Below, in pieces: positions 1 through 32,197 of a stretch of DNA of 32,197 nucleotides. Positions within the stretch are counted from its first letter, which is position 1. Every line of letters starts with the position of its first letter. Source of the DNA: Aquipuribacter hungaricus (GTDB lineage: Bacteria; Actinomycetota; Actinomycetes; Actinomycetales; JBBAYJ01); the NCBI RefSeq assembly GCF_037860755.1, contig NZ_JBBEOI010000019.1, forward strand, positions 1 through 32,197, read 5' to 3'. A model generated the notes under the pieces. It did no database searches and had not been told where the DNA came from. It was given only the letters and a program-made list of their open reading frames with translations. Both the position numbers and the translations under genes were made by a program.

Positions 1-283
1 CTCGCGCGGTCGCAGGACCCGGGGGGTCGGCGGGGCCCCCCGGCAGGTCCCCGCTGCGGCCGCGCGGGCAGCGGGCACCTGACCAGCCTCGTCCGGCCGG
101 CGTCGCGGTCGCGCCAGTCCGACCGCGCGGACCTACCTCCGTCGGGCTGCCAGGCCCTCGGGTGTCGTCCAGAAGTCGCCGAGGCTTCATCTGCCGTTTG
201 TCCACCTGGCGCTACAGGCGGTGTTGGCTCACGGCCGCGACTGCCTGATCGAGCAGCCGACACGATGGACACCTGGAGACGCA
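1..283. other. Left edge, no confident gene
   Basis: No convincing complete gene is seen here. A plus-strand frame is open from base 2 to a TGA at 80-82 and could be the last codons of a gene entering from the left. It encodes an Ala/Arg/Gly/Pro-rich peptide that carries no recognisable family, so it is not called. The stretch 83-283 presumably carries the promoter of the PHP-domain gene. Confidence 0.4.
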
Positions 284-2059
284 GTGGACCAGCACCCGCA
301 CGAGCACCGCCACGACTCCGGCCCTGCCGGGCACTCCCACGGACCTGCCGGGCACTCCCACGGACCTGCCGGGCACTCCCACGGACCGGGCGGGCACTCC
401 CACGGACCCGCAGAGGGCGCTGTCGCGGGCCCCGAGCTCGACGTCGAGGTCCCGGACACCGAGCTGACCCCGGCGCAGGTCGCCCGCCGCTCGTTCCTGC
501 GCGGTGTCGGGCTGGTGGGCGCGAGCGGTGCGGTCGCGGGAGCGACAGGCCTCGCCGGCGCCTCGCCGGCAGCGGCGTCGACGGCGTCGGCCAGGCCGCC
601 GCGCAGCGGAGACTCCTTCCGCTGGTCCGCCGGCGACCACCACATGCACACGCAGTACAGCGGCGGCTCGGACGCGCCCTACCTCATCGAGCAGCACGCA
701 CTGCACGCCAACCGCTTCGGCCTGGACTGGATCGTCGTCACCGACCACGGCGGACCGCTCCACCAGAAGTTCGGCGTCAACGCGACCTACCGCGACATCG
801 CGCTGGCGCGGCAGAAGCACACCGACATGCTCATCTTCCAGGGCCTGGAGTGGAACCCGCCGGCAGGCGACCACTCCACCGTCTTCGTCCCCCCGGGGAC
901 CAACGACCTGGCGATCATGAGCGAGTTCGAGCTGCTGTACGACGCGTCCATCAACGGCAACGGTGCCTCGACTCCGGCCAACGAGGCCAGGGCCCGGGAG
1001 GCTGTCCGCTGGCTGGGCGACCAGGTCCGCGCGGGCCGCACCGACAGCGCGCTGCAGATCTTCCACCACCCCAGCCGTGGCGGCCGGTACGCGCCGTCGG
1101 AGTTCCGCGGCATGCGGGACACCGAGCCCACCGTGTCCATCGGCATGGAAGGTGCCCCCGGGCACCAGGCCGCCGGCATCCCGGTCTCGCAGGGCGGGGC
1201 AGGCGAGGGACGCGGCTTCTACGACGGCGGCCCCGGGACCAACTCCTACCCGGGCTACCCGCTGGACTCCTACCGCACCTACGGCGGGTTCGACTGGCTC
1301 ACCTCGACCGTCGGCGGGGTGTGGGACTCCATGCTCGCCGAGGGCAAGCCGTGGTTCGTCACCGCGACGTCGGACTCCCACCAGGTGTACCGCGACTCCT
1401 GGACCTACGGCGGCGCCCCCACCCCCGACGGCGTCTACAAGGACCCGGTCTTCACCCGCGACGAGGTGCCCGGCCGCGGCGACTTCTGGCCCGGCCAGTA
1501 CTCCCAGACGGTCCTCGGTCTCCGCGACTTCTCCTACGGCTCCGTGGTGGAGGCCCTGCGGTCGGGCCGCTCGTACCTCGTGCACGGCAACCTCATCGAC
1601 GGGCTGCGCCTCACGGTGTCCACCGGTGGCCGTCGCGGCGTCGGCACCATCGGCGACACCGTCCAGGCCGCCCGCGGCGGCCGGGTCGAGGTCACGGTGT
1701 CGGTCGACCTGCGCCGCACACCCAACTTCAACGAGGACATCCCCCAGCTCGCCCGGGTCGACCTCATCGCCGGACCCATCACGGGACCGGTCGCGGACCA
1801 GGACACCATGACGGCACCCGGCACCCGCGTCGTCCAGTCCTGGGAGGTCAGCGCCCGCCAGCGGGACGCCGGCGTCGCCGAGTTCACCTACCGGTTCAAC
1901 CGCGACGAGAGCCCGCTCTACCTGCGGGTCCGGGGCACCGACGGCAACCGTGCCAGCGGCGGCCCCAGCGGCCTGGAGCCCGAGCAGGACGTCATCGGCG
2001 ACGCCGACCCGTGGACGGACCTCTGGTTCTACTCCAACCCCGTGTTCATCACCCGCTGA
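284..2059 (+). CDS. Tat-exported PHP-domain metallohydrolase with His-rich N-terminus
   Basis: Likely a secreted metal-dependent phosphoesterase/hydrolase of the PHP superfamily (CehA/McbA-like); the substrate is unknown. GTG at 284 is chosen because GGAGAC lies five to six bases upstream; a GTG at 221 is also in frame but lacks a good ribosome site. In the 591-residue product, residues 1-45 are His-rich, with four GPAGHSH-type heptads. A twin-arginine motif RRSFLRG begins near residue 68 and is followed by an Ala/Gly-rich hydrophobic stretch. The PHP motif DHHMHT (His120, His122) and TDHGG (Asp154, His155) provide metal ligands. There is no ATG, GTG or TTG codon between 284 and the Tat motif, so the His-rich segment really is part of the protein if this frame starts translation. 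A strong terminator follows the stop. The Tat and PHP calls are solid; the biological role is not. Confidence 0.88.
   Translation: MDQHPHEHRHDSGPAGHSHGPAGHSHGPAGHSHGPGGHSHGPAEGAVAGPELDVEVPDTELTPAQVARRSFLRGVGLVGASGAVAGATGLAGASPAAASTASARPPRSGDSFRWSAGDHHMHTQYSGGSDAPYLIEQHALHANRFGLDWIVVTDHGGPLHQKFGVNATYRDIALARQKHTDMLIFQGLEWNPPAGDHSTVFVPPGTNDLAIMSEFELLYDASINGNGASTPANEARAREAVRWLGDQVRAGRTDSALQIFHHPSRGGRYAPSEFRGMRDTEPTVSIGMEGAPGHQAAGIPVSQGGAGEGRGFYDGGPGTNSYPGYPLDSYRTYGGFDWLTSTVGGVWDSMLAEGKPWFVTATSDSHQVYRDSWTYGGAPTPDGVYKDPVFTRDEVPGRGDFWPGQYSQTVLGLRDFSYGSVVEALRSGRSYLVHGNLIDGLRLTVSTGGRRGVGTIGDTVQAARGGRVEVTVSVDLRRTPNFNEDIPQLARVDLIAGPITGPVADQDTMTAPGTRVVQSWEVSARQRDAGVAEFTYRFNRDESPLYLRVRGTDGNRASGGPSGLEPEQDVIGDADPWTDLWFYSNPVFITR
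320..403 (+). repeat. Four 21-bp tandem repeats encoding GPAGHSH
   Basis: Units at 320-340, 341-361, 362-382 and 383-403 are near-identical in-frame copies encoding Gly-Pro-Ala/Gly-Gly-His-Ser-His. They sit ahead of the Tat motif of the PHP protein. They look like a slippage-prone metal-binding tract whose copy number could vary between strains. Confidence 0.9.
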
Positions 2060-2434
2060 CGACCCCCGCGCTGCCGCCCCCGCGGTCTCCCGCGGGGGCA
2101 GCAGCGGTCACCATCCCGTGCCGGAGCCGGACCTCAGGGGCGCCGCCCCGCCGCCCACGATGGCGGGAGCCCGCCCGCATGCACGCCAGCGCAGGCGTGA
2201 AGGGGAACCGAGCGGGCTCCCGGGCCCGACGCTAGGTCGGGGCGTCCCCCGGCGGAAGCCGACGGAGACGGCATCACCTGCCTGGCCCACGCCCGACAAC
2301 CTGTCCCGGGCGGGCGACGACCCGGCGTGGCGCCACCACCACGGCACGTCCACCGCCGACCGTCCTGGGCCGCGCCCGCACGCTGGCTCCACGAGCCGCA
2401 GACGACGACCAGCCACCGCTGGGTAAGCCCGACG
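2060..2434. other. Convergent intergenic region
   Basis: This 375-base gap lies between the plus-strand PHP gene and the minus-strand GAF-ANTAR gene. It holds the terminator at 2070-2105 and a smaller hairpin (CACGCC at 2182-2187, GGCGTG at 2194-2199) that could end the minus-strand transcript. Open frames crossing it show no recognisable protein. Confidence 0.5.
2070..2105 (+). terminator. Intrinsic-type terminator hairpin after PHP gene
   Basis: Arms 2070-2085 and 2090-2105 form a 16-bp stem with one mismatch around a TCTC loop, starting ten bases after the stop codon. No U-tract follows, which is common in high-GC actinobacteria. Confidence 0.8.
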
Positions 2435-3298
2435 TCAGCGCTGGCTGGTCGCGGCCACCAGCTCTGCGGCGACCTGTGCGAGCTTGCGGTTCTGAGAGCG
2501 GGACAGGCGGACGAGCTCGGCGAAGGCGTCGTCGGGCGTGCACCCGGTGCGCGCCATGAGGACCCCCTTGGCCTGCTCGATCGTGGCGCGCGAGACCAAG
2601 GCTGCCTTCATCTGCTCGGCGACGCGCTGGGCGGAGTGCAGCAGGTGGGCGTTGGCCAGGGTGGTCGCGGCGTAGCCGGCGAAGGCTTCGGCCGCCGGCA
2701 CCGACGACGGGCCCAGGCCGCTGCCGTCGCCGCGTGCATACATGTTGAGGGCTCCGACGACGCGGCTGGGGACAGCCATCCCGACCGACAGCGACCCGGT
2801 CACCCCGGCCCGGCGGGCCGCGTCCACGAACCGCGGGTACCGCCGGTGATCATCGAGGTCACGGCCGAGGTCGAAGAGCGGGACGGTGCCGCCCTGCCGG
2901 GCGGCGTCCATGCACGGACCAGAACCCTCGTCGTACTGGCGTTCGTCCAGCTGCGCCGCGAGGTCGCCGGTGAAGGCGACCGTGTGCGCCTTCGCTCCCT
3001 CGACCAGCGTGATGGAGACCTCGTCGGCGCCGGGGATGCTCGCCTGGGCCAGGGTGGCCACCTGCCGCACCACGTCGGTGAGCGACGTCCCGGCCAGGGA
3101 CAGGCTCGCCAGCTCCGCGATGGCCTGGTCCAGCTCGACCGGCGGCAGGGTCGGCACCCACCGCTCACCGAGGGGCAGGTCGTCCGCGGCATCGACGAGC
3201 TCGGCCAGGGCGTCGCTGCCTGGGACTCCGTCGCGTGCTCCACCACCGACCGCGTCGTCGGACGGGTCAGACTCTTCCGGGTGGGTGTCGCCGCTCAT
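2435..3298 (-). CDS. GAF-ANTAR RNA-binding antiterminator/regulator
   Basis: Cytoplasmic signalling protein of 287 residues. The N-terminal ~60 residues are acidic and low-complexity. A GAF domain follows (about residues 65-210, including DEVSITLVEGAKAHTVAFTG and a DEGSGPCMDAAR segment). A C-terminal ANTAR domain (about 220-280) contains the family signature around ATIEQAKGVLMARTGCTPDDAF. ANTAR domains bind paired RNA hairpins and prevent transcription termination; GAF domains sense small ligands or redox state. The ATG at 3298 is the first in frame. The gene is divergent from the LOV-GAF-SpoIIE phosphatase, with a shared 354-bp upstream region, so the two may respond to related stress inputs; that link is an inference. 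Confidence 0.9.
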   Translation of the reverse strand: MSGDTHPEESDPSDDAVGGGARDGVPGSDALAELVDAADDLPLGERWVPTLPPVELDQAIAELASLSLAGTSLTDVVRQVATLAQASIPGADEVSITLVEGAKAHTVAFTGDLAAQLDERQYDEGSGPCMDAARQGGTVPLFDLGRDLDDHRRYPRFVDAARRAGVTGSLSVGMAVPSRVVGALNMYARGDGSGLGPSSVPAAEAFAGYAATTLANAHLLHSAQRVAEQMKAALVSRATIEQAKGVLMARTGCTPDDAFAELVRLSRSQNRKLAQVAAELVAATSQR

Positions 3299-3652
3299 GG
3301 CGGGCCTCTCGCTACGCCTACCGGTCCCTCTGGGCTGGGACGGGGCGGCGCCTCAGCGTCACGCGGGATACGCCGAGGTTCGTGGCCGCCGGGCTGTTCG
3401 AGCGGGAACATGGACGCTACACGGGGGTCCGGAGGTCCGTGACGGTGCGGGCCGTGCCTCAGCGGGTTTGACCCGTCGCGGCGCACGTGCTCGAGGCGCC
3501 TGAGCAGCCGGGGTTCGCGCGGATACCCGTCGGGGGGTGCTGGTCCGCAAGGATGGTCGCGTGCGACCAGTCTCCGACCCTGGCATGCCTTCGGGGGTGC
3601 CAAGGGCGACGCACCACCGGGCCGAAGCTGCCCCGGCACGAGGCGGGCGAGC
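3299..3652. promoter_or_regulatory. Divergent promoter region, GAF-ANTAR / LOV-SpoIIE
   Basis: This 354-base gene-free region lies between two divergent signalling genes and must hold both promoters. A short dyad, CGGGT-TTG-ACCCG, is at 3463-3475. No convincing -10/-35 pair could be assigned by eye. Confidence 0.4.
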
Positions 3653-5797
3653 GTGACCGAGGCTGCGGCACTGACCCTTCCTGCTGTCGCCCACGACTTC
3701 CCTGCGGCGGTGCTCCTGGTGGACACCGACGCCGGGGCGGTGGTGTTCGTCAACGACCTCGCGCGGCAGCTCGCCCCGGGTCTGGAGCTGCCTGCGGACC
3801 TGGAGGCCTGGTCCCGGGAGGCGCAGCTGCAGGTGGTCTCCGGGGGCCCGCTGGGCGACAGCAGCACCCCGCTGGCCAGCATCGTGGCCGGTGACCCCAG
3901 CACCGGCCGCCAGGTCAGCGCCGCCCTGCAGTCCGGGGCCAGCACCGCCCGGGAGGCGCTGTGGGCGATCGGGATGCCCCTGCACGAGGCACCCGAGCCG
4001 CTGCGGGCACGGTCCCTGCTGGTGCTGCTCCCGCTCCGGTTCCCCGAGGCCATCGCCGACGCCCAGGCCGCCGCGGCCGCCAGCCGGGCCCACCGCTCGG
4101 TCCTGTCCAGCGGCCTGGCCATCGCGATCAGCGACCCCACCGCCGACGACGACCCCCTGGTCTGGGTCTCGCGCAGCTTCGAGCAGCTCACCGGCCACAC
4201 CAGCGCGGAGGTCCTCGGCCGCAACTGCCGCTTCCTGCAAGGACCCGACACCGACCCGGACGCCGTCGCGCGGGTGCGCGAGGGGCTGGCGGCCGACCGG
4301 ACGGTGAGCGTGACCCTGCTCAACTACCGCCACGACGGGTCCGCCTTCTACAACCACCTCGTCGTCTCCGCCGTCTTCGACGCCGCGGGCAGGCTGAGCC
4401 ACCGCGTCGCCGTGCTCAGCGACGTCACCGGACAGGTCCTGGCCGCGCACGAGCGGGACGCCGCGCGGGCCGAGGCCGACCGGGCGCGCCGCGCCGAGGT
4501 CGCTGCCGAGGACGCCCGCAGGTTCGGACGCCTGCTGCTGAGCCTCAGCGAGGCGCTCACCGCGACCACCACCGTGGAGCAGGTCGCCGCCGCCATCACC
4601 GACGTGGTCGCCACCGAGCTCGGCGCCGCCGGCGGCGGGCTCCTGCTCGCCGACACCCACCGCCAGCACCTGGACTTCGTCACCCTGGAGGAGATGCCGC
4701 CCGGCACCGACGCGGCCTGGTCGCGCATCGGCTGGGACGCCGACGCCCCCGTCGCCGTCGCCGTCCGCAGCCGGCAGCCGGTCTACTACCCCGACCGGGA
4801 CGCCCTGCTGGCAGCCCACCCCACCATCACCGACCAGGCGGACGTGCCCGTCATGGGCGCCAGCGCCAACCTTCCCCTGGTCGCCGGCGGCGAGGTCGCC
4901 GGAGCCGTCTTCCTGTACTGGGACCGGTCCTACGTCGTCCTCGAACACCAGCAGGACGTCCTGGCAGCGGTGGCCCGCTACACCGCCCAGGCCGTGCAGC
5001 GCGCCCAGCTGCTCACCGAACGGCGCACCGCCGCCGAGGTCCTCCAGCGGTCGCTGCTCACCCGGCTGCCCGAGCCCGACCACCTGGAGCTCCGTGCCCG
5101 GTACGTCCCGGCCGCGGTGGACGAGCACGTAGGCGGGGACTGGTACGACGCCGTCGTCCTGCCCGACGGCAGCACCACGGTCGTCATCGGTGACGTCGCC
5201 GGCCACGACATCGCCGCCGCCGCACGCATGGGGCAACTGCGCGGGCTGCTCCGGGCCTACGCCTTCGACCGCGCGGAGCCGCCCAGCGAGGTCGTCGCCC
5301 GCCTGGACCGGGCCGTCACCGTTCTGCACCCCGACACCCTCGCCACCCTCGTGATGGCACGGGTGGAGCAGACCGAGGCGGACAGGCAGGCGGGGCTCCG
5401 GCGGGTGCGGTGGACGAACGCCGGGCACCTGCCACCGATCATCCTGCACGCCGACGGCAGCACCGAGGTGCTCACGACCGTCCCCGAGCTCCTGGTCGGG
5501 CTCCAGCCCGGCGCCGCCCGCAGCGACCACGACCACGTCCTGCTGCCTGGTTCCACGTTCCTGCTGTTCACCGACGGGGTCGTCGAGCACCGCGGCCGCA
5601 GCATCGACGACGGCCTGACCGACCTCCGCGGCGTGCTGTCCCGCCACGCCACAGCCAGCCTGCAGGACCTCCTGGACCAGGTGGTGGCCGAGCTCGTCGG
5701 GAGCTCCCCCGACGACGACTGCGCCGTCCTCGCCGTCCGCGCCCACCCCGAGGACCGCCCCCGCCCGACCGAAGCCGGCCCGAACCGCCTCGCCTGA
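3653..5797 (+). CDS. PAS-LOV-GAF-SpoIIE (PP2C) phosphatase, putative blue-light receptor
   Basis: Multi-domain signalling phosphatase of 714 residues. An N-terminal PAS-like region (about 10-130) precedes a LOV domain (about 145-265). The LOV domain carries GRNCRFLQG, with the flavin-adduct Cys at residue 192, and NYRHDGSAFYNHL, the conserved FMN-binding segment. A predicted linker helix rich in Ala/Arg/Glu follows, then a GAF domain (about 300-450) and a C-terminal SpoIIE/PP2C domain with GGDWYDAVVLPDG, GDVAGHDIAAAARM and DDDCAVLAVR motifs. Such proteins normally dephosphorylate an anti-anti-sigma factor in a partner-switching pathway. No anti-sigma or anti-anti-sigma gene is in the window, so any target is encoded elsewhere. 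The start is GTG at 3653, with only a weak purine-rich ribosome site. All key LOV and phosphatase acidic residues look present, so photoactivity is plausible. Confidence 0.92.
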   Translation: MTEAAALTLPAVAHDFPAAVLLVDTDAGAVVFVNDLARQLAPGLELPADLEAWSREAQLQVVSGGPLGDSSTPLASIVAGDPSTGRQVSAALQSGASTAREALWAIGMPLHEAPEPLRARSLLVLLPLRFPEAIADAQAAAAASRAHRSVLSSGLAIAISDPTADDDPLVWVSRSFEQLTGHTSAEVLGRNCRFLQGPDTDPDAVARVREGLAADRTVSVTLLNYRHDGSAFYNHLVVSAVFDAAGRLSHRVAVLSDVTGQVLAAHERDAARAEADRARRAEVAAEDARRFGRLLLSLSEALTATTTVEQVAAAITDVVATELGAAGGGLLLADTHRQHLDFVTLEEMPPGTDAAWSRIGWDADAPVAVAVRSRQPVYYPDRDALLAAHPTITDQADVPVMGASANLPLVAGGEVAGAVFLYWDRSYVVLEHQQDVLAAVARYTAQAVQRAQLLTERRTAAEVLQRSLLTRLPEPDHLELRARYVPAAVDEHVGGDWYDAVVLPDGSTTVVIGDVAGHDIAAAARMGQLRGLLRAYAFDRAEPPSEVVARLDRAVTVLHPDTLATLVMARVEQTEADRQAGLRRVRWTNAGHLPPIILHADGSTEVLTTVPELLVGLQPGAARSDHDHVLLPGSTFLLFTDGVVEHRGRSIDDGLTDLRGVLSRHATASLQDLLDQVVAELVGSSPDDDCAVLAVRAHPEDRPRPTEAGPNRLA

Positions 5798-5937
5798 CAG
5801 CCCTGGCTGCTCACCCAGCGCTTCTCGGGGAATGACGAACATCCGCACGGGTAGGGCACGGCGGCCACCCGCACGAGCGACCGGGCACCGACGGCAGTCG
5901 ACCGCGCGCGGTGACACGAGCACGGGAGGAGCGAGCG

Positions 5938-6219
5938 ATGGCTGCTGACGGGCGTCGAGATCGCGCCGGCGCAGACGACACAGACGACACAGACGCCGGC
6001 GTCGCCGCTGCCGTCGACGTCAGCCTCAGAGGCGACGCAGCAGAGAAGTCGCTCGAGACGAGGACGGCGGCGGTGACCGCACAGGTCAGGGCCCGGTACG
6101 CGGGCCGACCGGACGACATCGTCCGTGAGGCACTGCGTCGCGAGCTGGACCGGCAAGGGCTCGACGGCTGGCGGGCTGACACGCAGGACCTCGGCCCCGC
6201 CCCGGAGGTGACGAGCTAG
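5938..6219 (+). CDS. Small hypothetical protein A (shared C-terminal motif)
   Basis: A 93-residue protein. The ATG at 5938 is chosen over a GTG at 5911 because GGGAGGA lies seven bases upstream. The N-terminus is acidic (DDTDDTDAG). The C-terminal half, with RPDDIVREALRRELD followed by QGLDGW, matches the next gene downstream, so the two are tandem paralogues. No domain of known function is recognised; the helical Arg/Glu-rich half suggests a small helical protein. Confidence 0.75.
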   Translation: MAADGRRDRAGADDTDDTDAGVAAAVDVSLRGDAAEKSLETRTAAVTAQVRARYAGRPDDIVREALRRELDRQGLDGWRADTQDLGPAPEVTS

Positions 6220-6246
6220 TCGACGCGTCCTCGTCGACGCGTCGAC
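6219..6246. repeat. Direct repeat and 14-bp palindrome GTCGACGCGTCGAC
   Basis: GTCGACGCGTC occurs at 6219-6229 and again at 6233-6243; the second copy extends to a perfect 14-bp palindrome at 6233-6246. It lies between two paralogous small genes, just upstream of the second one, and could be an operator for it. Confidence 0.6.
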
Positions 6247-6276
6247 AGGCACCGAGCCCCGCCCTACGTTGCTTCG

Positions 6277-6528
6277 GTGCTGGCCGACGACAACGCCCTG
6301 AGCGAGGCGGTCCTGCGAGACCTCATCCTCGACCAGCACATCAAGCCAGACGCGGAGCTCGTGGCCTCGCTCAACGCGACCATCGCACGGCTGCGGGACA
6401 GCCACGGCAACCGCCCTGTGCCGGTGGTGCGCGAGGTGCTGCGTCGTGAGCTCGACGCGATGGGGTTGGACGGCTGGGTGACAGACGGGGACGGCTTCGA
6501 CGGCCTCGTGCGCCGCATCGTGCGCTGA
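6277..6528 (+). CDS. Small hypothetical protein B, paralogue of protein A
   Basis: An 83-residue protein starting at GTG 6277 (weak ribosome site). Residues ~48-65, with RPVPVVREVLRRELD then MGLDGW, align closely with the preceding small protein; the N-terminal parts differ. It is convergent with the conjugation operon, with 57 bases between stops. Function is unknown. The pair suggests a tandem duplication with divergence of the N-terminal half. Confidence 0.72.
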   Translation: MLADDNALSEAVLRDLILDQHIKPDAELVASLNATIARLRDSHGNRPVPVVREVLRRELDAMGLDGWVTDGDGFDGLVRRIVR

Positions 6529-6585
6529 TCCTGCAGCCGACGAACGACCGCCGGACGAGCCTGTCGACCGGTCCGCACCGCTGCG

Positions 6586-7092
6586 CTAGAAGAGGCCGAC
6601 GGGCGGCTCGTCGCACGGCAGCGGCTTGAGCCGTGCGTCGTGGCCCTTCTCGGGGCTGCACCCCTTGAACGGGCCGTCGGGGTCCAAGAGCGTGGCCATG
6701 TGCGGATCGGCGTGGTCCCGCAGCCACACGCTGATGCCCAGCGCGGGTTCCAGGCGCAGGTGCTCCCACGCCCGCCACAACGCGTCCAGACGGACGATGG
6801 CCTCCGCGTGGCGCCACCACTGCGGGCACCACGTCCGGTGCCGGCCGTCCAGGCTGCGCCGGTACGTCGGCGCCAGGAGCTCCCGGACGAAGACCTCCAC
6901 GGTGGGGAAGTACAGCTGCGGGGCATCCTCCTCCGGCGACGCCGTGTCGGCGGGCTCCGGGCCGGCGCCGGTGTCCTCAGCCCACTCGTCGGTGGCCCCC
7001 CATCCCCCCTGCCCGACGCCCGCCGGGTCGCCGATCGGGTCGTCGGTCACCGTCGCGACCGGGGAGCTGCCCAGGTCCGCGCCGGCAGTCAT
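6586..7092 (-). CDS. DUF4913 family protein, end of conjugation operon
   Basis: A 168-residue protein. The ATG at 7092 overlaps the stop of the coupling-protein gene as ATGA, so translation is probably coupled. An acidic Ala/Gly-rich N-terminal tail (~60 residues) precedes a compact domain with the DUF4913 hallmarks: WCPQWWRHAEAIVRLDALW, then AWEHLRLEP, WLRDHADPHMATLLDPDGPF and a C-terminal GLF. In actinobacterial conjugative elements this family commonly sits beside TraG-like coupling proteins, consistent with an accessory role in DNA transfer; the biochemical function is unknown. It is the last gene of the minus-strand operon. Confidence 0.88.
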   Translation of the reverse strand: MTAGADLGSSPVATVTDDPIGDPAGVGQGGWGATDEWAEDTGAGPEPADTASPEEDAPQLYFPTVEVFVRELLAPTYRRSLDGRHRTWCPQWWRHAEAIVRLDALWRAWEHLRLEPALGISVWLRDHADPHMATLLDPDGPFKGCSPEKGHDARLKPLPCDEPPVGLF

Positions 7093-8930
7093 GACGAGCT
7101 CCCGCCGGGCCGGGTGACGGCCGACGGAGAAGGGGTGACCGGGACCGCGACCGTGACGGTCCGGGCGGGCCTGGCAGCCGCCGGCGGAGGACGCCGTGCG
7201 GCAGGGGCGTGCGCAGCGATGGACGCCCGCACCTCGGCGGCCGCGGGGCCGTCCATCCACGGCACCGTGCGGACGAGGGTCGGCGGGATACCGGAGGCGA
7301 GCAGGAGCGCCCTCCCGCGCGGCAGCGCACCGAGCTCGGAGACCTCGAGGACGCGCTCACGCCGGGTGGAGCGGCTGGTGGACCGGCCACCCCTGCCGTG
7401 GGAGGTGGACAGCTGGCGCAGGTCGTAGTCCCCGACCAGCTGGGACAGCTCGGAGAGGAACTCCACCTCCGAGACACCGCCGCCGTAGACCTTCACGTTC
7501 GCCGCCGACCACAGCTTCCGCATCCCGTCGCGGCCCCACACCTCCACCCCCTGCGACCAGGACTGCAGGATCGTCATCATCACGATCCCCCGGGAGCCGT
7601 AGTGGGAGTACAGGTTCGGCAGCTCCCGCCACCGGCACACGTTCGCCGCCTCGTCCAGCACCGCGACCAGGGGAACCGGGAGCCGCCCGCCGGGCGAGGA
7701 CGTGGCCAGCTGCTCCGCGGCCTCGGTCACCGCCACCGTCAGCGCCGTCACCAAGGGGCTTGCGGACCCGCGGCCCTCCTTGGACAAGGAGTACAGGGTG
7801 CCGCCGTCGCGGACGAACGCCGCCGGCGAGAACTCCGTCCGAGCACCCCCTCCCTCGGACGACGGGGTCACCCAGCCCATCGCCCGCCGGTTGGTCATGA
7901 ACGAGGCCAGCTGCTGCGCCGTGCCGTACACGCCGCCGCGCTGCTTGTCGGGGGCGTGCACGACCCCGGCCACCGCCGCCGCCGGCAGGACGTAGCCCGC
8001 GATCCGGAGCAGGTCGACCGGCTCGTCCTCGGTGGGGTCGGTCAGCCACAGGTACACCTGCGTCAGCGGGCGGTCGGCGACCGCCGCCGCGAGCAGCAGC
8101 CCCGCCAGGAGCTCACGGGCGGCGGAGTCGAAGAACGCGTCCGTCCGGGCGCCCGGGTCCCTGGACGCGGAGGAGATGAGGTCTGCCAGCACGGACGCCC
8201 TCACCTCGTCGGTGACGTAGGTCAGCGGGTTCCACCACCACGCGCCGGGACCGGTGGTGGGCTCCTCGACGATCCCCTGCGGGTCGAACACCCACACCGG
8301 GCCCGCCGCCGCGCGGGGGCCGCGGGTGGCGTCGACGATGTCCCGCTTGTTCGACGTCGCCAGCACCGCACCCGGTGCGGCGAGGACGGCAGGGATCGCG
8401 CGGGCGGTGGTCTTCCCCGTGCGGGGACCCCAGATGTCCACCGCGTTGTCCTCCCACGAGGAGAACAGCGGCTGCCCCGCCAAGGACACCCCGATGGGCA
8501 GACCCGGGCTCGCCCCCTTCGCCGTGGCCACGCCCAGGCGGGCAGCCGTCGCGGCCGCACCGTGCCGGGACACCGGCCGCAGGACGCTCCCCCGGGCCAG
8601 GTGCGGTGCGGCCCGGTCCACCCCCGCCCGACGCCGTCGACCCCTGCCCCGAAGGACAGCCACCAGCACCAGCGTCCCCAACACTAGGATTCCTAGGCCC
8701 ACCGCGGCAAAGGTCGCGGACGGCGTCCACGGCACCGTGCCGCCCAGGACCCCGAACAGCAGCGAGAACGGGTTGCGGGGCAGGACCACCCCGGTCCCGT
8801 CGAGCCGGTGACCCAGGTGCGCGCCACCGGCCACGACACCGGTCACGGTCACCGCCGCGGTGACCCCCACCCACACCAGCACGGTGTCGGTCGAGCTGGC
8901 CGACGCCGGCCGTCGCGTCGACGCGCTCAC
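7089..8930 (-). CDS. TraG/VirD4-type type IV coupling protein
   Basis: Membrane-anchored ATPase that would recruit a DNA substrate to the secretion channel. The product has 613 residues. Two N-terminal transmembrane segments (about 15-38 and 75-95) are followed by an Arg-rich cytoplasmic stretch. Walker A GPRTGKTT lies near residue 168 and Walker B VAVLDEAANV near 420-430. Motifs ELPNLYSHYGSRGIVMMTILQS and AANVKVYGGG are typical of the TraG/TraD family. GTG at 8930 is used, 42 bases after the ATPase gene's stop; the ribosome site is weak. The C-terminal ~40 residues are Pro/Ala-rich and probably disordered. Two copies of the CTAG 9-mer (8682-8699) lie inside the DNA coding for the second transmembrane segment. 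Confidence 0.92.
   Translation of the reverse strand: MSASTRRPASASSTDTVLVWVGVTAAVTVTGVVAGGAHLGHRLDGTGVVLPRNPFSLLFGVLGGTVPWTPSATFAAVGLGILVLGTLVLVAVLRGRGRRRRAGVDRAAPHLARGSVLRPVSRHGAAATAARLGVATAKGASPGLPIGVSLAGQPLFSSWEDNAVDIWGPRTGKTTARAIPAVLAAPGAVLATSNKRDIVDATRGPRAAAGPVWVFDPQGIVEEPTTGPGAWWWNPLTYVTDEVRASVLADLISSASRDPGARTDAFFDSAARELLAGLLLAAAVADRPLTQVYLWLTDPTEDEPVDLLRIAGYVLPAAAVAGVVHAPDKQRGGVYGTAQQLASFMTNRRAMGWVTPSSEGGGARTEFSPAAFVRDGGTLYSLSKEGRGSASPLVTALTVAVTEAAEQLATSSPGGRLPVPLVAVLDEAANVCRWRELPNLYSHYGSRGIVMMTILQSWSQGVEVWGRDGMRKLWSAANVKVYGGGVSEVEFLSELSQLVGDYDLRQLSTSHGRGGRSTSRSTRRERVLEVSELGALPRGRALLLASGIPPTLVRTVPWMDGPAAAEVRASIAAHAPAARRPPPAAARPARTVTVAVPVTPSPSAVTRPGGSSS
8682..8699. repeat. Two-unit outlier of the CTAG 9-bp repeat
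   Basis: CACTAGGAT followed directly by TCCTAGGCC: two CTAG cores exactly 9 bp apart, the same unit and phase as the array ahead of parA at 20694-20866. It is inside the coupling-protein reading frame. It could be a secondary binding site for the partition protein or a coincidence. Confidence 0.5.
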
Positions 8931-8972
8931 CAGGGGCTCACGAGGGGCGCCTGAGCTGCTCGGCGGTGGGGC

Positions 8973-10712
8973 TCACGGCACGATCCCGCTGCCCACGGGG
9001 CCCGTGCGCTCCGGCACCGGTCCGCTCCCCCGACCGCTTTCCCGTGCGCTGCTCTGGTGCCTGCTCCCCGGCTGGGTAAGGTCGACAGGGAGCTCGGCGA
9101 GGGGGTCGGCGGGGAGGTTGACCTGCCCGGTGACGTCGACGTCGACGACGCTCGTGGCGGGCGCGTCGCGCCACTTCTTGTTCGTGTCGTTCAGCGCCCC
9201 CTCCACCGAGGTGAGGGCGACCTTGACCGGGATACCCGGCCGGCCCCCGACCTTGATGAGGAACTTTCCCTGCCCCGGCGGCGCCGCGGCGTCACCGAGG
9301 TGGGAGTCCCACGACGGCGGCGTGGTCCAGCTCGTCACCAGGTCCCGCTCGGCGCGGGACATCCCCACCGCGGAGGTCAGCATCGGGATCTCCGCCGACG
9401 GCAGGCCCCCGCAGATGACCATGCCGGCCCGCTCGACGAAGCCGCGGGCCTTCATCCGGTCCTCCTCCGTCGGCAGTGCCAGGAGGTCGCTCATGGTGTG
9501 GGAGACCATCGCCATCCCGACGCCCCGCTGACGGTTCAGCCGGGTCAGGGCGTCGACCCGGTCCACGATCCCGCGGCCGGCCCGCAGCGCCCGCCACAGC
9601 TCGTCCAGGACTACGAAGTAGTGCCGGCGCGGCTCGAGGCCGGCGTCGGCCAGTGCGTTGGCCACGTTGATCGTCCCGAACCCGGTCGACCAGCACGCCA
9701 GCAGGACCGCGGCCTGCAGGTCGGTCTCCCCGTCCCCGATCGCGGACACGTCGTAGGCCACCGGCCGGTCCCGGCGCATGGGCGTGGTGGTCTGCGCTGA
9801 GAAGATCCGCCCGAACCGGCCCCCCTCCACCAGCGCCACCAACGACGCCTCCAGGCCCTCGGTGATCGCCCGGTACCGGTTGATGTCTCCGCGGTCGAGG
9901 GCGACCTGCCGGACGTCATCCGGTGCGGATCGGATCACCTCCACCAGGTCCGCCAGCACCGGGATGCGCGGCGTCGACCCGGACTGGGCTGCCATCCGGT
10001 CGTCGAGGACGCGCAGCGCCCGGTCGAGGACTGCCTCCTCGCGGTCGCTCGGTGGCGCGGCCCGGGCGATCGTCAGCAGCGCGCTGACCGTGGTGAGGCG
10101 GCGGCCGTGGGCGTCGGCGAGGACCTCCTCCCGCGCCCGGCCCGTGAGCCGGCGGGCGGCGGCGGTGGACTCCCCCGGGTCCAGGACGTTGAGGTGACCG
10201 CGGCCGCGGCCCAGCGGGAGGACGTCGCCGCCCATGGCGGTGATGAGGTCCAGGTAGTCCGGCTTGAGGTCGCCGAGCACCAGCGGGAGCACGCCGTAGC
10301 CGGCCAGGCCGAGCGCCATCCGGCGGACCACGGTGGACTTCCCGAGGCCGGGCAGGCCGAGGACGAACGCGCTGGGGTTGGCGATGAGGTTCGCACGGCG
10401 GAACCACGAGATGGGGTCGCAGCCCACGGTGGCCCCGCTGATGAGGTTCTGCCCCAGCGGCACCCCCACGATCGGCGAGCCGGTGCCGGCAGCGAACGGG
10501 TACAGCCCGCACACCTGCACCGACGTCCCCCGGAACTCCGGCGCCGGTTCCACCAGCGCGACCCGACCACGCCCCGGACCCGACCAGCCCCGAGGGCCTG
10601 GCCGCTGCTGCCTGGCGGTGGAGCTCGACCCGGACCGGCCCCCGCCGGCCGCCGGCTGGACAGGTCCCTGAGGGGCAGGGCGAGCCGTGCACGCGGCGCG
10701 GAGCGGGCTCAC
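8973..10712 (-). CDS. VirB4/TraC-like conjugation ATPase
   Basis: Energises assembly of the mating channel on the cytoplasmic side of the membrane. It has 579 residues from GTG 10712, chosen because that GTG overlaps the preceding TGA as GTGA; longer starts would run antisense-like through the upstream gene. The N-terminal ~45 residues are Pro/Gly/Arg-rich. Walker A GLPGLGKST lies near residue 120, followed by LGDLKPDYLDLI. Walker B VVLDELWRAL lies near 370 and is followed by RQRGVGMAMVSHTMSD, as in VirB4-type hexameric ATPases. The C-terminus is again Pro/Arg-rich. It sits between the SCO6880-like gene and the coupling protein, the usual order in actinobacterial transfer loci. Confidence 0.9.
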   Translation of the reverse strand: MSPLRAACTARPAPQGPVQPAAGGGRSGSSSTARQQRPGPRGWSGPGRGRVALVEPAPEFRGTSVQVCGLYPFAAGTGSPIVGVPLGQNLISGATVGCDPISWFRRANLIANPSAFVLGLPGLGKSTVVRRMALGLAGYGVLPLVLGDLKPDYLDLITAMGGDVLPLGRGRGHLNVLDPGESTAAARRLTGRAREEVLADAHGRRLTTVSALLTIARAAPPSDREEAVLDRALRVLDDRMAAQSGSTPRIPVLADLVEVIRSAPDDVRQVALDRGDINRYRAITEGLEASLVALVEGGRFGRIFSAQTTTPMRRDRPVAYDVSAIGDGETDLQAAVLLACWSTGFGTINVANALADAGLEPRRHYFVVLDELWRALRAGRGIVDRVDALTRLNRQRGVGMAMVSHTMSDLLALPTEEDRMKARGFVERAGMVICGGLPSAEIPMLTSAVGMSRAERDLVTSWTTPPSWDSHLGDAAAPPGQGKFLIKVGGRPGIPVKVALTSVEGALNDTNKKWRDAPATSVVDVDVTGQVNLPADPLAELPVDLTQPGSRHQSSARESGRGSGPVPERTGPVGSGIVP

Positions 10713-12259
10713 AGGGCGCTCCGCACCGAGGCAGGCAGTGCGGAGTGCGCCGGGAGCATGAGCCCCAGCGGCAGGGACGCGGCGAAGCCGACGTCCTGGG
10801 ATCCGTACATGGGCCGCAGCTGCAGCCGCGCGGACGCCGACAGCATGTCCACCGCGGCGATGGCGTCCGGCAGGCGCTGCTCGTCCGCGACGGTCGCGGT
10901 GACCAGGACGGAGAAGTCGACCAGGCCCGCACCGAGGGCCTCCTCCGCCGCGGTGGCAGCCGCGGCCCGCTGCTCCGCGATCGCCCGCGCCGAGGGGCGG
11001 TCGCCGACGGTGGCGCGGAAGTCCGCGGCCCGCTTGTCGATCTCTACGATCCGCGCCGCCCGCGCCGGGTCCAGCGGCCGGAACACCAGCGTGACCCGCT
11101 TGCGGTCCACGTCCGGGTGGGGGTTGAGCAGGCCGTGCAGGACCGAGCTGTACACCTCCCCGCGCGGGGGTGCGGTCATCGACCAGGTCACCGACACCGC
11201 GCTGTCGTGCCGGTACGTCGACCACGTTGCCTCCGTGGCCACCGGGCCCACGTCACCCCACCGCAGCTCCGGCACCGACCGGTCGTGGCGAGCCTCGTCC
11301 AGGGTCAGCGCCATCGCCGGGTCGTAGGCGACCCGGACGAACTCGCACAGCTCCTGCGCCGCGACCGGCCGCGCCCCACCCGCACCCGTGGCGAGCAGCC
11401 CCTGCGACAGCACCGGCAGCCGCGACGCCAGGTCACGCGCGACGTCCGCGGCGGAGCGGCGACGGGCCCCCGGGCGGGGTGCGGCGGAGAACGTCAGCGT
11501 CACCCACGCCCGGATGGTCGCCGACCCCTCCGGGTAGCGGGCCACGACCTCCGACAACATCGCCAGCGCCACCGCCGGCGCGTCAGGGTGCGCCTGCTTC
11601 TCCACCTCCTGCCGCAGTCGGCTGCCGGAGTCCGGTGCGGTCTCCACCGTCACCGACGCCCCGACCAGGCCCGCCTCCGACGACAGGGACGACAGCCACG
11701 CACCCCACTGCGCCACCCACAGGTGGACCTGCTCCGCGTCGACCAGAGACGCCCCGTCCGGCTCGGTGGAGAACATCACCGAGCAGTGGCCCGTCGACGG
11801 CACCCGCAGCACCGCGAAGGGCCGCCCCCAGGAGTCCGTCCACTCGCTCAGCTGCGACGCCGCGAGCAGCCCCGGCAGCTGGTGCGTCCCCCACGGCACC
11901 CCCGACAGCGCGCCCGAGCGGTACAGGTGCATACCCCGCCGCCGCCCGTCCGCCCACAGCAGCCACCGGCCCAACCGCTCCGCCCCCGTCGCGCCGTGAC
12001 GGTCCCGGAACGCCAGCAGCGCCAGCACCGCCCCGAAGACCAGGACCAGCGGCACCACCGCACGGAACCCGCCCGTGAACCACCCCACGATCAGGCTCAC
12101 CAGCCCCACGAACAAGATCACCGTCCCGAGCGCACCCATCCCCAGCAGCCCCGGCGACGCCGGACGCCGCCAGTTGCCGTAGGTACGCGGACGCGCCTGC
12201 CCCCCGTGCCCCCCGTGACCACCAGCACCCGACTGCCCGGTGTGCTCAACGACTGCCAT
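10709..12259 (-). CDS. SCO6880-like conjugation membrane protein
   Basis: A 516-residue protein of the actinobacterial SCO6880-like family, thought to combine the PrgI/VirB3-like membrane region with the N-terminal part of a VirB4-like protein. A His/Gly-rich start (HGGHGGQARPRTYGNWRRP) precedes two adjacent transmembrane segments at about 33-55 and 58-78. A large soluble domain includes WGDVGPVATEATWSTYRHDSAVS, MTAPPRGEVYSSVLHGLL and a C-terminal MYGSQDVGFAASLPLGLMLP typical of the family. ATG 12259 has a GGGGGAGGGT ribosome site and overlaps the upstream gene by 14 bases. The stop overlaps the ATPase start. It lacks a Walker A, consistent with the ATPase being the separate downstream protein. 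Confidence 0.88.
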   Translation of the reverse strand: MAVVEHTGQSGAGGHGGHGGQARPRTYGNWRRPASPGLLGMGALGTVILFVGLVSLIVGWFTGGFRAVVPLVLVFGAVLALLAFRDRHGATGAERLGRWLLWADGRRRGMHLYRSGALSGVPWGTHQLPGLLAASQLSEWTDSWGRPFAVLRVPSTGHCSVMFSTEPDGASLVDAEQVHLWVAQWGAWLSSLSSEAGLVGASVTVETAPDSGSRLRQEVEKQAHPDAPAVALAMLSEVVARYPEGSATIRAWVTLTFSAAPRPGARRRSAADVARDLASRLPVLSQGLLATGAGGARPVAAQELCEFVRVAYDPAMALTLDEARHDRSVPELRWGDVGPVATEATWSTYRHDSAVSVTWSMTAPPRGEVYSSVLHGLLNPHPDVDRKRVTLVFRPLDPARAARIVEIDKRAADFRATVGDRPSARAIAEQRAAAATAAEEALGAGLVDFSVLVTATVADEQRLPDAIAAVDMLSASARLQLRPMYGSQDVGFAASLPLGLMLPAHSALPASVRSAL

Positions 12260-13586
12260 CAGGACCCTCCCCCGTAGAGCTCGACGTGCTGCGCGACGCC
12301 GCCGCCTGCGCGGCAGCACCCGCCTGCAGCGCCACCTGGCCGACCGCGACCACCGCGCCCGCCCCCGACGCACCCCTCGCCACAGCACCGCCAGCACCTG
12401 CACCGCCAGCGCTGCTCGCCGTGCCCGCGCTGCCGGTCGCACCCGAGGCGGTCGGGGCACTGGCACCACCGCCCTGCGGCGGCACCCCCCGCGCCCCTCC
12501 CGACGGTGCAGACCCCGACGGTGCCGACGACGCAGCTGCCGAGCCGGCACCGGTCGCGCCCGGAGCACCGCGCATGCCGGCCGCCCCGCTCGAGCCAGTA
12601 GCCCCAGAGCGGGCGAAGACCGCACCAGACGGCATCGCCGCCAAGGCGCCCATGGCCAGACCTGCGCCGCCGCCGGCACCCCCGGACGACATCGCCGACA
12701 CCGCGGGCGTGACGAACCGCATCAGCGCCGGCAGCGCCAGGATCGCCAGCACCATCATCGTCACGCCCACCAGCACGTCGAGCATGCCGCCGCCGTCGCT
12801 TCCCCCGAACAGGTTCGCCCCCGACAGGCGGAACGCCGTCGCGTAGACGATCGCCGCGGCCGGCTTGTAGAGGATGAACGCCAGCAGCCACGCGCAGCAG
12901 CGGCGGAACCACGTCCGACCCGTCTCGGTCGTCGTGAACGACGCCGACAACGGGAAGATCCCCGCCAGGATCACCAGCATCCCCGACCTGACGATCATCA
13001 GAATGATCTGCACGCAGGACGTGACGATCCCCCCGACCCCCAGGAAGATCACCAGCAGCGCCGGCATCCCGTCCCCGGCCACAGTGGGTGTCACCAGCGG
13101 AGCCAGCAGCAACCCGCCCAGGTTCTCCCCGAAGTTCGTCCCGACCGTCGACCGGTCGATGATCCACTCGGCGAAGGCGTCCGCCGAGCGGACCGCCAGG
13201 GCGATGGTCGCCAGGCCGGCACCAGACACCACCGACAGCGTCATCAACGACCGGAGGACGTCACGGCCCGGCTCGGCCCGTCGCTCCCACGCCATCCGAG
13301 CGCCGCCGACCATGACCGACAGCACCGCGGCCGCCGCCATGTACCACCACAGCGACCCCTGGATGAAGCCCACCGCGTCCGACGGGCTGTTCCCCGACGT
13401 CGTCAGGTTCGGCGTCCCGATGTCCACCCACAACGTCGACAACGACGTGATCACCGACCCGACCGCATCGCCGACGGCCTTGGCTAGGCGACCCAAGGTG
13501 TCGGTGATGATGCCTGCCGCCACCTCCTCGGCTTGGCAGTCGATGTCGAAAAGCCCGCACTGGGGGTTGGGCGCCGTAGTGGTCAT
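12246..13586 (-). CDS. TrbL/VirB6-like polytopic mating-channel protein
   Basis: A 446-residue membrane protein whose ATG at 13586 overlaps the preceding stop as ATGA. The N-terminus MTTTAPNPQCGLFDIDCQ, with two Cys, precedes an amphipathic stretch. About six hydrophobic segments follow between residues 50 and 310, including the LLVIFLGVGGIVTSCVQIILM and SGMLVILAGIFPLSASF regions, typical of TrbL/VirB6 inner-membrane channel proteins. From residue ~315 to the end it is an Ala/Gly/Ser-rich, low-complexity tail, probably cytoplasmic or secreted and disordered. It is immediately followed by the SCO6880-like gene, the order seen in other actinobacterial transfer systems. Confidence 0.88.
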   Translation of the reverse strand: MTTTAPNPQCGLFDIDCQAEEVAAGIITDTLGRLAKAVGDAVGSVITSLSTLWVDIGTPNLTTSGNSPSDAVGFIQGSLWWYMAAAAVLSVMVGGARMAWERRAEPGRDVLRSLMTLSVVSGAGLATIALAVRSADAFAEWIIDRSTVGTNFGENLGGLLLAPLVTPTVAGDGMPALLVIFLGVGGIVTSCVQIILMIVRSGMLVILAGIFPLSASFTTTETGRTWFRRCCAWLLAFILYKPAAAIVYATAFRLSGANLFGGSDGGGMLDVLVGVTMMVLAILALPALMRFVTPAVSAMSSGGAGGGAGLAMGALAAMPSGAVFARSGATGSSGAAGMRGAPGATGAGSAAASSAPSGSAPSGGARGVPPQGGGASAPTASGATGSAGTASSAGGAGAGGAVARGASGAGAVVAVGQVALQAGAAAQAAASRSTSSSTGEGPDGSR

Positions 13587-14356
13587 GTGCCGCTCCACGG
13601 GACGTATCCAGCGAGGGAGGGGGCGGCCTGCAGGCGGGGGAACGGTGCTCCTTCGGGTCCGAAGACCAAGCGCCAGTCGCCCTGTTCCCAACGCAGGGTG
13701 ACCGGCGTGTGCACGGTGACTACTTGCTCGCGCGTTGCGGCCAGCATCGCGAGGTCGATGACCGTCTCGTCCTCGGTGTAGGAGAGGAACGAGAAGCCAG
13801 CGACCTGCACCTGCGCTTCGGAACTCGGTCCTGCGGAACTCCCCTCGGTCGGGAGGTTCTCAAGCGCCACGTCGCGCCCCGCGCCCTCAGCACCCAGGTC
13901 TTCCGTCAGGATCCGCTCAGCGTTCGGCAGCGTCGTGGTGGCGGCGACATTGACCGCTGCGTACAACGCGCCCACCGGGGTGCGCGCGAAGCAGGACCGA
14001 ACAGGCGAGCTGACGGCGGGACCGTGCAACTCCGGTGCCGTCGGGGCCACCATCTCCCCCACGAGCTCCCACTGCGTCTCGGTGGGCGCCACAACCGGGA
14101 CGGTCTGATCCCCGGCGGGCAGGTCGCAGGACGACGACTCCGGCTCGGTTGCCGTAGGGGTGGGAGACGGCGCGGCCCCTCCGGTCGTCTGCCGGCCCTG
14201 TCCCACCTCGACCGGGTCCGCGTCGCTCCCCGGGAGCGTGAACAGCACGACGGCCGCGACGACCAGCAGGCCGACGAAGAGCGCCGCCAGCACGAACCCC
14301 CGCCGCGCCCACAGGCTCTGCGGCCCGTCGGCCTCGTCCTCGAAGCTCGAGCTCAT
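13583..14356 (-). CDS. Single-pass conjugation protein in VirB8-like position
   Basis: A 257-residue bitopic protein: a short acidic cytoplasmic tail, one transmembrane helix at about 20-42 (FVLAALFVGLLVVAAVVLF), a Thr/Pro/Ser-rich linker, then an extracellular domain. The end TLRWEQGDWRLVFGP resembles the WxxGDWRL close of NTF2-like folds used by VirB8/TcpC-type proteins. The start ATG at 14356 is preceded by GAAGGGGG. Its stop overlaps the TrbL-like start. Assignment as a VirB8-type scaffold rests on topology and operon position, not on a recognised family signature. Two to three Cys in the exported domain may form disulfides. Confidence 0.72.
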   Translation of the reverse strand: MSSSFEDEADGPQSLWARRGFVLAALFVGLLVVAAVVLFTLPGSDADPVEVGQGRQTTGGAAPSPTPTATEPESSSCDLPAGDQTVPVVAPTETQWELVGEMVAPTAPELHGPAVSSPVRSCFARTPVGALYAAVNVAATTTLPNAERILTEDLGAEGAGRDVALENLPTEGSSAGPSSEAQVQVAGFSFLSYTEDETVIDLAMLAATREQVVTVHTPVTLRWEQGDWRLVFGPEGAPFPRLQAAPSLAGYVPWSGT

Positions 14357-14398
14357 CCCCCATGCCCCCTTCGTTGTGGCGCCTCAGGTCTGCTGCCG

Positions 14399-14671
14399 TC
14401 AGACGAGGGCAGTGACGAAGCCGGAGGCCGCACCCACGACGACACAGCCGGCCAGCACCGTGCCGAGCTTCCCGACGTGCTCACCGCCCTCGCCGCGCCG
14501 GCTGGAGATGACCATCGCGATCCCGCAGAAGACGACCCCTGCCACGCAGATGGCCAAGGCCACCCAGGACACCCAGTTGAGGATCGTCAGGAAGCCCTCG
14601 GCACCCGGAGGAGCCCCCGGCGTCGGCACCGGGGCGAACGGGAGAGAAGCGGCAGTCAGCGGATTCTTCAC
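14399..14671 (-). CDS. Small two-helix membrane protein, VirB2/TrbC-like position
   Basis: A 90-residue protein opening the conjugation operon. GTG 14671 is preferred because GGAAGGGA lies about seven bases upstream; longer in-frame starts add an unrelated leader. A Pro/Ala-rich N-terminus is followed by two hydrophobic segments (about 32-56 and 72-90) separated by a short basic-acidic loop with SSRRGEGGEHVGK. This size and topology match VirB2/TrbC-type pilin-like subunits and the small proteins at the head of Gram-positive transfer operons. The call rests on topology and position only. Confidence 0.68.
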   Translation of the reverse strand: MKNPLTAASLPFAPVPTPGAPPGAEGFLTILNWVSWVALAICVAGVVFCGIAMVISSRRGEGGEHVGKLGTVLAGCVVVGAASGFVTALV

Positions 14672-14826
14672 AACAGGGTCCCTTCCTGTGTATGACAGCA
14701 CTGGCCCGCCGCTCAGCAGCGTGCACCCCGGAGTGCTGATGCTGGACAGTAGGCCCGCCCGTGCACCACAGTCCATACCCTGACGAGACGTGTTCCGCCG
14801 TCGACGACAGCAGGGGGCTGGTGCCG
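14672..14826. promoter_or_regulatory. Divergent promoter region of the transfer block
   Basis: These 155 bases separate the minus-strand secretion operon from the plus-strand lipoprotein/M23 pair and should carry both promoters. GTGCACC occurs twice (around 14721 and 14761). No promoter boxes could be assigned with confidence. Confidence 0.4.
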
Positions 14827-15504
14827 GTGATGCGAGGCCACGACTGGACCTCCGGTGCTCGTAGGCCAGGGGTCGACCGGCTGCAGCCGCTCCCAGCTGG
14901 CCATGCCGGCCAAGCTCTGCACCGCCGGAGCCGGCTCACGTGGGTGCTCGCGGCGACGGGCGCCGCCTGTCTGACCGCCTGCTCCCCTGGCCTCGTGGCG
15001 ACGACGGGTGAGCCAGCGAGGGAGCCCGCCCCCTACGTCACCTTTCACGACGACCAGGCGCCGCCGGACGAGGGGTCACCCGGGACGCTCACACAACCGC
15101 TGGTCGACCAGGAGCCGCTGGACGACATGGTCGACGCCACCCCGGACGCGGTCCCGGTGTGGGACGAGCAGGCCCGCGCGGACGCCGCGGCCGCGGCGGC
15201 GACCGCGGTCACCGCGTACGCCGCCGACCTCGACCCGGACAGCTGGTGGCGCGGCCTAGCGCCGCTGCTCACCCCCACCGGCCAGACCGCCTACGCCGAG
15301 GCCGACCCCCGCAACGTCCCGGCCGGCGCGCTGACCGGTCCCCCGGTGGTCCCTACGGACACCCCGAGCACGTTCCTCGTCCAGGTCGACGTTCCCACCG
15401 ACGTCGGCCCCTACGGCGTGCTCCTCGCCCGCACCGCCGCCGGCCAGCCCTGGCTCGTCGAACGGTTCCTTCCGCCCGTGAGCGACGGGGCGGCCGCACC
15501 ATGA
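14827..15504 (+). CDS. Conjugation-associated lipoprotein
   Basis: A 225-residue predicted lipoprotein. GTG 14827 (or ATG 14830, or GTG 14821) follows AGGGGG. An unusually long basic n-region leads to a hydrophobic stretch and lipobox LTAC, with the lipidated Cys near residue 52. The mature part is acidic and contains a C-terminal domain starting SWWRGLAPLLTPTGQTAYAEADP, with GPPVV and VQVDVPTDVGPYGVLLAR. That resembles the NTF2/VirB8-like periplasmic domains of mating-pair proteins. It is divergent from the secretion operon and directly upstream of the wall hydrolase, so probably a surface component of the transfer apparatus. Family membership is not certain. Confidence 0.75.
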   Translation: MMRGHDWTSGARRPGVDRLQPLPAGHAGQALHRRSRLTWVLAATGAACLTACSPGLVATTGEPAREPAPYVTFHDDQAPPDEGSPGTLTQPLVDQEPLDDMVDATPDAVPVWDEQARADAAAAAATAVTAYAADLDPDSWWRGLAPLLTPTGQTAYAEADPRNVPAGALTGPPVVPTDTPSTFLVQVDVPTDVGPYGVLLARTAAGQPWLVERFLPPVSDGAAAP

Positions 15505-15528
15505 GGACCGCGCCGTGAGGACTGCACG

Positions 15529-16536
15529 GTGAAGACCCTTGCCGGTGCCCTGCTCGGCACCACCCTGCTGCTCGGGAGCTGCGTCAGCGCCGTCGCGCTC
15601 GTACCGCCACCCCCCGCCGCGGCGTGCGCGGCACCGGTCGTCCTCAGCCCCGACGGCCTACCCGTCGGCGCCGTCGCCGGCTACAGCGGCGAACAGCTGG
15701 CCAACGCCGCCGCCATCGTCAACGCCGGCGGCGCGCTCGGCGCCCCCGCCCGCGCCCAGCTCATCGCCGTCATGACCGCCATGGGCGAGTCCGGGCTGCG
15801 CGTCCTGGACCGCGGCGACGCCGTCGGACCCGACAGCCGCGGGCTGTTCCAGCAACGCGACAACGGCGCCTGGGGCTCCTACGCCGACCGCATGGACCCC
15901 ACCATCTCCGCCACCAACTTCTACCGCGCCCTGCTCGCCGTCGACGGCTGGGAGACCCTCTCCCCCACCCTCGCCGCGCACCGCACCCAGCGCAACGCCG
16001 ACCCCTACCACTACGAGAAGTACTGGCCCGCCGCCCTCGAGGTCGTCGCCGCCCTCGCCGGCACCACCGTCCCGACGGTCCCCACCACTACCGACTGCGC
16101 GCCGGCACCCCCCGGAGACATCACCACCGAGGGCTGGATCCGGCCCGCCGCGGGCCGGCTCAGCAGCACCTACGGCTACCGCATCCACCCCATCACCGGC
16201 GTCCGCAAGCACCACAACGGCATCGACATCGCCAACGACTGCGGCACCCCGATCTACGCCGCCGGACCCGGAGTCGTCGTCCGCACCGGCCCCACCCCGA
16301 GCTACGGCACCCTCGTCGTCATCGACCACGGCAGCGGCGTGCTCACCCGCTACGCCCACATGTACCCCGAGGACATCCTCACCAGCGTCGGCGCCACCGT
16401 CAGCGGCGGCACCGCCATCGGGCGCATCGGCAGCAACGGCCAGAGCACCGGCTGCCACCTGCACTTCGAGGTCCAACAGGGCGGGGAGTTCACCGACCCG
16501 AGACCCTTCATGGCGGCACTCGGTGTGCCCCTCTGA
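15529..16536 (+). CDS. Bifunctional transglycosylase-like / M23 peptidase wall hydrolase
   Basis: Secreted 335-residue peptidoglycan hydrolase that likely opens the wall for the conjugation channel. GTG 15529 has GAGGA seven bases upstream. A signal peptide covers about 1-32. A lysozyme-like/transglycosylase-type domain (about 50-175) has MGESGL (candidate catalytic Glu87) and DSRGLFQQRDNGAWGS. A Pro/Thr linker precedes an M23 metallopeptidase domain: RLSSTYGYRIHPITG, HHNGID (zinc ligands His229 and Asp233), YAHMY and HLHFE (His310 and His312). All zinc ligands appear intact. It follows the lipoprotein gene with a 24-base gap that includes a six-codon ATG-to-TGA mini-frame (15501-15518) overlapping the lipoprotein stop. 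Confidence 0.92.
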   Translation: MKTLAGALLGTTLLLGSCVSAVALVPPPPAAACAAPVVLSPDGLPVGAVAGYSGEQLANAAAIVNAGGALGAPARAQLIAVMTAMGESGLRVLDRGDAVGPDSRGLFQQRDNGAWGSYADRMDPTISATNFYRALLAVDGWETLSPTLAAHRTQRNADPYHYEKYWPAALEVVAALAGTTVPTVPTTTDCAPAPPGDITTEGWIRPAAGRLSSTYGYRIHPITGVRKHHNGIDIANDCGTPIYAAGPGVVVRTGPTPSYGTLVVIDHGSGVLTRYAHMYPEDILTSVGATVSGGTAIGRIGSNGQSTGCHLHFEVQQGGEFTDPRPFMAALGVPL

Positions 16537-16554
16537 CACCACCGCCGCGGACGC

Positions 16555-16607
16555 TGGACCACCCGGCACGCGCGTCACGCTTGGTGACCAGCGCCAGAGG
16601 TGGTCCA
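16555..16607. promoter_or_regulatory. Concentric nested palindrome upstream of EspR-like gene
   Basis: Outer arms TGGACCACC (16555-16563) and GGTGGTCCA (16599-16607) and inner arms GTCAC (16574-16578) and GTGAC (16584-16588) share the same centre, base 16581, with 10-base spacers on both sides. It lies between the M23 stop and the regulator start. It could be an operator, or a hairpin terminating the M23 transcript. Confidence 0.6.
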
Positions 16608-16638
16608 CTGCCGCCGTGACCGTGACGTGCAGCGCGAC

Positions 16639-16654
16639 AGGGGCGCACGCCCCT
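16639..16654 (+). promoter_or_regulatory. Palindrome AGGGGCGCACGCCCCT in regulator leader
   Basis: A 16-bp inverted repeat 16 bases ahead of the ATG of the EspR-like gene, flanked by GTGAC copies at about 16616, 16622, 16664 and 16681. It may be an autoregulatory site or an mRNA hairpin limiting access to the ribosome site. Confidence 0.5.
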
Positions 16655-16670
16655 GACGAGGCAGTGACGT

Positions 16671-17120
16671 ATGACTGACAGTGACGCTCCACGCTCACTC
16701 GCCGAGAAGCTCGACCACCTCTTCGCGACCGTGCCCACCCCCGAGGGGCGAGAGGCCAGTTACCGCGAGGTGGCCGACGCCATCGCCAACCGGGGCGGGC
16801 CGACCATCTCCCCCTCCTACGTCTGGCAGCTGCGCTCGGGCACCAAGGACAACCCGACGATGAAGCACCTGCAGGCCCTGGCCAGCTACTTCGGCGTCGA
16901 CGTCGCCTACTTCTTCGACAACACCGTCACCACCCGCGTCGCCGACGAGCTCACCCTGCTCGACGCGACCCGCGACCCCGCCGTCCGCGCCGTAGCCCTG
17001 CACGCAGCCGGCCTGTCCCCCGACAGCGTCGACCTCGTTGTCGCCGTCATCGACGCCGCGCGCCGCCTCGAGGAGAACCAGCAGCCCCGTGCTCGACGTC
17101 GAACCACCCGCTCGACGTAG
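16671..17120 (+). CDS. EspR-like XRE-family DNA-binding regulator
   Basis: A 149-residue protein matching the architecture of mycobacterial EspR, a dimeric nucleoid-associated regulator. An N-terminal helix-turn-helix (about 10-75) contains SLAEKLDHLFATV, SYREVADAI and SPSYVWQLRSGTKDNP. FGVDVAYFFDN follows, and a C-terminal helical dimerisation region (about 85-135) includes AVRAVALHAAGLSPDSVDLVVAVIDAARRLE. The C-terminal tail is Arg-rich. The ATG at 16671 is the natural start. Its position between the transfer genes and the replication block suggests it regulates the element; the palindromes in its leader are candidate sites. Confidence 0.88.
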   Translation: MTDSDAPRSLAEKLDHLFATVPTPEGREASYREVADAIANRGGPTISPSYVWQLRSGTKDNPTMKHLQALASYFGVDVAYFFDNTVTTRVADELTLLDATRDPAVRAVALHAAGLSPDSVDLVVAVIDAARRLEENQQPRARRRTTRST

Positions 17121-17139
17121 ACATCGGGCGGGAGCCCCG

Positions 17140-17655
17140 TCAGCGGACCTGTTGTCCAGCCAGCGCCTCGTTGGCTTCGATCGACCGACGCAGCCTGATG
17201 CTCTGACGTCGTCGGTACCACGGGTCCACGAGGAAGAGCACGATGGCGAGGGGCCACAAGACCAAACCAGACCAGTTCCACCACGACGACGTCTCCTCGT
17301 CCATGAGGAGCCATACGTTGAGCGCCAGCTGCGCCACTGCGAAGAGGATCCCCAGTCGCAGGATCCACCGCAGGGACCCGGAGGCGGAGTACCGCTCAAG
17401 GGCCGATAGCGCCGCACGTGCGCGCTGCGCCCCCGACGACGCCAGCTCAGGCCGCGCAGCCCGGCCCCGGTTGTTCGCCCGCGCAAGGTGCCACCTGTCA
17501 GACCACGACAAGGTCTTCGCGGTCTGGTTCCACTCCGGCAGGCCGGTTCCCGCGTACAGGTTGCGCTGTACCCGGCCGCGCAGCGCGAAGCCGACGAGGA
17601 GCGACACCGCGAGGACGACGACCATCGTCACGATGAGAAAGCCGACGGTCGTCAT
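17140..17655 (-). CDS. Three-helix membrane protein, unknown
   Basis: A 171-residue protein, ATG at 17655. One N-terminal transmembrane helix (about 5-26) is followed by a cytoplasmic-type central region with WNQTAKTLSWSDRWHLARANNRGR. Two more hydrophobic helices at about 95-115 and 123-143 precede a basic C-terminus RRRQSIRLRRSIEANEAL. It is convergent with the EspR-like gene (about 20 bases between stops). No family is recognised, and base composition looks slightly less GC-extreme than its neighbours. Confidence 0.72.
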   Translation of the reverse strand: MTTVGFLIVTMVVVLAVSLLVGFALRGRVQRNLYAGTGLPEWNQTAKTLSWSDRWHLARANNRGRAARPELASSGAQRARAALSALERYSASGSLRWILRLGILFAVAQLALNVWLLMDEETSSWWNWSGLVLWPLAIVLFLVDPWYRRRQSIRLRRSIEANEALAGQQVR

Positions 17656-17903
17656 GACCGGAACCTAAGCCTTGTCCCCCGCCCCGACAGCGCGAACAGC
17701 CGAACCGCATGCCCCGGCAGGCTGCGACAACTCGGGGGCTCACCACGCACGTCAGACGGTCCGCAGACTTCCAAGACGCTCACCCGGTGGTGGCCGGGTC
17801 ATGCGACGCAAAGAGCCGCCAGGAACCGACGCAAGTGACTCGCGACACGCCGCCCGGCTCCTGGTCCGCCGCATGCATGCAGAGGTCGGCCAGGCTTGCC
17901 GCC

Positions 17904-18149
17904 ATGCCAGCGATCAAGGGACGCCACACGCGGGCCGCTAACGCCCCCACCGTGCTGTTGCAGGCCCGAGTCGATCCGAAGCTGCGCGAAAAGGCGCACC
18001 GCGCTGCCGGCGCCCTCGGCATCTCCATGGCGTCGTACATGGAGCACCTGCTGGCCCACGAGGAGCTGGACGCCGACGGCCGCCCGGTCTGGTGGACCGA
18101 TGCGGCCCCTGCCGACCAGGAGGAGCTGCCGCTCAGCAGAACCGCTTAG
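17904..18149 (+). CDS. Small ribbon-helix-helix-like DNA-binding protein
   Basis: An 81-residue protein from ATG 17904 (ATG 17874-17876 region is an alternative). The segment VLLQARVDPKLREKAHRAAGALGISMASYMEHLL has the beta-strand plus two-helix pattern of Arc/CopG/MetJ-type proteins, where the strand contacts DNA. An acidic tail follows. It is upstream of the primase-like replication gene and separated from it by three hairpins, so it may control copy number or transcription there, as CopG does in other replicons. A perfect palindrome at 18147-18161 overlaps its stop codon. Confidence 0.72.
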   Translation: MPAIKGRHTRAANAPTVLLQARVDPKLREKAHRAAGALGISMASYMEHLLAHEELDADGRPVWWTDAAPADQEELPLSRTA

Positions 18150-18161
18150 GGCAGTGCCCTA
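18147..18161. promoter_or_regulatory. Palindrome TAGGGCA-G-TGCCCTA
   Basis: Perfect 7-bp arms around one base, overlapping the stop codon of the small RHH-like gene and just ahead of a terminator. Palindromes of this size are typical operators for RHH dimers, so it is a candidate site for the protein encoded here. Confidence 0.45.
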
Positions 18162-18166
18162 GACAC

Positions 18167-18201
18167 GACGAAGGCCCCCGTTGGCGCGGGGGCCTTGCGT
18201 C
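18167..18201 (+). terminator. Strong terminator hairpin after RHH gene
   Basis: AAGGCCCCCG (18171-18180) and CGGGGGCCTT (18187-18196) form a perfect 10-bp stem with loop TTGGCG. Four more base pairs (GACG/CGTC) are possible with one bulge. Confidence 0.85.
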
Positions 18202-18207
18202 TAAGTG

Positions 18208-18270
18208 TTCGGGACCAGTTGCAGCTGGTCCGAAGTTGTCTCCGCCGAGGAGACCCCTCTCGAGAAGGGG
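18208..18270 (+). promoter_or_regulatory. Two leader hairpins before replication gene
   Basis: Hairpin 1: TTCGG(G)ACCAG paired with CTGGTCCGAA (18208-18234). Hairpin 2: CCCC paired with GGGG around a TCTCGAGA core (18254-18270), ending 12 bases before the ATG at 18283. They follow a terminator and could act as an attenuator, a countertranscript target or part of an origin. Confidence 0.5.
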
Positions 18271-18282
18271 CTTTGTGCTGCC

Positions 18283-20313
18283 ATGAGGGTAGCCGATGAC
18301 GATCCTGTTGCAAGAACTACTGGCGAACCCGACCCGGCGTGTCCGGTCGACGCCTGGACGCTCACCCACGCGCTGAGCCCGCGGCCGCTGGTGCGTGTCT
18401 CAACCGTCGACGCCACCGGGACCACCCTCAACGCCTACACCGGCCACGCCCCGGTGGACGGCCCTGCACCCGAGCTGCCCTGGGCGGTCTACCTCGCCGG
18501 CCGTGACCAACGGTTCCGCCTGCTCGCGCTCGACCTCGACGCCAAGACCGACCCCTCCCCCGCCCACCACGACGCCGACGTCCTCAGCACCCTCCTCGAC
18601 ACCGAGGGCATCGCCCACGTGGTGTGCCGCTCCGGACCCTCCGACGGGCGCCACCTCTGGCTCGCCCTCGACGGGTCCGTCGACGCCGCCACCGCCGCCA
18701 CCCTCGCCCGCCTCGCCCGGCACCTGTGCCCCAGCCTCGACCTCGCCCCCCTCACCAACCCCGCCACCGGGTGCGTCCGACCCCCCGGCGCCCCCCACCG
18801 CGACGGCGGCACCTCCACCGTCCTGCAGGGCGACCTCGCGACGCTCACCCGGCCCACCACCACCCCCGAGCAGGTCCGCAGCCTCATCACCCGGCTCTCC
18901 CAGCTCGTCGACGACAACGTCACCGAGCCCACGACCGCCACCGCACCGACTACACCGCTGCCCGTGGACCAGCACGGCCACCTGTACCTGCCGGGCGCCC
19001 GCCGCGCCCTGCCGCCGGTCAGCGAGACCGCCCTGCACGACCAGGCCGCGGCCGCCGGCCCCGAGGGCGCCGTCACCGCCGACGCCTCGGCGGTGCTGTG
19101 GACCGTCCTAGTCGGGGCCGCCGCCGCCCGCTGGCGTCACCACGACATCGCCGCCCTGCTGCCCACCGCACCCGGCCTGGAGCACCTGCGCAGCGCCCGC
19201 GACCGCGGCCACCGACGTCCCCGCCCCGCGGACGGACCCTCCTCCCCCACCGCCGTCCTGCGACGGCAGTGGCGCAAGGCCGTGCAGCACGTGGCCACCA
19301 CCGCCCGCCGCACCGGCACCGACCCCACCTTCGACACCCGCGCCGACCAACTCACCGCCCACGTCCGCGCCGTCCAGGCCCGCGCCGACGCCACACCCGG
19401 CCGGTGGACCCGTGGCGCCGGCCCCGGCGACCGCCGCGTCCTCGACGTGCTGTGCACCCTCGCCCTGCACGCCCTCAGCGCCGACCTCGAGGCCGACACC
19501 CGCCGCGTCGCCCTCCTCGCCGGCGTCGGCCGCGAGACCGCCCGCGTCGCCCTGCAGCGCCTGACCCGCGACGGCTGGATCGCCCTCACCCTCCCCGCCG
19601 CCGGCCCCCACGGCGCCCACTGGAGCGTCACCCCGCCCACCGCGGCAGCCATCCACAGAGACACCACCAGTGATCGGTCACAAGCGGACCCGCGCCCCGC
19701 AGGGGCAGGGGCCGCCGAACGTCTGGTCCTGCTCTCCGCTCTCCTGCGTCGCACCCAAGATGCTGCGCACGATTTGTTCACCAGCGGGTCCGGGCTCGGC
19801 CACCACCTGGGGAACGTCTACGCCAGGACAAGCCACGACCCCACCACCGTCATCGACCTCGCTCGAGCCACTGCCTCCGCGCCCCACCAGCTCCGAGCCG
19901 ATCTGCAGAAACTCGAGGCAGTTGGGCTCGTCGAGCACAGAGGCGGCAGATGGCGTCGCGGCCGCCACGACGTCCGGGATGTCCTCGCCCAGGCCGTCGG
20001 CGTGCTCGGCCGGCTCTCGGACCGGGCACACCGGTACCGCGTCGAACGGATCGCCTGGGCGTGGTGGCAGGCCGAGCACGCCTGGATGACCGCGCCCCGG
20101 CGCACCCATCCCAGCCGCCGCGCCGGCGCCGGGCAGCTGGACCTCCTCCCCCAGCTCGTCCGCACCGGCCCCAGCAGCCCCCTCGGCGCCCACCCGCGCC
20201 GACCCGACGGACGCGCCGACTACCGCGCGAGCCGAGCCGCCGTCGCCGCCAGCCTCGCCGCCGAGCATTCCCCCGCCATCGACCACGGCACGCCGCGCCG
20301 AGCGGCCGCCTGA
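18283..20313 (+). CDS. AEP primase-like replication protein with winged helices
   Basis: A 676-residue putative plasmid replication initiator. The N-terminal archaeo-eukaryotic primase (Prim-Pol) domain has motif I LALDLDAK (Asp84, Asp86), motif II SGPSDGRHLWL (His124) and the conserved RPPGAPHRDGG (Arg166 to Arg173), preceded by SLDLAPLTNPATGCV. The middle is Arg/Ala-rich. A winged-helix segment lies near 400-440 (TRRVALLAGVGRETARVALQRL) and a second near 525-565 (PHQLRADLQKLEAVGLVEHRGG). No helicase Walker motifs are seen. ATG 18283 is chosen because upstream codons fall in the hairpin leader. Together with the downstream par genes it forms a replicon-like block. The Asp/His triad appears intact. 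Confidence 0.85.
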   Translation: MRVADDDPVARTTGEPDPACPVDAWTLTHALSPRPLVRVSTVDATGTTLNAYTGHAPVDGPAPELPWAVYLAGRDQRFRLLALDLDAKTDPSPAHHDADVLSTLLDTEGIAHVVCRSGPSDGRHLWLALDGSVDAATAATLARLARHLCPSLDLAPLTNPATGCVRPPGAPHRDGGTSTVLQGDLATLTRPTTTPEQVRSLITRLSQLVDDNVTEPTTATAPTTPLPVDQHGHLYLPGARRALPPVSETALHDQAAAAGPEGAVTADASAVLWTVLVGAAAARWRHHDIAALLPTAPGLEHLRSARDRGHRRPRPADGPSSPTAVLRRQWRKAVQHVATTARRTGTDPTFDTRADQLTAHVRAVQARADATPGRWTRGAGPGDRRVLDVLCTLALHALSADLEADTRRVALLAGVGRETARVALQRLTRDGWIALTLPAAGPHGAHWSVTPPTAAAIHRDTTSDRSQADPRPAGAGAAERLVLLSALLRRTQDAAHDLFTSGSGLGHHLGNVYARTSHDPTTVIDLARATASAPHQLRADLQKLEAVGLVEHRGGRWRRGRHDVRDVLAQAVGVLGRLSDRAHRYRVERIAWAWWQAEHAWMTAPRRTHPSRRAGAGQLDLLPQLVRTGPSSPLGAHPRRPDGRADYRASRAAVAASLAAEHSPAIDHGTPRRAAA

Positions 20314-20693
20314 CACGCGCACACCATCGTCACCACGACCAGTACTGCGGACGCCCCCCGCTGCGGCCGACGGGGCCGGGTCTCGCCGTCGCCCGGTCGA
20401 CCGGAGGTCACCACGGCCAGGGGCGGCATCGCTGCGCTCTGCGGAGGCACCCGAGGTGATCCTTCCGGCCAAGAACGCGCCGGAAGCATCATCGGGGCCC
20501 GCCTCCTCCGGCCACCCCTGCCCGCGGTCAGGCTGCGCCTCGCCCGAACGACGGTGAGACCCCCAGCACCCCCCCGAGCGTCACCACCACGCCGCGCCCC
20601 CTCCAGGGCAGACACCGGCGCCCCGGAGGGCGCCGGGACAACCGAAGAACGCAGGGGCTCCGCCCCCACACCCCCGGCCCTCACTCCGATGAG
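20314..20693. other. Intergenic region between replication gene and CTAG array
   Basis: About 380 bases with no supported gene; open frames on both strands look like shadows. It contains two hairpins near its right end and then passes into the CTAG repeat array. An origin of replication could lie here, but nothing in the sequence proves it. Confidence 0.5.
20615..20666 (+). terminator. Paired hairpins downstream of replication gene
   Basis: CCGGCGCCC/GGGCGCCGG (20615-20636) has a CGGA loop and a perfect 9-bp stem. GGGGC/GCCCC (20654-20666) is weaker. Together they probably end the replication-gene transcript and insulate the par operon. Confidence 0.6.
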
Positions 20694-20866
20694 CCCTAGC
20701 AACACTAGGAAACCTATCTGCTAGGAACCCTAGTGTTTCCAGTCCTAGTGATCCTAGGGATGGTAGAAAACCTAGGAGTGCTAGATGCCGGTCACGCTCG
20801 GCGCGCCTCCGCGGCGCCGCCTCCTACGAATGCTAGGAATCCTTGGATATGTAGGAACCCTAGGAA
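20694..20866 (+). repeat. 9-bp CTAG-centred direct-repeat array, candidate centromere
   Basis: Imperfect 9-mers, consensus nCCTAGGAA, run in phase up to the parA start. Perfect CTAG cores begin at 20696, 20705, 20721, 20730, 20745, 20754, 20772, 20781, 20833 and 20860. Degenerate copies at 20714, 20763, 20824, 20842 and 20851 keep the 9-bp register. There are four clusters; the last five units (20822-20866) are perfectly phased, and about 34 bases separate clusters three and four. The block is much richer in A/T than its surroundings. Contiguous short direct repeats upstream of a ParA gene are the hallmark of centromeres bound by RHH partition proteins, and also act as the operator for the par genes. 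Confidence 0.8.
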
Positions 20867-20878
20867 TTCGAGGCTGAC

Positions 20879-21826
20879 ATGGATCGCACCACGCTGCGCC
20901 GGGTGGTCGCCGTCATCAACGGCAAGGGTGGTGCCGGCAAGACGTCGATCACCGCCAACGTCGCCGGCCTCGTCGCCAACTCCGGCTTCCGGGTGCTCGT
21001 CGTCGACATGGACCCGCAGGGCAACCTCGCCGAGGACTTCGGGTACACCCAGGGCGAGGCGGACGACCAGGGGCAGTCCCTCGCCGCTGCGCTGGCGTTC
21101 GGGCAGCCCGCGACGCCGCGGCGTGACGTCCGCCCGCGCCTGGACGTGTTCGTCGGCGGGTACCACCTCGATGCTGCGGCGGCCGCGCTGGCCGCGGCCA
21201 AGGACCAGGTCGGGGCCCGGCTCGCGCTGGCCCGGGTGCTGGAGCCGCTGGGGGAGGACTACGACCTCGTCCTCATCGACTGCCCGCCCGGGATCGAGGC
21301 GCTGCAGAACGCCGCGGCGGCCGCGGCCCGCTGGGCGCTGGTCCCCGCACGCTCCGACGCCAGCTCCCGCAAGGGGATGCTGGACGTGGCTCGGCGCCTG
21401 GACGCCGTCGTCGACCTCAACCCCGACCTGGACCTGCTCGGTGTCGTCCTGTTCGGCACCGGCACCGGCGCCCACCGCATCAAGCAGGAGGCGCGCGAGC
21501 GGATCGTGGAGGCGCTCGGCGCCGAGGACGTCGTCCTCACCACGACCATCCGGCACTCCGAGGCCACCGCCCACGCCGCGCGGGAACGAGGCCAGCTCGT
21601 GCACGAGCTCGAGGAAGAAGCCCGCAAGGGCCCGTCCTGGTGGCAGATCCGCCGCGGCGAGGCCACCGGCGCCGGGGGAGCACCCCGCACCGCGGGCGGG
21701 GTCGCCGAGGACTACCACGCCCTCGCCGAGGAGATCGTCGCCCGGATCACCGCCGCCGAGGCTGCCCAGGCAGAGCACCTCGAGCAGCTGGACCAGGTCG
21801 AGCAGGCGGGAGCTGTCGGCGCATGA
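20879..21826 (+). CDS. parA: ParA-type partition ATPase
   Basis: A 315-residue Walker-type ATPase that would move plasmid copies over the nucleoid. The deviant Walker A is KGGAGKTS (residues 16-23, signature Lys16 and catalytic Lys21). VVDMDPQGN and LVLIDCPPG follow. The Walker A is almost at the N-terminus, so the helix-turn-helix of type Ia ParA proteins is missing and this is type Ib-like, but longer than usual, with an extra Ala/Glu-rich C-terminal helix after residue ~245. ATG 20879 has GAGG at spacing five, directly after the repeat array. The stop overlaps the next start as ATGA. Autoregulation through the array by the downstream RHH protein is likely but inferred. Confidence 0.93.
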   Translation: MDRTTLRRVVAVINGKGGAGKTSITANVAGLVANSGFRVLVVDMDPQGNLAEDFGYTQGEADDQGQSLAAALAFGQPATPRRDVRPRLDVFVGGYHLDAAAAALAAAKDQVGARLALARVLEPLGEDYDLVLIDCPPGIEALQNAAAAAARWALVPARSDASSRKGMLDVARRLDAVVDLNPDLDLLGVVLFGTGTGAHRIKQEARERIVEALGAEDVVLTTTIRHSEATAHAARERGQLVHELEEEARKGPSWWQIRRGEATGAGGAPRTAGGVAEDYHALAEEIVARITAAEAAQAEHLEQLDQVEQAGAVGA

Positions 21827-22365
21827 GCGAGCAGCAGGCACCTGACCGCACCGTCCGCGGCTTCGGCGCCGCCCGCGCCGGCGGGGGAGTGCACCCCGAC
21901 GCCCGCCGGCTCATCGCCAGGAACCGGGTTACTCCGCCCGCACCCCGACCTGCGGCCCCCACGCCCCCGGCACCGACCTCCGTCCCTCCCGGCGCGGCTG
22001 CAGACCTGCCCGCAGACGTGACGACGTCGGCCTCGCCTGGCCAGGTTCCGCCAGCAGTCGCTGCGCCTGCGGCCGCACCCGTGCCCGCAGTAGTCGAGTC
22101 GTCAGCGCCGACTCCGCAGGTCGGGGCCGCCAGGAACGGTGCAGCGAAAGCTCAGGTCAACGTCATGGTCCCCACGGATCTCCGTGCCCGGATCAGGTCC
22201 GCCTATCGCGCCACCTCCGTGCAGGAGGGTCACCGGTCGTTCAGCGACTTCGTCGCCGGTCTGCTCGAGGCCGAGGCGACCCGTCTCGAGGGCCGCTACA
22301 ACGACGGTCGACGCTTCGCCGGGGGACAGGAACCGCTAACCCCCGGCCGGCCCTTGGACGCCTGA
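21823..22365 (+). CDS. RHH-type centromere-binding partition protein (ParB-like role)
   Basis: A 180-residue protein translationally coupled to parA (ATGA overlap). Residues 1-110 form a basic then Pro/Ala/Thr-rich, probably disordered tail. Residues ~111-165 (QVNVMVPTDLRARIRSAY, then HRSFSDFVAGLLEAEATRLEGRYNDG) have the strand-helix-helix pattern of RHH DNA-binding proteins. In type Ib partition systems such a protein binds the direct repeats with its RHH domain and stimulates ParA with its flexible N-terminal tail, which often contributes an Arg; RTVRGFGAARAGG near the N-terminus is a candidate. It is unlike the classical ParB, with no ParB/Srx domain. Confidence 0.82.
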   Translation: MSEQQAPDRTVRGFGAARAGGGVHPDARRLIARNRVTPPAPRPAAPTPPAPTSVPPGAAADLPADVTTSASPGQVPPAVAAPAAAPVPAVVESSAPTPQVGAARNGAAKAQVNVMVPTDLRARIRSAYRATSVQEGHRSFSDFVAGLLEAEATRLEGRYNDGRRFAGGQEPLTPGRPLDA

Positions 22366-22510
22366 CCGCCGGGCGACTGCCTGGGGGAGCGGAGGTCGCG
22401 CCTGCCGGGCGTCGGGGCCGAAGGGTCCTGGAGGCGACGCGCGCATCCGAGCGCGGGGGAGGGGTAGGACGCCGGTGGGCGTAGGTCAAGCAGTCGGCTG
22501 GTCGCCTGGG

Positions 22511-22541
22511 CGGTCCCCCCTCGCTGAGTGAGGGGGGACCG
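22511..22541 (+). terminator. Perfect 12-bp stem terminator after par operon
   Basis: CGGTCCCCCCTC (22511-22522) pairs perfectly with GAGGGGGGACCG (22530-22541) around a seven-base loop. No T-run follows. Confidence 0.75.
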
Positions 22542-22570
22542 CTCCCACGGATTGTGCGTCGCCGGCCTCG

Positions 22571-22584
22571 CCCGCGCGCGCGGG
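22571..22584. repeat. Alternating CG palindrome
   Basis: CCCGCGCGCGCGGG is a perfect 14-bp palindrome with a purine-pyrimidine alternating core that could form left-handed DNA or a cruciform. Confidence 0.5.
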
Positions 22585-22640
22585 TGACCGCCGCCGGAGA
22601 GGCTGGAGCGTCCCGGTTCCTGTCACGGGGTGCACGAGAC

Positions 22641-22680
22641 GGTCCGGCCGGGCGGAGAGGGGTCCCCACCCGGCCGGACC
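22641..22680. repeat. 12-bp inverted repeat with nested GGGG-T-CCCC
   Basis: Arms GGTCCGGCCGGG (22641-22652) and CCCGGCCGGACC (22669-22680) enclose a 16-base spacer that itself folds as GGGG-T-CCCC. The two-level hairpin is stronger than a terminator needs to be. Confidence 0.7.
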
Positions 22681-22800
22681 CCTAGCCACGCCGGTGCGAC
22701 GCCGCACGACTGCCGCGACCGGCGAGCTGCGGCGACGGTGGGAGCGTCCGCAGTAGTTCCCCGTCCTAGGAGCACGCGCTTCGTACGCTGCTGCGATGGG

Positions 22801-23934
22801 GTGCCCGTGCTGATCGCCGTCTCCGGCGGCAGGGTCACGCGGCTCCCGCCGCGGACACCGCCCAGGGGCAACCTGGAGACGTCCGTCGCCCTGACGGTCG
22901 CCCACGCCCTCCCGCTGCGACCCCGCGCACAGCAGGTCGCGCTGCACCACCTGCTCGGCTGGGGTACCCAAGCACCGGGCCCCATGGCGGACACCGCCGC
23001 CCGGTGGGGGATCACCCGGGGCCGGGTGAACGACCTGCTCCTCGAGGTGCGCCGCTTCGCCACGACCGTGCCGACCCCACCGGCCGTGGAGGCCACCGGT
23101 CAGGCCCTCTCCGGCGGCGGCATCCGCTACGCCCACGAGCCTGCGCGGGTCCTGGTCCGCCGCGGCGTCCTCGAGCAGGAGCTCCACCCGGGAGTCCTGG
23201 CTCGAGCGCTCTCCTTGTACGGGGTGTCGTCGCCGCCCTTCGTCGTAGGCCGCCACGGTCCGGTCCTGGTGCCCGTCGGTAGCCGCGTCGTGCTGGAGGA
23301 ACAGCGTCGGCACGTGGTGCGCCGGCTGGAGCGGGATATCGCCGTACCCGTGCTTTCGGCTGCTGTCGCGGACGTCCTGCTCGGCGGCCGCCTGCTCGAG
23401 GGCCTGCTGCCCGCCCCTCGTAGCCCCGGGACGGGGAGAGGTGTGAGGCGCACCGTCTCGCGTGAGGGCACGGCCTGGCTCTGGCGGTCATGGGACGTCG
23501 ACTCTCGCGAGCCGGGGACCGCGGTCCGGCTCGTACAGCGCCTCCTCAGCGTCCACCGAAACAGCCCTACGGCGCTGCGTGCGCTGCTTGTCGCGGCGCT
23601 GCAGCAGCAGCCGGGGTCGATCCGGGCGCCGTCCGTGGACGTTGCGCCGGCGCGGGTGCTCGAGGCCTGGTTGCAGCACGTCAGCACCCAGGAGCCCCAG
23701 CTCACCAAGACCAGGCAGGGGTGGCGCTGGGCGCGCCCCCTGCACCCGGTGGACGCCGTGGTCCTCGACGTCGTCCGCGGCACCGCAGGTGAGCCCGTCC
23801 CTGCCGCAGTGCTGCTGGACCAGCTAGTCGCCTCAGGCGTGAGCCACGGGGGAGCCGTCCAGCAGCTGCTACGAACACCGGTCCTGAGCCGGCTCTCACG
23901 CGGCCTCTACGTCGAGCGCACGCCGGGCGGCTGA
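22801..23934 (+). CDS. Helix-turn-helix protein of unknown function
   Basis: A 377-residue protein from GTG 22801 (GTG 22807 is an alternative; longer frames run into the hairpin region). Near residues 45-90, LRPRAQQVALHHLLGWG and MADTAARWGITRGRVNDLLLEVRRF resemble a sigma-region-4-like helix-turn-helix. The middle is Arg/Leu-rich without a clear family. The C-terminal ~55 residues (DAVVLDVVRGTAGEPVPAAVLLDQL, then LSRLSRGLYVERTPGG) look like a small winged helix ending in a SRGLYV wing. It is downstream of the par genes in the same orientation. It may be a regulator or DNA-organising protein of the element; no enzymatic motif is seen. Confidence 0.68.
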   Translation: MPVLIAVSGGRVTRLPPRTPPRGNLETSVALTVAHALPLRPRAQQVALHHLLGWGTQAPGPMADTAARWGITRGRVNDLLLEVRRFATTVPTPPAVEATGQALSGGGIRYAHEPARVLVRRGVLEQELHPGVLARALSLYGVSSPPFVVGRHGPVLVPVGSRVVLEEQRRHVVRRLERDIAVPVLSAAVADVLLGGRLLEGLLPAPRSPGTGRGVRRTVSREGTAWLWRSWDVDSREPGTAVRLVQRLLSVHRNSPTALRALLVAALQQQPGSIRAPSVDVAPARVLEAWLQHVSTQEPQLTKTRQGWRWARPLHPVDAVVLDVVRGTAGEPVPAAVLLDQLVASGVSHGGAVQQLLRTPVLSRLSRGLYVERTPGG

Positions 23935-23949
23935 CTCTCGAGCGGCAGG

Positions 23950-24213
23950 TCAGGGGCGCCATGTCGGGTCGTAGTCGGGGTGGTCAGCCCAGATGCCGGC
24001 GACGACCCTGAGCGCAAACTCGTACCCCGCCCGGTGCACGGTGAAGGGCCGGGTCCGGGCGTGGGCGGCGAGCAGGTGGCGCTTCACCTCCGCTTCCGCA
24101 CGCTCCCGAGCACTCGTGACGGGGTCCTCGTCGAGCCGGGCGGCGACGAACCGGTCCAACGGGACCATGCCAGGGCCTGCCTGCTCCGGAAGCGACGCGC
24201 CTCGCTGCACCAT
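23950..24213 (-). CDS. DUF6221 family protein
   Basis: An 87-residue protein, convergent with the helix-turn-helix gene (15 bases apart). FVAARLDEDPVTSARERAEAEVKRHLLAAH near the start and the terminal ADHPDYDPTWRP match the ends of the DUF6221 family, common in actinobacterial mobile and accessory DNA. ATG 24213 gives the longest product; ATG 24168 (MVPLDRFVAARLDED) fits the usual family start better. The middle of the family is shortened here. Function is unknown. Confidence 0.8.
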   Translation of the reverse strand: MVQRGASLPEQAGPGMVPLDRFVAARLDEDPVTSARERAEAEVKRHLLAAHARTRPFTVHRAGYEFALRVVAGIWADHPDYDPTWRP

Positions 24214-24424
24214 GACCGCAGGGTGCCCCGGGGGCTGGACGCAACTTCCAGGCGCTCAAATTAACCCGAGCCGTCCCTCAGTGGGACCGGCTGCCGGAAC
24301 GCCAGTGCCCGTCTCAGCCGGGGATCCCCAAGTGGTGCATCCCCGGCTGCACAGGGGGCTAGCCGCAGGGCCGTTCGATGGGTCCTCCCGAGAGGGCGGC
24401 GGGCGAGCGGCCCGTCGGGGCAGC

Positions 24425-24992
24425 ATGGTGGCCATGACGGCGCGAGGTCCGGCGGCGGACGTCGGCTCGACCGTGGCCGTTCCGTCCGCCGAGCTCACTT
24501 ATCCCCGGCTGACCTCCGTGACGAGGTTTGTGCTGAGGGGGTTGGCTGAGGGCGCGTTGGCCGGGCTCGTGACCGGACTATTGACCGGGTTGGTTGTGTA
24601 CGCGGTGATCTGGGCTCTTGACGGTGCTGCCGGGACGTTCACCGAGGTCGTACTCGGGTTCTATGTGTTCGGGCTGTACGGCGCCCTCGTTGGGGTGCCC
24701 GCCGGAGTGCTCGCCGCCACTCCTGTTGGCTGTGCTCGGCGCAGTCTTGGCCGTCCACCGAACGGCGGTGCGTTGGCGAGGCTGGCCGTGGCTATCGGGC
24801 GCAGTGGTGACCGTTGCGGTCGGTTTCGGCGTTGCATTGACCGACGCGTTCAGCGGAGACCACCTCATCAGCGTGACGCTGTGCGCGGTGGCCGGGATGG
24901 TGACCGTGTGGCGGACCCGAGTTGCGCTCCGGGCGCATCTGGCCGTGACAGTCGGCACCGTCAGCACCCCTGCCGACGCCACCGACGGGTGA
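24425..24992 (+). pseudogene. Frameshifted four-helix membrane protein
   Basis: From ATG 24425 one frame encodes two hydrophobic segments (ALAGLVTGLLTGLVVYAVIW and VLGFYVFGLYGALVGVPAGVL). At about 24713-24720 hydrophobicity and codon pattern pass to the +1 frame, which continues with LLLAVLGAVLAVHRTAVRW and WLSGAVVTVAVGFGVAL to a stop at 24992. The original frame instead becomes Arg-rich nonsense until 25066. Removing one base near GCCGCCAC would restore a ~188-residue protein. It is either a degraded gene, a sequencing error or, less likely, programmed shifting. Confidence 0.75.
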
Positions 24993-25150
24993 GCACGCTT
25001 ACCCAGCCAGTTGCCGGCCGCCGGACGTGCGACGCCGGCCATCGCCCTCGCCGCCTGTCCCGCTAAGTGACCGGCTACCGGCGACGGGCCAACTCGTGCC
25101 CCACCGCAAGGACAAGGCCCGGCCTTGTGGGGGAACGGGACGGTCCCCGC

Positions 25151-25573
25151 ATGAGTCAGACGAGCATGCAACGGCTAGGGCCCCTCCTCACCTTGTGTCC
25201 GGTGGCTGTGCTCGTACTGCCGGCCTGTGGCGGCGCCTCCGCGGCCGACGACTCGGCCCCCGCCCCCACCAGGGTCGTCGTCGCCGAAGAGGTGGACGGC
25301 ATGGAGGCCCTCATCAGCGGACGGCTGACGGCGACGGGCGGATGCCTCGGCATCGACGAGCAGCTCACCGTCTTCCCCGTCGGGACGACTGTGCTCCACC
25401 CCGACCCGCTGCAGATCGAGATCCCCGGCCGTGGGAAGTTCACGATCGGCGACAGCATCTCCCTCGGAGGCGGCCACACCTCGCCCACCACCGACACAGA
25501 GGGGCGACAGGTAGCGGCTGGAACGGTCATTCCCGCCGAATGCGCCGGATCACGGGTCATCGTCACGCACTGA
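25151..25573 (+). CDS. Predicted lipoprotein, unknown
   Basis: A 140-residue protein. The signal sequence MQRLGPLLTLCPVAVLVLPAC ends in lipobox LPAC (the Cys is near residue 26 from ATG 25151; ATG 25166 is an alternative). The mature part has ALISGRLTATGGCLGIDEQLTVFPVGTTVL and a beta-rich pattern. Pairs of Cys in the mature domain may form a disulfide. No family is recognised. It follows the frameshifted membrane gene. Confidence 0.72.
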   Translation: MSQTSMQRLGPLLTLCPVAVLVLPACGGASAADDSAPAPTRVVVAEEVDGMEALISGRLTATGGCLGIDEQLTVFPVGTTVLHPDPLQIEIPGRGKFTIGDSISLGGGHTSPTTDTEGRQVAAGTVIPAECAGSRVIVTH

Positions 25574-25686
25574 CCGTCAGCCCGTTTCGCCTAGCGGCCA
25601 AAGACCACGTCCCCCAACCTGGCCTCGGCGTCCCACCGAGGATCGTCAGCTAGGGATCGCTTACCGGAGCCACCGTCACGCTGCCT

Positions 25687-25866
25687 TCAGTCTTGGCTGC
25701 GCCGCCGCATCCCGAAGATCGCAATGCTGGCTCCAAGCGCGCATGCCCCAGCGACCCCTACCGCGATCCTCCCGCTGCCACTGAGCACCTCTAAAGCCAG
25801 CAGCAGGCACAGCAAGCTGAGCGCGAACAGCGCTACCGCCGTGATCGTCGCTGTTCGAGTCCTCAT
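25687..25866 (-). CDS. Small two-helix membrane protein
   Basis: 59 residues from ATG 25866, chosen over an upstream start because GGGGGG lies about eight bases before it. Two hydrophobic segments (ATITAVALFALSLLCLLLALEVL and IAVGVAGACALGASIAIFGM) are followed by MRRRSQD. Function is unknown. Confidence 0.6.
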   Translation of the reverse strand: MRTRTATITAVALFALSLLCLLLALEVLSGSGRIAVGVAGACALGASIAIFGMRRRSQD

Positions 25867-26251
25867 GTCGTGTTCCCCCCGGCGGTCCGACCCAAGTAGC
25901 CCTCGCGAACCCACGTCTGTGGGTGGCCGCGTGAGAAGCACCTTGCCGCAAGCGTGAGCACACCGCAGGGCGAGTCGATCATCGAGTAGCTAGTCGTGGC
26001 TGCTGCCGCCCCGTCGAGGTGGCAACCCGTGCCGATAGGCGACCGGCTACTGGCTAGAGGGCGACCGGCACCTCCCGGTCGACAGGGCGGTCTCGGGCCG
26101 TCCCGCAGGGGATCCCCTACGGAGACGCTTCAAAGCGAGCGACGGTCACGCCGCGACTATCGCGACGTGCAGGGCGAGCCTGGCGACGGACAGGACGAGG
26201 TCCAGCTCGCAGCGGCCGGAACCCAACCGTCCGCGCCCGCGTCTCAGGGGC
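25867..26251. other. Intergenic region, nothing assigned
   Basis: About 385 bases upstream of a lipoprotein gene. Short similar phrases such as GCGACCGGCTACTGG (near 26039) and GTGACCGGCTACCGG (near 25067) recur, hinting at duplicated non-coding remnants. No gene or strong hairpin was identified. Confidence 0.4.
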
Positions 26252-27088
26252 ATGGGCACCTCATCGAAGGTCGACAAAGGCCTGCGAACGAGGGACCTTG
26301 TGGCGTCTGCCCGCATCGGCGCAGCTGGCCTGGCCCTGCTGCTGGCCGGCTGTGGCGGGGCGACCCGGTCGGGGGATGTGTCGGCCGTTGCGAGCCCGGA
26401 TCCCGTTCCGTCGGTCGTCGAGCAGGGGTCGATGGCCTTCCCGCCCGACGGCTGGTACCTGACCCTGTACGCCTCGGGCGGCACCACTGACGAGCAGCGC
26501 CATGAGGCGGAAGCACTCCTGACGGCCGCACGCGCGGCCGGGTACGACGCAGCCCGCATCTTCCCAGCCACCGGATCGCCTTCGCTGTGCATGGGGAAGC
26601 CCTGCATCGGCACAGGACCCGCCCCAGGGGAGAACACAGCGGTCGTCCTCGCGGGCTTCGAGGGCCCCGACTTCACGACCACCGAGTCCTCCGAGGTGAT
26701 CGACGACTTCTACCGGACCGTGGCCGACCCCGCGAAGAAGACCGCCAGCGACGCTGGGCTCACTGCCAGCGTCCACTGGCTCTCTTTCTCGCAGCTGACG
26801 CCCGGTGCCCTCACCGGCCGTCTGCTGCTGGTCGGAGGGCCCGCCGGGAGCACCCCCGTGCCCCTGTCGGGCGACATCTCGTGGCGCTCGACCGACGGAG
26901 GAGGTTCGGGCACGCTGCCCACCGACCCCGAAGGGCACTACACCGCCAAGCTGCCCCCGGGGCGGTATGAGCTCACCGGGCGCAGCCCCCACTACAACGA
27001 CGGAAGCAGCGACTGCAGCGCCGAAGCACCGATCACCGTCACAGTCGGGGGCACCGTTACTGCCGACATCGCATGTCCTATGCGCTGA
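26252..27088 (+). CDS. Lipoprotein sharing a domain with the sigma-factor partner
   Basis: A 278-residue predicted lipoprotein with lipobox LAGC (Cys near residue 34). The mature N-terminal domain (about 62-190) contains PPDGWYLTLYA, DEQRHEAEALLTAARAAGYDAARI, PSLCMGKPC, VVLAGFEGPDFT and HWLSFSQL. Each has a counterpart at the same position in the protein encoded at 28919-29905. The C-terminal ~80 residues resemble a carboxypeptidase-regulatory-like beta-sandwich (GHYTAKLPPGRYELTGRSP), usually a surface-exposed module. The start ATG 26252 gives a slightly long n-region. The shared domain is not one whose function is known to me. Confidence 0.8.
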   Translation: MGTSSKVDKGLRTRDLVASARIGAAGLALLLAGCGGATRSGDVSAVASPDPVPSVVEQGSMAFPPDGWYLTLYASGGTTDEQRHEAEALLTAARAAGYDAARIFPATGSPSLCMGKPCIGTGPAPGENTAVVLAGFEGPDFTTTESSEVIDDFYRTVADPAKKTASDAGLTASVHWLSFSQLTPGALTGRLLLVGGPAGSTPVPLSGDISWRSTDGGGSGTLPTDPEGHYTAKLPPGRYELTGRSPHYNDGSSDCSAEAPITVTVGGTVTADIACPMR

Positions 27089-27224
27089 GACAGCGAGCAG
27101 GCGGTCCCCTGTGAGACGAGGTGATCAGTCCGCTGGGGCCGTCCTGACGGCAGACTTCGTCGTCGCTAGCCGATCGTCATGTGGCTAGGCCGTCGGCTCG
27201 GTTCGCCAGAGGGCCATCGGTCGC

Positions 27225-27548
27225 CTATGCGTGGGCGGCCGAAGGTCCGTCATGAGGCGGAGCCCATCGCAGCTGCCCCTCCTCTGTCATGGCAACGACT
27301 TCGCGCAGGTGCCCCAGCAGCCCCTCTTCTGCTGCGGTGGAGCGCAGAGCGTTCAGTGCAGCGCTCAAGGCAGCGTCGTAGTCATCAGCCTGCACGTCGA
27401 ATGTTGCGTGCAGCACGGCCTCGTTGACCTGGTCGACGTAGATGCAGGTCTGCCCCGACAACCGGCCGACAACGTCGCCTAGGGCCTCCTGCTGGCCGAC
27501 TGGCACCAATCCCTCGAACTCCCAGGTCGCGTACACAGCGAAGTCCAC
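27225..27548 (-). CDS. Small cytoplasmic hypothetical protein
   Basis: 107 residues, GTG start at 27548 (MDFAVYATWEFEGLVP). An alpha/beta pattern, with YDAALSAALNALRSTAAEEGLLGHLREVVAMTEEGQLR at the C-terminal half, suggests a ferredoxin-like fold. No family is recognised. Confidence 0.6.
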   Translation of the reverse strand: MDFAVYATWEFEGLVPVGQQEALGDVVGRLSGQTCIYVDQVNEAVLHATFDVQADDYDAALSAALNALRSTAAEEGLLGHLREVVAMTEEGQLRWAPPHDGPSAAHA

Positions 27549-27716
27549 GCAGTCGAGTCTGCGGTGGAGGGACCCGTGCCGGCCGCAGGCACTCCGACCG
27601 CCGGCACAGCGGTAGCCAGCGACGTGTCCGGGCGATTGACTGGCCGGTAGACGATCCCCAAGCGGCGCTGGCGTTCAAAATGCCTCGTCGCGGCGGCGCT
27701 CACATACCCCAGCCAG

Positions 27717-28256
27717 TCAGCGCCTTGGCCACCATCGACGGCGCCCTCGCCGGTCGTCAGGGGGCGTGGCCTCCTCGGTGGGTGATCCTGCCGCACGCAC
27801 CTTGTCGAAGGTGTCGACGAAGCGTCGCAGCTCACGCTCGTACTGGTCCCTTGCGAACACGAAGGGGCCGCCGGCGATGGGCACGTACTCCCCGTCGTCA
27901 TCCTCGAGGGTGAAGGTGGTCTCCCAGCCGAAGTTGCGCCATGCCACCGTGTCGGCCGTCCGCTCCACCGCGACGGTTGTTGCGCCGCAGTCCAGGTCGC
28001 CGCAGACGGAACAGACGAAGACCGGAACCCGTCCGGTAGTCAGCTCCGCCGGACGCTCACCGAGCAGCACCAGCACGTCGTTCGACATCCCGTTGGGCCA
28101 GTTGTGCACCAGGACGGGCGCGAGGTCGGCCCTGCTGGTCTCGGCCGGGCCCTCCATAAGCAGTTCCCGGAGCAACCGGTCGTCAACGGCCAGGTCCCAG
28201 TACCGCAACCCATGCGCGGCCGACTCACCGGGCACCAGGGTGAGTCGGCTGACCAT
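27717..28256 (-). CDS. Hypothetical protein with Cys motif
   Basis: A 179-residue protein from ATG 28256. It carries VPVFVCSVCGDLDCGATTVAVER, whose CxxCxxxxC arrangement looks like a metal or structural site, followed by VAWRNFGWETTF. The N-terminal part is Leu/Arg-rich with WDLAVDDRLLRELL; the C-terminus is basic and low-complexity. Related actinobacterial proteins are often left as hypothetical or vaguely named oxidoreductases; no catalytic role can be shown here. Confidence 0.7.
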   Translation of the reverse strand: MVSRLTLVPGESAAHGLRYWDLAVDDRLLRELLMEGPAETSRADLAPVLVHNWPNGMSNDVLVLLGERPAELTTGRVPVFVCSVCGDLDCGATTVAVERTADTVAWRNFGWETTFTLEDDDGEYVPIAGGPFVFARDQYERELRRFVDTFDKVRAAGSPTEEATPPDDRRGRRRWWPRR

Positions 28257-28410
28257 GGGCGAGACCCTACGTTGCCACCTACTGACTGCCTTCCGGGTCG
28301 GCGGACGGTGCGGCGCTGCGTTCCCTCGAGCCAAGTGATCGGGACGGGGCGCTGGGGGCCGCGCTCGGTCGTTCCGCTGAGGGATCGTCAAGTGGCTGGC
28401 TGCAAGGTCC

Positions 28411-28758
28411 TCAGCTCGTTGGCGCGCCACCTGGTGGCGGCTGGGCTCGTCGTGCCGCCACCCGCGCCAGCGCCTTCTCCACAGTCTCAGCTTCCTGTGC
28501 TGGCAGAGCATGTCTGTCCAGCGCGCGTTCCGCCGCCTCTTCCGACTCCAGATGCGGTAGCACGAAGTAGGTCACCCCGGTGTAGACAGCGAACACGGCC
28601 AGGGCGAGCCACGACCCGCTGCCAAGGGGCACGCCAGTGGCTGCCTCAATGTGGCTGCCGAACGCGGCGATGCCCAGCCACAGCAGGCAGACACCCCAGA
28701 AGGCGACATCCCGCCGTCGCATCCTCCGTGACGGGTTAACCATCCGCGCACCCGTCAC
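28411..28758 (-). CDS. Two-helix membrane protein, unknown
   Basis: 115 residues from GTG 28758 (ATG 28743 is an alternative). A basic start RRMRRRD precedes hydrophobic segments VAFWGVCLLWLGIAAFGS and WLALAVFAVYTGVTYFVLP, then a Glu/Ala/Arg-rich soluble helix. The topology resembles small SHOCT-less membrane regulators, but no family is recognised. Confidence 0.6.
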   Translation of the reverse strand: MTGARMVNPSRRMRRRDVAFWGVCLLWLGIAAFGSHIEAATGVPLGSGSWLALAVFAVYTGVTYFVLPHLESEEAAERALDRHALPAQEAETVEKALARVAARRAQPPPGGAPTS

Positions 28759-28918
28759 ATTGCCATGGTCTCAGTGGGGGCACCCCCAGGGAGGCCTTTG
28801 CGCGCAACCGGCCCTGATGCATCAGTTGCCCATACGCATGCGGGACCGGGCGAGTCACTTGCTGGCCGAGGCATGGTCATACGCGCCGCTCGGCGGTTGG
28901 TCTGCGTGAACCCCTCGT

Positions 28919-29905
28919 TCACTGCCAGATGAGCTCGTCGTCAGGTGAGACGTACGGTGGGCCGACGATCCCGGTGATGATGAAGCCGGTGCTCGCGTCG
29001 ATGACCGAGGTCCGCGATTCCCCGTAGGTCGGTGTCGTGCTCCGGTGGTTGTCGGGCATCAGGGTCTCGGCCATCAGGGTCGCGACCCAGACGAGCCGTC
29101 CGGGTGGCACCTGGCCCGAGCCGCCGGCTGCGGTGTCGAACTCGCCCATGGTGGTGAGGACCGCGTGGACTGGTGCTTCCGCCGCTACGGCGGGATCGAC
29201 CGAGCCGGCACCTGCACGACGCACGATCTCGACGGCCCCGGCACGCCCGATCGCGTCCCCGACATCGGTGGCCGGGTCGCCGGGCGGGTACCCGGCCGGG
29301 TCGGGCTCGCTGTAGCTGTCGGAGAACGGCAGCCACCTCAGGACGACGCTGTCCACGGCCAGGCCGATCGCCTCCGCCGCTGCCTCCGCAGGCTCGGCGA
29401 CGTCGCGCTGGAAAGCGACGACAGCCTCGTCCGTGGTGGCAGGGTCGGTGACGTCGGGCCCCTCGACCGCCTCGAGGACCAGGATGGGCAGGCCGGCCGG
29501 ATCAGCCAGTGCCAACGTGCACGGCTCGGGGCAGTAGCTGCCGGGGTTGGGCACGACCTGGGCGTCGGGGTAGCCGCCCGACAGGGCTGTGCGGAGAGCG
29601 GCGTGCGCGGCTTCGCGTTCCTGCTCCCGGGTCGGCCGGTCGACGGACACCGTCAGGTACCAGCCGTCCTGCGGGATCGTCGCCGGCTGACGGGCCGCGG
29701 TCGGGGCGGTCGTCGGTGACTCAGCCGTCGTCGGGGAGGGGGCGAGGCTCGGTGCCGTCGAGGCAGGCCCTGCTACCCCGGAGGCATCTTCGGTGCCGGG
29801 GAGACCCGTGGCGATGCCGGTCGCGACGGCGATGACCATGGCTGTGGCCGCGGCAGAGGCGACGGCACGGCGACGTCGGCGCCCGGCCTGGGCTGCGTGC
29901 ATCAC
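28919..29905 (-). CDS. Membrane-anchored partner of SigE-type sigma factor (frameshifted start)
   Basis: A 328-residue frame. A basic segment QAGRRRRR precedes one transmembrane helix (about 15-36), then a Thr/Pro/Ala linker and an exported domain with PQDGWYLTVSVDRPTREQEREAAHAALRTALSGGYPDAQVV and WLPFSDSY, paralogous to the lipoprotein at 26252. The probable true start is ATG 29988, which overlaps the sigma-factor stop, but that frame ends at 29902. One base restored near 29910-29930 would join them as ...PPTS-DPDRVMHAAQAGRRRRR, a sequence typical of sigma-coupled membrane proteins. It may be an anti-sigma-like regulator; no zinc-anti-sigma HxxxCxxC motif is seen. Confidence 0.75.
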   Translation of the reverse strand: MMHAAQAGRRRRRAVASAAATAMVIAVATGIATGLPGTEDASGVAGPASTAPSLAPSPTTAESPTTAPTAARQPATIPQDGWYLTVSVDRPTREQEREAAHAALRTALSGGYPDAQVVPNPGSYCPEPCTLALADPAGLPILVLEAVEGPDVTDPATTDEAVVAFQRDVAEPAEAAAEAIGLAVDSVVLRWLPFSDSYSEPDPAGYPPGDPATDVGDAIGRAGAVEIVRRAGAGSVDPAVAAEAPVHAVLTTMGEFDTAAGGSGQVPPGRLVWVATLMAETLMPDNHRSTTPTYGESRTSVIDASTGFIITGIVGPPYVSPDDELIWQ

Positions 29906-29988
29906 GCGGTCGGGGTCGAGGTGGGGGGCGGTTCGGGGACCGTGGTGCGCAGCACGTCGCGGAGGTCTTCGGCTGGGTGGTGGTTCAT
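29902..29988 (-). CDS. 28-codon reading frame coupled to sigma factor
   Basis: MNHHPAEDLRDVLRTTVPEP plus eight more residues, stop TGA. The ATG overlaps the sigma-factor TGA as ATGA, and its stop overlaps the GTG-ATG start of the following frame. Most likely this is the severed N-terminus of the downstream membrane protein; alternatively it is a genuine coupling peptide that allows reinitiation. Confidence 0.65.
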   Translation of the reverse strand: MNHHPAEDLRDVLRTTVPEPPPTSTPTA

Positions 29989-30521
29989 GTCGTGCTCCCT
30001 TGCATCTGCAGCTCGGGCAGGCCGGGGTGGCGGCGCAGTGCCGTCAGCGCCTTCGAGGTCTGGCTCTTCACGGTGCCGACGGAGCATCCGAGCGCGGCCG
30101 CGGTGTCGGCCTCGGTGGCGTCGTCGAAGTAGCGCAGGACGATCACCGCGCGCTGGCGCGGCGGCAGCGCCTGCACCGCGGCCACCAGCACCCACCGCAC
30201 CTCCAGCGAACGCTCGTCCTGGGACTGGCGCAGCTGGTCGCGCCCCGGCTCGGGCAGGAGGGCCGTGGGGCGTTCACCGCGCCAGCGCCGGGACCGCCAG
30301 TCGTGGGACGTGCTGACCAGGATCCGGCGGACGTAGGCGTGGGCGACCCGGTCCTCGTCGATGTCGTGGTCCAGGCGGTCCCAGCGCAGCCACGCCTTGG
30401 CCAGGGCGGTCTGCACCAGGTCCTCCGCCGCGCCCCAGTCCCCGCACAGCAGCCATGCGACACGCAGCAGCTCGCGCTGCCGCCGCAGCACGTACTGCCG
30501 GAAACCGGCCGCTTCGTCCAT
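29985..30521 (-). CDS. SigE-family (ECF-type) RNA polymerase sigma factor
   Basis: A 178-residue sigma-70 family factor of the actinobacterial SigE type. Region 2 covers about 5-75 (FRQYVLRRQRELLRVAWLLCGDWGAAEDLVQTALAKAW, then AYVRRILVS with SRRWRGE). Region 4 covers about 115-165 (ALPPRQRAVIVLRYFDDATEADTAAALGCSVGTVKSQTSKAL). ATG 30521 is preceded by GGTGGAGGATGC. Such factors direct transcription of stress or surface genes and are normally held by a co-transcribed membrane protein, here the coupled downstream gene. The dyad at 30569-30606 is the likely control region. Confidence 0.92.
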   Translation of the reverse strand: MDEAAGFRQYVLRRQRELLRVAWLLCGDWGAAEDLVQTALAKAWLRWDRLDHDIDEDRVAHAYVRRILVSTSHDWRSRRWRGERPTALLPEPGRDQLRQSQDERSLEVRWVLVAAVQALPPRQRAVIVLRYFDDATEADTAAALGCSVGTVKSQTSKALTALRRHPGLPELQMQGSTT

Positions 30522-30568
30522 GCATCCTCCACCTGGTCGGCACTAAGACGGCCTGGACCCGGTGAAAG

Positions 30569-30606
30569 GTTGCCTCGGACGCACAACTACGTCCGACCGA
30601 GGTTGC
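30569..30606. promoter_or_regulatory. Dyad with flanking GGTTGC repeats between divergent genes
   Basis: GGTTGC occurs at 30569-30574 and 30601-30606 as a direct repeat. Inside, CGGACG (30576-30581) and CGTCCG (30590-30595) form an inverted repeat with an eight-base spacer, and CCTCGG/CCGAGG extend it. It sits about 50 bases upstream of the sigma gene and is a candidate autoregulatory promoter or operator. Confidence 0.45.
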
Positions 30607-30756
30607 AGCGTCAGTAGAGGATCGATGAACGGGATGGAACGACGTCAGGCGGCACAGCCGGGTGGGTGTCGGCGGCCGCGACATGCCCGCGTAGGTTCGG
30701 TCGGGACGATGTCTGGGGCCGGTTCCCGGACCGTCGAGCAGCTGGCCGGGGGAAGC

Positions 30757-31941
30757 ATGAAGGCTCGAGTCTGGGCGCCGGTGGCGTTGGGGGCGCTGCT
30801 GGTCGTCGGCGTGCTGGGCGTGCGAGGCGACAGCGCGGCCGATGAGGAGGACCTGCGGGCCGAGGCGCCATCGACGCTGACGGCGGAGCCGTCTGTGGAC
30901 GACAGGGCGGAGCCGGGTGCAGTGCGGCTCGCGGCGGACGGGATCGAGGGGATGCGTCTGGGCTCACCCGGGACCGGGTTCGCATGGCCGATCCTGGGCA
31001 GCGGGGGCGATCCCGTCGCGGCTGATGACCTGCCGGGCGGGTGCATGCCCTCCTATGGGTCGGGTTCCGTACAGGGTCGGACGTGGGATACCGGAGCCTG
31101 GCTCGTCGACGACGTGGTCTCTGCGGTGCTGGTCTCACGCCGCAACACGAATCTTGTGACGCCCGCAGGGTTGAGCACCTGGCTGGGGCCGACGTTGGGT
31201 TCCCCTGTCGAGGCTGCGAGCGAGCTCCCCGGGGCGCGGACCAGGACCGAGCGACCTGCCGGGGCGCAGGGCCCCGAGGTGACGGTGGTTGTGGCGTCGG
31301 CCGATGGTGTCGAGGTCGTCTTCTCTGACGTCGTCTTCGACGTCGAAGCGGTCCCCGAAGAAGCCCGCGGACGCATCACCACCATCGAGGTGCGCCACCC
31401 ACGCGCCCGAGCGTGCTCAGAAGAGGCGCTGGCCTCGTTCTCCCCGTCGGCGCTGGAGGGTGTGGGAACGGACCAGGTGCTCGGCCTGGACGGCCTCACC
31501 GCCGCACCCATCGGGTCGGACGCGACCGTCCTGGAGGACTTGCCGGGCGCACAGCCGCAGGGAGGCGGTCTCGGTGGCTGCGAAGCGTTCTTCCTGTCCA
31601 CGGGCACCGGGAGCGTCCGGGTGGTGGCAGTGGACGGCGTCGTGGTGTCCACGTCGCTGTGGGGGGACGCCGGCGACGGCACCTACGGTGAGTTCCCTTT
31701 CCGGCTGGGGATGACGGCCGAGGAGGTCTCGGCCGCGGTACCCGCAGAGGCCGGACCTGCGCTGGAGATCGGCACCGACGCGGTCGAGGTGACCCTCGGG
31801 CAGCGGCTCATCCGGTTGGATCTTGCCCCACCCGTGCACTGGGTCGAGGACGTCGACGTTCCCGTGTCGCACGGCCCCCCGGCCGTCTTCACGATCACCG
31901 TGCAAGACCTCGGCGTTAGCGACGAGGCCGTCAACTGCTGA
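30757..31941 (+). CDS. Secreted protein with internal duplication, divergent from sigma
   Basis: A 394-residue protein; ATG 30757 follows GGGGGAAGC. An N-terminal hydrophobic signal or anchor (WAPVALGALLVVGVLGV) leads into two homologous ~150-residue domains. Domain 1 has GIEGMRLGSPGTG, GGCMPSYGSGSV, DDVVSAVLVS, VTVVVASADGVEVVF, ITTIEVRHPRARACSEEA. Domain 2 has GLTAAPIGSDATV, GGCEAFFLSTGTGSV, DGVVVSTSLW, AVEVTLGQRLIRLDL, TITVQDLGVSDEAVNC. Each domain keeps a Cys at GGC and another near the end, suggesting one disulfide per domain. It may belong to the sigma regulon; function is unknown. Confidence 0.78.
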   Translation: MKARVWAPVALGALLVVGVLGVRGDSAADEEDLRAEAPSTLTAEPSVDDRAEPGAVRLAADGIEGMRLGSPGTGFAWPILGSGGDPVAADDLPGGCMPSYGSGSVQGRTWDTGAWLVDDVVSAVLVSRRNTNLVTPAGLSTWLGPTLGSPVEAASELPGARTRTERPAGAQGPEVTVVVASADGVEVVFSDVVFDVEAVPEEARGRITTIEVRHPRARACSEEALASFSPSALEGVGTDQVLGLDGLTAAPIGSDATVLEDLPGAQPQGGGLGGCEAFFLSTGTGSVRVVAVDGVVVSTSLWGDAGDGTYGEFPFRLGMTAEEVSAAVPAEAGPALEIGTDAVEVTLGQRLIRLDLAPPVHWVEDVDVPVSHGPPAVFTITVQDLGVSDEAVNC

Positions 31942-32049
31942 GCCAACCTCGTCCCCCCGACGACGCGAACAACAGCGGATGCTCCTGACGATCGGTCGCT
32001 GACGTCAATACGTACCGAGGCACCCCAGCACAACTGGGACGCTGAGCCG

Positions 32050-32197
32050 GTGTCTCCGCGAGCCCTCCCAGCCGCTCGACGGCGCGTTCTCGAGGCTCTG
32101 GCGTCTCGCGTGCCCGTGAGGGACGAGGACTGCTTGCGGGTGGGCGTCGACGGGGTCGACGGAGCCGGTAAGACCGTCTTCGCCGATGACCTCGCCG
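32050..32197 (+). CDS. P-loop nucleoside/uridine kinase-like protein (partial)
   Basis: GTG 32050 opens a frame cut by the window edge after 49 codons. LRVGVDGVDGAGKTVFADDLA contains a Walker A of the DGxxGAGKT type seen in uridine/cytidylate-kinase-like proteins of actinobacteria, preceded by a short helical leader. Only the start is visible, so the substrate cannot be assigned. Confidence 0.7.
   Translation, partial: MSPRALPAARRRVLEALASRVPVRDEDCLRVGVDGVDGAGKTVFADDLA

Follow-up and report, generated by a model that had tools for sequence, protein, structure and literature searches.

The centromere of pCXC100 is made up of direct repeats only, and the centromere-binding proteins of its type double as repressors (PMC5016525, accessible part). 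StbA, a stability protein of plasmid R388, binds 9-bp direct repeats (stbDRs); this 9-bp motif has further copies at other places on R388, the extra sites outside the main repeats are insufficient for stability, and deletion of stbA raises R388 transfer 50-fold (accessible part of PMC3098194). For plasmid NAH7, the accessible text of PMC12421886 describes a ParB that raises the transcription of conjugation genes via copies of parSNAH near those genes. Coupling between partition and transfer is already known from StbA/R388 and from NAH7 ParB; the new part in the locus described here is the location of the site, which is embedded in codons. We found no description of an RHH centromere protein that acts from inside a transfer gene among titles and the openings of abstracts, a scope outside which most of the subscription literature falls.

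The DNA analysed is a stretch of 32,197 nucleotides from Aquipuribacter hungaricus (contig NZ_JBBEOI010000019.1, hereafter the window), with the following features:

6586..7260, minus strand: DUF4913 gene, downstream of the site and in the same direction (PF16259, 4.2e-39)
7089..8930, minus strand: gene of a type IV coupling protein (TraG/TraD/VirD4 type, 613 aa) that holds the site (TraG-D_C, 5.5e-35; T4SS-DNA_transf, 3.1e-18)
8680..8697, minus strand: two-unit par-type site, codons 78-84 of the coupling-protein gene
8973..10901 (start provisional), minus strand: VirB4-like ATPase gene, upstream of the coupling-protein gene
10709..12252 (start provisional), minus strand: SCO6880-family transfer gene (NF042935, 9.7e-162)
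20695..20789, plus strand: par array, distal clusters of 9-bp units (cores at 20696, 20705, 20714, 20721, 20730, 20745, 20754, 20763, 20772 and 20781)
20832..20868, plus strand: par array, cluster adjoining parA (cores at 20833, 20842, 20851 and 20860)
20879..21826, plus strand: parA, encoding a Walker ATPase (AAA_31, 1e-27)
21823..22365, plus strand: parB, encoding a pCXC100-type RHH centromere-binding protein, the expected binder of the site (PF18064, 1.3e-9)

The layout of the pCXC100 type is complete in the window, with a 9-bp direct-repeat array (20695-20868) followed by parA and then parB, parA lying directly upstream of parB and its end overlapping the start of the latter. The C-terminus of ParB matches the CB_ParB_C family (PF18064) with 38.5 bits against a cut-off of 27, the only match to this family in the genome, and residues 107-179 match PDB entry 3no7 (E 1.9e-18), so that ParB falls in a family (type Ib partition) whose RHH domain has a solved structure. 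The entry is named a putative plasmid-related protein in the structure match, and we take it to be the ParB of pCXC100 itself. The array comprises some 14 to 16 units, many with imperfect cores, and an exact run of three CTAG units is absent from it. The units are CTAG-based here, and for pCXC100 no site in a transfer gene is described in the accessible part of PMC5016525. A search for terminal overlap of the contig as a sign of circularity found none. At 319-423, within an ORF (221-2059) for a CehA/McbA-type metallohydrolase, 21-bp tandem repeats encode HSHGPAG repeats.

The initial annotation had claimed that two CTAG cores, 9 bp apart as in the array, lie 12 kb away from it in DNA coding for the second transmembrane helix of the coupling protein, and all of this was borne out. 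Direct reading of the window gives CACTAGGATTCCTAGGCC at 8682-8699, with the cores starting at 8684 and 8693; the best limits for the site are 8680 and 8697 (minus strand, CCTAGGAAT CCTAGTGTT), and its spacing to the first array core (20696) is 12,012 bp. Read on the minus strand, it equals the array pair at 20721-20737 in 16 of 17 bases. The coding strand of codons 78-84 reads GGC CTA GGA ATC CTA GTG TTG, inside the hydrophobic second helix (codons 74-93, FAAVGLGILVLGTLVLVAVL). The units of the site point along the transcription of the coupling-protein gene, and the array units point likewise with respect to parA.

The paired motif is rare on every scale at which it was counted. CTAGN5CTAG occurs five times in the window, four of these in the par array, against 0.08 expected in shuffled sequences, and at six places in the 4.30 Mb genome, five of which are on this contig. 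Across about 64 Mb from 18 further genomes of the order we found 31 places outside one array described below, that of genome G401, or about 0.5 per Mb, which corresponds to about 0.016 expected in 32 kb. Allowing up to two mismatches, CTAGGAANCCTAG has 42 matches in the genome, 16 on this contig and 26 elsewhere; the six with at most one mismatch are all on this contig and the 26 off-contig matches all have two. We used 14 units of the array, and not the site in the coupling-protein gene, to build a two-unit matrix. With it the site scores 24.9, the top of the window, followed by 24.7 for the best array pair and 15.7 for the best place outside the par locus, and the simulated maxima were 18.6 (300 Markov sequences) and 18.4 (1500 codon-shuffled gene sets). 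Chance by base composition is ruled out by the shuffles, the genome count, the matrix score and the rate in the 18 genomes. Similar pairs occurring at random across the genome had been named in the initial annotation as an argument against the site; only one such place was found off the contig, inside an ORF (C7:20378), and it scores lower (19.7) and was taken as chance. An earlier null, whose reference was the full array stretch with the GC-rich gap left in, gave a 17-mer at one mismatch in 13 of 60 simulations; since this figure probably stems from the gap, that null was set aside and the unit matrix used instead. Other places in the window at two mismatches to the whole array stretch are GC-rich.

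Codon use was considered both globally and locally. CTA accounts for only two of the 60 leucine codons of the coupling-protein gene, both in the site, and for 11 of 713 across 21 ORFs of the window, and each of the rare codons CTA, GGA, CTA and TTG improves the match to the motif. Computing the chance expectation given codon use, a check proposed at the outset, by reassignment of synonymous codons gave 0.006 CTAG pairs over the 21 genes and 0.0015 in the coupling-protein gene, and none of the 1500 codon-shuffled sets of all genes reached the score of the site. It could be argued that the rare codons are there for another reason, perhaps to slow translation of a membrane segment in the second helix, that the resemblance is a coincidence and that ParB does not bind. 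The third-position GC content (GC3) of codons 71-105 is indeed 0.74 against 0.93 for the whole gene, a dip that implies a higher background of rare codons and that is shared (0.74) by a paralogue of the gene on contig C1, in which CTA likewise occupies both codon positions, with cores that read CTAA. We allowed for the dip with a null of recodings relaxed towards AT at third positions, in which 810 of 200,000 recoded segments (0.4%) contained a bare CTAG pair, a mildly rare event. A score of 24.8, however, was reached in none of 40,000 such recodings, so that local use of rare codons is insufficient for the full match, and chance by codon use, global or local, is ruled out for it. As GC3 is moreover not consistently lowered in the other homologues in which the segment aligned, and as the site ranks first with two matrices, including one derived from another genome, we consider coincidence highly improbable. 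Directly shown are the sequence and position of the site, the quality and rarity of its motif, and that it exceeds what the coding need accounts for.

The second matrix came from a genome of another family of the same order, G401, where a search of relatives for CTAG pairs revealed the same CTAG 9-bp array on a contig of 4 kb (C272). This second replicon with a CTAG array (locus L192, 1328-2820) has the array before a ParA that is 77% and a ParB that is 42% identical to those of the window. When the window was scanned with a matrix made of the CTAG units of the G401 array only, the site in the coupling-protein gene came first (22.8), above every array pair, the next place outside the par locus scoring 10.3. 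On sequence grounds, this check ties the motif to the ParAB type, and the site in the coupling-protein gene to the motif. The view of the site as a genuine copy of the par unit is well supported by its first rank in the window with two matrices and by the concentration of five of the six genomic pairs on this contig. Exact three-unit CTAG patterns were present in 18 of 396 genomes, with parA and parB alongside in G401 only (about 3 kb viewed in each case). Three other genomes have lone groups of three to four CTAG 9-bp units (position 1500 of L202, L203 and L204; G577, G545 and G709, respectively), without a ParA or ParB homologue in the locus of about 3 kb. G401 has one CTAG pair outside its array; queries with transfer genes on the contig of that pair gave no significant match, and G401 has no close coupling protein. 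No close relative was found that has both the CTAG motif and this coupling-protein gene.

Considering that ParB is a pCXC100-type RHH protein, binding of the site by ParB is likely, and from the family of the protein we conclude that the site is probably a ParB site. In RHH proteins it is a strand near the DNA that makes the contact, and the presumed DNA-facing strand of the window ParB, taken from an alignment of the C-terminus, is QVNVMVP. The corresponding strand of the G401 ParB, read by eye from the translation, is QLNVSIP. Elsewhere in the family a QVTFYM-like strand mostly goes with GACAGTAA-like array units (L041, L047, L049, L112 and L117) and an MTVSIP strand with ACAAGTGA-like units (L040, L042 and L050), which fits the idea that the residues of the strand may track the motif of the array.

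The genes around the site are those of a transfer module. Besides the VirB4-like ATPase and SCO6880-family genes, other transfer genes too lie upstream of the coupling-protein gene in the same direction. With the starts as listed, the ORFs of the coupling protein and of DUF4913 overlap by 172 bp (7089-7260); the true start of the latter is probably further downstream, because the DUF4913 homology begins later than the listed start. A consensus scan for sigma-70 promoters, a class to which the scan was confined, showed no promoter-like sequence in 6500-14500. The unit itself resembles a -10 box, yet a reading of the motif as a promoter was rejected, as no promoter appeared in 6500-14500 or 20300-20950, a weak test in view of the sigma-70 scan. 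With no promoter-like site nearby, the site could be linked to expression only via elongation, a loop to the array or placement of the DNA.

Our preferred reading, which we hold tentatively and with somewhat less than even confidence, is that 8680-8697 is an intragenic ParB operator in the coupling-protein gene, a secondary ParB site that damps transfer. ParB would bind the two consensus 9-bp units, spelled by rare synonymous codons, presumably as two dimers side by side. Most likely, bound ParB would then stand in the way of RNA polymerase some 240 bp from the start of the gene, or loop the stretch to the array, and the output of the coupling protein and of the downstream DUF4913 protein would be damped, so that transfer would be tied to the level of ParB. 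Both the regulatory effect and its sign are inferred. Counting against an operator are the possibly weak binding of two units relative to the three to five of an array cluster, the possible leakiness of a roadblock formed by two small dimers, the lack of a promoter-like sequence near the site in the scanned region, and the missing site in five other coupling-protein genes (see below). The initial annotation had suggested that a bound site could link partition to the expression of transfer genes, and we regard such a link as plausible. The likeness to StbA of R388 lies in the 9-bp direct repeats and a further copy away from the array, although the extra sites of R388 sit in promoters of the maintenance/establishment region and not in coding sequence (accessible part of PMC3098194). 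The ParB of NAH7 activates genes downstream of its sites (accessible part of PMC12421886), whereas the window has an RHH protein and an intragenic site.

Homologues of the coupling-protein gene bear on whether such a site is kept, and the initial annotation had named its synonymous loss in relatives as a second argument against it. The paralogue on contig C1 (protein 82-84% identical) has CTAA in place of both cores because the next amino acids differ, and the orthologues of the genus, in G001 and G002 (75-76%), use other leucine codons and do not have the CTA pair. CTA at both codons is found in the window copy and the C1 paralogue only, among 33 distinct homologous genes including that of the window, in at least five of which the segment is unaligned. 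The C1, G001 and G002 copies were each viewed with 39-40 kb of surrounding sequence, in which no parA or parB homologue turned up. Three copies with no intact cores and no parAB found nearby indicate that the coupling protein does not need the site; judged from these surroundings, they are not instances of site loss where ParB is present. The C1 copy belongs to a paralogous transfer module (L017, 39-1865; C1:126042-127871) with three CTA codons in the same helix of its coupling-protein gene and a near-copy of the motif with two mismatches at C1:126294, which has a matrix score of 11.8 and was not counted as a site. As conservation across these relatives could not be shown, the site might be a by-product that is occupied without consequence or serves as a mild ParB sink, and a bacterial DNA-binding protein is indeed reported to have many sites within genes that are transcriptionally inert (accessible part of PMC10294691). 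The codon cost and a match above that of the array's own pairs are hard to explain in this way without selection or recent copying, and we judge an inert site unlikely.

To see how general the arrangement is, each of ten loci of this par type, the window included, was searched with a matrix derived from the array at that locus, the units being defined automatically and the matrix of L044 resting on two units only. No cognate site (of a diverged motif) was found in any of five coupling-protein genes of other plasmids, where the best scores (2.9 to 7.6) were below the null means, and a family-wide rule of par sites in transfer genes is rejected for the scannable loci. Nor did any satellite site in a transfer gene stand out in a further scan. 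Four of the nine other loci have a second cognate cluster of 9-bp units immediately behind parB, with a score above all null simulations (L047, 10569-10620; L050, 18303; L051, 20242-20290; L114, 11303), and in two more (L041 and L112) a weaker one exceeds the null mean and not the null maximum. There is no second cluster after parB in the window, which leaves the site in the coupling-protein gene as its only secondary site. This, together with the motif quality according to both matrices, agrees with an accessory centromere or tether, in which the ParB-bound site would serve DNA architecture and not transcription of the coupling-protein gene, by contact with the array across a 12-kb loop, by pairing or condensing of copies or by keeping the transfer region near the ParA system. 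The second clusters of the relatives are at the par locus, however, two units are small for a centromere, and the extra 9-bp sites of R388 do not suffice for stability (accessible part of PMC3098194), so that we rate a purely architectural role as rather unlikely.

Contigs C24 and C47 of the same genome encode ParA proteins 57-60% identical to that of the window, with a different leader sequence that shows no excess elsewhere, and they are probably sister plasmids with another partition specificity. Their primase-parA modules (L091, 13305-17136, on C24; L093, 3928-7437, on C47) are 57-63% identical and have a ACAGACTCACGGAGTC-like leader repeat. A ParB scan of a collection of genome contigs gave no match, and in a ParA scan other motifs were seen in Actinobacteria in the seven loci examined of 80. 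On contig C25 one match exceeded its own null (24.6 at L022:4174); it is GC-rich and lies outside the C25 coupling-protein gene.

If the site acts as a ParB operator, it may also work as a transfer switch, an extension that we think decidedly unlikely: site-bound ParB would repress the coupling protein in a settled donor, and a ParB-free recipient would make coupling protein until ParB builds up. Were this true, the element would go through a round of further transfer before becoming established, under a control signal concealed in the synonymous codons of the very gene that it controls. Partition is usually studied as one module and transfer as another, and the coupling protein is the gatekeeper of the latter. 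The site suggests, and does not prove, a direct link between the inheritance of this plasmid-like element and its spread, and a ParB site inside the coding sequence of the coupling protein would connect partition and transfer directly and compactly. The site can be removed by synonymous mutation with no change of the protein, and it would exemplify an intragenic DNA site for whose retention a GC-rich genome pays with very rare codons.

Follow-up and report, generated by a model that had tools for sequence, protein, structure and literature searches.

Directly upstream of a parA gene in Aquipuribacter hungaricus lies a crowded array of short CTAG-centred repeats. What does this array do, and does it represent a kind of centromere that has not been seen before? 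The window, meaning the whole stretch of DNA that was analysed, is 32,197 nucleotides in length. A first-pass annotation made from its letters alone proposed that the array is a candidate new centromere class. Our analysis makes it very probable that the array serves a pCXC100-type (type Ib) plasmid partition locus as its centromere (parS), with a probable second role as operator. The locus belongs to a known actinobacterial kind, and it does not define a new class of centromere.

Structure and statistics of the array

The array consists of 16 units of 9 bp and occupies positions 20694-20866, about 0.17 kb directly 5' of parA (Table 1). This is where the first-pass annotation had placed it, with a count of about 15. 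CTAG is exact in 10 units and has one mismatch in the other six, and every unit keeps at least three of the four letters (C in 14/16, T in 15/16, A in 15/16 and G in 14/16). The consensus is TCCTAGGAA, which contains the perfect 8-bp palindrome TCCTAGGA. An exact 9-bp register had been claimed for the entire array. It holds within sub-blocks of 3 + 3 + 5 and then 5 units, including the degenerate units at 20824-20860, but steps of other lengths break it: 7 bp between 20714 and 20721, 6 bp between 20739 and 20745, and 43 bp between 20781 and 20824. The phases of the exact CTAGs modulo 9 are 7,7 / 5,5 / 2,2,2,2 / 0,0.

Table 1. Features of the partition locus and of a related site in the window
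Feature	Position	Strand	Remarks
Isolated two-unit site CACTAGGATTCCTAGGCC	8682..8699	.	Inside TraG/TraD-like ORF 7092-8930
Array cores	20696, 20705, 20714, 20721, 20730, 20739, 20745, 20754, 20763, 20772, 20781, 20824, 20833, 20842, 20851, 20860
Distal block of putative centromere (parS)	20694..20787	+	11 units, sub-blocks 3 + 3 + 5
GC-rich gap between blocks	20788..20820	.	43-bp step, core 20781 to core 20824
Proximal block, putative centromere/operator	20821..20866	+	5 units, exact 9-bp register
parA, 315 aa	20879..21826	+	Walker-type partition ATPase, AAA_31 at residues 8-185
parB, 180 aa, putative centromere-binding protein	21823..22365	+	4-bp overlap with parA stop (ATGA)
N-terminal ParB motif (RTVRGFG...VHPDARRLIARNR)	21847..21927	+	Residues 9-35
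ParB C-terminal RHH domain	22141..22359	+	Residues 107-179; PDB 3no7, PF18064 CB_ParB_C

CTAG is scarce outside the array, as had been noted, although it occurs there about once per 1.5 kb and not once per 2 kb: the 173-bp array holds 10 copies, and the remaining 32 kb hold 21. Pairs of CTAGs at a distance of exactly 9 bp occur four times, whereas resampling of the array with a first-order Markov model gave 0.03 on average and at most 3 in 20,000 trials. The genome-wide count that had been suggested finds CTAGN5CTAG at six places in the 4.3-Mb genome, four of them within the array. In the region 5' of parA, lag 9 is the top lag (z 4.0; 0 of 200 shuffles). Lag 8 reaches a z of 2.7 there, which sets the array apart from 8-bp repeats of the RedRock type, and lag 7 is not raised, which sets it apart from heptads of the pSM19035 omega type.

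Codon structure in this GC-rich genome can by itself yield similarity at lag 9, and the repeats might therefore be a product of chance or composition. Lag 9 was the top lag in 42 of 144 random stretches of the window, together with lags 6 and 12. At arrays these two lags are low (median 0.9 versus 5.2), and only for this reason is the lag-9 test specific. Because lag-9 autocorrelation is unspecific in coding DNA, it was judged alongside lags 6 and 12 and in relation to the ParB family. The array lies in non-coding DNA, its 55% GC (compared with 73% for the window) makes it relatively rich in AT, it stands far above the null expectation, and CTAG arrays likewise precede parA at three other loci (L102, L089 and L096). 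A chance origin is scarcely conceivable.

No comparable second array is present anywhere in the window. The best match outside the array, by a clear margin, is the isolated site CACTAGGATTCCTAGGCC, which possibly is a secondary ParB site or possibly is due to chance. The GC-rich gap between the blocks could hold the parA promoter; a promoter scan of 20314-20950 found no sigma-70-like promoter. Searches of the window for Rfam families and tRNAs gave no matches.

The parAB genes and the kind of locus

The ParA protein does not carry an N-terminal DNA-binding extension, and its AAA_31 domain begins at residue 8. Among its relatives of known structure are ParA, Soj and Orf delta'. The ATPase is of the ParA type and not an actin-like ParM, so the locus falls outside type II (ParMRC).

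The C-terminus of ParB matches the Pfam family CB_ParB_C (PF18064) with an E value of 2.1e-9 and 37.8 bits (cut-off 27). It matches PDB entry 3no7 with an E value of 1.9e-18 and with identity at 36 of 71 aligned residues. That entry bears the title "putative plasmid related protein", and we take it to be the ParB of the Leifsonia plasmid pCXC100. Residues 107-179 are homologous to 3no7, which predicts a ribbon-helix-helix (RHH) fold. The AlphaFold model of ParB is poor (mean pLDDT 56), with helices at 118-135 and 140-159 only and with the RHH strand absent. Profile and structure matches thus bear out the proposal that a type Ib-like ParA and an RHH-family ParB adjoin a centromere-like array. 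No relatives of this ParB were found in the INPHARED and IMG/VR phage collections.

Because ParB matches both CB_ParB_C and 3no7, the locus is assigned to the pCXC100 type (type Ib), and the array is its probable centromere and operator. The features of that type found here are a CB_ParB_C ParB, a ParA lacking an N-terminal DNA-binding domain and encoded directly before parB, and direct repeats 5' of parA. The centromere of pCXC100 comprises only direct repeats, located 5' of the par operon, in a described type Ib system (PMC5016525). As in the window, pCXC100 (from Leifsonia xyli subsp. cynodontis) encodes ParA and then a small PF18064 ParB, with direct repeats 5' of the par operon. The unit length of its repeats is not stated in the open literature found; presumably these repeats too are about 9 bp and are bound cooperatively by ParB. 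The CTAG core sets the array in the window apart from pCXC100.

Other known partition systems are less similar. The omega/delta system of pSM19035 (type Ib) likewise combines an RHH protein on short repeats with a ParA-type motor, and Orf delta' is among the ParA matches, but its repeats are 7-bp heptads and its ParB is of another family. In parH of TP228, tetramers alternate with 4-bp spacers, which gives an 8-bp step. This type Ib system, ParF-ParG-parH, has degenerate tetramer boxes, AT-rich spacers and an RHH protein with a flexible N-terminal tail (PMC7308502). ParG differs from the ParB in the window in that the two have no sequence match. The RedRock mycobacteriophage carries two parS loci, each with eight copies of an 8-bp motif as direct repeats (PMC7157519). 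It shares with the window an actinobacterial ParA/ParB and arrays of short direct repeats, but its period is 8 bp and not 9 bp. The earlier argument for novelty, a contrast with 7-bp heptads, was too narrow on its own in light of these 8-bp repeats.

Two other genes in the window are of interest. A large ORF at 18205-20313 on the forward strand weakly matches an archaeo-eukaryotic primase domain (E 1.5e-4, below the curated cut-off) and winged-helix domains, and might encode a plasmid replication protein. On the reverse strand, positions 7092-8930 encode a TraG/TraD-type conjugation coupling protein, which suggests a conjugative element. Given these two genes, the window is probably DNA of a plasmid or conjugative element.

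Repeat period and ParB family at other parA loci

The survey of repeat periods covered 48 parA-related loci (denoted here by L and a number) with enough upstream sequence, and the best lag from 6 to 14 was scored against shuffles. Membership of the ParB family found in the window was set by an iterated profile. Most of the loci come from the same order and one distant locus from the phylum level, whereas the genus and family supplied none outside this genome. Lag 9 is on top 5' of parA in 32 of the 34 loci with the window's ParB family and in 0 of the 14 loci with other ParBs (Fisher p 2.5e-10); 31 of these 34 loci belong to one supported clade in the ParA tree, so the counts are not independent events. 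After removal of near-identical upstream regions, the figures are 29/31 and 0/14. The 9-bp unit is therefore the rule in this CB_ParB_C-type family and is not an oddity of one plasmid, and a unit that is usual in its family, together with the Pfam and 3no7 matches, speaks against the claim of a new class. Among the loci with other ParBs, lag 8 is on top in six, two of which are paralogues from this genome, and the rest have 11, 12, 14 or no clear period.

The two exceptions within the family, L097 and L127, are plasmid loci near pCXC100 in their ParB, and their ParAs fall outside the ParA clade of the window. Of four further near plasmid relatives of the pCXC100 ParB, clear lag 9 is seen only in L130 and L131, and none is clear in L129 and L132. 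L130 and L131 have short 9-bp clusters of 3-4 units with CTAA-like cores, in contrast to the one long array of the window. At five plasmid loci (L091, L095, L099, L120 and L128), a parB of the family follows parA but is absent from the gene table, which is incomplete; the original records may list these genes.

The upstream regions of homologous parA loci were compared, and the repeats are present there; the first-pass annotation had named their absence as grounds for abandoning its proposal. The nearest locus is L102, from another taxonomic family, whose ParA is 76% identical. This locus has 13 CTAGs, again laid out as two blocks with a 41-bp step between them. CTAG cores at 9-bp steps also occur in Paraoerskovia (L089) and Miniimonas (L096), and the window, L102, L089, L096 and L014 form one ParA clade. 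The core differs by lineage, for example AATGACAG in Arthrobacter and relatives, while the 9-bp step is kept. By eye, the ParB strand before the first helix reads Q-[VLI]-[NS] in the CTAG group and KQ-[VI]-T-F-Y in the AATGACAG group. The strand appears to differ in accord with the core.

These comparisons bear on two further readings. The possible replication protein upstream raises the question of whether a plasmid Rep, and not ParB, binds the repeats as replication iterons. The length of an iteron usually exceeds 9 bp, the period goes with the ParB family (32/34 versus 0/14), and the arrays remain at parA irrespective of the upstream gene, so this reading is very improbable. The upstream genes that vary while the arrays stay with parAB include HTH, ImmA/IrrE, rep-side, NYN and SDR genes. 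Rep iterons and a chance repeat were both rejected on account of the ParB-family link, the null statistics and the conservation at homologous loci.

Alternatively, the array might be only an operator, through which ParB or ParA represses parAB, with the centromere located elsewhere. The proximal block does have an operator-like position, ending just 5' of the parA ATG with its last core 19 bp away, and type Ib centromere-binding proteins double as repressors (PMC5016525). However, 16 units spread across about 170 bp, 11 of them in a distal block on the far side of a GC-rich gap, exceed the needs of an operator. Also, L102 keeps the two-block layout, and the window offers no other comparable array as a centromere. 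In such systems a single array can fill both roles, and a function as operator alone is unlikely. A combined centromere and probable operator is the preferred reading.

ParB modularity, a proposed mechanism and implications

Many ParBs of the survey share an N-terminal motif that ends in L-I-R-x-N-R, mostly after R-x-[LI]-x-G-L-x-P-R. The motif occurs in 21 of 34 ParBs of the 9-bp class (0.48 expected from shuffling) and in 6/6 ParBs of a second family (five with 8-bp periods, plus L011; 0.05 expected from shuffling), although the pattern was written after some of these sequences had been seen. The C-terminal domains of the two groups are not recognisably related, and the 8-bp-class ParBs have no significant Pfam match. 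The motif probably contacts ParA. The simplest reading is that different DNA-binding domains have been attached to a common ParA-contacting tail.

Two paralogous parAB loci (L002 and L003) lie on other contigs of this genome. They show ParA identity of about 60%, their ParBs belong to an unrelated family, and their period is 8 bp, for which the signal in L002 is weak. One genome therefore has partition loci of two centromere periods. These loci resemble RedRock in period only. L115 has an 11-bp-period array with GCTAG-like cores 5' of parA, and in L111 the parA gene is preceded by a 14-bp tandem repeat (CGGACTCCCGAGGT) that is nearly perfect; each has yet another ParB.

We lean slightly towards a view of the actinobacterial type Ib loci as a modular series. 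A common ParA and ParB N-terminal motif would be combined with varied DNA-binding domains, and the centromere unit would depend on the domain (9 bp with CB_ParB_C, 8 bp with the second family, perhaps 11 bp, and others). Specificity would then shift by both the core and the repeat length, and two of these kinds would be present in this genome. In the limited open literature searched, no description was found of a rule by which the period depends on the ParB family and a related ParA and a shared ParB tail are retained.

RHH proteins of type Ib systems coat repeats 5' of the par operon, repress it, and stimulate the motor via a flexible N-terminal domain (PMC5016525, PMC7308502). By analogy, ParB dimers formed by the C-terminal RHH domains would bind adjacent 9-bp units and might coat the array cooperatively. 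The two-fold symmetry of the unit core TCCTAGGA is what is expected for a symmetric ParB dimer. If one DNA turn takes 10.5 bp, a step of 9 bp would place each dimer about 51 degrees behind the one before it, and seven units (63 bp) would equal six turns, so a left-handed protein spiral might be expected. The flexible N-terminus, which carries the two motif segments, would contact the nucleoid-bound ParA ATPase, and ParA on the nucleoid would then separate the plasmid copies. The 5-unit proximal block may let ParB repress parAB.

The array shows that a plasmid centromere can be predicted from sequence in a clean, testable way. According to the survey, a rule may hold in which the repeat period is predictable from the ParB family and the core perhaps from the ParB beta-strand. 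The ParBs of such actinobacterial plasmids are mostly annotated as "hypothetical protein". If the rule is confirmed, the centromere sites and incompatibility groups of many of these plasmids would be readable from sequence. Also, the natural pairs of loci with 8-bp and 9-bp units and similar ParAs provide material on what determines the spacing of RHH dimers along DNA.
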